Positions 1-64,000 of a DNA stretch of 64,000 bases are shown one piece after another; within the stretch, counting starts at the first letter, position 1; every line of letters starts with the position of its first letter. The stretch is taken from the IMG/VR virus record IMGVR_UViG_3300023106_000001, positions 1-64,000 of that record; one strand, given 5' to 3'. Source of the DNA: a virus. Position numbers and translations under genes: made by a program. The notes below the pieces were generated by a model. It made no database searches. It saw only the letters and a list, made by a program, of their open reading frames with translations, and had not been told where the DNA came from.

Positions 1-13
1 ATCTAAATATATT

Positions 14-244
14 TTAATCAAAAAATCCTAATAATGCACCTGCTATCACTAAAGGTGTTGCAACTACTACTGTAGCCACTTCACCTAATCCTAAAACATC
101 TGTAGTTTGATTATTAATTGTTGTTATGTTATTTGTTTGCGCGGAATTTACAATCATAAAATCTTGTTTCTCTGAAGCACTTAATTTACTGTACTCCGAA
201 TAACTAATTGTAATAGGTTGTGTTTTGTGTTGAAAAGTTGTCAT
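14..244 (-). CDS. Small protein with C-terminal membrane segment
   Basis: 76 residues. From about residue 53 the chain is one hydrophobic helix (GEVATVVVATPLVIAGALLG); the N-terminal part is polar and rich in Ser, Thr and Asn. Two bases separate it from the outer-membrane-barrel gene at 247-738, so the two are probably co-transcribed. No family recognised. A tail-anchored membrane protein is the simplest reading. Confidence 0.7.
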   Translation of the reverse strand: MTTFQHKTQPITISYSEYSKLSASEKQDFMIVNSAQTNNITTINNQTTDVLGLGEVATVVVATPLVIAGALLGFFD

Positions 245-246
245 AA

Positions 247-738
247 TTAATTCAATTTGTATCTAATATTAATAAAATTTGATGCTCTAAATTCGTTTTT
301 GCCTGTATTATAAAGCGCCTCTATATCAGGCCGAGACTTAACATTAAATTGTATGCCCACATTCCACCTCTCAAATAAATCGTATCTAATTTCTAGATTC
401 GCGCCACAAGAAATAAAAGAACTGTTTTGTTGTCTAAATATAATACCTGTTTCTAGGCCGAAAGCTAAGTCCACTTTATATAGAGGATAAACAACATAAT
501 TAGTGGCAAACCCAAATTGTTGAAAATCTATTTTATTGAAACTTTCATATTGCATAATCATTTCAAAGTTGTTGTAAGTAGCACCTATCTTAATCTGGCC
601 ATCTAAAGCACTTTTATTATTTGTTGGTGCAGATCCTACCAAAGCATTCTTTACATCAAACCCTACAGTTACAAAAGCGTATTTAGGTTGTGCATTACAA
701 CTGATACACAATAATAGTAAAATAATTAATTTTTTCAT
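247..738 (-). CDS. Secreted outer-membrane beta-barrel-like protein
   Basis: 163 residues. The start has a classic signal peptide (MKKLIILLLLCISCNAQPKY), with likely cleavage after NAQ. The rest alternates polar and hydrophobic residues with frequent aromatic strand ends and finishes INIRYKLN, as expected of a small barrel ending in the outer membrane. It follows a 52-residue membrane protein gene with an ATGA overlap. A phage-encoded envelope protein suggests alteration of the infected cell surface, for example exclusion of other phages; that role is inference. A second exported barrel lies at 29969-30520. Confidence 0.7.
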   Translation of the reverse strand: MKKLIILLLLCISCNAQPKYAFVTVGFDVKNALVGSAPTNNKSALDGQIKIGATYNNFEMIMQYESFNKIDFQQFGFATNYVVYPLYKVDLAFGLETGIIFRQQNSSFISCGANLEIRYDLFERWNVGIQFNVKSRPDIEALYNTGKNEFRASNFINIRYKLN

Positions 739-893
739 TTTTTAAAAAGTATATAAAATTTTCTTTTACCTCGCCAAGTAAACCAAAGTATCCAATCACC
801 ATATATAGTTTTGAATAACCTGGGTCTTAGTCTATTTTCCGCGAAAAGAATTAAAAACAAAGCAAATAATATCCAATTAACTGTATAGTTCAT
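735..893 (-). CDS. 52-residue membrane protein
   Basis: MNYTVNWILFALFLILFAEN gives one transmembrane helix at residues 3-18, followed by an Arg/Lys/aromatic-rich tail (RLRPRLFK, RGKRKFYILFKK). It overlaps the previous gene's end by 17 bases and shares ATGA with the next start. Its helix is encoded across a copy of the dispersed CGCG motif (836-865). No family recognised. Confidence 0.6.
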   Translation of the reverse strand: MNYTVNWILFALFLILFAENRLRPRLFKTIYGDWILWFTWRGKRKFYILFKK

Positions 894-1149
894 GAGTATC
901 AATATTACAATATATCTTGACTAAATCTCTTAAATCTCCTCCTAATTTTGAAGCCATATCCATTTTAATATCATTTGGAATTTCTTCTGTAGTTTGAAGA
1001 GTATACATTTTATCCATCAAAGCAGATTGAAAGATATAAAGTGCAGCCTTAAACCCTTCTAAAGTGAATTCAGGTTTTGTTTCGTAATTTTCTAAAAGAG
1101 CATCTGCTATTTCTTCTAGTATTGGTGAGAATTGTGTTCCTAAAGCCAT
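877..1149 (-). CDS. Hypothetical helical protein
   Basis: 90 residues, acidic and predicted mostly helical (FSPILEEIADALLENYETKP). No motif, signal or membrane segment recognised. Lies four bases after the stop of the 75-residue gene and overlaps the following membrane protein gene, in keeping with one leftward operon. Confidence 0.75.
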   Translation of the reverse strand: MALGTQFSPILEEIADALLENYETKPEFTLEGFKAALYIFQSALMDKMYTLQTTEEIPNDIKMDMASKLGGDLRDLVKIYCNIDTHELYS

Positions 1150-1153
1150 ATTG

Positions 1154-1381
1154 TTATTTATTTAAATTTAAAACGTCATCTTGAGAAACATAAGAATTAC
1201 CTAAATACTTAAATTCAATATGCTCAACTAAAAACCATTCTGTTGTATCATCGTCGTCACTTGAAGCAAATAATAAGTCTTTATTAAATCCATTATAATA
1301 GTTCTGGTTATAAACACTAATTGAAGGGATGTGTTTAAACTGTTTCATATCTAGTCCTTCGGTGTAAGCTTTTATTTTCAT
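1154..1381 (-). CDS. Hypothetical protein
   Basis: 75 residues with an acidic run (SSDDDDTTEW) in the middle and a beta-rich C-terminal half. Its ATG overlaps the stop of the upstream gene by four bases (ATGA), which fixes the start. No family recognised. Confidence 0.75.
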   Translation of the reverse strand: MKIKAYTEGLDMKQFKHIPSISVYNQNYYNGFNKDLLFASSDDDDTTEWFLVEHIEFKYLGNSYVSQDDVLNLNK

Positions 1382-1695
1382 GAGCCTATTAATTTTTTAA
1401 GTTCGTTTTCTATTTTAGGTATTTTTATATTTCTTAAAGTCTCCAACTCCTCTTGAAGATTCCTAATACGCCTCTCTTTTAATAAAATTAATCCTTTTTT
1501 AAGTGTTTCAGAAGTAAAAAAGTTTTCAGGCGGATGTATATCAAAACTTTCATATTTACTTATTCTGGGCGGTTCAAGCCTCTCAAGTTCGTCAAAATAT
1601 CTAAGAACATCTTTTGGCTCATAGAAATCTTTCAAACTTGCTAACCACATTCTATTTTTTAATACTTTAGCTGCGTCAATATCAATTTGCTCCAT
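1378..1695 (-). CDS. Coiled-coil hypothetical protein
   Basis: 105 residues. Residues ~65-103 (KGLILLKERRIRNLQEELET onward) form a heptad-like coiled coil, so the protein probably oligomerises. The N-terminal 60 residues are rich in aromatic and charged residues. Overlaps the downstream gene by four bases. Function unknown. Confidence 0.75.
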   Translation of the reverse strand: MEQIDIDAAKVLKNRMWLASLKDFYEPKDVLRYFDELERLEPPRISKYESFDIHPPENFFTSETLKKGLILLKERRIRNLQEELETLRNIKIPKIENELKKLIGS

Positions 1696-1724
1696 TTCTA
1701 TTTATTTTTTGTAAACTTACGTAT

Positions 1725-1988
1725 TTATTCTGAGACTAACAAACTTTTTAGTTCTTTTTTCACGGCGCGTAAAGCAGTTAGTTTAAAACTTGTCTTCATA
1801 GAACCACCCGATAACCCTTTTATTTCTGCTGTTATCTCATCAATACGTTTCTGAATCAATTCATTTTTAGCTTCGTATCCAGCTTTGAATAAGTCTTTAT
1901 TACGTATACAAGTATTATCATAATTAGAAATTACATAGTCTTCTTGGTTAAATCCGTGTGTTAGGAAATAGATATCTAGTGCTTTCAT
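1725..1988 (-). CDS. Hypothetical phage protein
   Basis: 87 residues. The N-terminal part (MKALDIYFLTHGFNQEDYVI) and following Lys/Glu helices resemble small conserved phage proteins of unknown role. The C-terminal helix (TALRAVKKELKSLLVSE) is amphipathic. Shares a four-base overlap with the upstream membrane protein gene. Confidence 0.75.
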   Translation of the reverse strand: MKALDIYFLTHGFNQEDYVISNYDNTCIRNKDLFKAGYEAKNELIQKRIDEITAEIKGLSGGSMKTSFKLTALRAVKKELKSLLVSE

Positions 1989-2179
1989 CTTATAAGTAGT
2001 TTAACTGTTATCGCACCTGATATTAATGTTAAAATCATATACTTTAAAACTTTTTTATTATTTGTTTCTGTGTAAACTACGAATACCGCACTTAAATACT
2101 TTAACCAAAGTAAGATTGTACAACATACAAAGAAAGGAATTATGAAAAACATTATTGGATTAAAATTATTCCCACTCAT
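1985..2179 (-). CDS. Two-helix inner-membrane protein
   Basis: 64 residues with two hydrophobic segments (residues ~9-34, MFFIIPFFVCCTILLWLKYL, and ~47-62, YMILTLISGAITVKLLI) joined by a polar turn (TETNNKKV). Overlaps both neighbours. No family recognised; a holin is possible on size but no lysis gene is adjacent. Confidence 0.7.
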   Translation of the reverse strand: MSGNNFNPIMFFIIPFFVCCTILLWLKYLSAVFVVYTETNNKKVLKYMILTLISGAITVKLLIR

Positions 2180-2408
2180 TTGGATCTCCTTTTAAAAACT
2201 TATTAATTTCAGCTATATTCTTTTTTATGGCGGGCAGAACAGAAAGGTTAGAGCACAAACCTACAGTTATACCATTAATAGTCACTTCACAAGCTAAGTC
2301 ATTATCTTTCAACAACTCTTTTACTGCGTTTAACATTATAAGTTCATTTTGGGCTTCTCTTGTATCCTCAATTTTATTATCGTAATTTATATTATTTTCG
2401 TATTTCAT
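2166..2408 (-). CDS. Hypothetical protein
   Basis: 80 residues, beginning acidic and helical (DTREAQNELIMLNAVKELLK) with a beta hairpin-like middle (CEVTINGITVGLCSNLSVLP). Overlaps its neighbours at both ends (14 and 17 bases). No family recognised. Confidence 0.75.
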   Translation of the reverse strand: MKYENNINYDNKIEDTREAQNELIMLNAVKELLKDNDLACEVTINGITVGLCSNLSVLPAIKKNIAEINKFLKGDPNEWE

Positions 2409-2616
2409 ATCTATTTGGTTGTATTTGTCCGTGTATTGAATAAAATTTTTTAGCGGATGTAATGAAGGTTTTAATCATATCTAAAGCATCCTCATTAAAG
2501 TTTGATTTTTCATAGAAATCCCAGTTGGTATTTGCTAATTGTAAAGCTGGATCAAAAGCCCAATAGTGCTGACCAAAATAAATTCCAAACATAGCAAAAA
2601 ATTCTTGTTTTTCCAT
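2392..2616 (-). CDS. Hypothetical protein
   Basis: 74 residues, rich in Phe/Tyr (MEKQEFFAMFGIYFGQHYWA) with a basic end (NRYEIRK). Overlaps the following gene start by 17 bases. No recognisable domain. Confidence 0.75.
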   Translation of the reverse strand: MEKQEFFAMFGIYFGQHYWAFDPALQLANTNWDFYEKSNFNEDALDMIKTFITSAKKFYSIHGQIQPNRYEIRK

Positions 2617-2619
2617 AAT

Positions 2620-2835
2620 TTACATATCAAATGAATCATTTCTTTTATATACTCCGTCCTTATTTGGCGCATTAAATCGAGGTTGTTCGGATTTCGCGGA
2701 AAAAAGATTTAAAAAACAGTCATACATGTCCTCATCACTATATCCAAACCATTCTTCAGCTCTTTCCTGAGTATCTACTTCTCTTAACCACAATGCAAAT
2801 TTAATTGCTGTTTCTTTAGTTGTCATTGTTTTCAA
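2620..2835 (-). CDS. Hypothetical protein crossing a dispersed motif
   Basis: 71 residues, acidic at the N-terminus (WLREVDTQERAEEWFGYSDE). The segment DCFLNLFSAKSEQ is encoded by a clean copy of the dispersed ACTGTT/T-tract/CGCG motif (2693-2720), showing that the motif occurs inside reading frames. Function unknown. Confidence 0.75.
   Translation of the reverse strand: MKTMTTKETAIKFALWLREVDTQERAEEWFGYSDEDMYDCFLNLFSAKSEQPRFNAPNKDGVYKRNDSFDM
2693..2720 (-). repeat. Dispersed motif inside a gene
   Basis: Minus strand: ACTGTT, 15 T-rich bases, CCGCG. It lies within the reading frame at 2620-2835 and encodes FLNLFSAK. Confidence 0.6.
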
Positions 2836-3052
2836 GTTCAGTTTTTACTTCATACCAAAATTCAGTTATTTCTTTTACTTGCGGAATTGTCAAATAAGAC
2901 TTCACTCTGTATCCATTATACTCCGATAAGATTTCTTCAACAGTTCTTATAGACGACTGATTAGCTTTCCATTCTGCAACTTTGTCACTACTTACTCCAA
3001 AGAAATCTAAATGGTTTTTCTGTAGTTCTTTTGCTTTCTCTTTTGGTGTCAT
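2816..3052 (-). CDS. Small phage protein (MTPKEKAK type)
   Basis: 78 residues from the ATG at 3050-3052, one base after the upstream stop; an earlier in-frame ATG at 3079 lies inside the upstream gene. The start MTPKEKAKELQKNHLDFF is typical of a common small helical protein of Bacteroidota phages whose function is unknown. The ending (YEVKTELENNDN) is acidic. Confidence 0.75.
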   Translation of the reverse strand: MTPKEKAKELQKNHLDFFGVSSDKVAEWKANQSSIRTVEEILSEYNGYRVKSYLTIPQVKEITEFWYEVKTELENNDN

Positions 3053-3053
3053 T

Positions 3054-3869
3054 TTATAATTCTTTAAATCGTTTCTCAATTTTATCTAAATGCTCTTTTG
3101 CAATAGGTTTTCCAGAAGTGTTTAATTTCAAGAAATAGTTTAAAACTGCTTTCTCACTCATATTTTCTTTTCTAGTAACAGCTACAGAAACCGCCGTATT
3201 TTCAAACACATATTTAAATTCCCAAGGAAGTTCCGAATAATAATAACCTTTATAAGTAAACTGATCAGTGAAAAATCTGTATAGGGCAGTTAAGCGTTGT
3301 TTTCCATCGAGGATCTCATACATTATAGGTAAACTGTATCCTAAGTGAATAAATACAAACTTCCCAATATCCACTCTATTAAAAATAGATTCAATAAGTT
3401 TCTCATTATTTTCATTATTCCATACTAACTCTCTTTGATAATCAGGATTAAAATCAACTCCAAAACTAATTATATAAGATTCTACTAAAGAACTCACACT
3501 TTGTTGCATGAATTGAAGTCTTAAATCTTCACCCAAATCTAAATCACACTCTCTATTACTTAATTTAAAAACATCATACCATCCTAAAATTCGTTTTCTA
3601 GCGTCAATGTATTCATCCGAAGAATAAGACTTAGTAGTTTTATAAGTTATAAATACTTCATAAATATCTGTATCTATTATATCAACTACTTTGGCCGAAA
3701 TAAAACCTCCGTTATGTACATAAACATCCTCTCCTATCGTAAATTTCTTTCTGTCATTTGGAGCATATCCAATTCTAGTGAAATCTTCTTTGATATCTTT
3801 TATTGTACTTGCTTTATTCTGTTCGTAGATTTGCTCTTGAGTTAGTTCTACTTTTACTTTTTTGGCCAT
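3054..3869 (-). CDS. DUF262 / GmrSD N-terminal-like protein
   Basis: 271 residues. The C-terminal half has the DUF262 (ParB-like, GmrSD N-domain) signature: NPDYQRELVWN near residue 140, the nucleotide-binding loop ILDGKQRLTALYRFF near residue 190 (family DGxQRL), and LNTSGKPIAKEHL near 250. The first ~120 residues resemble a small beta domain (FTIGEDVYVHNGGFISAKVV). No HNH or GmrD domain follows, so the cutting module of GmrSD enzymes is absent. A binding or regulatory ATPase-like role, or mimicry of host DUF262 systems, is possible. Has its own promoter at 3952-3982. Confidence 0.75.
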   Translation of the reverse strand: MAKKVKVELTQEQIYEQNKASTIKDIKEDFTRIGYAPNDRKKFTIGEDVYVHNGGFISAKVVDIIDTDIYEVFITYKTTKSYSSDEYIDARKRILGWYDVFKLSNRECDLDLGEDLRLQFMQQSVSSLVESYIISFGVDFNPDYQRELVWNNENNEKLIESIFNRVDIGKFVFIHLGYSLPIMYEILDGKQRLTALYRFFTDQFTYKGYYYSELPWEFKYVFENTAVSVAVTRKENMSEKAVLNYFLKLNTSGKPIAKEHLDKIEKRFKEL

Positions 3870-3914
3870 TATTTTATAATTTTAGGTGTTTTTCGCAATT
3901 CTTTTAAGCCATTT

Positions 3915-3941
3915 GGCGCGCAAAAAGAGTGAAAAACAGTT
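3915..3941 (-). repeat. Dispersed ACTGTT/T-tract/GCGC motif
   Basis: Minus strand: ACTGTT, 13 T-rich bases, then GCGCGCC. It is in the leader of the DUF262 gene, about 12 bases past the -7 box. One of the clearest intergenic copies. Confidence 0.6.
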
Positions 3942-3951
3942 AATTTTAATG

Positions 3952-3982
3952 CAAATATAAATGATATTAATTTACTGTGCAA
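3952..3982 (-). promoter_or_regulatory. Bacteroidota-type promoter
   Basis: On the minus strand: TTG (3980-3982), a 20-base spacer, then TATATTTG (3952-3959), matching TTG-N19/20-TAnnTTTG. It lies between the polymerase gene and the DUF262 gene and points at the latter. A copy of the dispersed motif sits just downstream, within the predicted 5' leader. Confidence 0.75.
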
Positions 3983-4006
3983 GTAAACACACGGATATTT
4001 CAAATT

Positions 4007-5989
4007 TTAATGTACGTCTCCATAAGATTTTGCAAACTCTGGGGAAGATTCAAATTGAATTGGTTGATTAAATGCCCTATTAACTTTATCCATACTTTCT
4101 TGAATAATCTTTCTAGTTTTCTCCTCCTCTCCCTCATTAATATACCAGGAGGCCTCGTCATGTACCGTCATTATTGGCTTCACACCTGCTTGGATTAAAT
4201 ACCATAAAAAAGTATCAAACACACAAGACCCGAAATTCTGATTACATGCTGAAAATTTAATATGATCCGCAGTTAGTAGTAGCCATAACTTTGTGAAAGG
4301 GTTGTAGATCCAATTCTTACCTTCTACAGTTTTAACAGTTAAATTATCAGTATACTTTTTAACACTCCAGTTAAGATCCCAATAAGTTTTATGTAAAGCT
4401 TGCCCAACTTTTAAAGCTACCCCTGCTGTTTCTGCAATTTTCTTAGGAGATGCTGAATATGTGGCACTGTAGTTAGTGGTCTTACATGTGTGGCGAACTT
4501 TAGATAATCTATTAAACTGTTCATATAGTTCTGTAATATTGTAAATTTTAAAACTTTCTGGAATTTCTTTATATAATTCTTCTGTATTTTTTTCCTCTTT
4601 TTTTGACCACTTACTATAGATTTTATAAAAGTCTATCTCATCTTCTGACATAAAATTTCCTAAAAGTGCAATTTTCAAATGGGCATCATATCCAGGAGTA
4701 TTTAGTGTTTCAACATACTCTTTATCATAAGGATAAATGGAACATTGCTTAGTCTTATCTTCAAGGCTTGATAAATCTGCGTTTACTAATAATTTCTTTT
4801 CTGGAGCAATTAGACACTTTCTAACTAACTCTCCATATTGTGAATTATTTGAAGGTAAGTTAACAATTGGTTTTATATGTTTTACGCGCCATGTTTTTGC
4901 CATTCCAGACCAAGATGCTGTAACATAACCATCTTCTGTCATAGTGCTTAAAAATGCCTTTAAATAGCCTGCTCTATGTTGTGCAACGCTTAATCCATCA
5001 AGTGATTGTAATTCAGGATTTTTTTCTATTAGTTTTTGTATACTTTTACACAAATTTTTCTCATCATCTCTTAATTGAGGAACTTTTCCATTTGCTCCAT
5101 CTTTAAATAATTTTGGCTCCCATCCAAGTGATAGTAAGTAATCTTTCATTTGTTTAGTGCTCTGACAATTAGGTTCAGTGTATCCTGTAGTAACATTTAT
5201 TTGACCATCATAATCTTCTGGTAAATTGCAAGCTTTAACCATTTCAAACCACTTCTTTCCACTTTCACTTAAATCTCCTGTTTTTTTATAGAGTACTTTT
5301 GGTCTATTTCTTGTTGATACTATAGGAATCTTTGGTAAGATAGAGTTGAGTTCAGTCTCTTTTTCAGATATAATTTTTTCAAGATAAGCTAAGTTTTTTT
5401 TACATAGCTCTACATCTAGTTTTATCTTATTATTTTCTTGAATATGTTGTAATTCTATTTTAAAATTAGCTCTTGATATTGGAGAATGAATTTCATCATC
5501 AGTTTCGTATAATTGTCTTAATAAATCCAACTGTTTATCCCATAATAAGGCGTTTATTAAACAATCTCGTTCACAACGTTCAACAGCTTTATCATAAGAT
5601 AGATTTGCCCACTCTTCTGGAGATATTTTTACTTTTTCATACCCCATCTCGATACCCCATTCTTCAAGACCGTGTTTTAATCTATCATTGTATAGGTAAT
5701 GACTTAACGATAGAGAATCAATTATTTTAGCTTGGAAATTAATTTCTGGAAACATAATCTTAAGAGCTGGCAAATCATATCCCAGAAAAAAATGTCCTAC
5801 AATAGTATTATCAGGATTTTCAAACAGTTTTTTTATATCTTCCTCTTTATTTGTTGATTTTATTTTCCATTCTTCCTCAACTTTCCAAGCTACAGATAAT
5901 ACGTGAAGATCCTCCTTAGATTTAATTACATCTAAAAGTCCAGTAGTTTCTATATCGGTTACGTATACATTATCTAGGTTATATTTCAT
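4007..5989 (-). CDS. Family A DNA polymerase with 3'-5' exonuclease
   Basis: 660 residues, the usual length for a phage PolA-type replicative polymerase. Exonuclease motifs: Exo I VTDIETTGL (D12, E14), Exo II GHFFLGYDLPAL near 65, Exo III ERCERDCLINALLWD near 140. Polymerase motifs: A LLVNADLSSLEDKT near 390, B RHTCKTTNYSATYSA near 497 (conserved Arg and Lys present; the usual YG is YS), C TVHDEASW near 610 (HDE). It copies the phage genome. It overlaps by four bases with the upstream HNH endonuclease gene, a common place for a homing endonuclease. No frame interruption seen. Confidence 0.95.
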   Translation of the reverse strand: MKYNLDNVYVTDIETTGLLDVIKSKEDLHVLSVAWKVEEEWKIKSTNKEEDIKKLFENPDNTIVGHFFLGYDLPALKIMFPEINFQAKIIDSLSLSHYLYNDRLKHGLEEWGIEMGYEKVKISPEEWANLSYDKAVERCERDCLINALLWDKQLDLLRQLYETDDEIHSPISRANFKIELQHIQENNKIKLDVELCKKNLAYLEKIISEKETELNSILPKIPIVSTRNRPKVLYKKTGDLSESGKKWFEMVKACNLPEDYDGQINVTTGYTEPNCQSTKQMKDYLLSLGWEPKLFKDGANGKVPQLRDDEKNLCKSIQKLIEKNPELQSLDGLSVAQHRAGYLKAFLSTMTEDGYVTASWSGMAKTWRVKHIKPIVNLPSNNSQYGELVRKCLIAPEKKLLVNADLSSLEDKTKQCSIYPYDKEYVETLNTPGYDAHLKIALLGNFMSEDEIDFYKIYSKWSKKEEKNTEELYKEIPESFKIYNITELYEQFNRLSKVRHTCKTTNYSATYSASPKKIAETAGVALKVGQALHKTYWDLNWSVKKYTDNLTVKTVEGKNWIYNPFTKLWLLLTADHIKFSACNQNFGSCVFDTFLWYLIQAGVKPIMTVHDEASWYINEGEEEKTRKIIQESMDKVNRAFNQPIQFESSPEFAKSYGDVH

Positions 5990-6729
5990 AATTTATATTC
6001 TTCAATTATTTCCTCTATAGACATTCCTTTTCGTATTCTGTATCTAAATGCATTTGCATCAACCTTAATTAGATCAGCTAATTCTTTTCCATTGTATACA
6101 TTTCCCTTATATTCAAGTTCAAATTTACCTACACCCTCTTTACCATACACCATTTCTTCTACAGAATATCCACTATTTCTTCTTTGTTGTATAGTAGTTC
6201 TACTCACTCCCGTTTTTCTTGCTAATTGTGCCTCAGTATAATACTCTCCCTCAAATAGTAGTTCTAATGAATCTCTTTTATTATTCGCTTGCTCTTCTGT
6301 ATTTGCCCATCTGCAATTTTCAAAACAATAGTTACCATTAACATTTTCTCTATCTAATGACAATCCTTCTTGAAATGAATTATACATGTCTTCTACAAAT
6401 AAATCAAAATTTTCCCATCTTTCGCAGACTCTAATACCTCTTCCTCCATAACTACTATAACAGGCTCTATTAGGATTACTGCATCTAGATTTCATATTTT
6501 TCCAAATAGAATATAGTCGGTGATCTTCTTTTTTAGGCCTAGATTTTCTTAAAGTTAAACTACAATCTCTGCAACTTTTAGATTTGTTAGTGGTTAAATT
6601 ATCTTGGGTGATATTTTTAATCTTCCCACATTCACACAAACATTTCCATACTCTCTTGTTATGTTTATCCCTTTCAACTTCTTCTAAAACTAACCAACTA
6701 TTAAAATATTTACCCTTTAAATCTAACAT
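5986..6729 (-). CDS. HNH homing endonuclease with helix-turn-helix repeats
   Basis: 247 residues. Residues ~27-62 hold a Cys cluster (WKCLCECGKIKN, SCRDC). The nuclease core is RLYSIWKNMKSRCSNP, YGGRGIRVCERWENF, then SLDRENVNGNYCFENCRWAN, the HNH form common in phages. Two C-terminal helix-turn-helix segments (TEAQLARKTGVSRTTIQQRR; GKELADLIKVDANAFRYRIR) should read the target DNA. Adjacent to the DNA polymerase gene, consistent with a free-standing homing endonuclease. Related truncated or divergent copies lie at 43926-44240 and 33103-33867. Confidence 0.85.
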   Translation of the reverse strand: MLDLKGKYFNSWLVLEEVERDKHNKRVWKCLCECGKIKNITQDNLTTNKSKSCRDCSLTLRKSRPKKEDHRLYSIWKNMKSRCSNPNRACYSSYGGRGIRVCERWENFDLFVEDMYNSFQEGLSLDRENVNGNYCFENCRWANTEEQANNKRDSLELLFEGEYYTEAQLARKTGVSRTTIQQRRNSGYSVEEMVYGKEGVGKFELEYKGNVYNGKELADLIKVDANAFRYRIRKGMSIEEIIEEYKL

Positions 6730-6731
6730 TA

Positions 6732-6905
6732 TTATTCCTCCAATTTAAATTTTTCAAAAAACTCCTGCTTTGATCTACAATATTTCTTAGTATAGCCAAA
6801 CTCTCTGTAAATTACTGCCTCTACCCATACATCATCTTCTTGTATTTCACAGTAGTCTAGTATTACGTAGGAATTGTTATTTATATAGTGTATGTATAAT
6901 TCCAT
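6732..6905 (-). CDS. 57-residue acidic protein
   Basis: Starts MELYIHYINNNSYVILDYCE and ends EKFKLEE. Two bases before the HNH start. It has a compact alpha/beta pattern and no recognised family. The upstream T-rich/CCCGCG motif copy (6907-6936) lies before its start. Confidence 0.65.
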   Translation of the reverse strand: MELYIHYINNNSYVILDYCEIQEDDVWVEAVIYREFGYTKKYCRSKQEFFEKFKLEE

Positions 6906-6937
6906 TTTTTCTGTCTTTTTATTCTTTTCCCGCGAAA

Positions 6938-7093
6938 TTATTTAACTAATAAATCTCCACACTTCAAACACTTCTTAGTTTTTACTTGACCTTTAGTTAA
7001 TATTGTTATGTCAGAAGTAAATTCATAATAAATATGATCACAACCTTTTTCCTTTCTATTATACCAAGCGTTTAATACAGATTCTATGCTCAT
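6938..7093 (-). CDS. 51-residue protein with C-terminal CxxC
   Basis: Starts MSIESVLNAWYNRKEKGCDH and ends KKCLKCGDLLVK. The CLKC pair with an upstream Cys-x-His (GCDH) could bind one zinc ion. Its ATG overlaps the stop of the upstream 49-residue gene (ATGA). No family recognised. Confidence 0.65.
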   Translation of the reverse strand: MSIESVLNAWYNRKEKGCDHIYYEFTSDITILTKGQVKTKKCLKCGDLLVK

Positions 7094-7239
7094 AAATTTC
7101 TATTTTTATCAAATTTATAAGCTGTTGGTATTCCTAGGATCATTGAATTTACAAAATCTTGATCTAATTCTTTTTTCGCGGCCGATTGCCTTAGTTCTTC
7201 GCTTGCCCACTCTTCATGTATTTTCTTAAAGTATTTCAT
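7090..7239 (-). CDS. 49-residue protein
   Basis: MKYFKKIHEEWASEELRQSA and on; the AAKKELDQDF stretch is encoded by a dispersed-motif copy (7150-7172). Overlaps both neighbours by four bases, which supports translation. Function unknown. Confidence 0.65.
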   Translation of the reverse strand: MKYFKKIHEEWASEELRQSAAKKELDQDFVNSMILGIPTAYKFDKNRNL

Positions 7240-7463
7240 AACTTATCCTCCAATTCAATTACAACAAATCTTTTAACTGTTTCTTCCCAATTATATGGTG
7301 CATCTTCTATATAAAAAGGCTCACTATTAGATTTATATTTGACTTCCTCTAAACTTTCTTCCCACTTATCAACTTTGTCTTCATACCAATATTTATGACT
7401 GTCAGCATTAAAGCTTTCAATTAATCTTGTTATATCTTCTTCTGTTATTATGTATGTTTTCAT
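7236..7463 (-). CDS. Hypothetical protein
   Basis: 75 residues, acidic, with several Trp/Tyr residues (HKYWYEDKVDKWEESLEEVK). It begins with a beta strand and helix (MKTYIITEEDITRLIESF). Single-base overlap with the upstream gene. No family recognised. Confidence 0.75.
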   Translation of the reverse strand: MKTYIITEEDITRLIESFNADSHKYWYEDKVDKWEESLEEVKYKSNSEPFYIEDAPYNWEETVKRFVVIELEDKL

Positions 7464-7987
7464 TAAACTGTTGTTTTAGTTTTTTCTTCCGCGGATTTTA
7501 CCATTCCTAACGCTCGCTGTAAACCAAACTCCAACGCCTCTTCATATGTTTTATACCACGTCATTAACTCCATAGAGAAACTTGACAGTCGTTCATAAAA
7601 ATCCCACGTATCCTTTTTTCTCCCTTTACCCTCAGGAATATCATAAACTATATTCCATACATAAGCAGTCTCTGAGTCATCTATAGTTTCAAAGTCTATC
7701 AACAGTCTAATATTATGTATTTCTCTTAAATACTGTTGCAAAAAAGCTTGTGTATAAGCGGGAGCTATATGAGGCTGACCTTTTCTGTTTTTAACTATCT
7801 GAAACATATTGTCGTTGTAGTCTTCAGGCATTAAGTTTTTATTCAATTGCCCATCAGCTTTAAAATTCATGAATGGATAAACATAATAGTGAGTATGAGG
7901 TAAATCTAAACTTTTTTCTTTTGCTAATTTAGCAGTTTCAAATGATATGTATTGTTCCATTATATCAAATATGTTTTTGGTGATCAA
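7463..7987 (-). CDS. Phage protein, FETAxLA...YEEALExGL family
   Basis: 174 residues. N-terminal YISFETAKLAKEKSLDLP, a middle region with LREIHNIRLLIDFE, and C-terminal WYKTYEEALEFGLQRALGMV form the layout of a small family widespread in Bacteroidota phages and prophages. Paralogues lie at 8153-8581 and 10278-10721. Function unknown. The C-terminus is encoded over a CCGCGG motif copy (7465-7495). Confidence 0.8.
   Translation of the reverse strand: MITKNIFDIMEQYISFETAKLAKEKSLDLPHTHYYVYPFMNFKADGQLNKNLMPEDYNDNMFQIVKNRKGQPHIAPAYTQAFLQQYLREIHNIRLLIDFETIDDSETAYVWNIVYDIPEGKGRKKDTWDFYERLSSFSMELMTWYKTYEEALEFGLQRALGMVKSAEEKTKTTV
7465..7495 (+). repeat. Dispersed motif, plus orientation
   Basis: Plus strand: AACTGTT, T-rich spacer, CCGCGG. 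Inside the 3' end of the gene at 7463-7987 and opposite in orientation to the copies at 2693 and 3915. Confidence 0.55.
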
Positions 7988-8159
7988 TCCAAGTGTTCAA
8001 ATATTTCCACTCGTCTTGCGCAATTAATGAATAATCTATTGTTTTATTAAAATTGACTTTATAGAAGTGACGCATAGCAGGTATTATAACTAACCAGAAG
8101 AATTCCTCATCTCTTCCTTTTTCTGTAAATTTTTCAAATAGATCTAAGAAGTTTAACAT
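7965..8159 (-). CDS. Hypothetical protein
   Basis: 64 residues, hydrophobic-aromatic in the centre (EEFFWLVIIPAMRHFYKVNF) but too polar overall for a clear membrane helix. Overlaps upstream and downstream paralogue-family genes (7 and 23 bases). Function unknown. Confidence 0.7.
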   Translation of the reverse strand: MLNFLDLFEKFTEKGRDEEFFWLVIIPAMRHFYKVNFNKTIDYSLIAQDEWKYLNTWIDHQKHI

Positions 8160-8581
8160 AATTTCAACGCATTAAATAATCCCTTCTCAAAAGCCTCCTC
8201 ATAAGATTTAAAATCTATTCCGTACCAATCAGCAGGACTGTTTATGTGAGCTATAGGAGTTTTAATTACTTTTATATGATTCCAGTTTGAAACATGTACT
8301 ATCCATCTAGTTTCATCTTTATAATGTACTTCTGTATCTCTTGAAACATCTACATCTATATTATGTTCTTCTCTTAACCAGTTTTTAAGTACAGACTGAG
8401 TTGGTCTCCAATACTTTACAAATTCTTTAGCATATTCTAGCTTTTCTTCAAAATTATCGCCTATATAATCCATAACAGAAGATTCCTCATCAGCTATATC
8501 AATAAAGTCCCAACAGGGAATATTATACTCTTTACTTTCTGCTAGAATTGCTGTTTCTATGTCTATTATCTTTTCTTTCAT
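8153..8581 (-). CDS. Phage protein, FETAxLA...YEEALExGL family (paralogue 2)
   Basis: 142 residues: IDIETAILAESKEYNIPCWD at the start, PTQSVLKNWLREEHNIDVDV in the middle, and FKSYEEAFEKGLFNALKLC at the end. The same three blocks occur in the genes at 7463-7987 and 10278-10721, indicating local duplication and divergence. Function unknown. Confidence 0.8.
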   Translation of the reverse strand: MKEKIIDIETAILAESKEYNIPCWDFIDIADEESSVMDYIGDNFEEKLEYAKEFVKYWRPTQSVLKNWLREEHNIDVDVSRDTEVHYKDETRWIVHVSNWNHIKVIKTPIAHINSPADWYGIDFKSYEEAFEKGLFNALKLC

Positions 8582-8587
8582 CTTTTG

Positions 8588-8953
8588 TTATTTATTTTTG
8601 TCCCGCCGAAAATTAACAAGCTCTTTCAATAAACTGTAGTCAAACCCATCCACTGAATTTACATAGTCTAAAACAGCTTTCTTTCCTGCATCCGTTTTTA
8701 TATAATTTCCTATAGCTACAGATATATTAGGGATAGTTGTATATTTTCTAGAATCTAAAGCTTCTTGGCCTTTTGGAGTTAATTCTTCTATTTTTATACA
8801 GTTGTAATACTTGGATAATCTTTCCACATCTTCATAAAACTTCTTATCATTACTCATTTGATTACACTCCATTACACAACCTTCATCACTCATAATACAA
8901 TAAGCTTTTACATTCTCATCTTCTAAGGTTGAAATATAGTATTTATTTTCCAT
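8588..8953 (-). CDS. Hypothetical protein
   Basis: 121 residues, alpha/beta, with a Cys-rich early part (AYCIMSDEGCVMECNQMS) and a helical end (FDYSLLKELVNFRRDKNK). No family recognised. Its ATG lies inside the end of the 47-residue gene upstream. Confidence 0.75.
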   Translation of the reverse strand: MENKYYISTLEDENVKAYCIMSDEGCVMECNQMSNDKKFYEDVERLSKYYNCIKIEELTPKGQEALDSRKYTTIPNISVAIGNYIKTDAGKKAVLDYVNSVDGFDYSLLKELVNFRRDKNK

Positions 8954-9086
8954 GTTTGCTAAAATTAAATCCTTTCCTAATTATATACAATTGAGCGATT
9001 CTTTGTTCTGCTGTACCAAACATACTACTGTAAAGCTTGCATAAATATGGGTCTTCTTTATTTACTGTTTGCCACCATTCTTTCAT
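8943..9086 (-). CDS. 47-residue basic protein
   Basis: MKEWWQTVNKEDPYLCKLYS at the start and YIIRKGFNFSKHGK at the end. Overlaps the downstream start by 11 bases and touches the upstream stop (ATGA-type junction), fitting this operon. No family recognised. Confidence 0.6.
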   Translation of the reverse strand: MKEWWQTVNKEDPYLCKLYSSMFGTAEQRIAQLYIIRKGFNFSKHGK

Positions 9087-9274
9087 TATAATTTCTTTAT
9101 TATTTTTATTTCCGCGCCATTTGATACTAATATATGATTTTTAGTAAATGAATCTGCCCAAGCATCATGAAATCTAAGTTCAAAACTTTCCATTTTAGGA
9201 TATAATCTCATCCATCTAAGTACTTTCTTCCAAATGGGTGTTTTTAGTTCTGTTGTTACTTTATACCTCGCCAT
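9086..9274 (-). CDS. Hypothetical basic protein
   Basis: 62 residues, basic and aromatic (IWKKVLRWMRLYPKMESFEL), ending KIIKKL. Overlaps the upstream gene by 14 bases. No recognised domain. Confidence 0.7.
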   Translation of the reverse strand: MARYKVTTELKTPIWKKVLRWMRLYPKMESFELRFHDAWADSFTKNHILVSNGAEIKIIKKL

Positions 9275-9824
9275 TTTCTCTAATCATTTTACAGATCCAA
9301 TCAAAAGCATCAAAACAAATGTCTAATTGAATATTTTGTTGTTTACAATAAGGAATCATTTCATATTCTAAATCTATGTCTCCTCTAAAAGCGTGATACT
9401 GATAGGCTATTTTATCGTCAACATAATGTAATAAATCGGTTAACTGTCTTTTTAACTTTTTTAAATCCTCTCCTTCATAGCCATATTCTTGGAGTCCTGT
9501 ATCAATTAACTCTTGTATTTCTTTTTCCGTGGCCTCTGAATCATATTCATCATAAGTTAAAGAATTGTCTCTTCTCATTTTTTCCAGCCAATATCCGTCA
9601 CTTACTAGACCATCTTTTGAAGGATGAAATTCGCGACAAAAACTAAAACGGCCATAATCGCCATCAATTGTCAAAACTCCACAAGAATTAATAAAAATAA
9701 CTCTATACCACATTGTATTTGGTACTTTTAATTCCCACACATCTAGATTATGTCCTGTAATAGGATTAGTATAATGTGTTTCATATAAAATATGTTTGCT
9801 GAAATCTATATCTGTTCTTTTCAT
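9261..9824 (-). CDS. Conserved-looking hypothetical protein
   Basis: 187 residues with beta-rich N-terminal half (DVWELKVPNTMWYRVIFINS) and an acidic helical C-terminal half containing EIQELIDTGLQEYGYEGEDL. No catalytic motif recognised. Looks globular and cytoplasmic. Confidence 0.75.
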   Translation of the reverse strand: MKRTDIDFSKHILYETHYTNPITGHNLDVWELKVPNTMWYRVIFINSCGVLTIDGDYGRFSFCREFHPSKDGLVSDGYWLEKMRRDNSLTYDEYDSEATEKEIQELIDTGLQEYGYEGEDLKKLKRQLTDLLHYVDDKIAYQYHAFRGDIDLEYEMIPYCKQQNIQLDICFDAFDWICKMIRENGEV

Positions 9825-9826
9825 AT

Positions 9827-10033
9827 CTAATATAAGCCTAAATCACGTTTAAATCTATTTACCCCATTCTGGGCATCATTACATTGATCTCCTATAAATT
9901 GTTCATGATAATCAAGTATTTCCGCAAGTTGTATTATATCTTCACAATTCTCTATATTATTAGAATTTATTAAAGAGCTACCAAAATAATCTCTATACTC
10001 CAACATTTTTAGCTTAATTTCTTCTATGCTCAT
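9827..10033 (-). CDS. Hypothetical protein
   Basis: 68 residues, helical and acidic (MSIEEIKLKMLEYRDYFGSS). Tightly spaced with its neighbours (two bases). No family recognised. Confidence 0.7.
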   Translation of the reverse strand: MSIEEIKLKMLEYRDYFGSSLINSNNIENCEDIIQLAEILDYHEQFIGDQCNDAQNGVNRFKRDLGLY

Positions 10034-10035
10034 AA

Positions 10036-10212
10036 CTATATCTCTTTAAACCAAAGTGGCTCGTTTTCTACTATTTTCGCGGCGATTCTAAAATTATCAT
10101 AAATATCGGAATAATAACTAAATCCAAAAATAGGAGAATACCTAATTAAAACTGTTCCTTTTTTGAAATAATCTGGACATCCTGGATATCTATCTTGTAG
10201 TTCGTATTTCAT
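10036..10212 (-). CDS. 58-residue hypothetical protein
   Basis: MKYELQDRYPGCPDYFKKGT, then a beta-rich aromatic middle (FGFSYYSDIYDNF). The FRIAAKIVEN stretch spans a CGCGGCG motif core (10064-10083). Two bases from the downstream gene. No family recognised. Confidence 0.65.
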   Translation of the reverse strand: MKYELQDRYPGCPDYFKKGTVLIRYSPIFGFSYYSDIYDNFRIAAKIVENEPLWFKEI

Positions 10213-10291
10213 TGCAATAAATATTTTTGTTTATATTAAAGTTATCTTCGTGTTCTTTGGAGTCTTGGAGCCACGTATTATTTTGTGTCAT
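10190..10291 (-). CDS. Possible 33-residue peptide
   Basis: MTQNNTWLQDSKEHEDNFNI and on. Overlaps the neighbours by 23 and 14 bases, in the style of the operon, but short and without features, so it may not be translated. Confidence 0.35.
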   Translation of the reverse strand: MTQNNTWLQDSKEHEDNFNINKNIYCNEIRTTR

Positions 10292-10721
10292 TTTCTAATG
10301 TTTGTTTTATTGCGGATTCTAGGCATTTTTCATATGTATCATAAACACCATCTTTTAAATCAGATATCTTTACATAAGATTCATCAACAATATCAGTTCC
10401 ACTCCAACAATATCCTAATGCACCAATAAATACAGCAATATCTATTTTCAATTCCTCCCTAATCCACTTCTGAATCTCACAAAGTAAAAGATAATCACAA
10501 GTATCATTTATTAATAAGTTCTTTCCTTCTCCTAAATGGTATTTTAGTGTTACGGAAGTAGAAACTGTTTTTGCTTTAAATCCTTTTTCGCGCGCTAATT
10601 TACAAATTTCTTTCATATTATCAAATTTTTCCATTTCTATCTCAATTTCTTTAAGCCTCTTATCTGAAATAGAGGATATCAAATCGTCTATTATTTTACT
10701 TGTATATAATTTGGCTCGCAT
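10278..10721 (-). CDS. Phage protein, FETAxLA...YEEALExGL family (paralogue 3)
   Basis: 147 residues. Blocks MKEICKLAREKGFKAKTVS, EIQKWIREELKIDIAVF and DTYEKCLESAIKQTLEN align with those of the genes at 7463-7987 and 8153-8581, though it is the most diverged of the three. A good copy of the dispersed motif (10563-10595) lies within its frame. Function unknown. Confidence 0.8.
   Translation of the reverse strand: MRAKLYTSKIIDDLISSISDKRLKEIEIEMEKFDNMKEICKLAREKGFKAKTVSTSVTLKYHLGEGKNLLINDTCDYLLLCEIQKWIREELKIDIAVFIGALGYCWSGTDIVDESYVKISDLKDGVYDTYEKCLESAIKQTLENDTK
10563..10595 (+). repeat. Dispersed motif, plus orientation
   Basis: Plus strand: AACTGTT, ~19 T-rich bases, CGCGCGC. In frame with no disruption of the gene at 10278-10721. 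Confidence 0.55.
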
Positions 10722-10723
10722 AT

Positions 10724-10966
10724 CTATGGTGCTTTATAAAAAAGTATTCTTCTTTCTATGGTGTTGTTAATAAATCTATCATTAACATATGTAATAGTCA
10801 GGCTTTTTGTAAAGTTAGTTTCCTTATCTACAGTCTCTTTAACTATGTTTCCGTTAGGTTCGTATAACACACTGTCCAGAACAAGAAATTCTTCACAAGG
10901 GCAATTATTGATATAATAGCAATTTTCTGTATCTTCTTGTATACCTATGTAAAAAGTTGTCTTCAT
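10724..10966 (-). CDS. Small beta-rich protein, paralogue of 18193-18429
   Basis: 80 residues. MKTTFYIGIQEDTENCYYIN, then LYEPNGNIVKETVD, KSLTITYVND and IERRILFYKAP. The gene at 18193-18429 shares all of these blocks at roughly half identity, so the pair arose by duplication inside the phage. Function unknown. Confidence 0.8.
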   Translation of the reverse strand: MKTTFYIGIQEDTENCYYINNCPCEEFLVLDSVLYEPNGNIVKETVDKETNFTKSLTITYVNDRFINNTIERRILFYKAP

Positions 10967-10968
10967 AT

Positions 10969-11178
10969 CTATATTATTTTATTTGGCCAAATTAATTGAT
11001 CGTCAGGTTGTAATAGATTACTGTTTTTAAATGCTGTTAGAGGTGCGGGTTTATTAGATAAATATCCACAAGTCACACACCAAGTAATACCGAAATTGTT
11101 GTCTTTTAATTTATGTTTTCCTTTTTCACAGTTTTTTCGGCGCTCCCAGTAAATTCTGAGTTGTTCTTCTTTTTCCAT
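10969..11178 (-). CDS. Small zinc-ribbon-like protein
   Basis: 69 residues. NCEKGKHKLKDNNFGITWCV followed by TCGYLS gives C-x4-H and CxxC, a plausible single zinc site. Basic and possibly nucleic-acid binding (inference). One-base overlap with the upstream gene. Confidence 0.7.
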   Translation of the reverse strand: MEKEEQLRIYWERRKNCEKGKHKLKDNNFGITWCVTCGYLSNKPAPLTAFKNSNLLQPDDQLIWPNKII

Positions 11179-11390
11179 TACTTATCTTTCAAACAGTTTA
11201 AAATTGATCCTTTGTCTACACTGTACCATTGATAGTCTAATTCAAAGTATTCTAGTATTTCGGCCTTTTCTGCCGCAACAGAAAGAACTAAATCACCATA
11301 CTCCTCCAAAAGTAGCTCTACCTTAGCAGCTTGTAATGGTTGTACTAAATTTGTAATTCCTTTACTCTCTAAAAATTCTAGTGGTGTCAT
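11178..11390 (-). CDS. Hypothetical protein
   Basis: 70 residues, mainly helical (MTPLEFLESKGITNLVQPLQ). Similar short phage proteins beginning MTPLEFLESKGI are common in Bacteroidota phages; role unknown. Confidence 0.7.
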   Translation of the reverse strand: MTPLEFLESKGITNLVQPLQAAKVELLLEEYGDLVLSVAAEKAEILEYFELDYQWYSVDKGSILNCLKDK

Positions 11391-11620
11391 GATTTAAAAA
11401 CTAAATTATAATATTCTTCTCCTCTTTCTTGCATTGTTTCTTTTCCGTGCATCCCAAATTCTATAGCTGTGTCAATTATGTTTTGTTTTTCTAAATGTAA
11501 TAGATTCTGTCTATTTTCGTCCAGCCATTTTATAAATTTATTTGCGTCGAAATTCTTATCTCTGTTATCTAATATTTGTTTGACTACTGTCTTCATAATT
11601 AATAAGGTATTTCCATCCAT
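11387..11620 (-). CDS. Hypothetical protein
   Basis: 77 residues with DANKFIKWLDENRQNLLHLE and a C-terminal EEYYNLVFKS. The ending resembles those of several other small phage proteins. Overlaps both neighbours. Confidence 0.7.
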   Translation of the reverse strand: MDGNTLLIMKTVVKQILDNRDKNFDANKFIKWLDENRQNLLHLEKQNIIDTAIEFGMHGKETMQERGEEYYNLVFKS

Positions 11621-11823
11621 TTAATAACTTCTTGACCTAAATCATAATTGTCATTATCATACCACTCTTCAAATATTTGTCCGTCTAAGATACCATCATT
11701 GAATTTAGCTATGTGATATTTATAATCTTTACATTGAACTAACATGTAATCACTTTCTTTTCCGTCAAAATCACCTGTTATATACGTATTAGGTAACTTA
11801 TCTTTTGTGTATTTCCAACTCAT
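11599..11823 (-). CDS. Hypothetical protein
   Basis: 74 residues, beta-rich and acidic (YITGDFDGKESDYMLVQCKD), ending IKWMEIPY. It resembles DUF551-like small phage proteins (W...LP........VL), but the match is loose. Overlaps the next gene by 22 bases. Confidence 0.65.
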   Translation of the reverse strand: MSWKYTKDKLPNTYITGDFDGKESDYMLVQCKDYKYHIAKFNDGILDGQIFEEWYDNDNYDLGQEVIKWMEIPY

Positions 11824-11824
11824 A

Positions 11825-12172
11825 TTAAATATACTTTTCTACATTAATTCTATCTAAAGTAATTAAAAACTGCCAATTACCGCCTAATATGTCTCCACAC
11901 GATTGTAATCCTTTTTCTTTTAGAATCTTTTTATACCCCGCCACACCTTCTCTAAGGTCTTCTTCATGCCAATCCTTAGACGAATTAATTTTTATATTTT
12001 CTAGAAAATCAATTATATGTTCTACCACATCAGTTTCATTTTGGTAAAAGTCAACTTCCATAGTATAACCACCTTCGAATTTTTTAATGATGTATTCTAG
12101 TGCTTTGTTTGGAGTATTAAAATCTAAACTAAAATCATTATCTGTTTCTACTTCTATATTTAATCTTATCAT
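11825..12172 (-). CDS. Hypothetical acidic protein
   Basis: 115 residues, starting with a strand (MIRLNIEVETDNDFSLDFNT) and mainly helical after that. No motif recognised. Confidence 0.7.
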   Translation of the reverse strand: MIRLNIEVETDNDFSLDFNTPNKALEYIIKKFEGGYTMEVDFYQNETDVVEHIIDFLENIKINSSKDWHEEDLREGVAGYKKILKEKGLQSCGDILGGNWQFLITLDRINVEKYI

Positions 12173-12183
12173 AATTTTTTTGT

Positions 12184-12612
12184 TTAGTTTATTAATTTTT
12201 CTAGCTGTTTTGAAATCTTATCGTATTTATTCATATATGATTTATGTTCTAATTCACATATGACTTCCATTGCTCTCAAATCTTTTTCTGAAAACTTTTC
12301 ATTTACTAATGAACGATAGTTTACATCTCGGCGAGAAAAAGAAAGTTTAGTGCCAACTACCGTATAAATTAAGCTCCATTGATCAGTTCTCTCTTTATGT
12401 GTCAATTCTTCAATATAATATATCTCTAGAGTTTTTCCATAAAGAGGGCATTTATAAAATCTCTTCAAACAAATATTTTTAAATTCATTTTTAAGAATAG
12501 TGAATATTTCTTCCTCCTTATTTTTAACAGCTTCTTCTTTGTGCTTTATAACTTGTTTGAATTCAGCTAAAGTTAAATTCTCATCGTATTTTTCTAAATC
12601 TTTTATCCACAT
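12184..12612 (-). CDS. Hypothetical protein
   Basis: 142 residues, charged, with a coiled-coil-like N-terminal half (LAEFKQVIKHKEEAVKNKEE) and Lys-rich end. It is the first gene after the 12.6-12.8 kb gap. No family recognised. Confidence 0.7.
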   Translation of the reverse strand: MWIKDLEKYDENLTLAEFKQVIKHKEEAVKNKEEEIFTILKNEFKNICLKRFYKCPLYGKTLEIYYIEELTHKERTDQWSLIYTVVGTKLSFSRRDVNYRSLVNEKFSEKDLRAMEVICELEHKSYMNKYDKISKQLEKLIN

Positions 12613-12802
12613 AATGTTTTGCTTTTTTATTTCTACAAATCTAAGTATTACTTTTGATTCCTACAAGCTTTTTGTTGATTATTTTTAAACTGGGTATAAT
12701 TAGGGCTTCTAACAGTGACTTTATATTAACTTCCGTTTCTTTTTCAACTGTTCTTTACTCTTTTACGCGCGAAGATTGGCAAAACTGTTAAATAAATATG
12801 TG
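12613..12802. other. Non-coding stretch with a two-sided dispersed motif
   Basis: No reading frame worth calling. It holds a composite copy of the dispersed motif at 12745-12790: AACTGTT, T-rich, CGCGCG, then a second AACTGTT. A further copy starts at 12817 inside the next small ORF. Confidence 0.6.
12745..12790. repeat. Composite dispersed motif
   Basis: AACTGTT (12746-12752), T-rich spacer, core CGCGCG (12766-12771), A/G-rich spacer, AACTGTT (12783-12789). Shows the motif can carry an AACTGTT/AACAGTT element on both sides. Confidence 0.6.
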
Positions 12803-12931
12803 CTATTGATTATAACGGCGGAAACTCTGTAGACAAAGAGTGTCAAAAACAGTTATTTTAATTATTCCGCCAAGAAAAATAAAGCACAAGAAGCAAAGAA
12901 TAATACAATTAATAAAGTAATTTTCGAGCAT
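12803..12931 (-). CDS. 42-residue membrane protein
   Basis: MLENYFINCIILCFLCFIFL is one hydrophobic helix, with GGIIKITVFDTL and a basic end (FRRYNQ) after it. The tail is encoded over a dispersed motif copy. It follows the structured RNA region. Small size lowers certainty. Confidence 0.5.
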   Translation of the reverse strand: MLENYFINCIILCFLCFIFLGGIIKITVFDTLCLQSFRRYNQ

Positions 12932-12939
12932 AAGAATCC

Positions 12940-13290
12940 CCTTTAAGAACTTTTACGTTCTCTGACCCCCATTTCTTTCCACAATTTAACCAAATATATT
13001 TGATTTTGTTTATTTTTTATTGAGGGCGATTTTAACTTATGACTTTTAGCTGAGTGCCGTTCGTTGAGGGTGTATTACTTCCTCGTTCACCTACGTACTG
13101 CAAGATTTACCCATTTCATCGTATCTTGTCTAAATGTACCCACTAACCTATGTATAAGCTCTTTTTTCGGCTATCGGGGACAACTCGTTCTCTATTTGAG
13201 AATTACAACCCGACTTCTGATCCTATACTAACTTTCGCTCTCTAGGATGTGATACACTTCTGTACCGCCTATTTAAAAATACAAAAACCT
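12940..13290 (-). ncRNA. Structured non-coding RNA, class unknown
   Basis: About 350 bases without a plausible ORF and with more GC than its surroundings. On the minus strand I see nested hairpins: ATCCTA/TAGGAT enclosing a GC-GAAA-GU tetraloop; TCGGG/CCCGA enclosing TTCTC-AAATA-GAGAA; CAAGAT/ATCTTG flanked by GTAC/GTAC; GGTG/CACC; and AGAAC/GTTCT at the 3' side (12946-12961). This density of perfect helices suggests a folded RNA. I compared it by eye with RNase P, tmRNA, 6S and group I intron cores and could not identify it. Confidence 0.6.
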
Positions 13291-13365
13291 CCTAACGCAA
13301 AAAACTAACAGTTAGAGCCATCACGCATCCTTCTATTAGTCCTTTTTGGTAAGAGGTTATCTTAT

Positions 13366-13545
13366 TTATTTTGACGATTTTAGAGGTGATGGATAAAATC
13401 TTTGTATTTCGTATTTTAAAGCTGTAAATATACAAAAATAATATCCATTCACCAAACAACTTAATTTTAGAGTAAGCCTTAATTTCGGCGCGGAAAAAGA
13501 ATAAAACAGTAGAAAATAAAAAACAGGACAAAGATTTCTCCTCAT
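13366..13545 (-). CDS. Possible 59-residue membrane-associated protein
   Basis: ATG-started frame MRRNLCPVFYFLLFYSFSAP, then KLRLTLKLSCLVNGYY and a basic end. It resembles a short signal or membrane helix encoded over a dispersed motif copy (13484-13512). A competing TTG-started frame (13292-13531) covers the same DNA; I prefer the ATG one, with limited confidence. Confidence 0.4.
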   Translation of the reverse strand: MRRNLCPVFYFLLFYSFSAPKLRLTLKLSCLVNGYYFCIFTALKYEIQRFYPSPLKSSK

Positions 13546-13599
13546 TCTGTCTTAATCAAAAAAGTGTAATAATCAATTTAATTCCCGAAAAGTGGAATA

Positions 13600-14715
13600 C
13601 TAGAACGGATCTTCAGATTTCTTAGTATCAGGAACATCAAAAGCAGAAGCTAAATCAAAATTAGGAGCTACTTGCAACGGCTTCTCTACAGTGAAATCAA
13701 CAGTATTGAATGATGGTAATGTATTTGTAGAAAAGCTTGGTTTATTTACTTCTTTTTTCGCCGAATTTTGACCTTCCTTAGTAAACATTTGTTCAATAAA
13801 TAAATCCTTTATATTCTTATCATCTTTAACCGATCTAGTTTTAAGATAAAAATAAAATGCTCGGCCATATGGGTCAAAACTAGCTGTATTTCCAGAACCA
13901 AATATTTTATGCTCATCTAGCCAATCATAAGAATCTTTTCCAAATACCATGAACTTCTCACGAATACCTAACTTCCAAGGAATAAGTTTAACATATAACA
14001 CATCGCACAGCTTAAAGAGTTGGTCTGTTCCATAAATATCACTATCAATAGGCCTATGATGTTTAGGATTATCCATCCTCAAAATGTAATTTTGGTTCAT
14101 CTGATTCAACACAATGAAGCAAATATAAGGATGTAAGTTTTTTAAACGGTTAACTTGGTATAAAAGCGCATCCATAGAATCCTTTTGCGATCCTTTAGAA
14201 ACTAAAATATTCTCCAAGTTGTCAATAGCTACAACAATTTTTTTGTCTTTGTGTTTTTCAATTTGCTCTTCTATGTCTGACGAAAATACATCAGGCGTGA
14301 CTGGCTCGTTTTGGTATAAAACATTTTCTGTTCTATTATCATCACAAATCTCTTTTAATTTAGCATGACGCTCTTTGTCAGGTTTCTCAAATAATATGGT
14401 TCCAATATGTTCACCAGTTCTTTGAGAGATATCACGCAATAATAATTTAAAATGACTTAGCTCCCAATTACAGTTGATATATAAAACATCTTTTTGCGTT
14501 TTAAGAATGTGGCGTTGAATTCGCTCCATATCCCAGCTTTTTCCGTGACCACTTCGCCCGATTAATCCTAAAACAATTCCAGGAGTAAGTCCTGAAAGCA
14601 GAGATTCGTCCAAATGTTCTATACCTGTAGAAATAGGCTGTAGTTCCCCAGACTGGAATTTTCGAATTGTAGCTACTGTTTCTTCTGTTAACTCTTTTCC
14701 CGTCTTCAACGCCAT
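13600..14715 (-). CDS. dnaB: DnaB-family replicative helicase
   Basis: 371 residues. An SF4/RecA-type core: Walker A GLIGRSGHGKSWDMERI near residue 52, Walker B KIVVAIDNLENI near 160, and the H4-like IVLNQMNQNYILRMD near 200, followed by DQLFKLCDVLYV. It lacks the large N-terminal domain of bacterial DnaB, as many phage helicases do. The C-terminal ~60 residues are a low-complexity linker that tolerates a dispersed motif copy (NSAKKEV). It unwinds DNA 5'-3' at the fork (family knowledge). The gene directly upstream may be its loader. Confidence 0.85.
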   Translation of the reverse strand: MALKTGKELTEETVATIRKFQSGELQPISTGIEHLDESLLSGLTPGIVLGLIGRSGHGKSWDMERIQRHILKTQKDVLYINCNWELSHFKLLLRDISQRTGEHIGTILFEKPDKERHAKLKEICDDNRTENVLYQNEPVTPDVFSSDIEEQIEKHKDKKIVVAIDNLENILVSKGSQKDSMDALLYQVNRLKNLHPYICFIVLNQMNQNYILRMDNPKHHRPIDSDIYGTDQLFKLCDVLYVKLIPWKLGIREKFMVFGKDSYDWLDEHKIFGSGNTASFDPYGRAFYFYLKTRSVKDDKNIKDLFIEQMFTKEGQNSAKKEVNKPSFSTNTLPSFNTVDFTVEKPLQVAPNFDLASAFDVPDTKKSEDPF

Positions 14716-14718
14716 AAT

Positions 14719-15321
14719 TTATTCTTTTAATTTTAATTTCCAATAATACTCGACTTCGTTTTTTCTTAAATCGTAGAATTGGAATAAAGGTGATTCTTCA
14801 ATATTATTTTTAAACTCTTTATAACGGTTTTTATTCTTATCGAAGAAAATATTCTCAAGTTTTTTGGTAAATTTATGATGTTCTAAAAATAATTCACATA
14901 AATAATAAAACTCATGTAAGTTTAAATTAAGATGCTTTGTCATTATACTAATATAAACACCAATTAGTTTTTTATTTCCAATAACTCTCTCTTCATCTTC
15001 ATGATCTAAATACATGGTTATAAGGTAATCTCTCATCTTTAAATCACCTTCCGTTACCTCAGGAGTGCCAACATCATCCAAAATATCATTTCCTAATTTT
15101 GTTGTGCGGAGTTTCTGGTATAATGATTGATCTTTTTTACCTTTAATTACTTCAATATAGCCTATTTCAGACCACTTTTCTATAATTTGAGAGTCTGATA
15201 CCGAAAACTCAATTTCTGTGCTTAAATCTTCTATTCTGTTTTGCTTGATAAGTTGTAATACTCCTAGTTCATAGAGAGATAAATACTTTGAAGTCATTAC
15301 TTCGTAATTTATATAACTCAT
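14719..15321 (-). CDS. Putative replication accessory protein, possible helicase loader
   Basis: 200 residues. The N-terminal ~75 residues (YLSLYELGVLQLIKQNRIED; VSDSQIIEKWSEIGYIEVI) look like a winged helix. The C-terminal part is helical and ends FYDLRKNEVEYYWKLKLKE. Three bases before the helicase start, so the two are co-translated. Loader or origin-binding function is inferred only from position and the predicted fold. Confidence 0.55.
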   Translation of the reverse strand: MSYINYEVMTSKYLSLYELGVLQLIKQNRIEDLSTEIEFSVSDSQIIEKWSEIGYIEVIKGKKDQSLYQKLRTTKLGNDILDDVGTPEVTEGDLKMRDYLITMYLDHEDEERVIGNKKLIGVYISIMTKHLNLNLHEFYYLCELFLEHHKFTKKLENIFFDKNKNRYKEFKNNIEESPLFQFYDLRKNEVEYYWKLKLKE

Positions 15322-15323
15322 AT

Positions 15324-15638
15324 TTACCTACATTTTATCCATTTAACTTGTTTATTCATTATCAACTGATATAAATTAATCCAAACAGATGGCGCACTGT
15401 CCATTCCATCACTATTATCTGGCTCAGGAATATGAACACAAATATCATATATTTCAGTGTCACTTGTAGGTAAAGAAAAGAAATAACCTTCATCTGTGAA
15501 CTCTCTTCCTTTCCATTTTATTTCTAGCTCTCCGCCAGGAATTGGATCACCATCTAATTTATCCCAATCTGAATCTGGAATATCTGTGTCTAAGAATGCT
15601 TCGTGTGCTTCTACTAATTTTTGTAATTCGTAATTCAT
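15324..15638 (-). CDS. Hypothetical protein
   Basis: 104 residues from the ATG at 15636-15638, which overlaps the upstream stop (ATGA); a longer TTG-started frame reaches 15677. Starts MNYELQKLVEAHEAFLDTDI; beta-rich middle. No family recognised. Confidence 0.7.
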   Translation of the reverse strand: MNYELQKLVEAHEAFLDTDIPDSDWDKLDGDPIPGGELEIKWKGREFTDEGYFFSLPTSDTEIYDICVHIPEPDNSDGMDSAPSVWINLYQLIMNKQVKWIKCR

Positions 15639-15970
15639 GATAAAATAACATTTATATATGGAAATTCTCTTTGACAAAGTTCTCTAATTTCCTCTGTCGT
15701 CTCGTAATGGGCACTATAAACTAAAGTTTCACCGCAAAAAACTTCTAAAAAAGGCTGGTACCAAACAACATTATCAATAATACTAAGATATTTCCAATTT
15801 TCAACATCAAGCCAATGCCCCCATTTAGAATAATACCCTTCTGGTATGCTTTTATCTCGTCCAAACAAGCCTCTTTTCTCTACTTTATCTCGCCACTCAA
15901 AACCACTATTAACAGCTGGTGTAATCTTAATATGTGTTACGTACTCTGAATTTACTCTTGTCTCTTTCAT
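15635..15970 (-). CDS. Hypothetical protein
   Basis: 111 residues, beta-rich with many Trp/Tyr residues (SGFEWRDKVEKRGLFGRDKS; YYSKWGHWLDVENWKYLSII), ending INVILS. Compact globular protein of unknown role. Confidence 0.7.
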   Translation of the reverse strand: MKETRVNSEYVTHIKITPAVNSGFEWRDKVEKRGLFGRDKSIPEGYYSKWGHWLDVENWKYLSIIDNVVWYQPFLEVFCGETLVYSAHYETTEEIRELCQREFPYINVILS

Positions 15971-15972
15971 AT

Positions 15973-16488
15973 TTATACAATAACAAGTTCTTCTCTTAAA
16001 CTTTGAAACTCTTTCTTAGTTATTTCTATTAAGTTTTCATCTTTAGGTTCGTGGCCGTCTCCCAGAAAGATAATAATTAAATCGTCAACAATTTCTACAA
16101 AAGGAAAAGTAAATCTTCTTAAATGCTCTAAATCTAAAATATCAATAACTCTATTATAATTACTTCCTTGCAATCCATTATTTAAAAACTCTTGCATTTC
16201 TCGGCCAAGCTTAGTTCTTGTATTTGGAACATAAAGTTCTGCGTGCTCTTTATGTTGTTTCCAAATCTTAGTATCAATCTTCTCCGTTTCTTTAAACTCA
16301 AATCCTTGATAAGAAGAAACTCGTCTAAAAGTTTGTTGGCCATGATTACCAAAACTATTTTCCCAAGTCATTCCTGTTTTTTCCTCAATAGCTTTGATGT
16401 TATCTTCCTCGATTTTTAATTCTTTAGTTCTTAAAGCGTGTAATTCTTTATACACTTTTGAGTCTTTATTCGTTATTTTGTAGTACAT
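15973..16488 (-). CDS. Hypothetical protein
   Basis: 171 residues. Charged helix at the N-terminus (KELHALRTKELKIEEDNIKA), a mixed middle and a helical C-terminus (ITKKEFQSLREELVIV). Resembles small phage proteins of unknown function. Confidence 0.7.
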   Translation of the reverse strand: MYYKITNKDSKVYKELHALRTKELKIEEDNIKAIEEKTGMTWENSFGNHGQQTFRRVSSYQGFEFKETEKIDTKIWKQHKEHAELYVPNTRTKLGREMQEFLNNGLQGSNYNRVIDILDLEHLRRFTFPFVEIVDDLIIIFLGDGHEPKDENLIEITKKEFQSLREELVIV

Positions 16489-16489
16489 A

Positions 16490-16681
16490 TCAGTTTATTT
16501 CTTTTTCTTCATATATTGTTAGTGAAACTTCTAAAAAATCATTAAAGTCAATTTTTATATCTTTTGGTGAGAATGCTGCATTAATATTAGCACCCTTCAT
16601 TTTTCTTACAAACACATCATAAAATGCTTCGTTTATTTCATCGCCTAGCAAAGTGAATTTAGCTGTTACTTCTTTTTTCAT
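16490..16681 (-). CDS. Hypothetical protein
   Basis: 63 residues, beta-rich (MKKEVTAKFTLLGDEINEAF; IDFNDFLEVSLTIYEEKE). Spaced by one and two bases from its neighbours. No family recognised. Confidence 0.7.
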   Translation of the reverse strand: MKKEVTAKFTLLGDEINEAFYDVFVRKMKGANINAAFSPKDIKIDFNDFLEVSLTIYEEKEIN

Positions 16682-16683
16682 AA

Positions 16684-17337
16684 TTAAAACTTTTTACCGC
16701 CATCTTTAATCCTATTCTCTAGCTTATGATCTTTACGATTTTTATTGTACAAAACCTTAGCTACCAACGCACCACCAATATCATATCCCCATCTTCCGGC
16801 ATAATCCATAATACGAATAACAGCATCTGCTAATTCAACTTCAGCCATTGGTCTATCAGGTAAATGATCATCCATCAATCCTTTTCTTTCACCTTCCATA
16901 GCTTCTGAAATTTCACTGTGAATTAAACATAACATCTCAGCCTTGTTTCTTTCTAATAATTCTCCTGTTTCTAAGTTTGTGTGCCATCCTGCGTCGAAAG
17001 AGGCCTTATAACATAAATCTCTTAAATTATTTACATTTTCACTAGTAGATGTTTCAGACTTAATAAAGCCATACTCTTCTAATTTTTTATAAATTTTAAC
17101 TGGTAAATTTTCAAATTCATTTACATTTTTAGGTATTCTGATTATTGTGTTTTGTTGTGGTGAAATTATTGCATAAGAATCATTGCTTCCCCATATACCA
17201 CAATCTGTAAAATCGTATTGATATAGTGATTTATCTTCTAATAATCCTAATTCAATAGCTATTTGAAGAAGTATTGTTTTATCTCTACTTATTTCTTGTC
17301 CTAATTCACTTAATTCTCTTGTATTATTCTTCATCAT
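16684..17337 (-). CDS. MazG-like NTP pyrophosphohydrolase
   Basis: 217 residues. The C-terminal ~100 residues carry the all-alpha NTP-PPase pattern: LIHSEISEAMEGERKG (the ExxE..E metal site) and EVELADAVIRIMDYAGRWG (ExxD), followed by KVLYNKNRKDHK. These enzymes cut NTPs to NMP and pyrophosphate, cleansing or adjusting the nucleotide pool. The first ~110 residues are a separate region without a recognised fold. It sits near RNR genes, which fits nucleotide metabolism; (p)ppGpp depletion is the other known role of phage MazG. Confidence 0.8.
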   Translation of the reverse strand: MMKNNTRELSELGQEISRDKTILLQIAIELGLLEDKSLYQYDFTDCGIWGSNDSYAIISPQQNTIIRIPKNVNEFENLPVKIYKKLEEYGFIKSETSTSENVNNLRDLCYKASFDAGWHTNLETGELLERNKAEMLCLIHSEISEAMEGERKGLMDDHLPDRPMAEVELADAVIRIMDYAGRWGYDIGGALVAKVLYNKNRKDHKLENRIKDGGKKF

Positions 17338-18028
17338 TTATATCTTTAAGTGATTCACTATACCATTCCCAATTATCAACTCCACCAATTTCCAAAGCAG
17401 AGAGTATTTCATCCCGTTTTAGTAATTTTTCATACTCTGAATATTCAATTTTAACCTCGGAATCAACAACAATTAATTTCTTTTTAGACTCTAATTCTTT
17501 GATGTCTGATTTTAATTTATCGTAATCCTTAATTGCCATTTCAGTTAAAAATTTTCTGTTCTCAACAACAGCATCCATCTTATAAATTTCTGATTTGTTG
17601 TCAGACAATTGTTTTTCTTGTTGCTTAATCAAGCTCTTATTTTCGGCAACAATATCAATCAGTCCGTTAAGAACATCTTTATTTCCTTTAATTTTATCAA
17701 CAAGACCTTTGTTTTCTCTCCACTCGAAAGGAACATCTTTTAAATCTTTAGCTGGAACATAAAATAATTGCTGATCTTTTATTTTATAATCCTCGATAAT
17801 TCGCTCTACAACATCATAGGCTTTTGCAACTGATTCATCACAGTAACATGTTGATTTGTGACCAACCATACAAGCATCACAACCCCTGAAAGATTCTGCG
17901 ATATGATCTAAATCAATATCTTGTATTTCAATATCTACGAGTATTTGATAAAAATCAGCTACTTCATGTTTTTGTAAAACTAATACAGGGCGATTGTTGT
18001 AATATTTAATTGTTTTTAATATATCCAT
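17324..18028 (-). CDS. Coiled-coil protein with Cys cluster
   Basis: 234 residues. Residues ~49-66 hold a Cys-rich motif (CDACMVGHKSTCYCDESVAK), a possible metal site. Residues ~115-200 form a long coiled coil (IDIVAENKSLIKQQEKQLSD onward). It ends with the GGVDNWEWYSESLKD tail common to small phage proteins. Function unknown. Confidence 0.75.
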   Translation of the reverse strand: MDILKTIKYYNNRPVLVLQKHEVADFYQILVDIEIQDIDLDHIAESFRGCDACMVGHKSTCYCDESVAKAYDVVERIIEDYKIKDQQLFYVPAKDLKDVPFEWRENKGLVDKIKGNKDVLNGLIDIVAENKSLIKQQEKQLSDNKSEIYKMDAVVENRKFLTEMAIKDYDKLKSDIKELESKKKLIVVDSEVKIEYSEYEKLLKRDEILSALEIGGVDNWEWYSESLKDINDEE

Positions 18029-18200
18029 AATTACTTAATTTAATTTTATTATCGTCTTTTAATTCTTCTAAAGCTATTCTTACACTATATACAGAACAGT
18101 TTAATTGTTTTGCTATGTAATTTCTGTTTATTACTTGTTTTTCGCGCGAAAATAAATTTAAAACAGATTCTTTATTTATTTTATTGTATTTTTTACTCAC
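18006..18200 (-). CDS. Small winged-helix DNA-binding protein
   Basis: 64 residues. SVLNLFSREKQVINRNYIAK and QLNCSVYSVRIALEELKDDN followed by a short wing (KIKLSNYGYIKNN) fit a minimal winged helix, so it may be a transcriptional regulator. A dispersed motif copy (18140-18168) codes part of helix 1-2. Target unknown. Confidence 0.65.
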   Translation of the reverse strand: MSKKYNKINKESVLNLFSREKQVINRNYIAKQLNCSVYSVRIALEELKDDNKIKLSNYGYIKNN

Positions 18201-18429
18201 TTTTGTATAATACTATTCTTCGTTCTATTGATTTTTCGGTAAATTTGTCATTAACGGTGGTTATCGTTAGAGATTTTATAAAATTAGTCTTTAGGTCTAC
18301 GATGTGTTTAACTATGTTACCATTTGGCTCATATAAAAATCCATCTAGTGTAAATAGTTCAGTACATCGTTTGTCATTGACCCAGTAATCCCCGTTATCC
18401 CTATCAAATAAATAAAATGTTGTTTTCAT
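18193..18429 (-). CDS. Small beta-rich protein, paralogue of 10724-10966
   Basis: 78 residues: MKTTFYLFDRDNGDYWVNDK, LYEPNGNIVKHIVD, KSLTITTVND and IERRIVLYKSE match the gene at 10724-10966 block by block. The duplicated family is of unknown function. Confidence 0.8.
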   Translation of the reverse strand: MKTTFYLFDRDNGDYWVNDKRCTELFTLDGFLYEPNGNIVKHIVDLKTNFIKSLTITTVNDKFTEKSIERRIVLYKSE

Positions 18430-18448
18430 AGTTAAGTAGATTCTTTCG

Positions 18449-18556
18449 TTATTTTACTGTATTTATGCGCCAAATGATAATTCCTAATATGATTAATGTT
18501 ACAAAAACTGTTTTAATGAAAGTGATATTTGCTTTTCGTTGTTCTTGATCTGTCAT
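18449..18556 (-). CDS. 35-residue single-helix membrane protein
   Basis: MTDQEQRKANITFIKTVFVT then LIILGIIIWRINTVK: one transmembrane helix after a polar N-terminus. Shares a four-base overlap with the upstream gene, which supports translation. Function unknown. Confidence 0.55.
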   Translation of the reverse strand: MTDQEQRKANITFIKTVFVTLIILGIIIWRINTVK

Positions 18557-18765
18557 GATTTAAATGTTTCTTTATAATAAGATTCTTTTTCATATTCTCC
18601 TTGATAATGATCATCATAACCTTTATGATAGGAGGTTTCTAATTGCTCTTCTTCGGTTTCTAGAAAAGAATTGCACAGTATTAAAACATCACTAGAGCTG
18701 TTTAATTGATTTTCTAAAAATGCATTTTCCATACATTCTATTAATTGTCGAATCGCTGTCTTCAT
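18553..18765 (-). CDS. Hypothetical protein
   Basis: 70 residues, helical; MKTAIRQLIECMENAFLENQ and the GYDDHYQGEYEKESYYKETF tail are typical of small phage proteins of unknown function. Confidence 0.7.
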   Translation of the reverse strand: MKTAIRQLIECMENAFLENQLNSSSDVLILCNSFLETEEEQLETSYHKGYDDHYQGEYEKESYYKETFKS

Positions 18766-18767
18766 AC

Positions 18768-18926
18768 TTAATCTTTTGTTTGTTTACAATGACCATCTAA
18801 TAAAAACCATACATTTGTAATGTCTGTCCATTTTCCTATCTCTTCTAAAATAGCTGAAGGTTCACATTTCAAATATTGTAAACTGACTATGTGGCCATTT
18901 TGATAAATGATCGTATATTTTTTCAT
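18768..18926 (-). CDS. 52-residue hypothetical protein
   Basis: MKKYTIIYQNGHIVSLQYLK, then CEPSAILEEIGKWTDITNVW. First gene after the promoter at 18947-18977, and two bases from the next start. No family recognised. Confidence 0.65.
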   Translation of the reverse strand: MKKYTIIYQNGHIVSLQYLKCEPSAILEEIGKWTDITNVWFLLDGHCKQTKD

Positions 18927-18946
18927 ATCTATTATTTTTGTTATTG

Positions 18947-18977
18947 CAAACTTACAACTAATTTATTTATCTTGCAA
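18947..18977 (-). promoter_or_regulatory. Bacteroidota-type promoter
   Basis: Minus strand TTG (18975-18977), 20-base spacer, TAAGTTTG (18947-18954). Placed between the RNR terminator and the gene at 18768-18926, so it starts the next leftward unit. Confidence 0.8.
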
Positions 18978-18999
18978 GCTTTTTTGTAAAAACTTTATA

Positions 19000-19033
19000 T
19001 AAAATAAAAAATCCCCCGTTTTATTGGAGGATT
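19000..19033 (-). terminator. Intrinsic terminator after the RNR genes
   Basis: Minus strand AATCCTCC (19026-19033), eight-base loop, GGGGGATT (19010-19017) with one G-U pair, then a T-rich tract. It follows the large-subunit stop by ten bases. Confidence 0.85.
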
Positions 19034-19042
19034 TGATTGGTT

Positions 19043-20701
19043 TTAACCAGCACAACTATCGCATTCTAGTATTGATTTTCGAGTGAATGTTTGAGCAGCA
19101 TTCTGATTAAGTTGGTAATATAAAGTTTTAATTCCTAACTCATGTGCTTTTAAGTAATAATCACTCACTTCTTTTGCCGAAGTACCAAATGGAATCATTG
19201 TATTAAATGAAATACCTTGATCAATATGCTTTGTTCTTGTAGAATTTTGAATTAACAGCTCCATAGGACTTATTTCTGGAAAAGTTTTAAATACAGATTT
19301 TTCTAAAGCACTTAAAAAATCTAAATGTTGTACAGAACCGTTGTTGTTTTTGATTGTTTCCCAAACATCTTCTGTGTTTTTATCTTTTTCTGTTAATAGC
19401 TGTTCTAAAAAGAAGTTCTTTTGTGCATGTTTAGACTTAGCCAAAGCTTTAATGAAATAATTACTATAAACTGGCTCTATACTTTGCGACCATTGGCCAA
19501 CAATTTCACTGCTTGAGGTATTAGGAGCAATAGCATTTAAAGTAACATGTCGTCTAGTGTATTTATTATCTTTTAATAAAGGTGCTTTACCATACTCCGA
19601 AGCCATTTTTTCAGAAGCCTTGTAAGACAGCTCTTTTAATTTACTAAATATTTCAGTATTTTTAAACTTAGCTTCCATACTTTCTAATGGAATCATATTC
19701 ATTTGTAAATAAGAATGATAGCCACTTGCTCCAATTCCTACGGCCATTTGATCTTTTGCAAAATTAACAGCTCTGTGCATTAAAACGTTACTTTCATTCT
19801 TATCTATGAAATCCAATAAAAAAGTGTCTAGTAAGTTTAATAAGACTTCTACAGCATCTGTATCTTTCCACTCATCAAAATGCACTAAATTCATTGCCCC
19901 TATACAGCAAACAAATGTGTTTTTGTGATCATTAGATAATAGAATTTCGGAACATAAGTTGCTATTATTTACATACTTACCTAATTCCTTATAAATATCT
20001 GGCCTTACATTGTTTACATTATCTTTGAACATTATATAAGGGAATCCTGTTTCAAACTTCTTTTTAATTATTTTTGCCCAAATCTCCCTCTTTTCCACAT
20101 CTCCTTCTTTTAGCTGTTTAATCCACTCATCCCCTATTTTAACAGCAAAAGGTACTTCATGTATATCCGAAGTTTTGTCTTTAATGGTCAAGAATTTTAA
20201 AATATCTGGGTGCTCAACATCTAGATAGGCTGCAAATTTACCTCTTCTACTTCTTTGGCTAATCCAACTTGTAGTGTCTTGAATTCTTTTTACATATCTC
20301 ATGACACCATCTGCGAAACCTCCGCCTGTTATCGGAGCACCCTCTTTTCTAATTGCCGATAAATCTCCAGAAGTTCCACCACCTATCTTAGATAACATGC
20401 CTACTTCTGCATCAGTTAGCAGTAAACCTTCAACAGAGTCTTCCACGTAAGAGCCGAAACAGCTAATTGCACTTTCCTTTTCATCTAAGAAATTTGTAAT
20501 TCCAGGTGTTGGTAATAAAAACCATCCTCTAGATAAATAATCTAAGAATTTTTCAGAGTAACCTTCTTTATTAAGAATTTTTTCGGCTTTATCCCCTATT
20601 TTTTTGAAATGTTCTTTTTCATCTCCTTTTATATATCCGTTTTGTAAAAATAATTTACTTTGGTCGTTTAACCAATACCATTTGTCAAATTGTTTTGTCA
20701 T
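19043..20701 (-). CDS. nrdA: Class Ia ribonucleotide reductase large subunit
   Basis: 552 residues; shorter than the bacterial enzyme because the N-terminal ATP cone is missing, so dATP feedback inhibition is probably lost. Visible marks: SAISCFGSY with a redox Cys, active-site NSNLCSEI (Asn, Cys, Glu), VCCIGAMNL with the partner Cys, the tyrosine pair in IKTLYYQLNQNAA, and the C-terminal swinging-arm CDSC. It reduces ribonucleoside diphosphates to deoxy forms with the NrdB radical. Nine bases after nrdB, transcribed from the promoter at 21761-21792 and ended by the terminator at 19000-19033. Confidence 0.95.
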   Translation of the reverse strand: MTKQFDKWYWLNDQSKLFLQNGYIKGDEKEHFKKIGDKAEKILNKEGYSEKFLDYLSRGWFLLPTPGITNFLDEKESAISCFGSYVEDSVEGLLLTDAEVGMLSKIGGGTSGDLSAIRKEGAPITGGGFADGVMRYVKRIQDTTSWISQRSRRGKFAAYLDVEHPDILKFLTIKDKTSDIHEVPFAVKIGDEWIKQLKEGDVEKREIWAKIIKKKFETGFPYIMFKDNVNNVRPDIYKELGKYVNNSNLCSEILLSNDHKNTFVCCIGAMNLVHFDEWKDTDAVEVLLNLLDTFLLDFIDKNESNVLMHRAVNFAKDQMAVGIGASGYHSYLQMNMIPLESMEAKFKNTEIFSKLKELSYKASEKMASEYGKAPLLKDNKYTRRHVTLNAIAPNTSSSEIVGQWSQSIEPVYSNYFIKALAKSKHAQKNFFLEQLLTEKDKNTEDVWETIKNNNGSVQHLDFLSALEKSVFKTFPEISPMELLIQNSTRTKHIDQGISFNTMIPFGTSAKEVSDYYLKAHELGIKTLYYQLNQNAAQTFTRKSILECDSCAG

Positions 20702-20710
20702 TCTATAGTT

Positions 20711-21694
20711 TTAAAATAATGATTCTGGGGAAATGTCTTGTTGGCCAATAGTATAGTTTGGAGATTGAATATCAAAAAAATCTACTCTTACATCTAAAAC
20801 TCTTTCTTCTTCAAACCATTTTAATGAGTCTCCTAATTTAGTTGTATCTATGTCAAACATTTTTTCAATACCTATTTCTTTCAATGCTTTATTAAATCTA
20901 TCTTGAATAAATAATTCAACCTCTTCTTTTTTGAGAAAACTTAAATCTTCACCATTAAATATCCAATCTATAATCTTTAATTCTGCTTCATACGCTTTTT
21001 TACAAGCCCTTCTTATCTTATTATAAAAATCCTCATTAAACCATTCAGGATATTCCCGCTTAATTATGTTAATTAAAGCAACACCGAACTGAAAATGAAC
21101 ATCTTCTTCTTTAGCGGTGGCCATAATAATATTATCAACTGTTTTTAGTTTCTGTTTCTTTTGGCAAAATGATTTAACAATATAAAATTGACTAAATAGA
21201 GAGCATGACTCAATGAAAGCACTAAATAAAAGTAAATTTAAAGCATAGTTCTCCTGTTTATTTTCAGACGCTCCTTTGATATACTTAGTGAGGTATTCTA
21301 CTCTACCTTCTATAACAGGATCTTTCAATGCTTTTGCAAACTCACTTTCTAAGCCTAGTCTGGTAAGCAGTTCGGAGTACGCTTCTTGATGTATAACTTC
21401 ATTCATTGCGAAAGTATACCCAACCATATAAATTTCAGGTTTTGGTAAATTATCCCCCACTTTACCCCAGAAAGTTTTAACTGAAACTTCTATTTGAGAG
21501 ATAGCTAATAGTGCTCTTTTAATAACACCTCTTTCTTTCTTAGTTAAAACATTATGATAATCACTAATATCTCTATCTAATCTTTCTTTAAACTCATCTA
21601 TAAACCACATTGTGCCTCGTATGGCATTCATGTAGGATAAGAGCTCTGGATATTCGTAGGGTTTCACGGCAATCCGTTTGTCAAAAATACTCAT
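20711..21694 (-). CDS. nrdB: Class Ia ribonucleotide reductase small subunit
   Basis: 327 residues, ferritin-like. Iron ligands seen: an early Glu (AISQIEVSVKTFW), NEVIHQEAY (ExxH, with the radical Tyr four residues after His), FIESCSLF (Glu) and KEEDVHFQF (ExxH). It forms the tyrosyl radical used by NrdA. The leader holds a terminator-like hairpin between promoter and start, suggesting attenuation. Confidence 0.95.
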   Translation of the reverse strand: MSIFDKRIAVKPYEYPELLSYMNAIRGTMWFIDEFKERLDRDISDYHNVLTKKERGVIKRALLAISQIEVSVKTFWGKVGDNLPKPEIYMVGYTFAMNEVIHQEAYSELLTRLGLESEFAKALKDPVIEGRVEYLTKYIKGASENKQENYALNLLLFSAFIESCSLFSQFYIVKSFCQKKQKLKTVDNIIMATAKEEDVHFQFGVALINIIKREYPEWFNEDFYNKIRRACKKAYEAELKIIDWIFNGEDLSFLKKEEVELFIQDRFNKALKEIGIEKMFDIDTTKLGDSLKWFEEERVLDVRVDFFDIQSPNYTIGQQDISPESLF

Positions 21695-21724
21695 TTATTT
21701 ATAATTTTTAAATTTCGGCGAATA

Positions 21725-21756
21725 AAAAAGACAGCAGAAAACTATCCACTGTCTTG
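21725..21756 (-). terminator. Terminator-like hairpin in the nrdB leader
   Basis: Minus strand AAGACAG, 14-base loop, CTGTCTTTTTT. It lies right after the promoter and 31 bases before the nrdB start, so it is better read as an attenuator than as an operon end. It abuts a CGGCG motif core (21715-21719). Confidence 0.55.
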
Positions 21757-21760
21757 AATG

Positions 21761-21792
21761 CAAATATAAGAATATAATACTACTTATACAAA
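21761..21792 (-). promoter_or_regulatory. Promoter of the nrdB-nrdA operon
   Basis: Minus strand TTTG (21789-21792), 20-base spacer, TATATTTG (21761-21768). Located between the stop of the gene at 21803-22135 and the attenuator-like hairpin. Confidence 0.8.
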
Positions 21793-21802
21793 CTACTTAA
21801 TT

Positions 21803-22135
21803 TTAATCAAACTGTTTAAATTCTCTGTCTAAACGCTCTAAAAGTTTAGTATTATAATCTACTTTTGCGATTAACTCTTCTAATGTTTTTGATTCATTTT
21901 GAGTTTTATCTACGAAATAGGTTAATGCCTGACAAATTCTCGTAAAATAAAGTTTTCCTTCATATAAATACTCTTCTGTCTTACCTGACTTTACTTTTTT
22001 ACCGTTCTTTGTTTCTAATTTTTCTCGCTCTCTTATTTCATGGAAAGTTAAAATTATTCCATTATCTCCGTCACTTGTCAAATGATGACTTGAATCTAAA
22101 CTAATCGTACTTTGTTTTTCAAATGTTTTATTCAT
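21803..22135 (-). CDS. Conserved phage protein of unknown function
   Basis: 110 residues: FEKQSTISLDSSHHLTSDGD, then GIILTFHEIREREKLET, and a C-terminal coiled coil ending LERLDREFKQFD. This arrangement is familiar from Bacteroidota phages and prophages but has no assigned role. Directly upstream of the RNR promoter. Confidence 0.75.
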   Translation of the reverse strand: MNKTFEKQSTISLDSSHHLTSDGDNGIILTFHEIREREKLETKNGKKVKSGKTEEYLYEGKLYFTRICQALTYFVDKTQNESKTLEELIAKVDYNTKLLERLDREFKQFD

Positions 22136-22397
22136 CTTTCTTTTTCTCTAAATTAATACCTTGAATTTCATCATCTCCCCAATCTTCTGAATGTTGACCG
22201 AAATAGTAAGATAACTCATACCCGTCCCTTTCCCATTCTACCTCAAAATAAAAAATTGTGAATTTTGATCCTTCTCTAAAATAGCCATCTTCTTCTCTTG
22301 AAATTTCTTTCCAACCGTCTTCGTCCTCATTTTCTAAGCTAAAACAGTATTTTTCTAATTCAGAGGATGATAATTTAATAATGTCTTCTATTTTCAT
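22128..22397 (-). CDS. Acidic hypothetical protein
   Basis: 89 residues from the ATG at 22395-22397 (MKIEDIIKLSSSELEKYCFS); an upstream non-canonical extension would overlap the previous gene. Very acidic, ending GDDEIQGINLEKKKDE. No family recognised. Confidence 0.7.
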   Translation of the reverse strand: MKIEDIIKLSSSELEKYCFSLENEDEDGWKEISREEDGYFREGSKFTIFYFEVEWERDGYELSYYFGQHSEDWGDDEIQGINLEKKKDE

Positions 22398-22414
22398 TTT
22401 ATTTGTTTTTAAGT

Positions 22415-22657
22415 TTATAAATATCCGAACGCAATTGCGCAATCTTCCCCAATATCACATAAATTACCTTCCTCTTCATCATATTCCCAATCATCCTCAT
22501 ATTCATGATCTGGTTGTTCATAATACTTGGCTACTTTTTCTTCTAAAGCGTACCACTTATCATTTACTTTTTGAAGTTTATTTAACAAATCTACTATTTC
22601 AACTGTAGATAATACAACTCCGTCTTTTAAAATTAATCCACCATCTCTCGTGTACAT
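22415..22657 (-). CDS. Acidic hypothetical protein
   Basis: 80 residues, with LSTVEIVDLLNKLQKVNDKW and an acidic tail (HEYEDDWEYDEEEG). No family recognised. Three bases from the upstream stop. Confidence 0.7.
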   Translation of the reverse strand: MYTRDGGLILKDGVVLSTVEIVDLLNKLQKVNDKWYALEEKVAKYYEQPDHEYEDDWEYDEEEGNLCDIGEDCAIAFGYL

Positions 22658-22660
22658 ATC

Positions 22661-22873
22661 TTATTGTTTTAAAATTTCTAATCTTTTTTCGGCCAATTCT
22701 CTATCAAAGAAAGGCATTTGTCCCATGTATCCATGATCATCATCTATTTCATATGCGCCTATTGTGCAGGAAGAAACAGTAAAACCGAAAATTTTAATTT
22801 CTTTCTTAATCCAATAAGAAGTAGGACAGCCCTTATCATAAGGAGGTTTTTCTATTAATGTATACATTGTCAT
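22661..22873 (-). CDS. Hypothetical protein
   Basis: 70 residues: PPYDKGCPTSYWIKKEIKIF, beta-rich, then a final helix (DRELAEKRLEILKQ). Shares four bases with the upstream gene. Role unknown. Confidence 0.7.
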   Translation of the reverse strand: MTMYTLIEKPPYDKGCPTSYWIKKEIKIFGFTVSSCTIGAYEIDDDHGYMGQMPFFDRELAEKRLEILKQ

Positions 22874-23166
22874 AACTTTTCTGTATAAGATGATACTGAT
22901 TTAAAAAATGAATTCTCATTTAAACCTTTTTGATAAGTTAACCCATCCAATGTAACTTTAAATCCCATATCAAATAAACTCATAGTTTTTATAACCCCCT
23001 TTAATTTATCTGCATTATCACTAACTGCTACTGAATTCATAGCTGATTGAATTGCTTTTGCAATATTTTTGACTATTTCGTCAACTCCATTACATCTAGG
23101 GTCAATGAAAGGACTGACACTTAAAGCAGTTTGATATTCTGTTTCTGAAACATCTTTAAAATCCAT
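22870..23166 (-). CDS. Hypothetical protein
   Basis: 98 residues, helical (DEIVKNIAKAIQSAMNSVAV), ending SVSSYTEKL. First protein gene after the structured RNA at 23190-23425. No family recognised. Confidence 0.7.
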   Translation of the reverse strand: MDFKDVSETEYQTALSVSPFIDPRCNGVDEIVKNIAKAIQSAMNSVAVSDNADKLKGVIKTMSLFDMGFKVTLDGLTYQKGLNENSFFKSVSSYTEKL

Positions 23167-23189
23167 ATTTGTTATCTTTAGTTAAAATT

Positions 23190-23425
23190 AAGGAGTTGCG
23201 ACCTCCTTTAAGCCCTTTAGATTATCCTACAGTAAATATGGCTGTCCATTACTGCTTCGCTTCAGGTGTCTAACCGAGACATCGGCTCTAAAGCTATTCG
23301 TGGAGGATTGGGGAGTCGAACCCGTTGTAAGTACCCGCTAAGGCTTTTCTCCAAATATTTACCATTACAATACGCAATCCCCCCTTACCATTAATTTCGC
23401 GGAAAAAGAATTAAAAACAGCTTTT
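23190..23425 (-). ncRNA. Structured RNA with a tRNA-like 5' part
   Basis: Runs from a strong promoter (23432-23462) to a terminator hairpin (23190-23208, AAGGAG/CTCCTT). Its first ~90 bases resemble a tRNA: GGGGGAT (23380-23386) pairs with ATCCTCC (23304-23310), with a T-loop TTCGACT between GGG and CCC, but the T-stem has only three pairs and no normal anticodon arm can be drawn. The rest folds into CCGA/TCGG and CAGTAA..TTACTG hairpins. It could be a degraded tRNA in a longer transcript or a tRNA-mimicking RNA. Confidence 0.6.
23396..23420 (-). repeat. Dispersed motif in an RNA leader
   Basis: Minus strand: CTGTT, 13 T-rich bases, CCGCG, just downstream of the -7 box of the promoter at 23432-23439. 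Same placement relative to the promoter as the copy at 3915-3941. Confidence 0.6.
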
Positions 23426-23431
23426 CCTCTG

Positions 23432-23462
23432 CAAACTTACAACTATTATTTTAATTAACCAA
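23432..23462 (-). promoter_or_regulatory. Bacteroidota-type promoter
   Basis: Minus strand TTG (23460-23462), 20-base spacer, TAAGTTTG (23432-23439), giving a start near 23425 for the structured RNA. Confidence 0.8.
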
Positions 23463-24165
23463 AATATTTCAAATAAACTTTATAATCCTCCGAAATTTGT
23501 CCAGCTACTTTTCTGATATTTTCTAAAACCTTTTCTGCCCTCTCTTTAGAATATGGTGTTGGTATATAAATAACTTCCCCTGATAATCTGATTCTATAGT
23601 TACCAGTACCTTCAAAAGACAGACCTTTTCTACCCAAACCACAAACAGAAGAATTTAAAATGTTATGTCCAGATTGTTCTCTGTCATAACAGTATAAAGT
23701 TGTCTGACCATATTCTTCAGAAGCATAAAAATCTTTCTTTTTCTCGATATTTAAAGTTTTATAATCTAATATTTCTACTCCATCTTCTCTATACCAAGAT
23801 CTATCTATATACCCCTCACATACGAAATCTCCAAAATCCACACATATCTCATCTTCATAAACACAATTATCAGGATAATCTATTTTGTCCCTTAGAATGG
23901 CTAAATCACTATCTAAAAGAGGTGTTTCGTATTCTTTTCCTAAAGCATTATGTTCAATCTTAGTTCCGCAGTATCCCCCAAAATCACTGAAAACATTTCC
24001 TCCTAAATTAACACCTGAAAAATATTGCACATAATAGTCATTTTGATACTCTGGATCTTTATAAGATGTATATTGACTATAAGATATTTTGTACTTTCCT
24101 TTATGTTGAGGATACTTATTATTTCTGTCTTCGTATTTTTTAGGTAAAATTATTTCTTTACTCAT
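23455..24165 (-). CDS. PD-(D/E)XK nuclease, RecB/Cas4-like
   Basis: 236 residues. FVCEGYIDRSWYREDGVEIL then DYKT gives the D-(x)n-ExLDYKT nuclease signature at about residues 117-136; a downstream EEYGQTTLYCYDRE fits the QxxxY helix of RecB-type nucleases. It probably acts in recombination or DNA end processing with the exonuclease encoded directly upstream (one-base overlap). No helicase domain. Confidence 0.75.
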   Translation of the reverse strand: MSKEIILPKKYEDRNNKYPQHKGKYKISYSQYTSYKDPEYQNDYYVQYFSGVNLGGNVFSDFGGYCGTKIEHNALGKEYETPLLDSDLAILRDKIDYPDNCVYEDEICVDFGDFVCEGYIDRSWYREDGVEILDYKTLNIEKKKDFYASEEYGQTTLYCYDREQSGHNILNSSVCGLGRKGLSFEGTGNYRIRLSGEVIYIPTPYSKERAEKVLENIRKVAGQISEDYKVYLKYFG

Positions 24166-25130
24166 TATAGCGTTTTAAAGAATTCGTTAACTTGATTTGT
24201 TCGTGATTTATTTATTTCTTGCAGTTCTTTTTTATTTTGAGCTGTAACCTCTACTTTTTCTAAATAGTGAGCCAGAACTAATTTTTTAACTGTTTCTTTA
24301 TCTTTTTTCAAAATTTTAAGATTCTTCAAATATGTTTTAACCTCTTGACCAAACTGTTTTGTTTGATAAAGTTTTTCTAATATCGGTAATTGTTGTATTA
24401 AAGGTTCTGTTTGCGTTGTATTATTTTTGTCTACAAAACTTTCAAATGGTTGCTCGAAACGCATTTTTTTAAAGATATTAATACACGAAAATACATCTTC
24501 TTTAACGTATTTACTTATTTTTTCTATACCATTATTCCAGTATTCATCTGAAACTTGACTACCATCTAAATCTGTTTTTGGGCTAGGTAGATCAAAATGA
24601 TAACACATTTCATCTAAAGAACTGGCATAGTAATGAGTGCCTTTAAATACTTCTTGAATATCGATCAATCTGTCTAAATTCCACTGTTTTTTTCCACTTG
24701 TCACAAATCTGTCTGGTAATATTTCACAGACATCAAAATATCTGTATCCATTATTAATCACCATTGGTAAGTCAAAAGCAATACCATTAGAAAAGCACAT
24801 GTAATCAAAAGATTGAGCTATTGTACAAAACTGTTTTATAACCTCCTCCTCCGTCCCTTCTAAAGATTTAATGTGTACTTGACTTTCTTTAATAAATCCT
24901 ACACCAATACACACTATCTTAGTGTAGCACATTTTTAAAGCCGCTTTTTTCTGGTACTCTAAAATAACTTCATCGTTAGGTAAAAATTCATCCGTATCTC
25001 TGTTACGAGTTTTTTTACGAAATAATTCAAATTCTTTTGAGTTTATATCTAGTTCTTTTGTTCTTCTTACATCCTCTATATCCATGAAAAGGATTTTTTC
25101 TTGGTCTACTCTCTTTATTGTCTGATTCAT
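24165..25130 (-). CDS. DnaQ-like 3'-5' exonuclease (PolB-exonuclease type)
   Basis: 321 residues. LFMDIEDVRR (DxE, Exo I) near residue 14, DYMCFSNGIAFDLPMVIN (Exo II, N..FD) near 125, and ISKYVKEDVFSCINIFKKM (Exo III, YxxxD) near 210. The C-terminal ~100 residues are a Lys-rich helical region. Predicted to degrade single strands, as a separate proofreading or repair nuclease; the polymerase has its own exonuclease domain. Confidence 0.8.
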   Translation of the reverse strand: MNQTIKRVDQEKILFMDIEDVRRTKELDINSKEFELFRKKTRNRDTDEFLPNDEVILEYQKKAALKMCYTKIVCIGVGFIKESQVHIKSLEGTEEEVIKQFCTIAQSFDYMCFSNGIAFDLPMVINNGYRYFDVCEILPDRFVTSGKKQWNLDRLIDIQEVFKGTHYYASSLDEMCYHFDLPSPKTDLDGSQVSDEYWNNGIEKISKYVKEDVFSCINIFKKMRFEQPFESFVDKNNTTQTEPLIQQLPILEKLYQTKQFGQEVKTYLKNLKILKKDKETVKKLVLAHYLEKVEVTAQNKKELQEINKSRTNQVNEFFKTL

Positions 25131-25132
25131 TT

Positions 25133-25870
25133 TTATTTATTATTAAACCAATAGTAATATTCATCTATTGGGTTTGTTGTTAAACATTCTGTATAGCCCT
25201 GAAATTTTATTTTTGGCTCATATTTATAGTTTTTAAACTCTTTCAAAAATCTTTGCTCTAAGTTATAGGCAGATACCATATCTAATTCTTCTGTGTATTT
25301 TACAAAAACTTTGTAGTATTTACGTAACTGGTTTAACCTATACTCGAACCTATGTTTACTGACTATACCTACTTTGTAAAATGATTCACCAGTATTTGAA
25401 AGTATCAGGACGTAGATAAACCCTTCTATGTTTTCTATAAAATCTTTATGTGAAATAATAGTCGTATCGTTATACATTATAACTTGTCTCATACAATATG
25501 GGCATCCTTGTGTGTTAGCCATATGATGAGAGGGTCTTTGTTTATATTTATAATCATGTATTTTACACCTTAAAGAGATATTATCTTTATTATTAATGTA
25601 AATAGCTTGGGAATAATCTATAAAATCAGCATCTTCTCTAAATTTTCTACTCCTTTTAACCCAAAAATCTGTTTTGTTTATCGCTGATTTTATACTCAAC
25701 TCTTTCCATTCTAATAGAGAATCTGCACACACTTCTAATTCACCGAATTCTGAATTAACCCTTACTTTAGTATTATCATAATATTTTAAATTGATAACTT
25801 GGTTATAAATTTTAGGATTTTTATCTTTAAGTTTCTTTGAAAACTCTTCACTTGTTAACTTTTTACACAT
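25133..25870 (-). CDS. GIY-YIG-like homing endonuclease with treble-clef domains
   Basis: 245 residues. The first half has the FIDYSQAIYINNKDNISLRC plus IHDYKYKQRPSHHMA and GCPYC pattern seen in phage endonucleases that bind DNA through zinc-containing repeats. The second half, GFIYVLILSNTGESFYKVGI followed by an Arg helix and SAYNLEQRFLKEF (Glu), fits a T5orf172/GIY-YIG fold. It sits next to the retroelement cassette and was probably acquired separately. Confidence 0.75.
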   Translation of the reverse strand: MCKKLTSEEFSKKLKDKNPKIYNQVINLKYYDNTKVRVNSEFGELEVCADSLLEWKELSIKSAINKTDFWVKRSRKFREDADFIDYSQAIYINNKDNISLRCKIHDYKYKQRPSHHMANTQGCPYCMRQVIMYNDTTIISHKDFIENIEGFIYVLILSNTGESFYKVGIVSKHRFEYRLNQLRKYYKVFVKYTEELDMVSAYNLEQRFLKEFKNYKYEPKIKFQGYTECLTTNPIDEYYYWFNNK

Positions 25871-25943
25871 ATTTTAAACTACCAAATATTATTTTATTAT
25901 ATTGTTAATCTTGATTGCTCTATTTCTTTTTTAAATTTCTCAG

Positions 25944-26306
25944 CTATTTCTTTTCCGTACTCTTCTTTTTGAAGCAAAGAGCGGACGGGACATTCGAATT
26001 CACGCAGATATCGTACACGCTGCTGACACGAAAAGGATCATTATAGTACCAATTATAATATTTACGCTCGTTTTTATCTTTCATATTTGGTTTCCAACCT
26101 TTATTATAAAAAGCAACTATCATTACTTCTTTTTGATAATACTTTAAATGTAAGGGAATATTGGAATAGTCTTTTTCAAATTGATCCTCTGTTGTGTTAT
26201 GGTATTTATAAACTTCATCCATTGGAGACTTTTTCTTAGCTTCTTCTAATATCTTACTTAACTGTTCTACAGTATACTCTGATCCATTAATGTTAATTGT
26301 TTTCAT
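25944..26306 (-). CDS. DGR target protein 1 (frameshifted C-terminus)
   Basis: 120 residues. N-terminal helices (VEQLSKILEEAKKKSPMDEV), then WKPNMKDKNERKYYNWYYND and the variable repeat PFRVSSVYDICVNSNVPSA, ending LCFKKKSTEKK. This block resembles a soluble phage/prophage family with a WKP...KYY.W...LCF...A.Y layout. The family's last helix is missing in frame: restoring one A in the A5 run at 25966-25970 reads EEYGKEIAEKFKKEIEQSRL before a stop near 25905. Its ATG is inside the end of the RT gene (14-base overlap). No signal peptide. Confidence 0.85.
   Translation of the reverse strand: MKTININGSEYTVEQLSKILEEAKKKSPMDEVYKYHNTTEDQFEKDYSNIPLHLKYYQKEVMIVAFYNKGWKPNMKDKNERKYYNWYYNDPFRVSSVYDICVNSNVPSALCFKKKSTEKK
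25978..26037 (-). repeat. DGR variable repeat 1 (VR1)
   Basis: 60 bases aligned without gaps to the template repeat at 27335-27394. Ten differences, all where the template's coding strand has A (A to G eight-fold or A to T). The two A positions nearest the 3' end (CCA to CCG, ACT to GCT) also differ identically in VR2, and GCTCTTTGCTTCAA follows in both, probably marking the initiation-of-homing end. Confidence 0.93.
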
Positions 26307-27225
26307 ATTTGTTTTTTAAATTTACAGAATTGGAATGAATTAACCAACTATTCCAATCTTTTTTGTTTTTACTCTTTTTATAATTCTCTTTAATACTTTT
26401 TCTTATTAATATATAATTCTTTCGGTGTACATAGCCTACAAAGTCGATACCTCTTTTTTCAACTGGAAATATCTGGTATGTATTTTTTATTTCAAGTCCC
26501 AGCGTCTTTAGATATAATCTTATTTTAAATAAAATATAATGCAATTCCTTTTTATTATTCGATAAAATCACAAGATCATCCATATATCTAAAATAGTACT
26601 TAACATTTAAATTTTCTTTTATGTAGTGATCTAAGTAACATAAGTAAAAATTTGCAAAATATTGACTAATTAACGATCCTAAAGGTAACCCAATCTCATT
26701 AGAATCTATTATTTCATCAAAGATTGTTAACAATTCTCTATCCTTAAACTTTTTTCTTAAAAGCCGTTTTAATATATTATGATCTATATTTTCATAGAAC
26801 TTTTTCACATCCAACTTCAGACAGTATTTATTACATTCTTCGTCTTGCAAGGATTTTCTTAAATCACAAGAGGCTTTATGTACACCTCTACCTTTAATAC
26901 CACTGTACGTATTACTTATAAAACTATTTACAAAAATTTCTTTGGTTTTTAACAGTATTGCCCAGTGCATGATACGATCTGGATAATAAGGTAATCTTGC
27001 TATTACTCTATGCTTTGGCTCAAATATTTCAAATTTACTATAATTAGATGTTCTGTATTTTCTATGTTGTAGTAATTCATTCAACTCTTTTAGATTCTCA
27101 TCTTCTCTTAATATATGTTTTTGAACACCGTATTGTTTTAATTTACCTAATCTGGCATTTCTATCTGCTAATTTTAGATTATTTACTTCAATTATACTCT
27201 CATATAAAAATCCTTTTCTCTTCAT
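26293..27225 (-). CDS. DGR reverse transcriptase
   Basis: 310 residues. RT blocks: RVIARLPYYPDRIMHWAILL (1-2), KYCLKLDVKKFYENIDHNIL (catalytic Asp in LDVKKFYEN, 3), IGLPLGSLISQYFANFYL (4), YYFRYMDDLVILSNN (catalytic YMDD, 5), LEIKNTYQIFPVEKRGIDFV (6-7). The SQ ending of block 4 (LGSLISQ) is the mark of DGR reverse transcriptases, unlike the SP form of group II introns. It copies the template RNA with errors at A. No accessory Avd gene is evident beside it. The template lies 110-169 bases upstream. Confidence 0.93.
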   Translation of the reverse strand: MKRKGFLYESIIEVNNLKLADRNARLGKLKQYGVQKHILREDENLKELNELLQHRKYRTSNYSKFEIFEPKHRVIARLPYYPDRIMHWAILLKTKEIFVNSFISNTYSGIKGRGVHKASCDLRKSLQDEECNKYCLKLDVKKFYENIDHNILKRLLRKKFKDRELLTIFDEIIDSNEIGLPLGSLISQYFANFYLCYLDHYIKENLNVKYYFRYMDDLVILSNNKKELHYILFKIRLYLKTLGLEIKNTYQIFPVEKRGIDFVGYVHRKNYILIRKSIKENYKKSKNKKDWNSWLIHSNSVNLKNKYENN

Positions 27226-27334
27226 TTATTTTGCTTCAAGAGGCTCCTGTTCAATCTATTTACTAGGGAGCCGAGCGTTAGTTTTATTTTTTACCTTGTT
27301 GGTAGGGATATATTCTACATTATTAAAAAGCAGT
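27226..27334 (-). ncRNA. TR-RT spacer, probable structured part of DGR RNA
   Basis: 109 bases between template repeat and RT start. On the minus strand GGCTCCC (near 27275) and GGAGCC (near 27245) can pair across an ~18-base loop. In the studied Bordetella phage DGR the RNA 3' of TR folds and primes cDNA synthesis; this spacer is the equivalent position. The hairpin is seen; its function is inferred. Confidence 0.55.
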
Positions 27335-27394
27335 AGAGTGGATGGGACATTCGAATTCTCGTAGTTATTGTTCACGTTGTTGATACGAAAAGGA
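27335..27394 (-). repeat. DGR template repeat (TR)
   Basis: 60 bases, not part of a gene. In the reading frame of the targets it would encode INNVNNNYENSNVPST: five of the variable codons are AAC or AAT, the usual design that lets adenine mutagenesis reach many amino acids without stops. It lies between target 2 and the RT gene, all on the minus strand. Confidence 0.95.
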
Positions 27395-27429
27395 GGGGAA
27401 TGACCAATTGATAAATACATCCTATTTTT

Positions 27430-27993
27430 CTATTTCATATAATTTTCATATAAACTAAAAAACTCTTTGTTTTGGTGGGCATAAATTGCAATTTCACGTT
27501 TCTTGAAGCAAAGAGCGGACGGGACACTCGAACTCTCGCAGTAATAGTTCACGAAGTCGATACGAAAAGGATTCCTATACCACCAAATGTAGTATTTATA
27601 CTCATTAGAGTCTGACCAATCTAACACATGTCTTTCATTAAGAGATTTAACCCAACAAATAAGCATTTGAAATGATAAAGATTTAGAAGTTATATTAGCT
27701 TTTATCAGTTTTTTATACTCAATTACATCTTCGTCTTCTTCTCCTAAATATTTTATTACATCATCGAAACTCTTAATATCCTCCCAATTATCACGAACAT
27801 CAAATATCTCTTTAACTACAGGCAATTGAACATCTGTACAAGCCTTAATCATCTCATTAATTTGCTTTTCTGTGAATTTTATTGTTTCGCTGAATGGATC
27901 TTCTTGTGCGTATTTGGCTAACTTTGGCTTCCAAGTATCACAAGAAATTTCCCAAATCTTTTGTAGTTCTGATCTTTTTATTTCTGTTTTCAT
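27430..27993 (-). CDS. DGR target protein 2
   Basis: 187 residues, complete. Residues 1-125 are helical with no signal peptide (MKTEIKRSELQKIWEISCDT). Then VLDWSDSNEYKYYIWWYRN, the variable repeat PFRIDFVNYYCESSSVPSA, and a fixed end LCFKKREIAIYAHQNKEFFS followed by LYENYMK. The ending matches the LCFK..e.A.Y....F..iY..y form of a soluble phage/prophage family. It resembles no tail fibre or C-type-lectin receptor-binding protein that I recognise. Binding partner unknown; variation suggests it must follow a changing intracellular partner. Confidence 0.88.
   Translation of the reverse strand: MKTEIKRSELQKIWEISCDTWKPKLAKYAQEDPFSETIKFTEKQINEMIKACTDVQLPVVKEIFDVRDNWEDIKSFDDVIKYLGEEDEDVIEYKKLIKANITSKSLSFQMLICWVKSLNERHVLDWSDSNEYKYYIWWYRNPFRIDFVNYYCESSSVPSALCFKKREIAIYAHQNKEFFSLYENYMK
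27512..27571 (-). repeat. DGR variable repeat 2 (VR2)
   Basis: 60 bases aligned to TR without gaps: ten differences, all at template adenines (A to G or A to T). Seven of the ten sites differ from those changed in VR1 or changed to another base, so the repeats were rewritten independently. Confidence 0.93.
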
Positions 27994-28130
27994 AATGTTT
28001 CGTTTATTACAATATATTTAATATTATCTTCTGTTTCTTTTACTTCTCCTTGTGCCAGTATTTGTTGAGCTGTTTCTGGATGTATTTCGTGTATTAACGC
28101 TAGTGTGATCCCCATGTATATTACTTTCAT
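27990..28130 (-). CDS. 46-residue protein heading the DGR cassette
   Basis: MKVIYMGITLALIHEIHPET, then AQQILAQGEVKETEDNIKYI. Shares ATGA with the start of target 2. It is the first gene after a TATATTTG box, so it leads the retroelement operon. It does not look like Avd (too short and not basic). Its start is preceded by AGCGTAGCGT, also found before the gene at 37108-37308. Confidence 0.6.
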   Translation of the reverse strand: MKVIYMGITLALIHEIHPETAQQILAQGEVKETEDNIKYIVINETL

Positions 28131-28153
28131 ACGCTACGCTTTGTATTGTTTTA

Positions 28154-28161
28154 CAAATATA
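28154..28161 (-). promoter_or_regulatory. Probable -7 box for the DGR operon
   Basis: TATATTTG on the minus strand, 24 bases before the 46-residue ORF. I see no TTG at the usual distance, so the promoter would be partial; a dispersed motif (CCGCGG at 28178-28183) occupies that region instead. Confidence 0.5.
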
Positions 28162-28167
28162 ATGTTT

Positions 28168-28440
28168 TTATTCTTTTTCCGCGGAAATTAAAAAATTCTC
28201 AGCATACTCATCAAACTCCATTTCATGTTCCTCATTATAATAGTCAACCCACTCACCATCATCAAACATTTGAACTAAGATAATATTTGCATAATCTGGA
28301 ATAAAGCTATTTTCAAACAAAAATAGGTGTTGATTGGCCAAAGCTTCACTTACTAAATATGCTTGTTCTTCATCTTTTACTTCCACTGTAAACGGTTTAC
28401 ATGGTATTTGTGGATAATGTAATACTCTTAGTTTTTTCAT
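28168..28440 (-). CDS. Hypothetical protein
   Basis: 90 residues: MKKLRVLHYPQIPCKPFTVE, VKDEEQAYLVSEALANQHLF and an acidic C-terminus. This resembles a conserved small Bacteroidota-phage protein of unknown role. Its last codons cross a CCGCGG motif copy. Confidence 0.75.
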   Translation of the reverse strand: MKKLRVLHYPQIPCKPFTVEVKDEEQAYLVSEALANQHLFLFENSFIPDYANIILVQMFDDGEWVDYYNEEHEMEFDEYAENFLISAEKE

Positions 28441-28443
28441 AAA

Positions 28444-28638
28444 TTAAATCTTTTTAGCATAAGTGTCCGTATCATAGTCGTAAAGGCATCCTGTATCACA
28501 AAATATAGATTTTAATTGATTTAGGCCATATCTTATCTTACCTTCTACTATTAGTTCTGTAGTTGGTAGATTACCTGTTGCTGAGAAATATTTGTCCCCT
28601 TTTTTAAATTTTTCTCTTGCGGTTTTTAGAGTTGTCAT
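28444..28638 (-). CDS. Hypothetical protein
   Basis: 64 residues (TLKTAREKFKKGDKYFSATG), with a possible beta domain after a basic start. Overlaps the upstream gene by four bases. No family recognised. Confidence 0.7.
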   Translation of the reverse strand: MTTLKTAREKFKKGDKYFSATGNLPTTELIVEGKIRYGLNQLKSIFCDTGCLYDYDTDTYAKKI

Positions 28639-28817
28639 AGTTTGTATATATTTATTGTTCTTAGAAATAACTGTGTTGGTTTGTCTTGCTTTACTCTGTT
28701 TTCTTTTTGCATTCTTAGGTGAGTTTCAAGAAATTCTTTTGTTTTAATCTTTTTTTCCGCCGATTTTGATTTGTAGTCTTCAATAGAATCTAAAACTAGT
28801 TTTTTATTGTATGTCAT
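28635..28817 (-). CDS. 60-residue basic protein
   Basis: Start taken at the ATG at 28815-28817 (MTYNKKLVLDSIEDYKSKSA), one base after the stop of the zinc-ribbon gene; the longer frame to 28868 would overlap that gene. Basic and helical; a motif copy codes SAEKKIKTKE. Confidence 0.65.
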   Translation of the reverse strand: MTYNKKLVLDSIEDYKSKSAEKKIKTKEFLETHLRMQKENRVKQDKPTQLFLRTINIYKL

Positions 28818-28818
28818 A

Positions 28819-28968
28819 CTATTTACAGTGTTTACAACAAGTTTTATTATTCTTCCAATATAGTTCACTACTTTTAACTACTTCACCACAATTAGTGCAC
28901 ATTTCAATGTTGTTTTCTGATTCATAATCAGTGTAATCATATTTATAATCGTCTGCAAAATCTCCCAT
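28819..28968 (-). CDS. 49-residue zinc-ribbon protein
   Basis: An acidic N-terminus (MGDFADDYKYDYTDYESENN) then MCTNCGEVV and TCCKHCK: two CxxC-type knuckles that should bind one zinc. Its ATG overlaps the upstream stop (TAATG). Possibly nucleic-acid binding. Confidence 0.7.
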   Translation of the reverse strand: MGDFADDYKYDYTDYESENNIEMCTNCGEVVKSSELYWKNNKTCCKHCK

Positions 28969-29348
28969 TATCTCATATTTTTTAAGTTTTCAATTACAGT
29001 ATTAAAATCAGTTTCAAACTGTTCTTTTGTTCGGTAATCATAATATTTATCTCCCTGAGTATAAGCGTAAAATAGTTCATCGTACCATTCTTTTTTATAA
29101 AGTCTATTAGGTATAATTGGCCTTGCATCACAGAAAGAAAAATCTCTTCTTCTGATTACATTATTTTCGAATTGAACCTCAATTAGTTTCATTCTACTCC
29201 AGTTATTTTCTTTGTCGTGCTCATAAATACTGTGTTCAAATTCTACAGCATAAACACTTCTTGAACTCCAATAATATCTGTCAACCATCTCATAAGTATT
29301 AATTACTTCGGTTTTTATTTCTTCTATGTTTACTTCTTTTACTTTCAT
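28968..29348 (-). CDS. Hypothetical protein
   Basis: 126 residues, beta-rich N-terminal two thirds (AVEFEHSIYEHDKENNWSRM) and a helical end (EQFETDFNTVIENLKNMR). Four-base overlap upstream. No family recognised. Confidence 0.7.
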   Translation of the reverse strand: MKVKEVNIEEIKTEVINTYEMVDRYYWSSRSVYAVEFEHSIYEHDKENNWSRMKLIEVQFENNVIRRRDFSFCDARPIIPNRLYKKEWYDELFYAYTQGDKYYDYRTKEQFETDFNTVIENLKNMR

Positions 29349-29635
29349 GTTTTTCTTATTATTTCTACAATGTCACTATCTGTGTTACTAGCCTTCAGTA
29401 CTCTTCCTTGATGTGTTCTGGTTCCAGTTGCTTTTAAATCTTTTTTCTCCGCGACCTCGTGTTCATAAAAACCATCAGGCAGAGGTTGAACATAGTAAAT
29501 CACTCTCCCATCTTTACATACTAATTGATCCCCACGCATACAGCTTCTTAAATCTACACCTGTTTCATCAAACTCTAAATCAAACACTTTTCTTGTGTAT
29601 TCGTCTATGTTGAATTCTTCTTTATTTTCCATCAC
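29345..29635 (-). CDS. Conserved phage protein, paralogue of 34248-34487
   Basis: 96 residues: RGDQLVCKDGRVIYYVQPLP, YEHEVAEK, GTRTHQGRVLKA and DSDIVEIIRKT. The gene at 34248-34487 shares GD-L...G...YV, YDHEV, GTRTNDG and DIIEII. A recurrent Bacteroidota-phage family, probably a small beta barrel; role unknown. Confidence 0.75.
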   Translation of the reverse strand: MMENKEEFNIDEYTRKVFDLEFDETGVDLRSCMRGDQLVCKDGRVIYYVQPLPDGFYEHEVAEKKDLKATGTRTHQGRVLKASNTDSDIVEIIRKT

Positions 29636-29703
29636 ATATAATTTTAATTATAAAATCTCGATAATTTTTATTTGTTTCTCCTAATATTATCCAAAGTTAT
29701 TCA

Positions 29704-29886
29704 TCAGTTAAAAAATAAAATTAGTCCCACAACTATCCATATTAAAATGACACCTCTATCTGCCTCTTCAGTGTCTGTGTCTTGTTGATTACCTTTTATT
29801 TGATTTATCTTAGCTGTCAAATAAGTATCGGTTTTAATCATTAAAGGCCAAAGTACTGCCCATAATACAAAGTCTATATTTTCCAT
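29704..29886 (-). CDS. 60-residue protein with two membrane segments
   Basis: Start at ATG 29884-29886 (MENIDFVLWAVLWPLMIKTD); a longer frame would run through the tRNA-like RNA and is rejected. Hydrophobic segments at both ends (second: GVILIWIVVGLILFFN) around a polar middle. A holin-like size, but no lysis gene is near. Confidence 0.6.
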   Translation of the reverse strand: MENIDFVLWAVLWPLMIKTDTYLTAKINQIKGNQQDTDTEEADRGVILIWIVVGLILFFN

Positions 29887-29900
29887 TTTTATATTTTTAG

Positions 29901-29963
29901 CGGCGAGAAAAGGATTTGAACCCAACTTTCCTATTATTTCAGAAATCTTACCGAAGTCCCGCC
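29901..29963 (-). tRNA. tRNA-like RNA with reduced D and T arms
   Basis: 63 bases. Acceptor GGCGGGA (29957-29963) pairs with TCTCGCC (29902-29908) over seven pairs including one G-U, and a T-loop TTCAAAT is present. The T-stem has only three pairs, the D arm is cut to TC-GGTAA-GA, and the anticodon arm (TTTCT/GGAAA) has a nine-base loop, so no anticodon can be named. A decayed tRNA or a tRNA mimic; a charged, working tRNA is doubtful. Confidence 0.45.
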
Positions 29964-29968
29964 TGTTA

Positions 29969-30520
29969 TTATTTACTAAACCCCACAGCAAAACTTACTG
30001 TCTTTGGGTTAAACTTGCTTGTTATTGTTACAAAACTATTCTTAACTTTTATAAAATACTTTAAACCTGCATCAATTTGCATTGTTCTATATTCTAAAGC
30101 TTTATTTCCGTTGATTACTATAATATGTTGGTAATTTGTTACTCCTGATATTAAATATACTCGTTTTAACCAACACGTTTTACAAACACTCACTCCAAAA
30201 TTTAAACTCACTGCTCTTGTTTCTTTCTTTATAGTTTTTTCTCCGCCAAAATCTAAATCCTCAGAGATACAGTTACAATCATTTGAAACAGTTTCTTTAT
30301 CTATCCCAATTGTTTTAGTGCCTGACATATAAGCTGAATGCTCAAAGCCTAATAATAAGTCATTTAGATACTCTCTTTTCTGATCAGTTTTAATTATGAA
30401 ATTCACGCCAATCAAATAACCCATACTTTTATCCTCGCTTAATACCGAACCAGTATACAACTCATAATTTTGAGAGTACACTGATCCTGTAATAAGAAGA
30501 GCTAATAATAGCTTTTTCAT
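29969..30520 (-). CDS. Exported outer-membrane beta-barrel-like protein
   Basis: 183 residues. Signal peptide MKKLLLALLITGSVYSQNYE with likely cleavage after VYS. Alternating strands follow (YLIGVNFIIKTD; LNFGVSVC; QIDAGLKYFIKV), ending VSFAVGFSK, with Cys pairs (NDCNCISE; CKTCWL) likely disulfide bonded outside the cytoplasm. Its gene directly follows the lipoprotein gene with no gap. The pair probably modifies the host envelope. Confidence 0.75.
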   Translation of the reverse strand: MKKLLLALLITGSVYSQNYELYTGSVLSEDKSMGYLIGVNFIIKTDQKREYLNDLLLGFEHSAYMSGTKTIGIDKETVSNDCNCISEDLDFGGEKTIKKETRAVSLNFGVSVCKTCWLKRVYLISGVTNYQHIIVINGNKALEYRTMQIDAGLKYFIKVKNSFVTITSKFNPKTVSFAVGFSK

Positions 30521-31387
30521 TTAGTTTTTACAACTTTGACATTCTTCTTCATTCCATTTCTGAAAAGAAAATACTAGTTTGTTCTCACTTGTATAAGGAC
30601 TTGGAGCATTCTCTTTACTAATTGTATAAATACAGGAGATAGAAGTAGAAGCTTTAATAATCTGCTCACAGTAATAAATTGTATGTAAATTATTGTTGTT
30701 ATTAATAGGTGTTACGTCAACTTTGTATACAACTTTTTTACCTTCTAAAGCTTTATCATTTGACCATTCAAAGTAAACAATTCCGTCTTTTTGTACTTTT
30801 GTTGTTCCTGCGCTTGCTTCCCCATCAACTGTAGCTGTGATAGTAGCTTCAAACCCGTTTTTAAATGTGCTGTTATTTTCTAATTGAAATACTGAGATGA
30901 TTCTACCATGTTTTGTAGTCATGTCAATATTAATTACATTATTTGTAGCAACTACAGTTTGTGTTTTTGTTCCTGTATATAATACATAAGGATTGTGCGC
31001 TTTTAATTCTGTAATTTTAGCTTCTGCTGTTCCTGACGAAGGCGCTAAAACATATTTTTTGGCTGAATCTGTTGAAGAAACTGCGGTAAAAACATTAGAA
31101 CCAATAGCAACATCAGCTAAAATAAAGTTTTTGTCTGCATTAGGATTGTTTACAACTAAGTCATACTGCTCTGATTTAGTATAAGATCCTGAAACCGCCT
31201 GGATTTCAATTTTATTCACCCACGCTGGTATTGCCCCCTTATCAACTTGTTTTCCTGTTGTGTTAGCAGGAGCAGCAACTAAAAACTTTACGTCTGTTGT
31301 TTGTACATTTGATTCTTGTGTTTCCTCTGTTGAACATGAAACCATTGATGCTAAAATAGCAATTCCTAAAATAATAATTCTTTTCAT
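30521..31387 (-). CDS. Surface lipoprotein
   Basis: 288 residues. Type II signal MKRIIILGIAILASMVSCST, with the lipid-modified Cys at residue 18. STEET follows; in Bacteroidota acidic residues just after the Cys mark export to the cell surface. The rest is a beta-sandwich-like, Thr/Asn-rich domain, ending with ECQSCKN. Probably made early in infection to cap the surface, for example superinfection exclusion (inference). A TAATATTTG box near 31435 may be its -7 element. Confidence 0.8.
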   Translation of the reverse strand: MKRIIILGIAILASMVSCSTEETQESNVQTTDVKFLVAAPANTTGKQVDKGAIPAWVNKIEIQAVSGSYTKSEQYDLVVNNPNADKNFILADVAIGSNVFTAVSSTDSAKKYVLAPSSGTAEAKITELKAHNPYVLYTGTKTQTVVATNNVINIDMTTKHGRIISVFQLENNSTFKNGFEATITATVDGEASAGTTKVQKDGIVYFEWSNDKALEGKKVVYKVDVTPINNNNNLHTIYYCEQIIKASTSISCIYTISKENAPSPYTSENKLVFSFQKWNEEECQSCKN

Positions 31388-31454
31388 CTTAATTTGTTTT
31401 TGAGTTTATTTTCCCGCTCAAGGGTTTTGTTTTGCAAATATTATACTTTTATTT

Positions 31455-31649
31455 TTAATTTCCTAATGAATCTTTCTCTAATTTATATAAAATGTCTTTG
31501 TAAGCACTTCTTTTACCCACAGTTTTATCTGAAAACCACTTAAATTCTTCATTTTCTTGGTGTTCTAACTTGGTAATTTGACTTTTAATATAGTTGATTA
31601 AGAACTTCTCTCTAGTTTGATAAGCTTCAAGTGTTGCATCTGGTTTCAT
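31455..31649 (-). CDS. Hypothetical helical protein
   Basis: 64 residues: MKPDATLEAYQTREKFLINY, then LEHQENEEFKWFSDKTVGKR. A common small phage protein type; role unknown. Confidence 0.7.
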   Translation of the reverse strand: MKPDATLEAYQTREKFLINYIKSQITKLEHQENEEFKWFSDKTVGKRSAYKDILYKLEKDSLGN

Positions 31650-31750
31650 ATCTTCACCTCTTTTTGAATAAATCTTATTTCTCCGTTTTGATAAGTCCTT
31701 TTGATTACAATAATATTAACATGGTACTCTCTATAATTTCCAAAGTCATT

Positions 31751-31894
31751 TTATTTTATTACTTTTCGTGTTGTTTCTGAGTAAATTTCGTCTTTGAAGG
31801 AGTAATCCCCATTAATATATTTTATCATAAAATAACCAACTGTGATTAATATAACTCCCAGAATTATTATCTGTATAAATGTTGTCCAATTCAT
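31751..31894 (-). CDS. 47-residue membrane protein
   Basis: MNWTTFIQIIILGVILITVG then YFMIKYINGDYSFKDEIYSE: one transmembrane helix. After its TAA the same frame stays open for 33 codons (NDFGNYREYHVNIIVIKRTY...) without an ATG, so a longer ancestral protein may have been cut. The remaining bases 31650-31750 hold nothing else. Confidence 0.55.
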   Translation of the reverse strand: MNWTTFIQIIILGVILITVGYFMIKYINGDYSFKDEIYSETTRKVIK

Positions 31895-31913
31895 AATTAT
31901 TTCTCTATTTTAG

Positions 31914-32264
31914 TTATTTTTTCGCGCAAAAAAAGTTATAAATAATCAAAGGAATGTAACAGAAAGTATACAAAATCAACCTCTCAAATGCATCTCTTCT
32001 CTGTAATTCAGCCTCTTCAAGATAAGCATCCTGACTTGTTGGTTTATGTTCAAAATTTCCTCTACAGAAACCGTTTATTTTACTTTTCACTAGAAATCTT
32101 TGACTATCTAAGCTCTTAGTAAATGGATTTGTGTCTAAATATTCGCCACTCATATAAGAAGGACTTGAATAAATAAAGAATCCAAATCTGGGGAACATAT
32201 AAGCTTGTCCTATTTCTATTGTTCTGTTTTTAAACCAATACTTTTGTTTATCTGTTAGTTTCAT
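31914..32264 (-). CDS. Hypothetical protein with C-terminal membrane helix
   Basis: 116 residues. Polar, Arg/Phe-rich body (DKQKYWFKNRTIEIGQAYMF) and a C-terminal hydrophobic segment (LILYTFCYIPLIIYNFFCAK). Tail-anchored membrane protein, unknown role. A GCGC motif copy sits at its stop. Confidence 0.65.
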   Translation of the reverse strand: MKLTDKQKYWFKNRTIEIGQAYMFPRFGFFIYSSPSYMSGEYLDTNPFTKSLDSQRFLVKSKINGFCRGNFEHKPTSQDAYLEEAELQRRDAFERLILYTFCYIPLIIYNFFCAKK

Positions 32265-32268
32265 ATAT

Positions 32269-32400
32269 TTATTCTATTTTATAAAGTTTATAATAAACCG
32301 CTTCTATTTCATCATCTGTCATATAAGCTATACTGAGTAGTTGATCCTTTGTCGTTTCAGTTGCGTCTAATATTCTTGTAACGTAGTACGATCTATCCAT
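32269..32400 (-). CDS. 43-residue protein
   Basis: MDRSYYVTRILDATETTKDQ, then MTDDEIEAVYYKLYKIE: helical, with a plausible globular pattern. Placed two and four bases from its neighbours. No family recognised. Confidence 0.6.
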   Translation of the reverse strand: MDRSYYVTRILDATETTKDQLLSIAYMTDDEIEAVYYKLYKIE

Positions 32401-32402
32401 AA

Positions 32403-32810
32403 TTATATATTTTTCTTAATAAATTCTCTTAGTTCTTTTATCGCGTTGTTTAAAAGCTTTGGGTTATCATAAACTGATACAAAACTCGCTTTAGCTAATT
32501 CCATCGGCACAATTTCGAAGTTATTCCCGAAGCACCCATCTTTTAGAAATCTACTTTTAGACTCACAAAGACAATGTTCATTTTCACTTGATGTTAAAGG
32601 TATTACAATTACGTAAGTTTCTTTAACTTTAATGACGACGCTAGGACGATATTTGACTTGACTTTTTAGTATTAAAACATCGCCTTTTTTCAGATACTCA
32701 ACTGTTAATTTACTTTCAACTGTGATATCTGTTATCATCTTTCTTACAAAACTACCTAAATAATTTGATGTAGGTACTAAGCTGTCTATTGTTTCTTGTT
32801 TAGTTGGCAT
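32403..32810 (-). CDS. MazF/PemK-like fold protein
   Basis: 135 residues. YLKKGDVLILKSQVKYRPSV then VIKVKETYVIVIPLTSSENE match the KGDV...RP.VVI......I.PLTS core of MazF/PemK proteins (residues ~40-80). A Cys-rich insertion (HCLCESKSRFLKDGCFG) follows. MazF toxins cut RNA, but small phage relatives may be inactive, and no antitoxin gene is adjacent; the activity is uncertain. Confidence 0.6.
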   Translation of the reverse strand: MPTKQETIDSLVPTSNYLGSFVRKMITDITVESKLTVEYLKKGDVLILKSQVKYRPSVVIKVKETYVIVIPLTSSENEHCLCESKSRFLKDGCFGNNFEIVPMELAKASFVSVYDNPKLLNNAIKELREFIKKNI

Positions 32811-32814
32811 AATA

Positions 32815-33099
32815 TCAGTTTTTAATTGTTACTTCTTTTATCCCTTGTTCTATTAACATGTAATCAAGAGCCTCATTTAGAGATTTAAAATCTTTGTTTT
32901 TACTCTCATTTGGCTCTGGAAATAAACACAAAAAGCGTCTCTTACCGTCAAATTCAATAAAATACTTATATTCAGATAGGTAAATCTTTTCAATGTCTTC
33001 ATTAAGTAAAATATCTGTTCCGTAGTATTCAAAACTCAACTCTTCTCGTTTATGTTTGTTGAGTTTATTAAACCAATTTAATGCTTTCTCGTTTTTCAT
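32815..33099 (-). CDS. Hypothetical protein
   Basis: 94 residues: MKNEKALNWFNKLNKHKREE and LFPEPNESKNKDFKSLNEAL followed by DYMLIEQGIKEVTIKN. Alpha/beta; no family recognised. Three bases from the HNH gene stop. Confidence 0.7.
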   Translation of the reverse strand: MKNEKALNWFNKLNKHKREELSFEYYGTDILLNEDIEKIYLSEYKYFIEFDGKRRFLCLFPEPNESKNKDFKSLNEALDYMLIEQGIKEVTIKN

Positions 33100-33102
33100 G
33101 AT

Positions 33103-33867
33103 TTAATCTGTTATTTTTATTCTATATTTCATCATTTTATCGTAAACCTCAACTGTTATTTTATTTTTCCATTTGTTTGCTACTTCTTTAATATATAACT
33201 CCTTATGAAATTTATAACATTGAAATGCTTCCTTAGGTGTTTCAAATGTGCCTAAATAAGTATGAATACCATTCTTAAATATTTTGGCTACAAATCTATT
33301 TTTTGACCGAGTTACCCCTAAAGGATATTTACCTCTTTTACTTTTAGTATCCGTAAATAGTAAATTTATCTCACAAGGTACAAATGAACATGTTTCAGGG
33401 CTGTATTCTTTGTTTCCTTTTACAAGAATGTCTTTATCTAAATTCCAGCTACTGTCCATATGATTTTTGAAATTTTCTTCGTACCAATCACCGAAATTTT
33501 GAAAACAATGCCATTCTTCTTTAACATAACAATTTACATAAGTTGGGTTTTTAGAGTTTTTATCATAACATCTTCCAAGCATACCATGCCATTTCACATA
33601 AATATTAGTCTTTATGTTATTTTTAGAAGGTTTATGCCTTCCAACTCCTATATAACCAACCTCATAAATAACAGGAGTATAAGGATTTTTTATCTCTCCA
33701 ACTTTAATACTCCCATATTTGATATTTCTTAATATTTCTCCCCTTTCAATAAATCTAATGGTGCAATCATTAACCCCTTTATACTCTATTATTTCAAATT
33801 CTTCCCCTGAATTAGTGAAATGTTTTTCTCCTAATCTCTCTGATTTTAATACCCCTTTTTTAGCCAT
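33103..33867 (-). CDS. HNH endonuclease with AP2-like DNA-binding domain
   Basis: 254 residues from the ATG at 33865-33867 (MAKKGVLKSERLGEKHFTNS); the longer frame runs into the structured leader. The first ~70 residues form a small beta domain repeated in phage endonucleases. The nuclease part is NIYVKWHGMLGRCYDKNS, CYVKEEWHCFQNFGDWYEEN, WNLDKDILVKGNKEYSPETC. The C-terminus (GVTRSKNRFVAKIFKNGIHT, YLGTFETPKEAF) is a recognisable AP2-type DNA-binding domain. Probably a homing endonuclease. Confidence 0.8.
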   Translation of the reverse strand: MAKKGVLKSERLGEKHFTNSGEEFEIIEYKGVNDCTIRFIERGEILRNIKYGSIKVGEIKNPYTPVIYEVGYIGVGRHKPSKNNIKTNIYVKWHGMLGRCYDKNSKNPTYVNCYVKEEWHCFQNFGDWYEENFKNHMDSSWNLDKDILVKGNKEYSPETCSFVPCEINLLFTDTKSKRGKYPLGVTRSKNRFVAKIFKNGIHTYLGTFETPKEAFQCYKFHKELYIKEVANKWKNKITVEVYDKMMKYRIKITD

Positions 33868-33869
33868 AA

Positions 33870-33990
33870 TTTTTAAAATAAAAACGCCCAAAGATACTTT
33901 AAATAACGGCTTCGACCTCGTTACTCTCCATATCAATGGGGCTTTCTATTAGTTTTTTAAATCCCTATAAAGTCGAAGCAGGAATAATAG
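33870..33990 (-). ncRNA. Structured leader before the HNH-AP2 gene
   Basis: Follows the promoter at 33993-34025. GCTTCGAC (rc of 33972-33979) pairs perfectly with GTCGAAGC (rc of 33909-33916) around a ~55-base insert that includes CCCCAT/ATGG. The 3' side GGGCG and then TTTTTATTTT (33874-33889) resembles a terminator end. So it could be a small RNA of its own or a leader controlling the nuclease gene. Confidence 0.5.
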
Positions 33991-33992
33991 GC

Positions 33993-34025
33993 GTAAATAT
34001 ATAACATATAATTTAATTATGCAAA
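33993..34025 (-). promoter_or_regulatory. Bacteroidota-type promoter
   Basis: Minus strand TTTG (34022-34025), 20-base spacer, TATATTTAC (33993-34001). Upstream of the structured leader and HNH-AP2 gene. Confidence 0.7.
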
Positions 34026-34041
34026 TTAATTACTTTGAGTT

Positions 34042-34242
34042 TCAGAGTCTAACGCGCAACGTGCCTACTATTCCTTCTCCTTTAAGGCAGTAAAACGTTA
34101 GCAATCCTTTATATACTTTTGTATATGTTACATTCAGTTTGGCTAATTTTGGTTTAAGTTCGTTACTTCCTGCAAATAACATAACTGTTTTTGTTGCTAT
34201 GATTGCAGGCGAATCTTCTGTTTCAAACACTATATCTTCCAT
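34042..34242 (-). CDS. Hypothetical protein
   Basis: 66 residues, alpha/beta (SPAIIATKTVMLFAGSNELK; YTKVYKGLLTFYCLKGEGIV), ending TLRVRL. No family recognised. Last gene before the promoter at 33993. Confidence 0.7.
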   Translation of the reverse strand: MEDIVFETEDSPAIIATKTVMLFAGSNELKPKLAKLNVTYTKVYKGLLTFYCLKGEGIVGTLRVRL

Positions 34243-34247
34243 TTTTA

Positions 34248-34487
34248 TTAAGATTTAATTTTGATTATTTCTATAATATCATGATCGGTCTCTAACCTTT
34301 TATTTTCGTTTCTCATTACAAAGCCGTCATTAGTTCTTGTACCTTTACCTAAAGATTTATCTAGGTATTGCACTTCGTGGTCATAATAATCTACTTCGGG
34401 ATTTAGTTTTTTAACGTATTTTAATTTTAAGCCGTGTTTAGATATTAAAATATCTCCTTCTTCGCAAATATTTAAGTCTATATTCAT
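34248..34487 (-). CDS. Conserved phage protein, paralogue of 29345-29635
   Basis: 79 residues: CEEGDILISKHGLKLKYVKK, YYDHEVQYLD, GTRTNDGFVMRN, DHDIIEIIKIKS. Same block order as the gene at 29345-29635, indicating duplication within the phage. Role unknown. Confidence 0.75.
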   Translation of the reverse strand: MNIDLNICEEGDILISKHGLKLKYVKKLNPEVDYYDHEVQYLDKSLGKGTRTNDGFVMRNENKRLETDHDIIEIIKIKS

Positions 34488-34488
34488 C

Positions 34489-34644
34489 TTAATTCAAATT
34501 TAAAGGGTTAAACAAATTGATTCCATAGACTTTACATAAATCAATTAAAAGTCTTCTTTTAGTGAATGCAAATAAACATATTCCGTCTATTGGTTGGCAT
34601 TCGTAGTATGTTATACTGTTGGTTTTTGTTTTATAAATCCTCAT
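34489..34644 (-). CDS. 51-residue protein
   Basis: MRIYKTKTNSITYYECQPID then GICLFAFTKRRLLIDLCKVY: strands followed by a helix. Two bases from the next start and overlapping the previous gene by 14, in the style of the operon. No family recognised. Confidence 0.65.
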   Translation of the reverse strand: MRIYKTKTNSITYYECQPIDGICLFAFTKRRLLIDLCKVYGINLFNPLNLN

Positions 34645-34825
34645 TATTTCTAATTTTATCCTCTATTGCCGTTATTAAGTGTTCATTTCCTATAGCTTCT
34701 CTGAATTCAGGTGTAACTAAATGTTTAACGTGCCAGAATGTGTCTTCAATTAATATATTTATTCTATAATGCATTTCTAGTAAATCATCTAAGTTACTGT
34801 CAGTTATATTTTCAAATGGTCTCAT
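34631..34825 (-). CDS. Hypothetical helical protein
   Basis: 64 residues: DSNLDDLLEMHYRINILIED, TFWHVKHLVTPEFREAIGNE. Looks like a four-helix or coiled-coil fragment. Overlaps both neighbours by 14 bases. Confidence 0.7.
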   Translation of the reverse strand: MRPFENITDSNLDDLLEMHYRINILIEDTFWHVKHLVTPEFREAIGNEHLITAIEDKIRNNEDL

Positions 34826-34985
34826 CTTTTATAATTGTTTGTTTTACATCTTCTAGTAATATTTGTAAATCTATAAAATAGCTTCTATCTAAATATATTC
34901 CTACGAACTCCCTGCTATTTTCCAAAGTTTCTAATTCTTTTAGAATTTTATCTAAAGACTTAATAAGTTTTTTATTTTGTTCCAT
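34812..34985 (-). CDS. 57-residue helical protein
   Basis: MEQNKKLIKSLDKILKELET, then LENSREFVGIYLDRSYFIDL: two amphipathic helices. Two bases from the upstream stop. No family recognised. Confidence 0.65.
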   Translation of the reverse strand: MEQNKKLIKSLDKILKELETLENSREFVGIYLDRSYFIDLQILLEDVKQTIIKDETI

Positions 34986-34987
34986 TT

Positions 34988-35194
34988 TTATTTGTTTTTG
35001 CCGAAAATTCGTAGAAAGATGTGGGCAGCTTCTACTTGATCTACATTATATCCTGTTCCGATTCTTTCTATAGCTTCGTAATGGCTTTTTATGTGGTGTT
35101 CTATACCTTCTATTACTTCTTTCTTTTTTGTCGCGGAAAAAGCCTTAAAATCAGGAATCGATCTTAATAAATATTGTTTAGTTTGTGGTGTCAT
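34988..35194 (-). CDS. Hypothetical protein
   Basis: 68 residues: MTPQTKQYLLRSIPDFKAFS and a final AAHIFLRIFGKNK. It spans two motif cores (34998, 35131). It overlaps the UVR-motif gene end by four bases. Confidence 0.7.
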   Translation of the reverse strand: MTPQTKQYLLRSIPDFKAFSATKKKEVIEGIEHHIKSHYEAIERIGTGYNVDQVEAAHIFLRIFGKNK

Positions 35195-35559
35195 AATTCA
35201 TCTATTTGTTTTCTTATTTTCTCTGCTTCTTCATAATTTTCTTCTACTAATGCTTTATCGAGACAAGCTTTAAGATACCTTACATTTACTATTTCTTTTG
35301 AAAATAATTCTTTTGGATCTTGCCAATAGTCCCACCCTTCTGATCAAATATCATAATGAAGGTTCATTTCCTTACTATCTAATATCTTAGTCATTACTGA
35401 TTTATCATCTCTTTCCAGATAAATATTACCGTTTGCTACGCCTATAAAGGTTAGTTTTTCACCTAAATAGCTTCTGTCTCTTGTTGCTGTGCGATAAGGT
35501 TTTGCAGGTTCTAATCTTACTATTTCATCCCCTGTTTTAAATTGGTCTATTGTTTTCAT
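35191..35559 (-). pseudogene. SH3-like plus UVR-motif protein split by an in-frame TGA
   Basis: The frame from ATG 35557-35559 encodes a 71-residue beta domain (TGDEIVRLEPAKPYRTATRD; EKLTFIGVANGNIYLERDD) ending MNLHYDI at a TGA (35344-35346). The same frame continues without ATG: SEGWDYWQDPKELFSKEIVN, then CLDKALVEENYEEAEKIRKQ, a clear UVR (UvrB/UvrC-type) helix pair, to a stop at 35191. Related phage proteins, as I recall them, have Trp where TGA stands. So this is either a nonsense mutation, a sequence error or readthrough. If translation stops, only the first 71 residues are made. Confidence 0.7.
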
Positions 35560-35776
35560 CTTTCTTTTCTATTATTTCTTTTAATTCAAATATTTTGTTT
35601 TCTAAGTTTGTTTGATTTACTTGTAATTTTGTATATATCATTCCAAATAAAGTAGTAATTATAAGATGTTTATTAAAACTTAAATTCAAAGGTAGTATCA
35701 TTAAAAAAATAAATCCGAAATTACCCATAAGTAGAAGTAAATTCCAAAATGTCTCAAAAGTGAATATTTTTCTCAT
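35537..35776 (-). CDS. Membrane protein with coiled-coil tail
   Basis: 79 residues. Two hydrophobic segments (TFWNLLLLMGNFGFIFLMIL; HLIITTLFGMIYTKL) then a cytosolic coiled coil (NQTNLENKIFELKEIIEKKD). Holin- or anchor-like form; no lysis gene adjacent. Confidence 0.65.
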   Translation of the reverse strand: MRKIFTFETFWNLLLLMGNFGFIFLMILPLNLSFNKHLIITTLFGMIYTKLQVNQTNLENKIFELKEIIEKKDENNRPI

Positions 35777-35919
35777 TACATTTGTTTTTCTGTTGTTATT
35801 ACTATTGAATTAAAGTTTTCAGGACACAAAACTGTTCCTTTGTATTTAATTGTTTTCCCGCCGTTTTTCTTCTCTTGTTGCAGATACTCTATTAAGGTAT
35901 CGATGTCTATTTCTTTCAT
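35776..35919 (-). CDS. 47-residue protein
   Basis: MKEIDIDTLIEYLQQEKKNG, GKTIKYKGTVLCPENFNSIV. A helix followed by strands; the NGGKT stretch is coded by a CCCGCCG motif core. Overlaps the next start by one base (TAATG). Confidence 0.6.
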   Translation of the reverse strand: MKEIDIDTLIEYLQQEKKNGGKTIKYKGTVLCPENFNSIVITTEKQM

Positions 35920-35924
35920 AATTT

Positions 35925-36233
35925 TTAAATTAAGTTGTATTCTTTAGCTTTAGATTCTTTTATCTCAAATACTTCGCTATCTTTTATTTCAAAACCGTTA
36001 TTAATAGCATAATAATCAACACCTGTTAATTCGCATATATCTGACCACTCTAATTTTCGGCGTAAAAAAGAATAAGTAAAAGATACAGTTTCTTCTTTTA
36101 AATTCTCAAAATCTCCTCTTAAAAACTCCTCTAATACATTACTACCTTGAAAATTATCTCTTGTATACGGTCTATACGAATCATCAATCAATTCTACTAA
36201 CTTTCTTAAATCATTCTCTGTATATGTTTTCAT
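35925..36233 (-). CDS. Hypothetical acidic protein
   Basis: 102 residues, helical N-terminus (MKTYTENDLRKLVELIDDSY), then SFTYSFLRRKLEWSDICELT. The end EVFEIKESKAKEYNLI recurs in small phage proteins. Role unknown. Confidence 0.7.
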   Translation of the reverse strand: MKTYTENDLRKLVELIDDSYRPYTRDNFQGSNVLEEFLRGDFENLKEETVSFTYSFLRRKLEWSDICELTGVDYYAINNGFEIKDSEVFEIKESKAKEYNLI

Positions 36234-36415
36234 ACTTGTGGTTCGTTAAAGATTAAAACTTCAACCTCTTCTTTTGAGTAGTGTTCCTGATTTGAATTAA
36301 TTACTCTTAATTCTATCTCATCTTGTCTATGTTTTTCGCCCGAAATAAAAGCAAAATAACAAAGAGAGCCTATTGCGATAAATACTGCTGTAAATAATAT
36401 AATATTTTGTTTCAT
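36230..36415 (-). CDS. Single-span membrane protein
   Basis: 61 residues. MKQNIILFTAVFIAIGSLCY then FAFISGEKHRQDEIELRVIN: an N-terminal transmembrane helix and a polar, acidic tail with KEEVEVLIFNEPQV. Four-base overlap downstream. Confidence 0.65.
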   Translation of the reverse strand: MKQNIILFTAVFIAIGSLCYFAFISGEKHRQDEIELRVINSNQEHYSKEEVEVLIFNEPQV

Positions 36416-36419
36416 GATG

Positions 36420-36671
36420 TTAACTATTATAAGTTTCTAATTCTATTTTCGTGCAGGTTTTAAACCCGTAATAATCTAAGAAAGCATTAATATGCGTTGC
36501 TGTAGTTGGACTATAGTAACCATTTACAGTCATTTTCTTGTTGTTTGTGTCGTACTCGGCTACAATTGTTTCATAACTTTTTAATTGTGCAATTCCGTTC
36601 TCTTCTATTACTTGACATTTACCGTAGAATGATTTACGGTTGTTTACTGGATTCAATGTAAATATTTTCAT
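36420..36671 (-). CDS. Hypothetical beta-rich protein
   Basis: 83 residues: SFYGKCQVIEENGIAQLKSY, TIVAEYDTNNKKMTVNGYYS, then HINAFLDYYGFKTCTKIELE. This form is common in Bacteroidota phages, function unassigned. Confidence 0.7.
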   Translation of the reverse strand: MKIFTLNPVNNRKSFYGKCQVIEENGIAQLKSYETIVAEYDTNNKKMTVNGYYSPTTATHINAFLDYYGFKTCTKIELETYNS

Positions 36672-36676
36672 TTTGT

Positions 36677-37039
36677 TTAGTTTTCAAAAATGTTATTGTA
36701 TAAATCGTAGCAATATTCTTCAAAAGATAGCCAACACATAAAAGTATAATGAGGTACACCATGTCTATTTTTAATAGGTTCGCCGTAATTCTCCTCTAAA
36801 TCTGTTTTTAACTGTTCCATTTCGTCCAAATGTTCTATGTAAAAATCTTTACAGTCTTTATTATAAACAAAATCTCCAATCATTCCACTAATACAACCGC
36901 CTTGTTGTAAGTCTTCACAGAACGATTTTAATTGTTCTTTCTTTTTGCCATCATAACCGTCTATATTATTTAAGATGATTGAATTAAATTGTTCGGCAAT
37001 GTCTAAATTTGAATATGTGCTTTTTTGTAGCAGTTTCAT
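36677..37039 (-). CDS. Hypothetical protein
   Basis: 120 residues, helical and acidic with Cys residues (SFCEDLQQGGCISGMIGDFV; HYTFMCWLSFEEYCYDLYNN). No family recognised. Preceded by a TATATTTAC box at 37060-37068. Confidence 0.7.
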   Translation of the reverse strand: MKLLQKSTYSNLDIAEQFNSIILNNIDGYDGKKKEQLKSFCEDLQQGGCISGMIGDFVYNKDCKDFYIEHLDEMEQLKTDLEENYGEPIKNRHGVPHYTFMCWLSFEEYCYDLYNNIFEN

Positions 37040-37059
37040 AATGTTTTAGTTTTAAGTGT

Positions 37060-37068
37060 GTAAATATA
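37060..37068 (-). promoter_or_regulatory. Probable -7 box
   Basis: TATATTTAC on the minus strand, 21 bases before the start at 37039. The -33 region falls within a dispersed motif (37076-37100) and no clear TTG is seen, so support is partial. Confidence 0.45.
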
Positions 37069-37075
37069 ATAAATT

Positions 37076-37100
37076 TTCGGCGAAAAAGAATAAAAAACAG
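37076..37100 (-). repeat. Dispersed motif between genes
   Basis: Minus strand: CTGTT, 13 T-rich bases, CGCCG. It lies between the stop at 37108 and the -7 box at 37060-37068. Confidence 0.55.
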
Positions 37101-37107
37101 AAATAAA

Positions 37108-37308
37108 TTAAAAATCAATTTCATTATTAATCAAACTCTCTTCTATTAATTCTATTCTCTTTAAAAGAAGAAACAATTTGATATCAGACCATTTTCTAAA
37201 ATCTTCTGTTGCGTTCAACATATTTAAGTCTTTGCCTAAAATATATTCTTCTTTTGCTTTGTTTAACTCAGTTATTAAAGCTTCTCTGTGTTGTGGTTCT
37301 AGTGTCAT
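37108..37308 (-). CDS. Hypothetical helical protein
   Basis: 66 residues: MTLEPQHREALITELNKAKE, EDFRKWSDIKLFLLLKRIEL. The AAAGCGTAGCGT leader just before its ATG also precedes the 46-residue gene at 27990-28130. Confidence 0.7.
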   Translation of the reverse strand: MTLEPQHREALITELNKAKEEYILGKDLNMLNATEDFRKWSDIKLFLLLKRIELIEESLINNEIDF

Positions 37309-37318
37309 ACGCTACGCT

Positions 37319-37606
37319 TTAGATCATTATTCTTATTGCAAATTTTAAATCGTTCTCTTTCAGTTCTAAAAGTCTGGCTAATTTTTTAGCTGTTTCTTCT
37401 ATCTCGAAATCTAAATCTCTTTTTTCAAACTCTTCTCCGCTGTCTTGTAGTAAATGAAATTCGCACAAATCCTCGTGTGTTTCTTCATAGTTAGCGTGTA
37501 CAAATTGCTCTACAAATTTTGTAAACGGTTGTTTAAACTCTTGTAGTCTTTGCAGGTCGTTGTTTTCTGTTCTTATTTTATTGAAATGTTTCATTATTCT
37601 TTTCAT
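37319..37606 (-). CDS. Hypothetical protein
   Basis: 95 residues, helical and charged (LQRLQEFKQPFTKFVEQFVH; EIEETAKKLARLLELKENDL). Possibly coiled coil. No family recognised. Confidence 0.7.
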   Translation of the reverse strand: MKRIMKHFNKIRTENNDLQRLQEFKQPFTKFVEQFVHANYEETHEDLCEFHLLQDSGEEFEKRDLDFEIEETAKKLARLLELKENDLKFAIRIMI

Positions 37607-37638
37607 AACTTTTAATTTTTATTTTCGCGCAAAAAAGA

Positions 37639-37863
37639 TTAAAAAACAATAATTGTAAGTGAATCACTAAAATAAACCCTATCAAATAATAAAAAGGCTA
37701 AGTCATTTTCATTCATATATAATTTGTTATTGTGGTCATAAGAAGTATAACCTTTACTTATATGAGCAGTTATATCCTCATATAGATTTGGTTCGTAAAA
37801 TGCAGTTGTATCTCTTTTAATTAATTCTAAGATACAGGATTTAGGTATTCTAATTGTTTCCAT
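37639..37863 (-). CDS. Hypothetical protein
   Basis: 74 residues: METIRIPKSCILELIKRDTT, YTSYDHNNKLYMNENDLAFL. Starts with an HTH-like helix; no convincing domain. A motif copy (37622-37650) covers its 3' end. Confidence 0.7.
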   Translation of the reverse strand: METIRIPKSCILELIKRDTTAFYEPNLYEDITAHISKGYTSYDHNNKLYMNENDLAFLLFDRVYFSDSLTIIVF

Positions 37864-37872
37864 TTTTTAAGT

Positions 37873-38151
37873 TTATTTAATTGGTGGATTTGAATTATAT
37901 AATTTCCAATGCGTTATATCATTCATTTCATAATACTTTAAAAATTGATCTGTTACAATCTCTATTTCTTCTATTGTTTTTTCAGTTAAATCCCTGAATG
38001 ATATAATCTTCTGCCCTATTAAGGGTAACTGTTTAGCCATTTTTATCCATCCATTACAGTCAGTTACTTCACTACATTCTAAGCAAACAAGGTATGTGTA
38101 ACCCGCTAAAACTGATAGTTTCTTATTACATATTTTACAAATAGGTTCCAT
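37873..38151 (-). CDS. Zinc-ribbon protein
   Basis: 92 residues. MEPICKICNKKLSVLAGYTY then LVCLECSEVTDCNGWI: two CxxC knuckles forming a zinc ribbon. The rest contains a region resembling DUF551-type small phage proteins (W..M...LP..GQ.I). Possibly nucleic-acid binding. Confidence 0.7.
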   Translation of the reverse strand: MEPICKICNKKLSVLAGYTYLVCLECSEVTDCNGWIKMAKQLPLIGQKIISFRDLTEKTIEEIEIVTDQFLKYYEMNDITHWKLYNSNPPIK

Positions 38152-38183
38152 TTTTGTGTGATTTTATATATTAAATCGGTTTA

Positions 38184-38201
38184 TTTCCGATTATCTGTTG
38201 A
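38184..38201 (-). terminator. Possible weak terminator hairpin
   Basis: Minus strand AATCGG, six-base loop, CCGATT, then TTAATATATAAAATC. The U-tract is poor, so termination is uncertain. Confidence 0.3.
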
Positions 38202-38222
38202 TAATTTCGCGGAAAAAAGAAA

Positions 38223-38384
38223 TTAAAACAAGCTTTTAAAGACAGTTATTACCTCTCTCAAAGAAAAATGATTACCAATACAATCAAAACCATTCTCTAA
38301 TATAATATATCTGTTAGTATTTAAGTCGTGCAGATAGTAATTTACAATCTCGTAATCGCCTATCTTTTTATTTATTGGTTTCAT
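38223..38384 (-). CDS. 53-residue protein
   Basis: MKPINKKIGDYEIVNYYLHD, NRYIILENGFDCIGNHFSLR. Compact beta-alpha pattern, no family recognised. Its 3' end runs into a CGCGG motif copy. Confidence 0.65.
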   Translation of the reverse strand: MKPINKKIGDYEIVNYYLHDLNTNRYIILENGFDCIGNHFSLREVITVFKSLF

Positions 38385-38395
38385 AATCTAAATTA

Positions 38396-38599
38396 TTAAG
38401 ATTGTACAAATCTACCTTGATCTATAAAAATGACAAAAGTTTCTTCGTGATCGGATGTTTTTACATTTAAACCCTTATCTATAACAGTACTTATTATTTC
38501 CAAAATTTTCTCTTTACTGTATTCAAAAGTTTGACTGTGTTTATACGGCAGTACATTACTAAAATCTTTTTTCCAGTATCTAATATCAATTGTTTTCAT
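38396..38599 (-). CDS. Hypothetical protein
   Basis: 67 residues: MKTIDIRYWKKDFSNVLPYK, EKILEIISTVIDKGLNVKTS. Alpha/beta; no family recognised. Confidence 0.7.
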   Translation of the reverse strand: MKTIDIRYWKKDFSNVLPYKHSQTFEYSKEKILEIISTVIDKGLNVKTSDHEETFVIFIDQGRFVQS

Positions 38600-38611
38600 A
38601 AGTATTAATGT

Positions 38612-38908
38612 TTAGTTGTTTTGATTGTTGTGCCATTTTACAAACTCCACACAAGCGTTATAAACAGCCTCAATCCCATCACTATGCATTGTATTATTTA
38701 TTACAATATTTTCGTTATTATCTATTATCCAAACATCTGCTTTTATCCTGTTTACCCAATAGCCTAAACTTTCTATTTTTTCAACTACTTCCATTAACCA
38801 ATCCCAATCAGAATTATATGGTATTAAAAAATCTGTCAAACTAAATGGTTTTCCCATAAAATCATGTACACATTTTAAATCTACAATGTTTTGTTTCGTC
38901 GCATTCAT
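38612..38908 (-). CDS. Phage protein, SDWDWLM...VEKIESL family
   Basis: 98 residues. NSDWDWLMEVVEKIESLGYW in the centre and GIEAVYNACVEFVKWHNNQN at the end, a form seen widely in Bacteroidota phages and prophages. The gene at 41202-41576 is a paralogue. Function unknown. Confidence 0.8.
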   Translation of the reverse strand: MNATKQNIVDLKCVHDFMGKPFSLTDFLIPYNSDWDWLMEVVEKIESLGYWVNRIKADVWIIDNNENIVINNTMHSDGIEAVYNACVEFVKWHNNQNN

Positions 38909-38947
38909 AATAATATGATTTAATGATTAATAATTTCGGGCAAAAAA

Positions 38948-39388
38948 CTAAATAGAAGCTTTTAATACTTGCAATCTCATCTTATAAGCAATAGCATCTT
39001 TACTATTACTTTGATGTTCAATTTTCCACATAGCACTTTTTGCAATATGTTTAGCCGTACTTTCACACTTACTTTCAGGCGCTATCGAATATTCGTAGTA
39101 CTCTACTGTTATTTCTGTTCTGTTTTCTTCGTGATCGTGCCAAGTTGATAAATTAGCTACGGAATGATTATCTTTTAAACTGTTTTGTATTTCTTGTAAT
39201 CTCTTTATTACGTCAATTAAAGGTAATTCGTTTTCTATTTGTATTTCAATTGATTTTCTATTTAAATATGCTGTTCCGTGTTTGAAAGTAGAGGTTTCTC
39301 CCTTATTTAATAAGTCTAAAGTTTCTTGTCTGTATTCTTTTTGTCTTGCTAAATAATAATCGTATAATAATTCGTAGTCTGTTTTCAT
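38948..39388 (-). CDS. Hypothetical protein
   Basis: 146 residues, charged and helical at the N-terminus (YELLYDYYLARQKEYRQETL), mixed after. No motif recognised. A motif-like CGGGC core lies at its 3' flank. Confidence 0.7.
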   Translation of the reverse strand: MKTDYELLYDYYLARQKEYRQETLDLLNKGETSTFKHGTAYLNRKSIEIQIENELPLIDVIKRLQEIQNSLKDNHSVANLSTWHDHEENRTEITVEYYEYSIAPESKCESTAKHIAKSAMWKIEHQSNSKDAIAYKMRLQVLKASI

Positions 39389-39413
39389 TATATTGTGTTT
39401 TTAAAGGTTATTT

Positions 39414-39443
39414 TTCGCGGGAAAAGAAATAAAAGAACAGTTA
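39414..39443 (-). repeat. Dispersed motif
   Basis: Minus strand: AACTGTT, 14 T-rich bases, CCCGCG. It spans the stop region of the gene at 39441-39737. Confidence 0.55.
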
Positions 39444-39737
39444 ATTATCCTCCAAACTCCAAACTATATAACCCTGATATTGTGAAGGTATTAAATAACT
39501 CTCTGAGTACTCACCTAATAGGTTATCTAACTTTTCTTCTAAGTTTTCTTCATAGTCTAAAACATAGTCTATACCGTGTACGATACAGAAATTATTAACT
39601 TCAGGAGGTATATTATAAGAGTCTTTTAAACTCTTAAAATCTTTGTAAGACTCATCACAAAAAGTAATATTACCTAAGAACCCACCATAAGGTGAATTTC
39701 TATATTCTAATATTTCGTTTAATGTTGCTGGTATCAT
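39441..39737 (-). CDS. Hypothetical protein
   Basis: 98 residues: MIPATLNEILEYRNSPYGGF, then VNNFCIVHGIDYVLDYEENL and PSQYQGYIVWSLEDN. No family recognised. Four-base overlap upstream. Confidence 0.7.
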   Translation of the reverse strand: MIPATLNEILEYRNSPYGGFLGNITFCDESYKDFKSLKDSYNIPPEVNNFCIVHGIDYVLDYEENLEEKLDNLLGEYSESYLIPSQYQGYIVWSLEDN

Positions 39738-40009
39738 AATTTTATAATTAAAGTTTGAATTGCTTCTTTATATCCTCCTTTATATTGATGTTGTGCCAAA
39801 CCTTTATCTACAAAGGCATCAGCTACTTTTGTAAGTACTTTTTTATTTTCAAAGTCTTTATGCGTACCTTTACATATCTGATATTCAAAAGCATTGTTTG
39901 TATCTCTGAAAAATATACTTCTGTTTTGTTCATCCTTGTAATGCATTAAACTACAAAAGTCTCCATAAGGGTTGCTTTGTTTAACAAGTTCTAATTTTAT
40001 TGTTTTCAT
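39734..40009 (-). CDS. Hypothetical beta-rich protein
   Basis: 91 residues: MKTIKLELVKQSNPYGDFCS, IFFRDTNNAFEYQICKGTHK, QYKGGYKEAIQTLIIKL. Single globular domain, unknown role. Confidence 0.7.
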   Translation of the reverse strand: MKTIKLELVKQSNPYGDFCSLMHYKDEQNRSIFFRDTNNAFEYQICKGTHKDFENKKVLTKVADAFVDKGLAQHQYKGGYKEAIQTLIIKL

Positions 40010-40070
40010 GTTGTTTTATTTAAGTGTTAGAATTTCCGCAAAAAAGAATTAAAAAAGGAGAAAAGAACAG

Positions 40071-40358
40071 TTACAAATTAACCATTCTAATTATATCTAA
40101 CTCACCGTTTTTATTATAATCAATATAAAACTGTCTTTGTTTATACCATATAGGAAACCCTTCTTTTATCTCAGGTGCTAAGTATTCAATTGCTCTTATA
40201 TCAATATTAGATATATACTGTTCTAACTTAATTAAAGCCTCTTCTCTTTTATTATGAAATCCTTTAAACTCTCCACCTAATAGACTAAAATCAAATAAAG
40301 GGTTATTTATAGCTTGTTTGTATATTATATCTTTGAATTTGTCTAAGTTTGTTTTCAT
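40071..40358 (-). CDS. Hypothetical protein
   Basis: 95 residues: MKTNLDKFKDIIYKQAINNP, REEALIKLEQYISNIDIRAI. Helical then beta. Preceded by the structured leader at 40375-40494. Confidence 0.7.
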   Translation of the reverse strand: MKTNLDKFKDIIYKQAINNPLFDFSLLGGEFKGFHNKREEALIKLEQYISNIDIRAIEYLAPEIKEGFPIWYKQRQFYIDYNKNGELDIIRMVNL

Positions 40359-40374
40359 GTTAAAAATTGTTAAG

Positions 40375-40494
40375 GTTTAAATTTAAGTATTCTCCTATAT
40401 AAGTTCGAAGCCTGACCGATGGGTCATATTTTTACTATTTTAGAAGGGATAAATGTTTGTGGGTGGGGTTGTCCTCCCCTTAAGAGCCTCATAT
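40375..40494 (-). promoter_or_regulatory. Structured leader region
   Basis: 120 bases with perfect hairpins on the minus strand: GGGG-AGGACAA-CCCC (near 40466-40480) and TGACC-CATC-GGTCA (40413-40426), then A/T-rich up to the start at 40358. More GC than its surroundings. Likely a leader RNA controlling the gene at 40071-40358; class unknown. Confidence 0.4.
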
Positions 40495-40626
40495 TCACTG
40501 ACTTACATTGATAATAAGTAAATCTTCTTGAATATCTTTAAGCATTGCAATAGCATCGAAGTTATTATTGTTCTTTATAGCTTCTATTACTATGTCTATG
40601 TCGTTTATTATTGTTTGGATGTCCAT
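40495..40626 (-). CDS. 43-residue helical protein
   Basis: Start at ATG 40624-40626 (MDIQTIINDIDIVIEAIKNN); the longer GTG-started frame includes a dispersed motif. NFDAIAMLKDIQEDLLIINV completes a helical hairpin. Unknown role. Confidence 0.65.
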   Translation of the reverse strand: MDIQTIINDIDIVIEAIKNNNNFDAIAMLKDIQEDLLIINVSQ

Positions 40627-40632
40627 AATTTT

Positions 40633-40658
40633 ACTGTTTTTAATTCTTTTTTGCGCGC
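40633..40658 (+). repeat. Dispersed motif, clearest plus-strand copy
   Basis: Plus strand: ACTGTT, 14 T-rich bases, GCGCGCC. It is immediately upstream of the 43-residue gene and the mirror image of the copy at 3915-3941. Confidence 0.6.
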
Positions 40659-40688
40659 CCTTATGTCGTGTTCCTTTACATATATGCA

Positions 40689-40892
40689 CTATAATACGAC
40701 ATTTGCCACTTTATAGACTATGTAATCAATAGTTTCATAAGGAATATCTCTGTCTAAGGTTCTAGTTGATACACTTAATAAGGTTGATACTTGTGTTTTG
40801 AACCTGTAAATAGTTATTTCCTTGGTATTTTTGTCTAGTACTGCATATTTTAATGCTCTTTTAAGTACTTTCTTATTGTCTTTATGTCGCAT
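40689..40892 (-). CDS. Possible small DNA-binding protein
   Basis: 67 residues, basic. ALKYAVLDKNTKEITIYRFK then TQVSTLLSVSTRTLDRDIPY resembles an HTH (S.STRTL.RD). May be a regulator. A TACATTTG box lies 28 bases upstream (40921-40928). Confidence 0.6.
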   Translation of the reverse strand: MRHKDNKKVLKRALKYAVLDKNTKEITIYRFKTQVSTLLSVSTRTLDRDIPYETIDYIVYKVANVVL

Positions 40893-40951
40893 TCATTAGC
40901 TTATACGGTTAATAATACGACAAATGTAATAATATTATTTGAATTATACTA

Positions 40952-41197
40952 CTAATGTTCTATATTTTTAAATTTTCCTATCTCTGTTACTGTTTCTAAA
41001 CTTGTTTTAAGTTGTTCGTCTAATTTTTCATTGTATAGTTTTTCTATTGCTTTGAATAGTTCTATACTTTGTTTAGGTGTTTTATCTTGAAGTATTATTT
41101 TTACTATTATTGATATTTGTATTTGATTGTCTTTTTTAACTGTTTCTATCTTTTTTTTGCGCAAATAAGCTTGGCATTTTTTAATTAGTTTTTCCAT
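40952..41197 (-). CDS. Hypothetical basic protein
   Basis: 81 residues: MEKLIKKCQAYLRKKKIETV, then strands and helices. A clean motif copy (41138-41164) codes residues 11-20. No family recognised. Confidence 0.7.
   Translation of the reverse strand: MEKLIKKCQAYLRKKKIETVKKDNQIQISIIVKIILQDKTPKQSIELFKAIEKLYNEKLDEQLKTSLETVTEIGKFKNIEH
41138..41164 (+). repeat. Dispersed motif inside a gene
   Basis: Plus strand: AACTGTT, 14 T-rich bases, GCGC. In the 5' part of the gene at 40952-41197, where it encodes LRKKKIETVK. Confidence 0.55.
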
Positions 41198-41201
41198 TGT
41201 T

Positions 41202-41576
41202 TTAGTTTTTTATTCCCGCAGAATTTTCGTTATACCATTTAATAAAGTCAATACAGGCGTTATAAACAGATTCTATTTTACTTGTACCGTTTAAATTAAT
41301 AATTTCATCATAAGGAAAATCTTTAGTATTTATTATTGATACACAAGAACCCGTATAAATAGCAAAATCGAACTCTAAACTCTCTATCTTTTCTACTACT
41401 AACATCAACCAATCCCAACTATTATGAAAATATTTATAGTTATTAATGTCATTCATTAATTCAGGGTTTCTTTCTCCACCCTCATATAATTCATTCCAAA
41501 TGATGTTTAAATCCTCGTTATAATTCCTACTTAGGAACTCGGCTAATAACTTATTGTTTTGTGTTGTATCTTTCAT
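41202..41576 (-). CDS. Phage protein, SWDWLM...VEKIESL family (paralogue)
   Basis: 124 residues. NSWDWLMLVVEKIESLEFDF and IESVYNACIDFIKWYNENSA match the gene at 38612-38908. The longer N-terminal part (KLLAEFLSRNYNEDLNIIWN) differs. Role unknown. Confidence 0.8.
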   Translation of the reverse strand: MKDTTQNNKLLAEFLSRNYNEDLNIIWNELYEGGERNPELMNDINNYKYFHNSWDWLMLVVEKIESLEFDFAIYTGSCVSIINTKDFPYDEIINLNGTSKIESVYNACIDFIKWYNENSAGIKN

Positions 41577-41609
41577 TTTTTACTTTTTAAATTATTTTTC
41601 GCGCCAATG

Positions 41610-41756
41610 TTAATAAACTTTCTTTAGTTCTCCTATCAAAACTTGATATTGAAATTTAGATTTGTTTCTCACTACACATAAACCCGAAGTAAAGACAGAG
41701 ACTATTTTAACTCTCTCGCTGGTTGTATCGCAATAATATAATGATGTTGTTTTCAT
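41610..41756 (-). CDS. 48-residue basic protein
   Basis: MKTTSLYYCDTTSERVKIVS, VFTSGLCVVRNKSKFQYQVL. Beta-rich. Four bases before the neighbouring ORF end. No family recognised. Confidence 0.6.
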   Translation of the reverse strand: MKTTSLYYCDTTSERVKIVSVFTSGLCVVRNKSKFQYQVLIGELKKVY

Positions 41757-41760
41757 ATCT

Positions 41761-42021
41761 CTAATTTTTAAATAATTGTTTTACCTCTTCTTTCATTGTG
41801 TGCAGACCGTCTAGAATAAAGTTTTCGCTTTGTTCTTTGTCTCCTAAAGAAATAGTGTTGTTGTCTTTTGTTCTTTTTATGTAATAACTGTTTTTTATTT
41901 TTATTAGTTGGTATTCTTTTGTTGATTGTGTTTTTAATACTGTTATTTCTCCTTTATTCATTCTTTTTTCGCGGAAAACCTTCTTATTAAGTTGTTCCTG
42001 TCTTTCTGTTATTTTGCTCAT
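41761..42021 (-). CDS. Hypothetical basic protein
   Basis: 86 residues: MSKITERQEQLNKKVFREKR, then a beta-rich core (KIKNSYYIKRTKDNNTISLG). A CGCGG motif core (41955-41974) codes VFREKR. Four-base overlap upstream. Confidence 0.7.
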   Translation of the reverse strand: MSKITERQEQLNKKVFREKRMNKGEITVLKTQSTKEYQLIKIKNSYYIKRTKDNNTISLGDKEQSENFILDGLHTMKEEVKQLFKN

Positions 42022-42320
42022 GATAGTTCTCTTTTTAAACAGTTGGTTTTTAAACTGTGGTTTGTTTTGATTTTATATTTTTCGTAGGCAGTTCGCGAAG
42101 TGTTACAAGTTCTAAAAGTATTCAATTCTTTTTGTATTGCCTTGAACGCTTCATGTCTATAGTGATCTCCATAACCATACTGAAACGGTAATTTTATTGT
42201 TGTTTCATTCTTTTTGCCCGCATTTACAATTACTTCACCACTGAAATAACTGTTACCGTTAACCTTGTCAAACCATTCTTTGCAGTTAACATCTATTGTT
42301 TTTATATCGTTTGCTCTCAT
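42018..42320 (-). CDS. Conserved phage protein (KEWFDKVNGNSYF type)
   Basis: 100 residues. NCKEWFDKVNGNSYFSGEVI then LPFQYGYGDHYRHEAFKAIQ is a signature I recognise from many Bacteroidota and some other phages; the function is unknown. The last ~30 residues are basic (KYKIKTNHSLKTNCLKRELS). Confidence 0.8.
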   Translation of the reverse strand: MRANDIKTIDVNCKEWFDKVNGNSYFSGEVIVNAGKKNETTIKLPFQYGYGDHYRHEAFKAIQKELNTFRTCNTSRTAYEKYKIKTNHSLKTNCLKRELS

Positions 42321-42327
42321 GTTAGTG

Positions 42328-42585
42328 TTATTTAATATAATTAATTTTCTTTAGTTGCTCTATTGTGTATGTATCCCAATCAAACCAGCTTTGTACTTCT
42401 TTCTTTGACATCGTTTTAAACGTGCCTTTATGAGGGACATATTGTTTAATTTTTACTATTCCATATTTGCCAAACTCAGCAATTAATTTACCAAGTGTTT
42501 CAAGTTCGTTATTAAATATAAAGTGTGAAGATTGACCGTGAAAGTCAACCGACCAAATTGCGTTTGATGTTGATATGTATGACAT
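42328..42585 (-). CDS. Hypothetical protein
   Basis: 85 residues: NAIWSVDFHGQSSHFIFNNE, TLGKLIAEFGKYGIVKIKQY. Beta-alpha, no family recognised. Confidence 0.7.
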   Translation of the reverse strand: MSYISTSNAIWSVDFHGQSSHFIFNNELETLGKLIAEFGKYGIVKIKQYVPHKGTFKTMSKKEVQSWFDWDTYTIEQLKKINYIK

Positions 42586-42589
42586 AATG

Positions 42590-42706
42590 TTATAGTTTAG
42601 AAGTTAAATAATTTAATATACACTCTGTTACTGGAATGAATGTAATAATTGCTATGATTGTTATTACTAATAATAAACAACCTTGTCTCTCTTTTGATAG
42701 TTTCAT
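42590..42706 (-). CDS. 38-residue membrane protein
   Basis: MKLSKERQGCLLLVITIIAI then ITFIPVTECILNYLTSKL: basic N-terminus and one long hydrophobic helix. Four bases from the next gene. Unknown role. Confidence 0.55.
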   Translation of the reverse strand: MKLSKERQGCLLLVITIIAIITFIPVTECILNYLTSKL

Positions 42707-42742
42707 AACTGTTTTCTTTTTAAGTTTTTATTTGCGCGAAAA

Positions 42743-42952
42743 TCAATTAACTGAGTTAACACTATAAGCATTATCTTTTGTTACCCACTTACCGTTGATC
42801 TTTTCAGATAATATAAATGCATTATAACCAACTCGAAAACCTACTAAATTATAACCGTTTCTTGTTGCATATTGTTTGGCTCCTCTTTCTGTTTTTGATG
42901 TGTCAATTAAACATAGTTCGCTGTTTAATACACCGTAGATAATTTGTGACAT
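42743..42952 (-). CDS. Hypothetical protein
   Basis: 69 residues: SQIIYGVLNSELCLIDTSKT, ERGAKQYATRNGYNLVGFRV. A small alpha/beta protein like others in Bacteroidota phages (GAK.YATRNGY). First gene after the non-coding stretch at 42953-43925. Confidence 0.7.
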   Translation of the reverse strand: MSQIIYGVLNSELCLIDTSKTERGAKQYATRNGYNLVGFRVGYNAFILSEKINGKWVTKDNAYSVNSVN

Positions 42953-42974
42953 AATAATAAGTTTTAAATTGTTT

Positions 42975-43026
42975 TAGTGCCGTTCCTAATCTCGCTTTAA
43001 GATGCTAGTCATTAACTATCAAACGG
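42975..43026. other. Long-range hairpin with T-tract on the plus strand
   Basis: GCCGTT (42979-42984) pairs with AACGGC (43014-43019) across ~29 bases, followed on the plus strand by TTTTTT. As plus-strand terminator it would stop antisense transcription; as minus-strand RNA it would be a leader for the gene at 42743-42952. Confidence 0.4.
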
Positions 43027-43074
43027 CTTTTTTCTTTTCCCGCATTTCGCCGACAAAAAAGAAAGAACAGACTT

Positions 43075-43295
43075 TAAATCAAGTCTAAATAATATATAAG
43101 TCCTAATGAATAGGATAATAATGTAATATGATAAAAGTAAGAACGTGTTTCAAAGATGCGTTTAAATCTTTAATAGCTTTATTAGATACTATTAAACTAT
43201 TTACGTTTGCGAAGTGAATGCCTTCCGACCTTAACACTATTCTATAACCTTAGTCGTTATAGATGCTCGAATATTTTACTGCTTTAATTCTTATA
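43075..43295 (-). ncRNA. Structured non-coding RNA, class unknown
   Basis: Lies downstream of the promoter at 43296-43324. Perfect hairpins on the minus strand: CTATAAC-GACTAAG-GTTATAG, TTTAATAG/CTATTAAA and TCCTA-TTCAT-TAGGA, plus GGAAG..CTTC. No ORF of note. Probably a small RNA or a long leader. Confidence 0.5.
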
Positions 43296-43324
43296 CAAAT
43301 GTAATTAAAACTTTTTAATCTCAA
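43296..43324 (-). promoter_or_regulatory. Bacteroidota-type promoter
   Basis: Minus strand TTG (43322-43324), 18-base spacer, TACATTTG (43296-43303). Reads into the structured RNA. Confidence 0.6.
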
Positions 43325-43858
43325 TGCGAAAATAAATTAAATTTTACTTGCATAATTAAAAAGAAAGTGTATAAGAACTTAACTAAGGTTAAACGTTGTA
43401 ATGTTGTTCCCTTTTGTTATAGCAAAGATACATTGAAAGTTTATTAAAATAAAAAATATTTCGCTAGGATATTAAATTTGTTTTCATTATACTACACGCG
43501 TCGCACGTTCCTATACTATGTAATTTCCGCAAAAAACAGTTAAAAACAAAAAACGCAATTAAATTGATTTTCAAAAACACATATTATTATATAGAATAAA
43601 CACAAACAAAGAAAGTAACAAAATAAATATTCTATAGAAACAAGTGTAAATAAGAAATATAAGAATAACTCACAAGCTAAAAACACAAAGAAAAAACTTG
43701 AAAAAGTGAAACCGATTTTAAGGCCTTGTAAGGAAATCAAATCGAAATGGTATAGAATGATGGGGGTATAGAGGAACTTTAATCCTGCGATATATAAGGT
43801 AAGCTAAGGTGATTCTTCGGAGGTACGTCCACGATATAATCAGAAATTAAAAATAAAA
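43325..43858. other. Non-coding stretch
   Basis: No convincing gene. A TTG-started, Phe/Leu-rich 66-residue frame at 43540-43740 is probably chance in AT-rich DNA. The region holds a short motif copy (43521-43548), a TATCTTTG box (43433-43440) and a GC-richer patch (43741-43840) between the HNH terminator and the frame. Confidence 0.5.
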
Positions 43859-43901
43859 CCTCCCACCAAAAATTGAAAACTTTTCAAAATCCAGAGGGAG
43901 G
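43859..43901 (-). terminator. Intrinsic terminator
   Basis: Minus strand CCTCCC (43896-43901 complement) and GGGAGG (43859-43864 complement), with an inner TTGAAAA/TTTTCAA helix, then TTTTATTTTT. It follows the small HNH gene at 43926-44240. Confidence 0.75.
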
Positions 43902-43925
43902 GGTACATTTTAGAGGCGGGGTTAT

Positions 43926-44240
43926 TTATTCAACCCATATCTCATTATTACGAACACTTCTAACATTACTATCACTGCAACCAATTAACCTAGCTATCTC
44001 GCAGTTATTAAAATCTTTCCATTCACCTATTCTAATCTTATTTACTAATTCCCAATTCATTACGTTTCTTCTCATGTTTCGATTGTTTTCTTTCTTTGAT
44101 ACTAGCCTACAATTCGATACACTGTAATTCCCGTCATTATTTTCTCTATCAACTTCTAATTTACAATCAACTGTATATCCATTATCTATAGCCCAATCAT
44201 AAAACTTTTGAAAAGGTTTAAAACTTTCTTCTATTTGCAT
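43926..44240 (-). CDS. Truncated HNH endonuclease
   Basis: 104 residues. FQKFYDWAIDNGYTVDCKLE, then VDRENNDGNYSVSNCRLVSK is the second half of the HNH core found at 5986-6729; the first half (the SRCSNP..YGGRGI part) is missing. A C-terminal HTH remains (NCEIARLIGCSDSNVRSVRN). Probably a degenerate homing endonuclease, inactive as a nuclease. Confidence 0.7.
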   Translation of the reverse strand: MQIEESFKPFQKFYDWAIDNGYTVDCKLEVDRENNDGNYSVSNCRLVSKKENNRNMRRNVMNWELVNKIRIGEWKDFNNCEIARLIGCSDSNVRSVRNNEIWVE

Positions 44241-44416
44241 AACTTTCTTTGATCTAAATCAATCATTAATGTTTTTAAGTATTCTATAATTTGCTCTTTA
44301 GAATCCCCTTTCAAAGTTAAATCTACGGCTAGATTACAAAGTATTTTATAAGCTAGTAGATTTCCTCTTTCATCTACATTAATTTTTTGTAATATGTATT
44401 CTACTATTTCCTCCAT
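44231..44416 (-). CDS. Hypothetical helical protein
   Basis: 61 residues: MEEIVEYILQKINVDERGNL, LAVDLTLKGDSKEQIIEYLK. All-helical. Overlaps the HNH remnant by 10 bases. No family recognised. Confidence 0.7.
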   Translation of the reverse strand: MEEIVEYILQKINVDERGNLLAYKILCNLAVDLTLKGDSKEQIIEYLKTLMIDLDQRKLCK

Positions 44417-44422
44417 TTTTAA

Positions 44423-44809
44423 CTAATACTCGTTATATTCAACTCCCCATTTATTACCTATGACAGTAACATAATTTTCTTTTTTATTGTATTGCGGGTG
44501 ATTTAAACCCGAAGAAAAAGATCCATATTTATCTCCTTCATCTGAATATCCCATCCAACCCACTGTAGTGTGTCTTAACCAATATTTAGTCTCTGATTTT
44601 CCTCTAGTAAAAATGTCGCCATCATACACGTAAACTCCTTTTGAATCTTTTTCTCCCGTCCAAAACTCAATAATATATCTTTCTCCTGGTGTATGCCATT
44701 TATCATTTTCAGAATTGTAAATCTTACCTGATCTTGATAACATCCATCTCCAGTCTGGTTCTTCACAATATTCTTTTTCTTCTTTATCGTATATTCTGTA
44801 TTTTACCAT
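44423..44809 (-). CDS. YopX family protein
   Basis: 128 residues from the ATG at 44807-44809; a TTG-started frame reaches 44833. KYRIYDKEEKEYCEEPDWRW, then IIEFWTGEKDSKGVYVYDGD and VIGNKWGVEYNEY follow the YopX plan (R..D......, TG..D..G..IYEGDI, V.GN). YopX proteins are common in phages and prophages; role unknown. Confidence 0.85.
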   Translation of the reverse strand: MVKYRIYDKEEKEYCEEPDWRWMLSRSGKIYNSENDKWHTPGERYIIEFWTGEKDSKGVYVYDGDIFTRGKSETKYWLRHTTVGWMGYSDEGDKYGSFSSGLNHPQYNKKENYVTVIGNKWGVEYNEY

Positions 44810-44822
44810 ATGTTTTAATTTT

Positions 44823-45101
44823 TTATTCCGCAAATTCTATATCATTTAAATAACTTTTTATTACTTTATAAAAATTATCCCAAGATACTGGTTTAAAACT
44901 TTTATCTGTTGCGGAATCATATCTGTAATAAATTTTATCTTCGTTCATTTCACTAATTAATATACATAATTTTTTATCTGAATAAGGTAAAATTCTTAAT
45001 CCTTTAGGTTTAGATTCTAATAAAGCTTTTTTAACCTCTTCAGAACTAAATATTTGTTTTTTATAAATTGTTTCTGGTATCATTGTATATAATGTTTTCA
45101 T
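44823..45101 (-). CDS. Hypothetical protein
   Basis: 92 residues: MKTLYTMIPETIYKKQIFSS, KGLRILPYSDKKLCILISEM. Alpha/beta. Two bases from the upstream stop. Confidence 0.7.
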   Translation of the reverse strand: MKTLYTMIPETIYKKQIFSSEEVKKALLESKPKGLRILPYSDKKLCILISEMNEDKIYYRYDSATDKSFKPVSWDNFYKVIKSYLNDIEFAE

Positions 45102-45103
45102 AT

Positions 45104-45295
45104 TTACATTTCTTCTATTAAGTCGTTATCTATTAGTAACTGTTCGTAATCTTCTATAGTTTTTATTGCTTCTTTAACTTTTTTCGCCGAATCTTCATCC
45201 AAGAATTTCTCTGGTTTAAAATAAGCCCCTATAAATAAATCATAGTAAAAGTCATCTGTTGTCACTGATTCTAAATTTCCGTCTTTTAATTTCAT
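45104..45295 (-). CDS. Hypothetical acidic protein
   Basis: 63 residues: MKLKDGNLESVTTDDFYYDL, DEDSAKKVKEAIKTIEDYEQ. The DSAKKV stretch is coded by a CGCCG motif copy (45165-45190). Overlaps the upstream GGQ gene by four bases. Confidence 0.7.
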   Translation of the reverse strand: MKLKDGNLESVTTDDFYYDLFIGAYFKPEKFLDEDSAKKVKEAIKTIEDYEQLLIDNDLIEEM

Positions 45296-45522
45296 TTTAC
45301 TAATTCATCAAATATTAAATCAAAAACAGTTTGTAATAGTTCTCTGTTCTTGTGATTGTTTCTATGCGCTTTAATTCTTATTTCAATTCCTAAATCTTCA
45401 TGTTTGCCTATCACTGTTGAAGGCATAATTCCACATTGTTGTCCTCCTGTATATTTATGAGGTTCTACAGATATTTGAAACTGTTGCTTAAGTTCTTGTA
45501 TTCTTTCTTCTAGTGGTTTCAT
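45292..45522 (-). CDS. GGQ-motif protein, release-factor domain-like
   Basis: 76 residues from ATG 45520-45522 (MKPLEERIQELKQQFQISVE); a longer frame to 45567 contains a dispersed motif. HKYTGGQQCGIMPSTVIGKH then EDLGIEIRIKAHRNNHKNRE matches the peptidyl-tRNA hydrolase domain of release factors: GGQ, V..H...GI.I, and RS..KNR.L. It lacks the codon-recognition domains and the basic tail of ArfB. It could release peptides from stalled ribosomes, or be an inactive relative. The match is by eye. Confidence 0.6.
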   Translation of the reverse strand: MKPLEERIQELKQQFQISVEPHKYTGGQQCGIMPSTVIGKHEDLGIEIRIKAHRNNHKNRELLQTVFDLIFDELVK

Positions 45523-45544
45523 TTTTATTTCTTTTTCGCCGAAA

Positions 45545-45790
45545 TTACATTGTAATATATTCTTCAAAAGATATCAATTTAATACCCTCATTTCTTTGAT
45601 ATTCAGAGCTACCCACAGATCCAACCGAAAAGCCTTTTTTCTTATTACCTTTAACTATAACAGCTGTTTCTAGCTCTGACATTTGTGGAACCCATTCAAT
45701 ATATAGATTCTTTTCCCCTAAATAAATTTTCATACTGTTAAACTCCCTTTCATTTTTAACAATAACTGACACTCCGTTTTTTAATTTCAT
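45545..45790 (-). CDS. Hypothetical protein
   Basis: 81 residues: GVSVIVKNEREFNSMKIYLG, LYIEWVPQMSELETAVIVKG. A beta-alpha protein that resembles other small phage proteins (GV..IVKN..EF). Overlaps the 42-residue gene by four bases. Confidence 0.7.
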   Translation of the reverse strand: MKLKNGVSVIVKNEREFNSMKIYLGEKNLYIEWVPQMSELETAVIVKGNKKKGFSVGSVGSSEYQRNEGIKLISFEEYITM

Positions 45791-45915
45791 ATATTTCTTT
45801 TTCTTTTAAAACTAGCTCTTACTAAATTGAAATCATACTTGTAAAACATTTGTTGTTTAAATATGGTACATAGTAAGCAACTTATTATTAGGTTTAAATT
45901 TTCTATTTTTATCAT
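45787..45915 (-). CDS. 42-residue basic protein
   Basis: MIKIENLNLIISCLLCTIFK, then YKYDFNLVRASFKRKRNI: a short hydrophobic helix and a basic end. ATGA overlap with the next gene supports it. Function unknown. Confidence 0.5.
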   Translation of the reverse strand: MIKIENLNLIISCLLCTIFKQQMFYKYDFNLVRASFKRKRNI

Positions 45916-45947
45916 TTACTTGCTTTTTATTCTTTTTTCGCGCAAAA

Positions 45948-46337
45948 TTAAACAATTGTCGGTGTTTTATAGTATTGATTTTTATACTCGTATCCACACG
46001 AAGTATCTTTACTCTCTTCTTTAGATACTTCTTCTACTTCAAGAGTGAAAATTGAACCCACCATCATAACTTGTTTTACTTTTACAAAAACCTTAGTAGT
46101 TGTCTCTTCATACCCTCTAGTATTATCATAATATTTATAATCATCCTGAACTTTTTCAGTGTAGTAAGGATTGGATGAGAAAACTGTTTTATAACTTTCA
46201 CTTTTTACATTTAAAGAAATAAATTTTGTTTCTGCATTTGTTTGAGAAATTACGCCTGAAGCTTCTACATTTGTTTCAGAGTGATTATTTACCTCTTGCG
46301 TTGTAGTTCTTCTGTCTACTATTGTACTGTTAAACAT
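45948..46337 (-). CDS. Hypothetical beta-rich protein
   Basis: 129 residues, Thr/Ser/Val-rich (ETKFISLNVKSESYKTVFSS; KVFVKVKQVMMVGSIFTLEV), low in helices. No signal peptide. No family recognised. Confidence 0.65.
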   Translation of the reverse strand: MFNSTIVDRRTTTQEVNNHSETNVEASGVISQTNAETKFISLNVKSESYKTVFSSNPYYTEKVQDDYKYYDNTRGYEETTTKVFVKVKQVMMVGSIFTLEVEEVSKEESKDTSCGYEYKNQYYKTPTIV

Positions 46338-46342
46338 TATTT

Positions 46343-46516
46343 TTAGTTTTTTAATTCCGCGAAAATAATTCCTTGCATAATCTTTTTAAGAGACGCTATC
46401 CCATTATCTCTACCAGCTTCTGAGCTATAGTCTTCACTGTAAACTACTATTTGGCCATTTTGTGCTTTTACTACAAAATAATACATTCCGTTTTTTCTTT
46501 GTTTGCTTTCTATCAT
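46343..46516 (-). CDS. DUF1508 (YegP-like) protein
   Basis: 57 residues. GMYYFVVKAQNGQIVVYSED then YSSEAGRDNGIASLKKIMQG is the DUF1508 unit (F.LKA.NG..I..SE.Y.SK.....GI.SV). Function of the family is unknown. It is five bases before the next upstream stop; its ending is coded over a CCGCG motif copy. Confidence 0.75.
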   Translation of the reverse strand: MIESKQRKNGMYYFVVKAQNGQIVVYSEDYSSEAGRDNGIASLKKIMQGIIFAELKN

Positions 46517-46521
46517 ACTAT

Positions 46522-46797
46522 TTATTTCGCGCGATTTAATAACTCTTTTATTTTACGACTATCAATTCCAGTAACTATACCCAACTCATATTCTTTTAAT
46601 ATAAGTTCAAGAACTTCTAAAGCTTCCTGACCGCAAACAATTAAATTAAAATCTCTGGAAACCTCTTCTTCTCTTTCATCTTGATTTTCCTCAGTTGTAT
46701 CTTCATCATCAATTGATTTTGTACAGATTAGTCTGCCATCTTGATTGTATATTGAAGTGTCTGACCAACTATGTTCTACTATTTCCCATTTCTCCAT
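46522..46797 (-). CDS. Hypothetical acidic protein
   Basis: 91 residues: EHSWSDTSIYNQDGRLICTK, DEDTTEENQDEREEEVSRDF, and a helical end (EALEVLELILKEYELGIVTG). It begins like small phage proteins with W.....S.T.IYD..G..I. Role unknown. Confidence 0.7.
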   Translation of the reverse strand: MEKWEIVEHSWSDTSIYNQDGRLICTKSIDDEDTTEENQDEREEEVSRDFNLIVCGQEALEVLELILKEYELGIVTGIDSRKIKELLNRAK

Positions 46798-46798
46798 A

Positions 46799-46957
46799 TT
46801 ATTTTTCTTTATTTAATTTTTTTCGGAAAATCCTTTCTTCAATTCTATTTATTATTTTATATAATTCGTATCTGACTTGATCAGCCTCGGCTCCAAATTG
46901 TCCATGTAAGTCATGACTAATTTGTGCTAATTCTTCTTTTATTCTTTCGTATTTCAT
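46799..46957 (-). CDS. 52-residue helical protein
   Basis: MKYERIKEELAQISHDLHGQ, ADQVRYELYKIINRIEERIF, basic end. Four-base overlap with the upstream gene. No family recognised. Confidence 0.65.
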   Translation of the reverse strand: MKYERIKEELAQISHDLHGQFGAEADQVRYELYKIINRIEERIFRKKLNKEK

Positions 46958-47262
46958 AATATTCTTTTTAATGCTTCTGCTTTTTCTTCCTCAAAAAATT
47001 CTTTTTCAATCTTTTTGCCCGCGGTACCCAGAATAAACTGCTTAAATTGGTAAGGCGCTTCGTCAGAACTGTCTTCTATAATTGTAATACCAAACCTATT
47101 TGCAAAATTCTGAATCTTAGTTAACTTATAATCTGAATAATTGTCTTGATCTTTCTCTCCAAGTTCCATTTTGTAAACTATTAGATCAGTTTCAAAATAA
47201 TATGTTCCTGGTTCTACTAATATTGCTTCTGTTACTACTTCTGTGGTTTTTGTTATTCTCAT
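46954..47262 (-). CDS. Hypothetical protein
   Basis: 102 residues: AILVEPGTYYFETDLIVYKM, LTKIQNFANRFGITIIEDSS. Alpha/beta; no family recognised. Own promoter at 47276-47305. Confidence 0.7.
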   Translation of the reverse strand: MRITKTTEVVTEAILVEPGTYYFETDLIVYKMELGEKDQDNYSDYKLTKIQNFANRFGITIIEDSSDEAPYQFKQFILGTAGKKIEKEFFEEEKAEALKRIL

Positions 47263-47275
47263 TATTTATTTTTTA

Positions 47276-47305
47276 CAAATCTACTAATTATTTTTGAATT
47301 AACAA
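47276..47305 (-). promoter_or_regulatory. Bacteroidota-type promoter
   Basis: Minus strand TTG (47303-47305), 19-base spacer, TAGATTTG (47276-47283), just after the terminator at 47341-47362. It starts the unit at 47262 and below. Confidence 0.75.
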
Positions 47306-47330
47306 AATAAAAATTGATTTATTTTTTGCG

Positions 47331-47362
47331 CGAAATAAAAAATCCCTCAATTAAGAGGGATT
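47331..47362 (-). terminator. Intrinsic terminator
   Basis: Minus strand AATCCCTC, six-base loop, GAGGGATT (47341-47362, perfect eight pairs), then TTTTTATTT. It ends the unit containing the gene at 47367-47660. Confidence 0.9.
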
Positions 47363-47366
47363 GTAT

Positions 47367-47660
47367 TTAGTATCTTGAAGTACAAGGCGAGGCTTGTTCA
47401 AGTTCTCTGGGCTGATATACTAGTTCTGAACTTCTTCTTAGATTAGATCTTTGAAAGTGAACTTGATTTTCTATTTTATTTACCAGAATATTAATATTTG
47501 CAAGAATTCCTTCAGATGGAGAAGGTTCTGCCCCAATGCCTTTTGAATCGTCTTTTAATTCTCTGTGAATTGTCTCGTTTATATTAAAATGTTCATTATT
47601 ATTTTCTGAATATTGATTTAATATTTCTTGTAATCTGTACTGAATGTTTTCTAATGTCAT
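47367..47660 (-). CDS. Hypothetical protein
   Basis: 97 residues. MTLENIQYRLQEILNQYSEN, INILVNKIENQVHFQRSNLR, polar throughout. No family recognised. Directly followed by a terminator. Confidence 0.65.
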   Translation of the reverse strand: MTLENIQYRLQEILNQYSENNNEHFNINETIHRELKDDSKGIGAEPSPSEGILANINILVNKIENQVHFQRSNLRRSSELVYQPRELEQASPCTSRY

Positions 47661-47720
47661 TTTTAATTGTTTTAATCGATTATTATTTGTTTTTGATAGT
47701 TGTGTATACTTTGCTAATTT

Positions 47721-48050
47721 TTAGCCCCTTAAAAAGCTTATTATTTCATCAAACAGCCACCCAACTAAATAAGCCTCATGCTCATCGTACTTAGCGCTTA
47801 ATTTCATAGCACAATCAGAATAAATTAGATTTTTAATATGTATTATTTCATGAGCGATGTTGCTTAGGTGTTCAGTATCTGTAAAAGCTACATAATAGTG
47901 TCGGTATTCTTTCTTATCTTTATCTACCGCCGAACCATAATCTTTTAAAGATCTGGTTTTAAACTTAGTCTCCATGAAAGATAAATCTGCATCTAATATC
48001 ATTGTAAGTTTAGCACAGTATATTGGGATTTCTATTGTATTTTTCTTCAT
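47721..48050 (-). CDS. HExxH metallopeptidase-like protein
   Basis: 109 residues from ATG 48048-48050, which overlaps the upstream stop (TAATG). HLSNIAHEIIHIKNLIYSDC gives HEIIH near residue 77, and KYDEHEAYLVGWLFDEIISF follows at the distance of the third ligand Glu. Compact zinc peptidase of SprT/ImmA-like type, by motif only. Next to kinase-like and AAA+ genes. Confidence 0.65.
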   Translation of the reverse strand: MKKNTIEIPIYCAKLTMILDADLSFMETKFKTRSLKDYGSAVDKDKKEYRHYYVAFTDTEHLSNIAHEIIHIKNLIYSDCAMKLSAKYDEHEAYLVGWLFDEIISFLRG

Positions 48051-48574
48051 TACCAAAAACAGTCTTTTTTAATTTTTTGCATTTTCTTTTCGTATTTTAT
48101 AAACTTCCAAAGAAATCCGTAGTCATGACAAACAAATTTATTTCCAATCCATCCCCAGTTATCTCTTTTTAAATCTGTAAAAAATACTGGAACTTCTCTT
48201 GGTCTTTCTAGCTTTTTATTCTTTGGGTATTCAAAAGTTTTCTCCATTACAAGTATTTTACAATTTGGAGACATCCATTTTACAGGCGCAAACCACTCTT
48301 TAACCCACTCTAAATCACCGCATAATCCTCTTATTTCGTCCCACAATAAATACTCACTTATGTTAGAATCTGTTGCATTTGGTTCAATTTTTATAACATA
48401 TTTATCATCTAAGTTATAATTATAAACTGATCTATAAACACCTGATCCTAATTTTTGTCCTAATAAAGATAAAATTAAATCAGTATTAACATCTTGTAAT
48501 CTACTTATTGTAGAGACCTCTTCTATTGAGTTTAAATTGTTTTCTAATCTTTTTAGTCTAGTATCTTCTATCAA
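48050..48574 (-). CDS. Protein-kinase-like protein
   Basis: 174 residues. LGQKLGSGVYRSVYNY resembles the Gly-rich loop, YVIKIEPN the VAIK Lys strand, LVMEKT the hinge, FFTDLKRDNWGWIGN the catalytic loop (D and N, in place of HRD..N) and FVCHDYG the DFG motif. Short for a kinase, with little C-lobe, so it may be a reduced or inactive kinase. Phage relatives with PREVP and DN.G are familiar. Lies between peptidase-like and BCS1 genes. Confidence 0.65.
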   Translation of the reverse strand: MIEDTRLKRLENNLNSIEEVSTISRLQDVNTDLILSLLGQKLGSGVYRSVYNYNLDDKYVIKIEPNATDSNISEYLLWDEIRGLCGDLEWVKEWFAPVKWMSPNCKILVMEKTFEYPKNKKLERPREVPVFFTDLKRDNWGWIGNKFVCHDYGFLWKFIKYEKKMQKIKKDCFW

Positions 48575-48576
48575 TT

Positions 48577-49791
48577 CTAAAGTATTTTATTAATTGCTTC
48601 CTCTATTGTATTTGATTTTATAAAAAACTCTTGTAATTGTGCAGCTGAGTGAGATTTATTATAATTTTCTAACTCTTTCTTTTCGCCAAAAAACAATTCT
48701 AACATTCCTTCAACATCTTCTTTTTTAGGATTATTAAAAGTTATTTTTTTATCCATTCTGCCACATCTTGTCAAAGCGCTATCCAATTGATCGGCATGAT
48801 TACTGGTAAAGAATGTGCAAATACCTTTCTTAGAATAAGCTCCATCGAGAACATTTAAAACTGTTGAAAAATTTATTTTATCATTTATTTTTTCTCTATC
48901 ATCCACTACACAGTCTATGTCTTCAAGAAGTAAAAAAGTATTTTCTTTTATAGTATTGAACGCCATTCTTAACTGATCCGAATCTGTAAGAGATGCTATA
49001 TTTAAAGAGTAAACATCTTTACCTAACTTTTGAGCTATTGATAGTATAGTGGTGGTTTTTCCATTTCCAGGAATTCCATCTGCTAAATATCCTCTTCTGT
49101 AAGGAATACCTCTTTCCAAGTAATATTCTTTAGACTCGAAGAAATCGTTTATATCGTCTAACAGTTCTATTTTTTCTGAGTTAAAAATCTTGTCAAAAGG
49201 TTTTACTTCTATAACTCCTGTTTTATCCCAGCCATTATAATTTCTATAATCATATAAATAGCTCTGTGTTTTCTTTTTCTGCTTTGAATTATAGTCATTA
49301 ACCACTTCATTTAAAAGATTTTTCAAAGTATTTCTATTGAAATAAGTGGTAAGTGTATAACTTTCAATATGAGCGTTTTCCAGATAACTTGCATTTTCCA
49401 TTTTCTCCCGCGAAGACTCTAAAAACACAGGAGTTCTATTTTGCCAAAAATAAAAAGCGGATTCAAAATTATTTTCTTTTACAGAATAAGTTCTTTCCTC
49501 ATCTCTCGATCCAATGCTATCATGATCATCTCGTTTAACAGATAAAATTACTTTTTTATATTTATCAGAATGATTATCTCTTAACCACTCATTAAAAATA
49601 TTATAAATTTCAGTTTTAGATTCAATTCGCATAGTATAAGAAAACTGTCTTTTAATTCTTCCCCAAATCCACGGGAAAAAAGATTTAAGCCAAAAACCTA
49701 ATGCCGATAAAACAGCTATAGCAGCGCCACCCTTGAAAAATTCATTATTATGCAATTGTTCTACTACAAACTGTTTTACTTGCTCTATCAT
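48577..49791 (-). CDS. BCS1-type AAA+ ATPase with membrane anchor
   Basis: 404 residues. N-terminal transmembrane segment (GAAIAVLSALGFWLKSFFPW, residues ~22-41) and a BCS1-specific region (IYNIFNEWLRDNHSDKYKKV). AAA+ module: Walker A LADGIPGNGKTTTI near 245, Walker B FLLLEDIDCVVDD near 295, sensor 1 FFTSNHADQLD, arginine finger LTRCGRMDKKI. BCS1 relatives unfold or translocate folded proteins across membranes. Co-transcribed with a coiled-coil membrane protein (49792-50526). Confidence 0.85.
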   Translation of the reverse strand: MIEQVKQFVVEQLHNNEFFKGGAAIAVLSALGFWLKSFFPWIWGRIKRQFSYTMRIESKTEIYNIFNEWLRDNHSDKYKKVILSVKRDDHDSIGSRDEERTYSVKENNFESAFYFWQNRTPVFLESSREKMENASYLENAHIESYTLTTYFNRNTLKNLLNEVVNDYNSKQKKKTQSYLYDYRNYNGWDKTGVIEVKPFDKIFNSEKIELLDDINDFFESKEYYLERGIPYRRGYLADGIPGNGKTTTILSIAQKLGKDVYSLNIASLTDSDQLRMAFNTIKENTFLLLEDIDCVVDDREKINDKINFSTVLNVLDGAYSKKGICTFFTSNHADQLDSALTRCGRMDKKITFNNPKKEDVEGMLELFFGEKKELENYNKSHSAAQLQEFFIKSNTIEEAINKIL

Positions 49792-50526
49792 TTAATTACC
49801 AATTTTTGTTCCTAGCCAAAACCCAACTCCAACACTCACAGGAATTAAAGCTTTTTCTAGCCAACTTTTAGTTTTTAATTTACTGTTTTCCTTTTCTAAC
49901 CCGTTATTTAAATTTGTTTGCAGAACATTCAATTCTTTATATGAATCTAAACTTTTCTCCGTAGCTTTTAAACTAATATCTTTATCTCTGAGTTGCTGAT
50001 CTTTTAAGTTTACAACACTGTCTTTAGAAGAAAGCTGTATATCTTTTTCTTTTATGATGTCTTGCGCCGTATTAGCGTCAGCAATAGTTTCAAGAATTTG
50101 GTAAGTCATTGAAGGCTTAACATCAACAGAATTAGATGTAGCTACCGCATCTTTAGAACCGTAATTCTCATTTAAAGCTTCGGCCACTTCAACTAAGTTT
50201 TTATTTCTAATTAATTCTTTCTGTTTTTTATTTGATTCCTGTAAAGCTATAACTTTTTTCTCACTGTCTTTAGCTTTTTGCTGAAACTCATTAATTTGTT
50301 TTTGTTTTCTTATGTCTTCGGCCTTAATAGAATCTCTTAAAATTTGCAGAGTCTTATCAATAGTTTTTACACCATCTTTTAATTTCTCTACTTGATCTTT
50401 CAAAGCATCATTTTTGCCCGCCTGGAATTTCTGTTGATTATTTACACAACTTTTTACGCCGAAAAAAATCAGAACCAGCACTATACCTAATGCTGGCCAT
50501 CTATACTTATTTACTATTTCTTTCAC
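49792..50526 (-). CDS. Coiled-coil membrane protein, possible spanin-like
   Basis: 244 residues. N-terminal helix WPALGIVLVLIFFGVKSCVN crosses the inner membrane. Residues ~40-215 are a long, Lys/Asp/Gln-rich coiled coil (KLKDGVKTIDKTLQILRDSI onward). The C-terminus has a second hydrophobic segment (ALIPVSVGVGFWLGTKIGN). Shape resembles phage i-spanins but the C-terminal membrane segment and the neighbouring AAA+ gene (no gap) also fit an adaptor for BCS1. Confidence 0.65.
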   Translation of the reverse strand: MKEIVNKYRWPALGIVLVLIFFGVKSCVNNQQKFQAGKNDALKDQVEKLKDGVKTIDKTLQILRDSIKAEDIRKQKQINEFQQKAKDSEKKVIALQESNKKQKELIRNKNLVEVAEALNENYGSKDAVATSNSVDVKPSMTYQILETIADANTAQDIIKEKDIQLSSKDSVVNLKDQQLRDKDISLKATEKSLDSYKELNVLQTNLNNGLEKENSKLKTKSWLEKALIPVSVGVGFWLGTKIGN

Positions 50527-50620
50527 TTTTAATTTTATTAGAATTCTTTTTACTGAATAATCTAGAGCCTTTAGGAAATCTAGCCTTTAAAATCTGTCTT
50601 AATGTAATAATTTCTTTCAT
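50507..50620 (-). CDS. 37-residue basic peptide
   Basis: MKEIITLRQILKARFPKGSR, LFSKKNSNKIKSERNSK. Strongly basic. Overlaps the membrane protein start by 20 bases and follows the GroES-like gene at 12 bases. Function unknown. Confidence 0.5.
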   Translation of the reverse strand: MKEIITLRQILKARFPKGSRLFSKKNSNKIKSERNSK

Positions 50621-50632
50621 GTTTATATGTTT

Positions 50633-50872
50633 TTATAATTCCCACCTTAATATTTGTGATTCTGCTATATATACTTCTCCGTCTCTTTCCATTAGGCCGC
50701 CAACAACTAAAACATCGTCAACTTTTACGGGTGTATCTGTAAGACCTTCTCCAATGGCAATCACCTTAACTCTATTTTTGAAAACACCTATTTTATCCAT
50801 AACTGTTTCTTTATGCATAACTTTCTCAACTAAAATAAGCTCTCCGAAAACTCTATATTTCTTCTTGTCCAT
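50633..50872 (-). CDS. GroES-like co-chaperonin
   Basis: 79 residues. GELILVEKVM at the start, then VKVIAIGEGLTDTPVKVDDV, LVVGG, and VYIAESQILRWEL follow the GroES plan (V.A.G.G....VKVGD.V...........ES.ILA). It is shorter than bacterial GroES (~95) with a reduced mobile-loop region around ETVMDKIGVFKN. The window also has a phage GroEL at 63122, so the two may work together. Confidence 0.65.
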   Translation of the reverse strand: MDKKKYRVFGELILVEKVMHKETVMDKIGVFKNRVKVIAIGEGLTDTPVKVDDVLVVGGLMERDGEVYIAESQILRWEL

Positions 50873-50990
50873 TTACTTCAACGTTTTTAATTGTATTTTC
50901 ATAAAGGTCTCTAAACCATTTGATGTCTTCTGAATAGTTTCCAGTGGCTTCTGGATTCATTTCATAAATGTCACCGTTCTCTAGAAACAT
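50853..50990 (-). CDS. 45-residue acidic protein
   Basis: MFLENGDIYEMNPEATGNYS, EDIKWFRDLYENTIKNVEVN. Overlaps the GroES-like gene by 20 bases. No family recognised. Confidence 0.6.
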   Translation of the reverse strand: MFLENGDIYEMNPEATGNYSEDIKWFRDLYENTIKNVEVNGQEEI

Positions 50991-50991
50991 A

Positions 50992-51246
50992 TTATACGTC
51001 GATTTCATTTGTGTCATAACTTTTGGTGTTTAGTATTTGAAATAAATCACTGAACTCATTTACTCCAATATCTTCTAATTTGCAATTAATCTGTATTCTA
51101 ACTCTGTCTTTACCCATTTTAGCTTTGAAAAATAGTTTTTCCTTAACCGTTTCAAAAGCTAGAAACTTACATTCTGCTCCTAGCTTTTTCTTAGTATTAA
51201 CTATTTCTTGCTTTAAATATTCGGCTTGAAATTGGTTCCTATTCAT
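50992..51246 (-). CDS. Hypothetical protein
   Basis: 84 residues from ATG 51244-51246 (MNRNQFQAEYLKQEIVNTKK), overlapping the upstream gene by eight bases. FLAFETVKEKLFFKAKMGKD gives a beta-rich core. No family recognised. Confidence 0.7.
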   Translation of the reverse strand: MNRNQFQAEYLKQEIVNTKKKLGAECKFLAFETVKEKLFFKAKMGKDRVRIQINCKLEDIGVNEFSDLFQILNTKSYDTNEIDV

Positions 51247-51694
51247 TCGGTACAACTTGTAATTTTGACTTCTGAGCCTCTTCCATTTCAGCAATAAGTG
51301 TGTCCATGTGAACTGCTTTACCTGCGTCTATTCCACGATCATGAATAATAAATCTGTTTTCTAGCGCTTTCATTACAATTGCTGTAGGGTCTCCAACATA
51401 AGCTTCAACTAAATTATTGGCCGACATAAAAGCTACAGGATCAAAAACTTTAGTGACTTTTCCAGAATCAATATCTTCTTGTTTTGGTGATAGTACGATG
51501 TCATCTCCTTGCCAGTAGCGATATTTTAAAGGCCTGACCATTTTTACATTTTCATTAAATAGTCTTTCCACTGATGCCGCCATAATTGCAAATTCCTCTC
51601 CAGTTATTTCTATTTTCTGATCAGATCGGAAGCCTGAGTTGTATTGGTTTAGAGGCTCTGCCGATTGAGTTAATTCTTCTTTTTCTTCGTTCAT
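51239..51694 (-). CDS. Hypothetical protein
   Basis: 151 residues: TGEEFAIMAASVERLFNENV, VFDPVAFMSANNLVEAYVGD and a Lys-rich end. Gene placed between SSB and chaperonin-related genes; function unknown. Confidence 0.75.
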   Translation of the reverse strand: MNEEKEELTQSAEPLNQYNSGFRSDQKIEITGEEFAIMAASVERLFNENVKMVRPLKYRYWQGDDIVLSPKQEDIDSGKVTKVFDPVAFMSANNLVEAYVGDPTAIVMKALENRFIIHDRGIDAGKAVHMDTLIAEMEEAQKSKLQVVPNE

Positions 51695-51713
51695 TATTTT
51701 TAATTTTTATTAA

Positions 51714-51737
51714 CCCTCGATATTTCACGAGGGTTTT
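51714..51737. terminator. Hairpin with T-tract on the plus strand
   Basis: AACCCTCG/CGAGGGTT, eight pairs and an eight-base loop. The T-run (TTTTGTTTT) is on the plus-strand side, so as drawn it stops rightward transcription. On the minus strand the tract is only TTAATAAAAATT, yet its place after the SSB stop suggests use in that direction too. Confidence 0.5.
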
Positions 51738-51768
51738 GTTTTATAACTAATTGATTTTCAACTGCTTA

Positions 51769-52479
51769 CTAAAATGGCAAATCGGAATCATCATATTTAG
51801 TTTCTACCGCTGGTGCAAATGCTTCGGCTGTAGTTGCTTTAGGAATTTCAGCTTTTGGTGTTTGTGTTGGAGGAGGTATAGAAGATGAATTCTCTTTGAA
51901 CTTTTCTTGAACTTCTTGTAACTTTGTGTAAAAAAACTCTGTTTGTGGGCTCCAATCCCAAGTTTTATCTCCTGCTACAATTTTTTCAATAGGTGCTGGA
52001 ATATCTGTATAAGAAATAAAACCTGTACTTAATCCTTTACCATTTTCTCCAAGTCTGTTAACATAATTAATATAAAGGTTTAAATTTTTATATTCTTTAT
52101 TATTCTTACCTGTAGTAGTTGTAGTTTTAACAGAAAGTGTAACTGGTTCTCCTAAATCTAGATTGTTCAGTGCTGAAATTAAGGCCTTTGTTTCATCTGT
52201 GTAATTCCCTTTAACGTTTTTTAATGGGGCGGAAACTTTATTTTGATTTTCTCCATCAACTAGAGTTAATTCAATAAATTTTAAAGTTTTACCTTCATGT
52301 GTAATTTCTTTTACATCAAAAAAAGTCGGAGTTCCTGTAATACTGTTATGATATTGATGGTATGTTTTCTTTCCATCTGTTCCGTAAGTTACTTCTTCAT
52401 AACCTTCTGTTGGTTGTTTTTCTTTAAGGTATAGTTTACCTTTTCCTGCACTAATTGAATAGTTTTTGTAATTTGCCAT
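51769..52479 (-). CDS. ssb: Single-stranded DNA-binding protein
   Basis: 236 residues. The body is beta-rich and ends in a Pro/Thr/Ala-rich linker (residues ~195-225), followed by the acidic tip KYDDSDLPF. A DDD.PF tip is the protein-docking tail of SSB proteins, used to recruit polymerase, helicase and nucleases. The OB-fold itself is divergent (FFDVKEITHEGKTLKFIELT), as often in phages. Fold by analogy, tail by sight. Confidence 0.75.
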   Translation of the reverse strand: MANYKNYSISAGKGKLYLKEKQPTEGYEEVTYGTDGKKTYHQYHNSITGTPTFFDVKEITHEGKTLKFIELTLVDGENQNKVSAPLKNVKGNYTDETKALISALNNLDLGEPVTLSVKTTTTTGKNNKEYKNLNLYINYVNRLGENGKGLSTGFISYTDIPAPIEKIVAGDKTWDWSPQTEFFYTKLQEVQEKFKENSSSIPPPTQTPKAEIPKATTAEAFAPAVETKYDDSDLPF

Positions 52480-52502
52480 TGTTTTTGTGTGTTTGTGCTT
52501 AT

Positions 52503-53261
52503 TTAATTATTAATTGTTATTTTTAATTCTAAATTCGTAAGTGGGTAAATATTACTATTTTTACTACCTCTATTTACTTTTGAGCAAAGCGGTTGAAAAT
52601 TTGACCAGTGATTTAATATATAACTTTCTTCTTCTGTTTTTGCATAAGAAATTGGAATTATGTGATCAAGATCCCAAGAACAGTTGTATTCTAATTTTTT
52701 ACACTTATTTCCATGATTTTCCCAAGTCATCCAGTTTAGAAATTGGGATTCAATATGTTTTTTAAATTCCTCTAGTGTACATCCTAGTATTTCTTCTGAC
52801 TTTCTTGACTTCTTTTCTAAATTTACTGATTTTATACCAGATCTTATAGCTGCTAAAAACCTAACATTTAAGGTATAAAGAGGATCATGTTTTAAAACAT
52901 TCTTATATTTTAACTGCTTATTTAATCTGACTTTATCCAGATTTAATGATCTATATGTACTGTTCCTCTCTAAAATTACCTCACTGTTTTTATTGTAATG
53001 TGATTTTACGCAAATTTTACATCTATTACAATAACCATCTTTTTGAGATATATTCTTACTAAACTCAGAAGAAGCTTTATCCCTCTTACATGTGCTGCAC
53101 TTTTTAAGTATAAATTCTTCATTCGAGTCTCTTACTTTTTTACGGTACTCGCTTTCACATTGCTTGCATTGACTCCTTTTACCATCTTTTGACCTAGAAC
53201 TATTACCAAATTCTTCTTTTGTCCTTAGTTGTTTACAAAGACTGCAATTTTTTCTTTCCAT
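52503..53261 (-). CDS. HNH endonuclease with zinc fingers
   Basis: 252 residues from MERKNCSLCKQLRTKEEFGN (ATG 53259-53261; another ATG four codons earlier). Two CxxC...CxxC fingers: NCSLCKQ..RSQCKQCES and KCSTCKR..YCNRCKIC. HNH core WDLDHIIPISYAKTEEESYI, HWSNFQPLC, NRGSKNSN. Probably a free-standing homing endonuclease inserted beside the SSB gene, behind its own -7 box at 53340. Confidence 0.85.
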   Translation of the reverse strand: MERKNCSLCKQLRTKEEFGNSSRSKDGKRSQCKQCESEYRKKVRDSNEEFILKKCSTCKRDKASSEFSKNISQKDGYCNRCKICVKSHYNKNSEVILERNSTYRSLNLDKVRLNKQLKYKNVLKHDPLYTLNVRFLAAIRSGIKSVNLEKKSRKSEEILGCTLEEFKKHIESQFLNWMTWENHGNKCKKLEYNCSWDLDHIIPISYAKTEEESYILNHWSNFQPLCSKVNRGSKNSNIYPLTNLELKITINN

Positions 53262-53339
53262 TTTAAAATACATTTACGATTATTTAATGTATTCCTTCCT
53301 GTTGCATGGTCTGTTACCATCTTTAAATTTATTGTATAC

Positions 53340-53347
53340 AAATATAG
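53340..53347 (-). promoter_or_regulatory. Probable -7 box before HNH gene
   Basis: TATATTTG on the minus strand. A TTTG exists upstream but only 14 bases away (53362), so the -33 match is imperfect. Confidence 0.45.
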
Positions 53348-53366
53348 TGATTCTATTTGACAAATC

Positions 53367-53843
53367 CTAATTTTCTTCTATATTTTCTGCGAAATTTTTT
53401 ATTTTAATTATTCCTAGTTTTATCTTAATTCGGCGGATAAAATAATTAAAATTAGCTTTTATATGATCAAACTTTGTCATCTCTAAATAGTCGATATATG
53501 AATCAATTTCATCTACCGTTTCTGTAACTGTTATTGTTAAATCGTCATTAAGAAATACAGTTGTTAATCCTCTATCTGTAACGGCTAATTTAATGTCATC
53601 TAGATAAACCATTATTTCAGTATAGATCTCTTCGAAATCTTCATCTTCTACTTCGAAAGCTTTTTCCCTGTCTTTTAACTCCTGGGGTATCCTATCTTCA
53701 CCTACATTTAAATCTTCGTAAAACTCTCTAGTATGCCCTGCATCACATCTTGGAACAGCATTTTCTTGATTTTCTAATCTTTTTTCGGCGGACTCTTTTA
53801 GAATTTCTCCAAATCCTGTGAGGAATAGTCTTTTTCTTTTCAT
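53367..53843 (-). CDS. Hypothetical acidic protein
   Basis: 158 residues: NAVPRCDAGHTREFYEDLNV, FEVEDEDFEEIYTEIMVYLD, beta-rich centre. The FFNY/IKLGIIKIKNFAEN end is basic. Contains motif cores at 53430 and 53785. No family recognised. Confidence 0.7.
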   Translation of the reverse strand: MKRKRLFLTGFGEILKESAEKRLENQENAVPRCDAGHTREFYEDLNVGEDRIPQELKDREKAFEVEDEDFEEIYTEIMVYLDDIKLAVTDRGLTTVFLNDDLTITVTETVDEIDSYIDYLEMTKFDHIKANFNYFIRRIKIKLGIIKIKNFAENIEEN

Positions 53844-54644
53844 CTATTTTCTTTCTATTTGGTCTAATATAATACTCATATTCGTAGCTACAGCGGCTAA
53901 ATGATCCTTATAAGTTTCAGTGTCTGCTTCAATAGGTTTAATCATTTTTCTAATATGTCTGAAAGCCGCCCACAAAATTTCATTCTGATCTATTTCTTTA
54001 AGCGTATTTCCTTTAGGATATTTTACTTTATTATCCATAAATCTTTTGGCCATTAAATCTAGAAGATTAAAATTAATTTCTGAATAATCTAGTTTTCCTT
54101 CTGTCTCTTTTTTGCCCACCGTTACTTCTGAAAATACTTTATTTATTTCTTTTTGATCTTCAATCTCCTTATGTCTTGTACTATGTCCTACAATAGCCTT
54201 ATAAGCTTCGAGTGAGTCTTGAATATTAAAACCAATTGGGGGTATTTCTACAGACTTAATATTTTTTATATCAACAACATAAAAAGGATCAATATTTTTA
54301 TTTGGTATAGTTGAATCTTGGACTTTTTCAAAAACTGTTCCTCCTGTGTGTGACGTGTTTTTTAAATGTTCTAGTAGTTCTTTTTCATCTTCTGCCAACA
54401 TAATTTTTGTAATGTCTTCTATACTATTGTATGATTTAAAATTCAATATATTATTTCTTAATTTTTCTAAACTTTCTTTCTCTTCCATTTTTTTAGCGGA
54501 ACTTTTAAACCAATATGGTATTTCAACTACTTCATCCAAGAAAAATGGCTCATTTAAAACTATAGTTCCATCAATCCCTTTGTAAACTTTCCTGTCAAAT
54601 TCTTCTTTTGTAACCTCTTTTCCAAATAATGTGTATTTTGCCAT
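53844..54644 (-). CDS. Possible dATP/dGTP diphosphohydrolase-type protein
   Basis: 266 residues. The C-terminal ~85 residues (GKLDYSEINFNLLDLMAKRF; KYPKGNTLKEIDQNEILWAA; FRHIRKMIKPIEADTETYKD; HLAAVATNMSIIL) resemble the helical GK.DY..I....L..lA..y..G..KY..gNW...A..RH......GE..D...G..Hl.H...N family of phage nucleotide hydrolases. The N-terminal part is unassigned. The match is loose. Confidence 0.45.
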   Translation of the reverse strand: MAKYTLFGKEVTKEEFDRKVYKGIDGTIVLNEPFFLDEVVEIPYWFKSSAKKMEEKESLEKLRNNILNFKSYNSIEDITKIMLAEDEKELLEHLKNTSHTGGTVFEKVQDSTIPNKNIDPFYVVDIKNIKSVEIPPIGFNIQDSLEAYKAIVGHSTRHKEIEDQKEINKVFSEVTVGKKETEGKLDYSEINFNLLDLMAKRFMDNKVKYPKGNTLKEIDQNEILWAAFRHIRKMIKPIEADTETYKDHLAAVATNMSIILDQIERK

Positions 54645-54689
54645 TTATTTTTGTTTATTATTTTCACTTCGTATTCGCGCGATAAAAAA

Positions 54690-54830
54690 AATTAAAAAGA
54701 GAAGAATATATCTCTCGGTAGAACAAGCTTACCTCTCTTATAGCCCAACAATACTATTGAAGGGGATGATACCGATAAAATTGACCTAAAAGCAGTTCTT
54801 ATGGTATGCAAATTAAGTACTGTAAATTTA
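54690..54830 (-). ncRNA. Small RNA or leader with terminator
   Basis: Starts at a promoter (TTG 54851-54853, 20 bases, TAAATTTAC 54822-54830). Hairpin GGTA-AGCTTGTTC-TACC and a 3' hairpin GAGA..TCTC followed by TTTTTAATTTTTTTT (54676-54712). No ORF. Either a small RNA or an attenuated leader for the gene at 53844-54644. Confidence 0.45.
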
Positions 54831-54845
54831 CAATTAATTTTTTAA

Positions 54846-55529
54846 TTACGCAACTTTTTGCTCACCTTTTTCTAAATAATCTATAATTTGTGTTAGAATA
54901 GGATTTCTATGATTAGATTTTAATGTTTTATAACCTACTAATCCAGAATTTTCTAACTTCATAGCCTCATAAATACAACTGTTTTTACCTATTTGTTTAT
55001 CGACCTGTTCTTTAGAACCACAAAAAATCATTTTACTACCATTACCTAAACGCGTCAAAATCGTTCTAAAATCAGCATAAGTCATATCTTCATATTCATC
55101 CACAATAACCACACTGTCAATAAATGTACAACCTTTTGCCACCTCAATAGGCATGATTTTAACTAATCCCTCTTTCAACATTTTATCTGTTGTTTCTTTA
55201 CCTTGACATACTTCCATATTTTGAGTGATTGGGAATGTGTAAGGTGCCATTTTTTCCTCTAATGTTCCAGGAAGTGCAGCTAGAGAGTTTTTGATCATGG
55301 GACGTGTGATCCAGATATTATTGAATTGTTTCTTTCTGAACGCTGTTAATGCTGTATGAACAGCCGCTAAAGATTTCCCTGAACCAAAATCGCCGTGAAG
55401 AAAACAAACATCAAACTCATAAAATAATTTTACAAACTCTTTTTGCTCTTCGTTTAAATCTACCTTCAACTTGGGCTCTGTTTTAAGAACTCTTTTTTCT
55501 TTGTTTTCCTTCTTCGGTGAATTTATCAT
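54846..55529 (-). CDS. phoH: PhoH-like ATPase
   Basis: 227 residues. LNEEQKEFVKLFYEFDVCFL then HGDFGSGKSLAAVHTAL (Walker A), SVVIVDEYEDMTYADFRTIL (Walker B) and KSNHRNPILTQII (sensor region) follow the PhoH plan. PhoH proteins are RNA/DNA-associated ATPases common in marine and other phages; role in phage unknown. Own promoter at 55549-55579. Confidence 0.85.
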   Translation of the reverse strand: MINSPKKENKEKRVLKTEPKLKVDLNEEQKEFVKLFYEFDVCFLHGDFGSGKSLAAVHTALTAFRKKQFNNIWITRPMIKNSLAALPGTLEEKMAPYTFPITQNMEVCQGKETTDKMLKEGLVKIMPIEVAKGCTFIDSVVIVDEYEDMTYADFRTILTRLGNGSKMIFCGSKEQVDKQIGKNSCIYEAMKLENSGLVGYKTLKSNHRNPILTQIIDYLEKGEQKVA

Positions 55530-55548
55530 ATTTTATTATTTAGTGAAG

Positions 55549-55579
55549 TAAATGTAGTGATTTAGTTTGAGATAAACAA
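55549..55579 (-). promoter_or_regulatory. Promoter of the phoH unit
   Basis: Minus strand TTG (55577-55579), 19-base spacer, TACATTTAC (55549-55557). Lies between the gene at 55584-55871 and phoH. Confidence 0.6.
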
Positions 55580-55583
55580 ATAT

Positions 55584-55871
55584 TTATTCGTCTTTTATTT
55601 CATTTTTTGTATAAAATATATTCCAGTAATCATCACCACCAAAATCATTCTCAACTAAAACTGCTGTTAACTCCTCTTTTCGGGAGATTTGTCTAAATTC
55701 TTGTTCATATTCAAAGTTTTCAGGATTTGTTCCAAAATAAATATAATTATCTTCTGCTAACCAATAATCTTCGGCACATTCTTGAATAACATAATTTTGG
55801 AAATTATCTATTTCGAAATATTCAGATAAGGCTTCTAAAGAACTGTTATAATTTTCTATTAATTTATTCAT
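55584..55871 (-). CDS. Hypothetical acidic protein
   Basis: 95 residues: NSSLEALSEYFEIDNFQNYV, AVLVENDFGGDDYWNIFYTK. Very acidic alpha/beta protein. Overlaps the upstream gene by eight bases. Confidence 0.7.
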   Translation of the reverse strand: MNKLIENYNSSLEALSEYFEIDNFQNYVIQECAEDYWLAEDNYIYFGTNPENFEYEQEFRQISRKEELTAVLVENDFGGDDYWNIFYTKNEIKDE

Positions 55872-56175
55872 TTACTTCCTCCCATTTATAAGTTACTACT
55901 TCTTTTTCTCTTACACGAACTAATTCTGAATATTTATCATCCCAACCGTAAGTGTCATCCCAGATTACAGTGTCTGTCTTCCAAGTTCCTAAGTATTTGT
56001 CAAAATCTTCAATTTCTGGATAATATTCTTTATGGCTAGGTAATAACTCTATAATATCATATCTGAAGAAATTACTACCTCTTCTGTGATCCATTTCATT
56101 ATCTACAGAAAACTCTGTTAAATCGATGTTATCAAATAATGTTGGTTCTTCTCGGTATGTTACTTTGTTTATCAT
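55864..56175 (-). CDS. Hypothetical protein
   Basis: 103 residues, acidic and Trp/Tyr-rich (KTDTVIWDDTYGWDDKYSEL), ending VVTYKWEEVNE. No family recognised. Confidence 0.7.
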   Translation of the reverse strand: MINKVTYREEPTLFDNIDLTEFSVDNEMDHRRGSNFFRYDIIELLPSHKEYYPEIEDFDKYLGTWKTDTVIWDDTYGWDDKYSELVRVREKEVVTYKWEEVNE

Positions 56176-56633
56176 TCTTTATTAAAATTAAAAGTTCCTA
56201 TTTGTTTTAGACTAATGTTATCATTAAAAAACTGTGTTGTTTCCATTGCGCCTTGACAGATGATTTGCTTACATTCTCTGTATTTAAGTTCCAACTCTGA
56301 AAAGCAGTATTCTAATATTTCTTTTTTTAGATTTAATTTATTTTCGCCGTATTGTTTTATTAAAGCTAAAAGTGGTTTATTAGATCCAACATAACTTTGC
56401 CAAGGCATTTCTGTCTCTACATAATAATATTTCTTAAGTCGTTTATTTGGTAAAGCTTCAATTTCTTTCTTTGTCATATTCTTTTTTCGTCGAGAAATTA
56501 ACTTCTTTTGACCAATATAATAAAACTCCTTACCATCTAAACATATTGTAATCTGGTAAACAAAACCGTATGTATCTTTTGGCATTTGATCTTTATTTGT
56601 CACCTCTTTACCTTCGTATTTCCAATTTACCAT
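56172..56633 (-). CDS. GIY-YIG-like endonuclease
   Basis: 153 residues. YGFVYQITICLDGKEFYYIG then QKKLISRRKKN gives a YGFVY...YYIGQK..R core; WQSYVGSNKPLLALIKQYGE and LKKEILEYCFSELELKYREC (catalytic Glu helix) follow. This form is seen in many phages as a putative endonuclease. Activity untested. Confidence 0.7.
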   Translation of the reverse strand: MVNWKYEGKEVTNKDQMPKDTYGFVYQITICLDGKEFYYIGQKKLISRRKKNMTKKEIEALPNKRLKKYYYVETEMPWQSYVGSNKPLLALIKQYGENKLNLKKEILEYCFSELELKYRECKQIICQGAMETTQFFNDNISLKQIGTFNFNKE

Positions 56634-56785
56634 TTTTCGTTGTATTGTTCTATATTATAACTCCATCCAAATTTTGGTAAGTGCCTTTCGTAAATATATA
56701 TTACTCCTCTACCTAAGTCAAAAATATATCTGTTGTAAAACCATTCTCCTCCTTTAAATTTTCGCCACCATTTAAATCTGTTCAT
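56627..56785 (-). CDS. 52-residue basic aromatic protein
   Basis: MNRFKWWRKFKGGEWFYNRY, FDLGRGVIYIYERHLPKFGW. Overlaps the next start by seven bases. No family recognised. Confidence 0.65.
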   Translation of the reverse strand: MNRFKWWRKFKGGEWFYNRYIFDLGRGVIYIYERHLPKFGWSYNIEQYNEKW

Positions 56786-57089
56786 ATTTACCATATCTTA
56801 ATTCATACTCTTCTTCTGTGAATATTTTAAATTTCACTTTATTTATTTCATATTCTTTTTCGCCGAAACTTGTAGAATAAATATTGGCCACAGAAGAAAT
56901 AAATTTATAAGTTTCCTCAGACATTGGAATCGTCATAAATTTAGGTAGATCTGACTCTGACTTTATATTAGAGTAACTTGATGTTGTGTAAAAATCTTCC
57001 AAGAATTGTTTATATTCCTCCTCAGAAAGAACTTTTGGCTCTATGTAAATTGGAGTAGGAACTGTTTCTGTTATTGCATAGTATTTCAT
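56772..57089 (-). CDS. Hypothetical protein
   Basis: 105 residues: ETVPTPIYIEPKVLSEEEYK, FKIFTEEEYELRYGKYEQI. Alpha/beta; no family recognised. A CGCCG motif copy (56855) codes STSFGEKEYE. Confidence 0.7.
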   Translation of the reverse strand: MKYYAITETVPTPIYIEPKVLSEEEYKQFLEDFYTTSSYSNIKSESDLPKFMTIPMSEETYKFISSVANIYSTSFGEKEYEINKVKFKIFTEEEYELRYGKYEQI

Positions 57090-57299
57090 TTACTTTTCAT
57101 ATATTATTTTTTTCAATTTTTCTCTCCATTCGTCATCAATTCTAGTTCTAATTGCCCATTCAGAGATAGATCCTCCAATATCTCTTTCAACTTTTGAAAC
57201 ACTTTTATAACACAAAGCTGTTTTTTCTATATAATCGATGTATTCTTCTGTTACATCCTCTTCGAAAAGTAATGTTATGCTTCTTATTCTGTTACTCAT
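57090..57299 (-). CDS. Hypothetical protein
   Basis: 69 residues: MSNRIRSITLLFEEDVTEEY, DIGGSISEWAIRTRIDDEWR. A possible ferredoxin-like alpha/beta fold. Overlaps upstream by four bases. Confidence 0.7.
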   Translation of the reverse strand: MSNRIRSITLLFEEDVTEEYIDYIEKTALCYKSVSKVERDIGGSISEWAIRTRIDDEWREKLKKIIYEK

Positions 57300-57580
57300 A
57301 ATACTACTTTCTTTAATCTTTCTAACTTTTCTTTTAACTGTTCTAAAACTTCTATGTCATCCTTTTTCGCGGGATTAAAAACTGAAAGCAAAGAATAAGT
57401 TTTATATAAAGTAATTCCAATATTAAACTTATCATCCTCAATATCATTTGTAATATCATCAAATAAATCTAAAACAATATCTGCATATGGAATCTCTGAT
57501 TTATACCAAATTTCTGCTTTTAATTCTCCTATTTCTGCAATTGTGTCTTTCATCTCTTTATAGTATTCTAAGTATTCCAT
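57296..57580 (-). CDS. Hypothetical helical protein
   Basis: 94 residues: MEYLEYYKEMKDTIAEIGEL, LEQLKEKLERLKKVVL. Helical throughout; one-base overlap with the upstream gene. Confidence 0.7.
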   Translation of the reverse strand: MEYLEYYKEMKDTIAEIGELKAEIWYKSEIPYADIVLDLFDDITNDIEDDKFNIGITLYKTYSLLSVFNPAKKDDIEVLEQLKEKLERLKKVVL

Positions 57581-58008
57581 TATTTCAGCCTGTCTTTAAT
57601 CTCATTAATATAAGAATTAATATCTTCCCGAGTATCACTTAGATTGGTTAATGACTCTTTATAAAAACCTCTTTGTTCCACAAACTCCCTATACTCCTTA
57701 CTTCCGCTTGCTAACTTCTCAGCATTAGTAATTGTTGGTAATTTTGCCTCTCCGTCTCCTGTTTCATATTCTCCTCTAGTCATAGCAACTGCAATTCTAA
57801 ATTTAATCGCCGTCGCTGCTTTGTCGTCTCTTCTAGTCCACTCATGAGTATATTTTACTCTCCAATATTTAAGGTCAGCTTTGACATCAATAAATCTACC
57901 CTGAAATTCGATAAGACTTTCTTTAGTTAAACTGCCACTTTTTGTAGTGTTTCTAAAAGACTTTCTTAATTCTTCATATTCATTTAATATCTCTTCAAGT
58001 GGTCTCAT
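57580..58008 (-). CDS. Helical protein in the RecA operon
   Basis: 142 residues, helical. EEILNEYEELRKSFRNTTKS, DLKYWRVKYTHEWTRRDDKA and the helical end TREDINSYINEIKDRLK. Overlaps the RecA-like gene by four bases, suggesting a recombination accessory protein. No family named. Confidence 0.65.
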   Translation of the reverse strand: MRPLEEILNEYEELRKSFRNTTKSGSLTKESLIEFQGRFIDVKADLKYWRVKYTHEWTRRDDKAATAIKFRIAVAMTRGEYETGDGEAKLPTITNAEKLASGSKEYREFVEQRGFYKESLTNLSDTREDINSYINEIKDRLK

Positions 58009-58976
58009 ATTAATTGCTGTTTTAAAAATTCAAAATCTCTGGGATTAGCTTTTAAGTGATCAATAAATTTATCTACCCCTTGTAAAGAAATCTCTTCTGC
58101 ATCTGCACTTGGAAACTTAACCCAAGCCCCGCCTTGTTTCACTATTTCAGTTTCTATAAATACTCTGGCATATTCATCTATTTGATTGAAACCGCCCTCA
58201 TTATAAAAATTAAGTTTGTATATTTCTGTTGGGTCATAAGAACTTCCTTTTGATTTTCTAATTCTTACTTCTAAAGTATGGCCAACTACATTATCATCTT
58301 CATCTTTTAATATCTTCTTCTTAGTTAGATCTATGAATGTATTCATCATAGTTCCTTGCCACTCACCTCTTGAAAGTACTCGATTATCGCCCATCATTAC
58401 TCCTGGGTCTTTTTTCCAGTGCTGTAAACCTAATAAACAAATATCTCTTGTAACAGCATATCCCTCAATTAAGGTCATTCTAGTTCCCCAACGATTGGCT
58501 TCAATTCCCATTGTATAATCACTTGCTGATTTTTCTTGAATCACAGTAGATTTAAAAATGGGTACAGAATCAAAGACTATGATTCCCACCTCATCTGCTT
58601 GTGAAAATGCTTCGGCCTCATCTAACATTCTTTCTAAGTTTCTGTGACGTATGTGAATAAAATTATCTTTATTAACACCCATTCTTTTAAAGTAAGAATC
58701 ATCTAAAGTTCCTTCTCCATCAAAATATACAGCAACCTTACCTCTTGAAATAACGTCTTTACAAGCTAATAAAGATATAGAACTTTTACCACTACCTCCT
58801 TTGGCAACTATACAGTTATATCCCCCATTCATAAACCCGCCTGATAAATAATCAAGATAGGGACTACCTGTAGATGTTCTTGTTCTGACAACTTCTTTTT
58901 CTCCTAATAAAGAGTAATTATCCTGTTCTCTTTTTCCTTTATTTAATTTTTTAAGCGTTTCTGCTAAAGTTGCCAT
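58005..58976 (-). CDS. recA: RecA/UvsX-like recombinase
   Basis: 323 residues. TRTSTGSPYLDYLSGGFMNG, Walker A VAKGGSGKSSISLL near 58, Walker B VGIIVFDSVPIF near 132, and the L1-L2 region LLGLQHWKKDPGVMMGD near 185 with RNA/DNA-binding loops after. The C-terminus is shorter than bacterial RecA. It pairs homologous strands in phage recombination and replication restart. Operon promoter at 59345-59376; the NinG-like gene overlaps its start. Confidence 0.88.
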   Translation of the reverse strand: MATLAETLKKLNKGKREQDNYSLLGEKEVVRTRTSTGSPYLDYLSGGFMNGGYNCIVAKGGSGKSSISLLACKDVISRGKVAVYFDGEGTLDDSYFKRMGVNKDNFIHIRHRNLERMLDEAEAFSQADEVGIIVFDSVPIFKSTVIQEKSASDYTMGIEANRWGTRMTLIEGYAVTRDICLLGLQHWKKDPGVMMGDNRVLSRGEWQGTMMNTFIDLTKKKILKDEDDNVVGHTLEVRIRKSKGSSYDPTEIYKLNFYNEGGFNQIDEYARVFIETEIVKQGGAWVKFPSADAEEISLQGVDKFIDHLKANPRDFEFLKQQLI

Positions 58977-59341
58977 CTATCGTATGTTTTATAATTTATT
59001 TCTTCTGTTACTTTTTCTAATAACTCTTTTATAACTTCTTTTTCCGCCAAAAAAATTGAAAGAGACTGTAATTGTTCATTACTACCATCATATAAACTAT
59101 GACAACCACAATTACTAAATCTTCCTCCTAGATATACAACATTTTGGTCATCACACATTATGGATTTAAAAGTTGATTTTGGAAGCCTGTGTGCTATCTC
59201 ACTCACATCTCCTTTTAATTTTTCACCGCAATTTGTACAGTATTTTGATTTTGCAATTTCTATATGTCTTTCAAAAAATTCAGATAAACCTGATCTCTCT
59301 TCTTTTCTTTTTTCTAAAGCTTTTTTACTGTATCTTTTCAT
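58964..59341 (-). CDS. NinG/HNH-like zinc protein
   Basis: 125 residues. Basic N-terminal helix (KKALEKRKEERSGLSEFFER), then YCTNCGEKLKGDVSEIAHRL and NVVYLGGRFSNCGCHSLYDG: CxxC..H..CxCH, resembling NinG/HNH recombination nucleases. Overlaps RecA by 13 bases, consistent with a recombination role. Confidence 0.6.
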   Translation of the reverse strand: MKRYSKKALEKRKEERSGLSEFFERHIEIAKSKYCTNCGEKLKGDVSEIAHRLPKSTFKSIMCDDQNVVYLGGRFSNCGCHSLYDGSNEQLQSLSIFLAEKEVIKELLEKVTEEINYKTYDRWQL

Positions 59342-59344
59342 TAT

Positions 59345-59376
59345 GTAAATCTACAATTTTTATTTGACATATACAA
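59345..59376 (-). promoter_or_regulatory. Promoter of the NinG-like/RecA unit
   Basis: Minus strand TTG (59374-59376), 20-base spacer, TAGATTTAC (59345-59353), a few bases before the start at 59341, so the transcript would be near leaderless. Confidence 0.65.
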
Positions 59377-59391
59377 CTGTTTTTAAATCTT

Positions 59392-59775
59392 TTATTTCAG
59401 TACACTTATTATTTCTTCTCTTAACTTATCGTCTTTTGTTTCTTTTTTAAGCCAGAGAAGATATTTTCGGTCTAAGTCTTTAATTTCTGACAGATTTTTT
59501 CCAGAATATTTTCCAAAATTAAGAGTTATATAAACCTTTTCTTCCTTATTTAATACACTTTCTTCACGAGGTTTAAACTGTTTCTTGTTTCTCTTAATAT
59601 AGGCCTCAATTGATGTTCTGTACTCAACACTGTCTGATTCTCCACTCGCCCACAACAATTCATTATTTTCATTTAAATAGTAGTGAGCGAAGTTTACAAA
59701 CCAATTACTGGAAGAATCTTTAAACTGTTTAATCTGTACTTTATCTTCTTTTTTAGCGGTCAAAATTAAACCCAA
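59392..59775 (-). CDS. DUF3820-like protein
   Basis: 127 residues. The C-terminus (YITLNFGKYSGKNLSEIKDL, DRKYLLWLKKETKDDKLREE) matches the FGKY.G..L..I....YL.WL...  unit of DUF3820-like proteins. The first ~80 residues are a beta-rich region. The family is often linked to exonucleases; role here unknown. Confidence 0.65.
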   Translation of the reverse strand: MGLILTAKKEDKVQIKQFKDSSSNWFVNFAHYYLNENNELLWASGESDSVEYRTSIEAYIKRNKKQFKPREESVLNKEEKVYITLNFGKYSGKNLSEIKDLDRKYLLWLKKETKDDKLREEIISVLK

Positions 59776-59978
59776 GTTCCTCCACCACTTTCTGAATTAT
59801 TTCCATAAACTCCCATCTCAATATCAAATTTAGTATCGAACCATAAATCATGATTTAAACTTCTCTCTGCTTCTGTTAGTCTCTCATCCATAGAGTTCAC
59901 ATAATATTCATTAGCTTTATTCATTGCTTTTATCCAAGGAGTTTTCCCCTCAAATCGAATTTCGTTTACGTGTTTCAT
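59766..59978 (-). CDS. Hypothetical protein
   Basis: 70 residues: HVNEIRFEGKTPWIKAMNKA, ERLTEAERSLNHDLWFDTKF, ending ESGGGTWV. Overlaps the next gene by 10 bases. Confidence 0.7.
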   Translation of the reverse strand: MKHVNEIRFEGKTPWIKAMNKANEYYVNSMDERLTEAERSLNHDLWFDTKFDIEMGVYGNNSESGGGTWV

Positions 59979-59980
59979 AA

Positions 59981-60439
59981 TTATCTCAATAAAGATTTTA
60001 ATTCATCAATAGTCTCTTGGTCAACTTCGTCTTCATCATATTCTAAATTTTCTTCGGATCTTTCAATAAATCTCTCAATAAAACTATGATCATAATCAAT
60101 TCCATTAGGGTGTTGTCTAAGAAACTCTTTTACTTTTTTCTTATCGTCAATAATTTTAAAATCATTTTCTTCCATTTGACCATACACTTCTGAGTGTTTC
60201 CCCCAAATTTCACCGAAATCAACTGTTTCTCCTAAAAGGATTTCTTTAACTCTAAGTGCTTTTTCTAAAGGTAAAGATCTTTGTTCGAATACAGAACCGC
60301 CTCTTGAATCCCAAGACATTTGAAGAATAACTAATTTGTCTTCTTTAAGTTTAATTTCATTGCACTTTTCGGTGATATTTACTAAAGATAAAAACTCACC
60401 ATTAATTTCAATTCCGTCTTTTTTATATTTTATGCTCAT
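59981..60439 (-). CDS. Hypothetical acidic protein
   Basis: 152 residues: GIEINGEFLSLVNITEKCNE, beta-rich half, then an acidic helical half (ERSEENLEYDEDEVDQETID). No family recognised. Confidence 0.7.
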   Translation of the reverse strand: MSIKYKKDGIEINGEFLSLVNITEKCNEIKLKEDKLVILQMSWDSRGGSVFEQRSLPLEKALRVKEILLGETVDFGEIWGKHSEVYGQMEENDFKIIDDKKKVKEFLRQHPNGIDYDHSFIERFIERSEENLEYDEDEVDQETIDELKSLLR

Positions 60440-60443
60440 AATT

Positions 60444-60647
60444 TTATAATAAATCTTTTAAACTCTCTACAAACTGACCTCTTAATGTATGTTCACTATC
60501 CAAAGCTATTTTTGAGCAGTCTAATTGATTTAAATCCACAGGTGATAGTTTGGTATCATCTATTTGAGATAGCTCTTCTAACATGTTTTTTATTTCTTTT
60601 TGTGCGAAATCATGTTGTGATATTAATTCTTCTATTTTCTCTTTCAT
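60444..60647 (-). CDS. Hypothetical helical protein
   Basis: 67 residues: MKEKIEELISQHDFAQKEIK, LSPVDLNQLDCSKIALDSEH. Coiled-coil-like start. One-base overlap upstream. Confidence 0.7.
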   Translation of the reverse strand: MKEKIEELISQHDFAQKEIKNMLEELSQIDDTKLSPVDLNQLDCSKIALDSEHTLRGQFVESLKDLL

Positions 60648-60928
60648 TATTCTTCGTTTTGTATAAAATGTCCTGCATATTCCATCTTTTTATTAAAATG
60701 TTCTAGATAATAGAAGAAGCCATCTGGTGAAACATACATATTTCTTTTCTTCTTTTTAAGCTTTCTAGTTCTTTTTACAATACCTTGTTCGACTAATCCT
60801 GTGAACATTTCAAAAGTACAATGATCGTAACTTTCTCTCACTTCTTTAACAGATTCTATCTGTTCTGGTGTGTAGTCAAATTTAACGAGAATCTTTTCAT
60901 AAGTTTCCCAATCTTGTTTTGTTCCCAT
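60647..60928 (-). CDS. Hypothetical basic protein
   Basis: 93 residues: VKFDYTPEQIESVKEVRESY, VKRTRKLKKKKRNMYVSPDG. First gene of the long leftward block after the 61-kb non-coding region; a TAAATTTG box at 60946-60953 probably drives it. It may be DNA/RNA binding given the Lys/Arg cluster. Confidence 0.65.
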   Translation of the reverse strand: MGTKQDWETYEKILVKFDYTPEQIESVKEVRESYDHCTFEMFTGLVEQGIVKRTRKLKKKKRNMYVSPDGFFYYLEHFNKKMEYAGHFIQNEE

Positions 60929-60945
60929 CTATTATTAATTTTAAA

Positions 60946-60953
60946 CAAATTTA
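60946..60953 (-). promoter_or_regulatory. Probable -7 box
   Basis: TAAATTTG on the minus strand, 18 bases before the start at 60928. No TTG at the expected distance, so support is partial. Confidence 0.45.
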
Positions 60954-61025
60954 CAAATTATTTTTTAAATTACCTAATTTTTAAGTAATTATTTTTAGTT
61001 TTTATTTTGCCGCCCTAATATATTT

Positions 61026-61092
61026 AACTGTTTCTTTTATTTTACTATAGTTTGGCGGCAAAACTAGAGACAAAGCTAATCAAAAAACAGTT
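61026..61092. repeat. Symmetric dispersed motif
   Basis: AACTGTT (61026-61032), spacer, GGCGGC core (61054-61059), spacer, AACAGTT (61086-61092): inverted outer elements around the GC core. The most symmetrical copy in the window. Confidence 0.6.
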
Positions 61093-61094
61093 AT

Positions 61095-61239
61095 TACCAC
61101 GTACCCTACTTCAAACTGTAACTATGCGCAAAGTAATGCCCTGCTCGGGCGGAGGTTAACCAAGGTTCTACGCTTCGCTCCGTACCTCGTTTAACTAATG
61201 AATTATTTTTTATCTGTTTTTGAAGTAGGGTACGTGGTA
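61095..61239. repeat. 21-bp perfect inverted repeat flanking ~103 bp
   Basis: 61095-61115 and 61219-61239 are exact reverse complements (left arm begins TACCACGTACCC). The interior holds GCCC-TGCTC-GGGC and GAGGT/ACCTC helices. No gene inside. It may be a large cruciform or hairpin, an inserted MITE-like element, or a replication or packaging site. Confidence 0.7.
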
Positions 61240-61344
61240 AAGAACGCTTACGCGATTTCGGTCGTTCCTCCCTCACCAAGGAATTTTTTTTATTTATCCT
61301 CACCCCCAAACCCCCTCTCCTTATAAGAGTAAATTTTGGCTGAA
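61240..61344. other. Non-coding, nothing recognised
   Basis: GC-richer than its surroundings, with A and C runs (CACCCCCAAACCCCC on the plus strand). The 81-residue frame crossing it (61106-61351) also runs through the inverted repeat and is not protein-like. Confidence 0.4.
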
Positions 61345-61596
61345 TAATCAACCTTCAGGCGGAAATAGTGCAAAAAACACCTCCTTTTCCCTTTAGCTTA
61401 AGTCCAGGAAATTAAATCCCTTTTCCGCAACATGAGCGATTATATCGCAGCTCCATGTTATTAAACGCGAAAGCCTCTTAAAACAAATAGTCCAAGGTGA
61501 TACTGACTATTTAACGTTTTAAAAGGCTTCCTACTTTTTTATGTTTTTCCTTTATATCAGAGTATCACAACTAATATAAATCGGTATTTTTTTATT
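61345..61596 (-). ncRNA. Structured non-coding RNA, minus strand
   Basis: Downstream of a strong promoter (61603-61634). Hairpin B (61471-61529): a 14-bp outer stem, then a three-base bulge and an 8-bp inner stem (AAATAGTC/GACTATTT). On the minus strand the outer stem has a U-G pair where the plus strand would have a C-A mismatch, so the RNA is minus. Hairpin A (61429-61459): AACATG/CATGTT around GCGAT-TAT-ATCGC. The 3' end is not clear. Class unknown. Confidence 0.65.
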
Positions 61597-61602
61597 GAAA
61601 TG

Positions 61603-61634
61603 CAAACTTACAAATTATTTTTGACATATGCAAA
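61603..61634 (-). promoter_or_regulatory. Bacteroidota-type promoter
   Basis: Minus strand TTTG (61631-61634), 20-base spacer, TAAGTTTG (61603-61610). Drives the structured RNA. Confidence 0.8.
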
Positions 61635-61733
61635 TTAATTCAGTAGAAATTAGTGATGATTTTTAAAGAAGTTCTTTAGGCTTCAAAACCCCCACTTATA
61701 GTACGCCCTCTCACGATCTACTTAATTTTAACG

Positions 61734-61764
61734 CAAATATACAAAATAAAAATCTAATACACAA
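61734..61764 (-). promoter_or_regulatory. Bacteroidota-type promoter
   Basis: Minus strand TTG (61762-61764), 20-base spacer, TATATTTG (61734-61741). No gene starts below it before the next promoter, so it makes a short untranslated RNA (to about 61655) or feeds the one at 61603. Confidence 0.7.
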
Positions 61765-61765
61765 A

Positions 61766-62023
61766 TTAATTAATTTCATTAAAATCTTTTTCTTCGCCGA
61801 CATCAAAAACTTCGGGCTTAAAAAGAAATAAATTATAAAAGAACAGTTTAAGACTCTCAGCATAAACAGATTCACTAACATTCTTACTCTCATACTTTCT
61901 AAATAAAGAAAAAGTAAGAGCTTTAATAAATTCTATATTCTGTTCTCTATATTGAAATGAAACGTCACTATAACTAATATAATGATTCCATATACGAGAA
62001 TAAAAGTCTTCGTAACTAAGCAT
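61766..62023 (-). CDS. Hypothetical protein at the divergent boundary
   Basis: 85 residues, helical and aromatic (YEDFYSRIWNHYISYSDVSF; RYESKNVSESVYAESLKLFF), ending FDVGEEKDFNEIN. It is the first leftward gene from the divergence and has a TATATTTG box at 62048-62055. A regulator of the switch is possible but no HTH is visible. Confidence 0.65.
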   Translation of the reverse strand: MLSYEDFYSRIWNHYISYSDVSFQYREQNIEFIKALTFSLFRKYESKNVSESVYAESLKLFFYNLFLFKPEVFDVGEEKDFNEIN

Positions 62024-62047
62024 TTTCTTTTGGTTTTAAATGTGAAG

Positions 62048-62055
62048 CAAATATA
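62048..62055 (-). promoter_or_regulatory. Leftward -7 box at the divergence
   Basis: TATATTTG on the minus strand, 25 bases before the start at 62023. The -33 element is not at the usual spacing. Confidence 0.5.
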
Positions 62056-62158
62056 CAAAAACAGAATCAAAATAAAAAATTACTTACTTTTAGACAAGCT
62101 CCCATACAAAATATTTTTTACACTCTCAGTTAAATTTTAGTTAAACATTAGTAATTAA

Positions 62159-62190
62159 TTTGCGAGTGTCAAAACTAATGATTATTTTTG
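62159..62190 (+). promoter_or_regulatory. Rightward promoter of the chaperonin operon
   Basis: TTTG (62159-62162), 20-base spacer, TATTTTTG (62183-62190), 17 bases before the ATG at 62208. It is the first rightward promoter in the window, back to back with the leftward box at 62048-62055. Confidence 0.8.
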
Positions 62191-62207
62191 TGAGATATTA
62201 TAAGTAA

Positions 62208-62657
62208 ATGGAGAACCAAGAAGATAAAATTAAGGAACTAGAAGCTAAACTCTTGAAGTTTAAGGAGCCATTAAACGCGCTTAATTTGAAAGTAGATTCT
62301 AAAAATAAAATAGAAAGACTTGACAAGTTTTTGACAGCTTATTCCGAATTACGAATGACAGAAGAAAATAAGTTATTGCCTTCTCAAAAGCCTATTTTAC
62401 TTTATTATTTATTAAAAGGTATTTCAGAAGATGTTATTCAGCTTTTAATTGAAGATAATCCCGAAAGAGCTAAAGTAAAGAAAGGTAAACAATTGACAAG
62501 AAATCATCTTCATGCAATTAATAAGAAATTAAGAGATAGAGGATATTTAGTGCGCGACGAAAAAAACTATCAAAAATTTAAATTGTCGCCAGATTTAGAA
62601 ACAATAAGAAAGAAAGTCTTAGATGAAGACTGCAAATTAATTTTAATGACGTTTTGA
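62208..62657 (+). CDS. Putative winged-helix protein
   Basis: 149 residues. N-terminal coiled coil (DKIKELEAKLLKFKEPLNAL), middle helices (LLYYLLKGISEDVIQLLIED) and a C-terminal LTRNHLHAINKKLRDRGYLV then RDEKNYQKFKLSPDLETIRK that looks like a winged helix. It opens the rightward operon, so it may regulate it or begin the late region. It overlaps the next gene by four bases (TTGA). Confidence 0.55.
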   Translation: MENQEDKIKELEAKLLKFKEPLNALNLKVDSKNKIERLDKFLTAYSELRMTEENKLLPSQKPILLYYLLKGISEDVIQLLIEDNPERAKVKKGKQLTRNHLHAINKKLRDRGYLVRDEKNYQKFKLSPDLETIRKKVLDEDCKLILMTF

Positions 62658-63118
62658 AACAACTAAGTTATTTAGATGATATATTAAAAGAAGTGTTTAG
62701 AAAACATAAATTAACTTATGATTACAAACAATGTTTAGATGGAGTTAATTGGATGTTTGAATATATTGTTCAGGAAACAAAAAACCCAGAAGTATTTGCA
62801 ATAAATTTACCTTATTTAGGCCATTTATATAAAAACCAAAATTTCTTAATAAACAGTAAAAAATTCATGGAAGTTGGATCTGAACCTTATAAGAAAGTGG
62901 AAGATCAAATACAACAGATAAAAAGATTTGGAGACGAGAACGGTTGGGGAACACCTCATTTAAAATTACCATTATTTTTTACTTTCAACAAGTACATTTG
63001 TGAAAGATTTGAAATAACAGAAACAGCCAGAAGAATGCATAAACCAAGTCATCAAATATACGCCGCAACAGAGTACATACAAAATAAAGAATACAAAAGA
63101 TTAACCGAAAATAAATAA
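62654..63118 (+). CDS. Hypothetical protein, TTG start
   Basis: 154 residues. Start TTG at 62654 (MKQLSYLDDILKEVFRKHKL); overlap with the upstream stop (TTGA) favours it over later ATGs. INLPYLGHLYKNQNFLINSK and a basic C-terminus (YIQNKEYKRLTENK). Such small proteins occur near structural operons in Bacteroidota phages; role unknown. Confidence 0.65.
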   Translation: MKQLSYLDDILKEVFRKHKLTYDYKQCLDGVNWMFEYIVQETKNPEVFAINLPYLGHLYKNQNFLINSKKFMEVGSEPYKKVEDQIQQIKRFGDENGWGTPHLKLPLFFTFNKYICERFEITETARRMHKPSHQIYAATEYIQNKEYKRLTENK

Positions 63119-63121
63119 AAA

Positions 63122-64000
63122 TTGGAGAATAAAGTAGTTTACGGCCAAGAAGCCAGAAAGTTATTAAAAGAAGGAGTAGATTTAGTTGCAAATGCAGTTA
63201 AAGTTACATTAGGAGCAAAAGGAATGAATGTGATGTGCGTAAGAGATTTACTTTTGCCTATCATTACTAAAGATGGTATTTCTGTAGCTAAAGAGATTGA
63301 ATCAGAAGATCCTATTATTAACGCAGGATCATCCTTAATAAAACAAGTATCAAATCAAACAAATGAAGTAGCAGGAGATGGATCTAGTTCTAGTGTTGTA
63401 TTAGCACAAGCTATTGTACATGAAGCCGATGAAGTCCTAAACACTGGAAAAGTTAATGCAATTTCTCTAAAAAGAGGATTAGATTTAGCTTTAGATTTCT
63501 CTTTAAAACATTTAGATAAGTTAAAAACAAAATCAAGCAGTTTAAAAACTTTAAAAAATATCGCGAATATTTCTACTAATGGAGACAAAGAAATTTCTGA
63601 TCTAGTTGTAGATGCTATTAAAAAAGTCGGTAAAAACGGCACAATAAAAGTAGAAGAAACAGAAGAATTAAAATCATCTGTAGAATTATCTTTAGGATAC
63701 GAATTAGATGTGCCTTTTTCTTTGGCGGAATTTATTAATGACCGTGAGAAGTTTGAAGCTGTTTTTGAAGACATGAATGTTTTAATTTATCAAGGACACC
63801 TAAAAGATAAAAGACAGTTGAATAAAGCTATTGAATTATCAACAACTAAAGATGAAAATGGAGAATTAGGAGTATTTGAAGGCCTTTTAATTATTTGTGA
63901 TAACATTTCTGGCCACGTTCAAAAAGAGATTTTAGAATTTAGTTATCAAGGTTTTAAAATGATGAATTTAAGATCGCCTTCTTTCGGCGCAAGAAAGAAT
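63122..64000 (+). CDS. groEL: Chaperonin GroEL, truncated by the window end
   Basis: First 293 codons of about 540. Starts at TTG (63122), three bases after the upstream stop; no earlier ATG in frame. Marks: VKVTLGAKGMNVM near 20, ITKDGISVAKEIE near 45 (Mg-binding Asp), NEVAGDGSSSSVVLAQAI near 80 (GDGTTT in bacteria, here GDGSSS), KVGKNGTIKVEE near 175. Forms a folding chamber for phage proteins, with the GroES-like protein at 50633-50872 as a possible partner. Its third catalytic Asp is outside the window. Confidence 0.93.
   Translation, partial: MENKVVYGQEARKLLKEGVDLVANAVKVTLGAKGMNVMCVRDLLLPIITKDGISVAKEIESEDPIINAGSSLIKQVSNQTNEVAGDGSSSSVVLAQAIVHEADEVLNTGKVNAISLKRGLDLALDFSLKHLDKLKTKSSSLKTLKNIANISTNGDKEISDLVVDAIKKVGKNGTIKVEETEELKSSVELSLGYELDVPFSLAEFINDREKFEAVFEDMNVLIYQGHLKDKRQLNKAIELSTTKDENGELGVFEGLLIICDNISGHVQKEILEFSYQGFKMMNLRSPSFGARKN

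Follow-up and report, generated by a model that had tools for sequence, protein, structure and literature searches.

Diversity-generating retroelements (DGRs) of phages are usually explained as devices for switching host tropism. Many of them, though not all, are accompanied by the accessory protein Avd, which is not obligatory. In the survey of Roux et al. (PMC8144416), the targets of viral DGRs were classed as 'structural' or 'unknown'. The targets published for crAss-like phages are tail-fibre or receptor-binding CLec (C-lectin) proteins (PMC12386605 among others), and the majority of DGRs in the Zeta crAss-like phages lack Avd (PMC12386605). In Quimbyvirus, the DGR hits a gene in a defence-related island, and both of its targets were termed C-type lectins (PMC8008677).

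Here we analysed a DGR located in a 64,000-nucleotide stretch of viral DNA (the window), which comprises positions 1 to 64,000 of the 141-kb IMG/VR record IMGVR_UViG_3300023106_000001. The terminase, portal and major capsid proteins encoded by this genome match PHROG head families; the phage is a crAss-like phage of Bacteroidota, probably of Flavobacteriia. We consider it probable that its DGR belongs to a lineage specialised on small, probably non-structural targets.

Architecture and adenine specificity of the element

The first-pass annotation had placed a complete DGR with one template repeat (TR) and two variable repeats (VRs) at 25940-28161. A DGR is indeed present there, but target 2 already ends at 27993, inside this interval. 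As claimed, all parts have one strand in common; it is the minus strand, where the order is target 2 (VR2), TR, spacer, reverse transcriptase (RT) and target 1 (VR1). The positions given for the three 60-nt repeats proved exact (Table 1), and when the complete 140,992-base genome was scanned, only these three came up. There was thus no third VR; the 60-mer ranking next had 19 non-A mismatches.

Table 1. Coordinates of the DGR components and associated features. Positions refer to the window unless a locus is named.
Feature	Position	Strand	Basis or remark
Target 1, 120 aa, paralogue of target 2, overlaps RT 3′ end	25944..26306	minus	ORF list, comparison with sisters
VR1 (60 nt, within target 1)	25978..26037	minus	10 differences to TR, all at A
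DGR-type RT, 310 aa, GxxxSQ form of motif 4 and YMDD	26293..27225	minus	RVT_1, phrog_1423, 8ub7, tree
TR-RT spacer, about 109 nt	27226..27334	minus	Rfam RT-14 match below gathering
Hairpin GGCUCC...GGAGCC	27242..27272	minus	just before RT start; 10 pairs in 7 phages
TR (template repeat, 60 nt, non-coding)	27335..27394	minus	base-by-base alignment with VRs
Target 2, 187 aa, phrog_11581 family	27430..27993	minus	phrog_11581 E 1e-6; 88% identical to sister L002
VR2 (60 nt, within target 2)	27512..27571	minus	10 differences to TR, all at A
46-aa ORF, overlaps target 2 start (ATGA)	27990..28130	minus	same ORF at the same place in L002 and L069
phrog_19665 ORF, examples in related loci	L140:5913-6209, L172:7937-8230, L131:6330-6626		

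The alignment of the repeats clearly confirmed the adenine-only pattern reported earlier: 20/20 differences fall at adenines of the TR strand, and in the window all of them are changes to G or T; A→C is additionally present among the VRs of relatives. Adenine makes up 19 of the 60 bases of the TR coding strand, and the probability of obtaining the A-only pattern by chance is 1.2e-6 per VR and 7e-11 over the 15 distinct sites. In a base control with A as the free base, repeats with zero non-A mismatches were found in 22/22 related loci (44 hits); with C, G or T as the free base, the same loci gave 0, 8 and 2 hits, respectively. The spectrum pooled over 126 TR/VR pairs from the wider family (1015 G, 477 T and 252 C) is biased because the pairs were chosen for zero non-A mismatches, and the claim of A-specificity relies instead on the window alignment, the sister comparison and the base control.

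Read in the target frame, the TR encodes PFRINNVNNNYENSNVPST. None of its 12 adenine-bearing codons is able to give a stop upon randomisation of A, so that the TR is stop-proof, and its coding capacity is about 4e10 proteins. The VRs are located near the C-terminal codons of two ORFs, i.e., in the 3′ part of each target gene (VR2 about 27 residues from the C-terminus of target 2). At the 3′ ends of the repeats, where IMH (VR) and IMH* (TR) would be expected, the two VRs have a common flank, unlike that of the TR, and the four VRs of the window and the sister phage L002 all have G at position 56.

The RT that had been proposed between the TR and target 1, with LGSLISQ and YMDD motifs, is present and intact. 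It matches RVT_1 (E 4e-17) and phrog_1423 (E 2e-95), and its best solved chain is PDB 8ub7 (E 1e-33), which we take to be the RT of the BPP-1 DGR. In the tree, it groups with DGR RTs, and TR/VR pairs are present in nearly all such loci for which a complete RT and sufficient flanking sequence are available. DRT, retron and group II systems were considered as alternatives and rejected: their NCBIfam scores were sub-threshold only, and the PADLOC matches were to generic RT. The earlier remark that no Avd gene is visible agrees with the lack of a PF05635 match in the whole 141-kb genome, this model being a weak detector even in controls. The A-only TR/VR pattern, the position of the RT among DGR RTs and the adenine-specific VR variation between sister phages (see below) all support the original identification, and the element is almost certainly a DGR.

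Judging from its resemblance to Rfam models, the TR-RT spacer probably forms the structured 3′ portion of the template RNA. The window matches RT-14 (RF02921) at 27236-27338, although weakly, with 29 bits vs. a gathering threshold of 48.1 bits; the spacers of L069, L070, L071 and L073 match RT-14, RT-17 or RT-18 at the equivalent place, and in wider relatives the scores exceed the RT-17 gathering score. Within the spacer hairpin, three pairs are changed on both sides with pairing kept among the seven phages. The spacer end CUUGAAGCAAA (27226-27248, minus strand) is complementary over 10-13 nt to the VR 3′ flanks in the window, L002 and L003, and over 9 nt or less in L073. Over the 126 pairs, however, the longest complement averaged 8.7 nt vs. 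8.2 nt in mismatched pairs; being barely longer, it does not represent a general mechanism of spacer-VR pairing.

As to the borders of the cassette, the 46-aa ORF upstream of target 2 was not seen in L003, L070, L071 and L073; it is possibly a leader or a small partner and not a defined DGR part. A gene of the GP17 superinfection-exclusion family (28168-28440, minus strand; PF17420, E 5e-15) lies just upstream of the cassette. Directly after target 1 there is a T5orf172-domain (GIY-YIG-like) endonuclease gene (25133-25870, minus strand), which is likely a mobile insertion because L002 and L073 have different genes at this place.

The short-target family and the role of its members

The window targets belong to phrog_11581, a family of short proteins (118-200 aa) of unknown function; no Pfam family matched target 2. 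A profile search with the target family gave 115 viral relatives, and 80 viral loci were taken for analysis. Beyond the window's own group, TR/VR pairs were found in 62 of the 63 RT-holding loci (126 pairs in all), some of the 63 being near-duplicates. The DGR targets in these 62 loci are one to three tandem family genes beside the RT. The corresponding RTs are nearly monophyletic: in a tree with 59 short-target RTs, only 2 label changes were required vs. 37 with shuffled labels, and L081, a long-branch CLec row, was placed inside the short-target clade with moderate support. The window DGR is a member of this short tandem-target class, since its family targets adjoin the TR and its RT falls in the same clade. 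Among the other relatives of the RT (30-52% identity), longer targets predominate: most are about 300-750 aa in length and carry the VR near their C-terminus, and many have C-lectin-like ends. In a locus from an uncultured Aquimarina (L174:5881-7551), four target-family genes stand in tandem, three of them with near-identical N-termini.

In 47 of the 63 short-target loci, the 3′ end of the RT is adjoined by an ORF of about 98 aa that belongs to phrog_19665 (Table 1). It is common, not universal, and is additionally present in some CLec loci (L010, L013, L017, L026, L049 and L050). Its position makes it a candidate accessory protein replacing Avd. It is absent from the genome of the window phage and its sisters, where target 1 occupies that place.

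The genomic setting of the cassettes bears on the role of the targets. In the window phage, the DGR lies apart from the virion genes, in the half of the genome that serves replication. The neighbours of the cassettes were compared by taking the largest neighbour ORFs and the 25 commonest families, which shows tendencies and not every locus. Around short-target cassettes (40 loci, 123 neighbour ORFs), the commonest named families were ATPase, DNA methyltransferase, helicase, metal-dependent hydrolase, RecT and exonuclease, and the 25 included neither tail nor lysis families; around CLec-target cassettes (93 neighbour ORFs), they were baseplate wedge, tail, endolysin and integrase. Because methyltransferases, helicases, RecT and exonucleases stand here in place of the baseplate and lysis genes found around CLec targets, we consider a non-structural role, with a partner inside the cell, the better reading. 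Judging from gene position, the window targets are quite probably non-structural; a counter-defence role, deduced in the same way, would be a possible but rather doubtful assignment. Against the explanation as a whole we count that the nearest genes in the window (a 3′-5′ exonuclease, a weak PD-(D/E)XK match and a homing-type endonuclease) are not known counter-defence genes.

The main alternative is that this is an ordinary phage DGR whose short targets are virion-surface or receptor-binding proteins, so that diversification switches host tropism, as in BPP-1. Phage DGR targets are mostly tail proteins (PMC8144416), and so are those of the nearest named RT relatives (crAss-like, about 45-52% identity). 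A relation of the VR hairpin to the CLec-type VR would also speak for this alternative. AF2 modelling of two family members gave confident, largely helical structures except for the VR, which came out as a low-confidence loop. Fold searches with the target models gave no match in the PDB and only uncharacterised phage proteins in the viral library, and the targets showed no match to a known domain either. In a profile comparison with CLec VR ends, a VG-RL motif was aligned, the match being weak (12% probability).

A link is provided by LoVEphage (OY725593.1; L179, L180), where one TR (41078-41203) serves two VRs. The first (40791-40916) is in a tail CLec-like protein; the second (57093-57214), on the other strand and at a distance of 16 kb, belongs to a protein of 194 aa. 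Both sides of the VR in this protein match the short family, and its gene sits among methyltransferases, Lar and tRNA ligase. That one TR serves both kinds of target suggests that the short-family VR segment is related to, or exchangeable with, the C-lectin-type VR.

A tail function is nevertheless unlikely for the window targets. The targets have only 120-187 aa, with neither a signal peptide nor a tail-attachment domain apparent, and both the location of the cassette away from the virion genes and the lack of tail or lysis families among the 25 commonest neighbour families of the 40 sibling loci argue against it. Under the explanation that we prefer, a DGR with small non-structural targets, the phage RT would bind and reverse-transcribe the TR-spacer RNA with errors opposite A, as expected from established DGR biochemistry. 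The mutated cDNA would then take the place of the VRs in the two short paralogues, so that each target could exist in up to about 4e10 protein variants. Within the host cell, the targets would act as binding proteins and not as receptor-binding tail proteins; their most likely setting would be a conflict with host defences or other host factors.

Sister phages and recent activity

The 143-kb sister L002 has an RT 97% identical to that of the window and a TR that differs at 1/60 bases (T→C). Between the two phages, the VRs show 20 differences, 19 of them at TR adenines (Fisher P=1e-10): all 11 in VR2 and 8 of 9 in VR1, the sole exception being a G→T change. The DNA flanking the VRs is 91-99% identical, and the TR together with the spacer is near-invariant. 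The concentration of sister VR differences on TR adenines next to a nearly unchanged TR is strong evidence that the element worked recently, and the window DGR has very probably been active in the recent past. Five further relatives (L003, L069, L070, L071 and L073) have the same gene order, their own TR and A-only VR cores, with non-A differences located at the repeat edges.

These data bear on the possibility that the DGR once worked and is now inactive in the window phage. In comparison with L002, L003 and L073, the C-terminus of target 1 is frame-shifted starting just after VR1; it ends early because there is one T fewer than in L002 at this point, which may be real or an assembly slip. 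A 141-kb relative, G007 (L074), keeps an orphan target 1 (5001-5414) with no RT match in the whole record. Such observations would fit a relic, which we nevertheless regard as still less likely than a tail function, given the intact RT with GxxxSQ and YMDD, the VRs that differ from those of the close sister at A sites apart from one base, and the constancy of TR and spacer. In L071, the VR of target 1 (L071:6673-7035) carries a one-base insertion in its adenine-rich part that shifts the reading frame (read by eye), and for this reason it was missed by the ungapped scan; error-prone copying may also yield null alleles. Finally, variation of the repeats by gene conversion between paralogues or by another mutator, which would suit paralogous targets with similar VR 3′ flanks, is in effect refuted, both by the base specificity and by the sister comparison: the TR/VR differences are all at TR adenines and recur in sibling loci, the base control is negative, and the RT and TR are located together.

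Comparison with known systems

If the preferred explanation is true, targeted hypermutation also serves conflict inside the cell, in a large clade whose targets lie in the replication/DNA-modification region. We put forward, as a tentative proposal, that there is a lineage of phage DGRs diversifying small intracellular proteins against host defences or host factors, instead of or besides tail fibres. The family provides a testable list of hypervariable proteins on conserved scaffolds that could serve as baits for their partners in Bacteroidota hosts, and its prophage members in the sequenced genomes of Emticicia sp. BO119 and Muricauda sp. ARW1Y1 make the short-target class accessible. In the part of the literature that was searched, we found no paper on a DGR lineage with short tandem non-structural targets only.

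Just as the DGR of the Bordetella phage BPP-1, the window element has a TR, VRs, a DGR RT and adenine mutagenesis; unlike it, the window has no detected Avd-family gene and two targets, which are not Mtd-like. The Rfam RNAs RT-14, RT-17 and RT-18 match the spacers of the window and its relatives, the window score being below gathering. With the crAss-like DGRs (crAssphage LMMB, Zeta, Epsilon), the window phage shares a related RT (about 48-52% identity) and crAss-like virion genes, and the GxxxSQ motif is as in Zeta crAss-like phages (PMC12386605). However, the related CLec loci have TRs of about 105-135 nt, whereas the window combines a TR of about 60 nt with two targets of 120-187 aa.

The second target of the Quimbyviridae DGR (Quimbyvirus ORF 84, PMC8008677) is likewise a target outside the structural module of a Bacteroidetes phage. 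Its neighbours are a nuclease, methyltransferases and a tRNA ligase, and the LoVEphage family member has a similar neighbourhood, which suggests that the 194-aa gene of LoVEphage corresponds to ORF 84. The arrangement differs, however: Quimbyvirus has its RT and TR beside the tail target, from where they act on a remote non-structural target. The window element has two targets, each of them a short family member, and a further VR is absent from the genome. Beyond this precedent, the data point to a distinct DGR class, set apart by its target family, its genome neighbourhood and its RT lineage.
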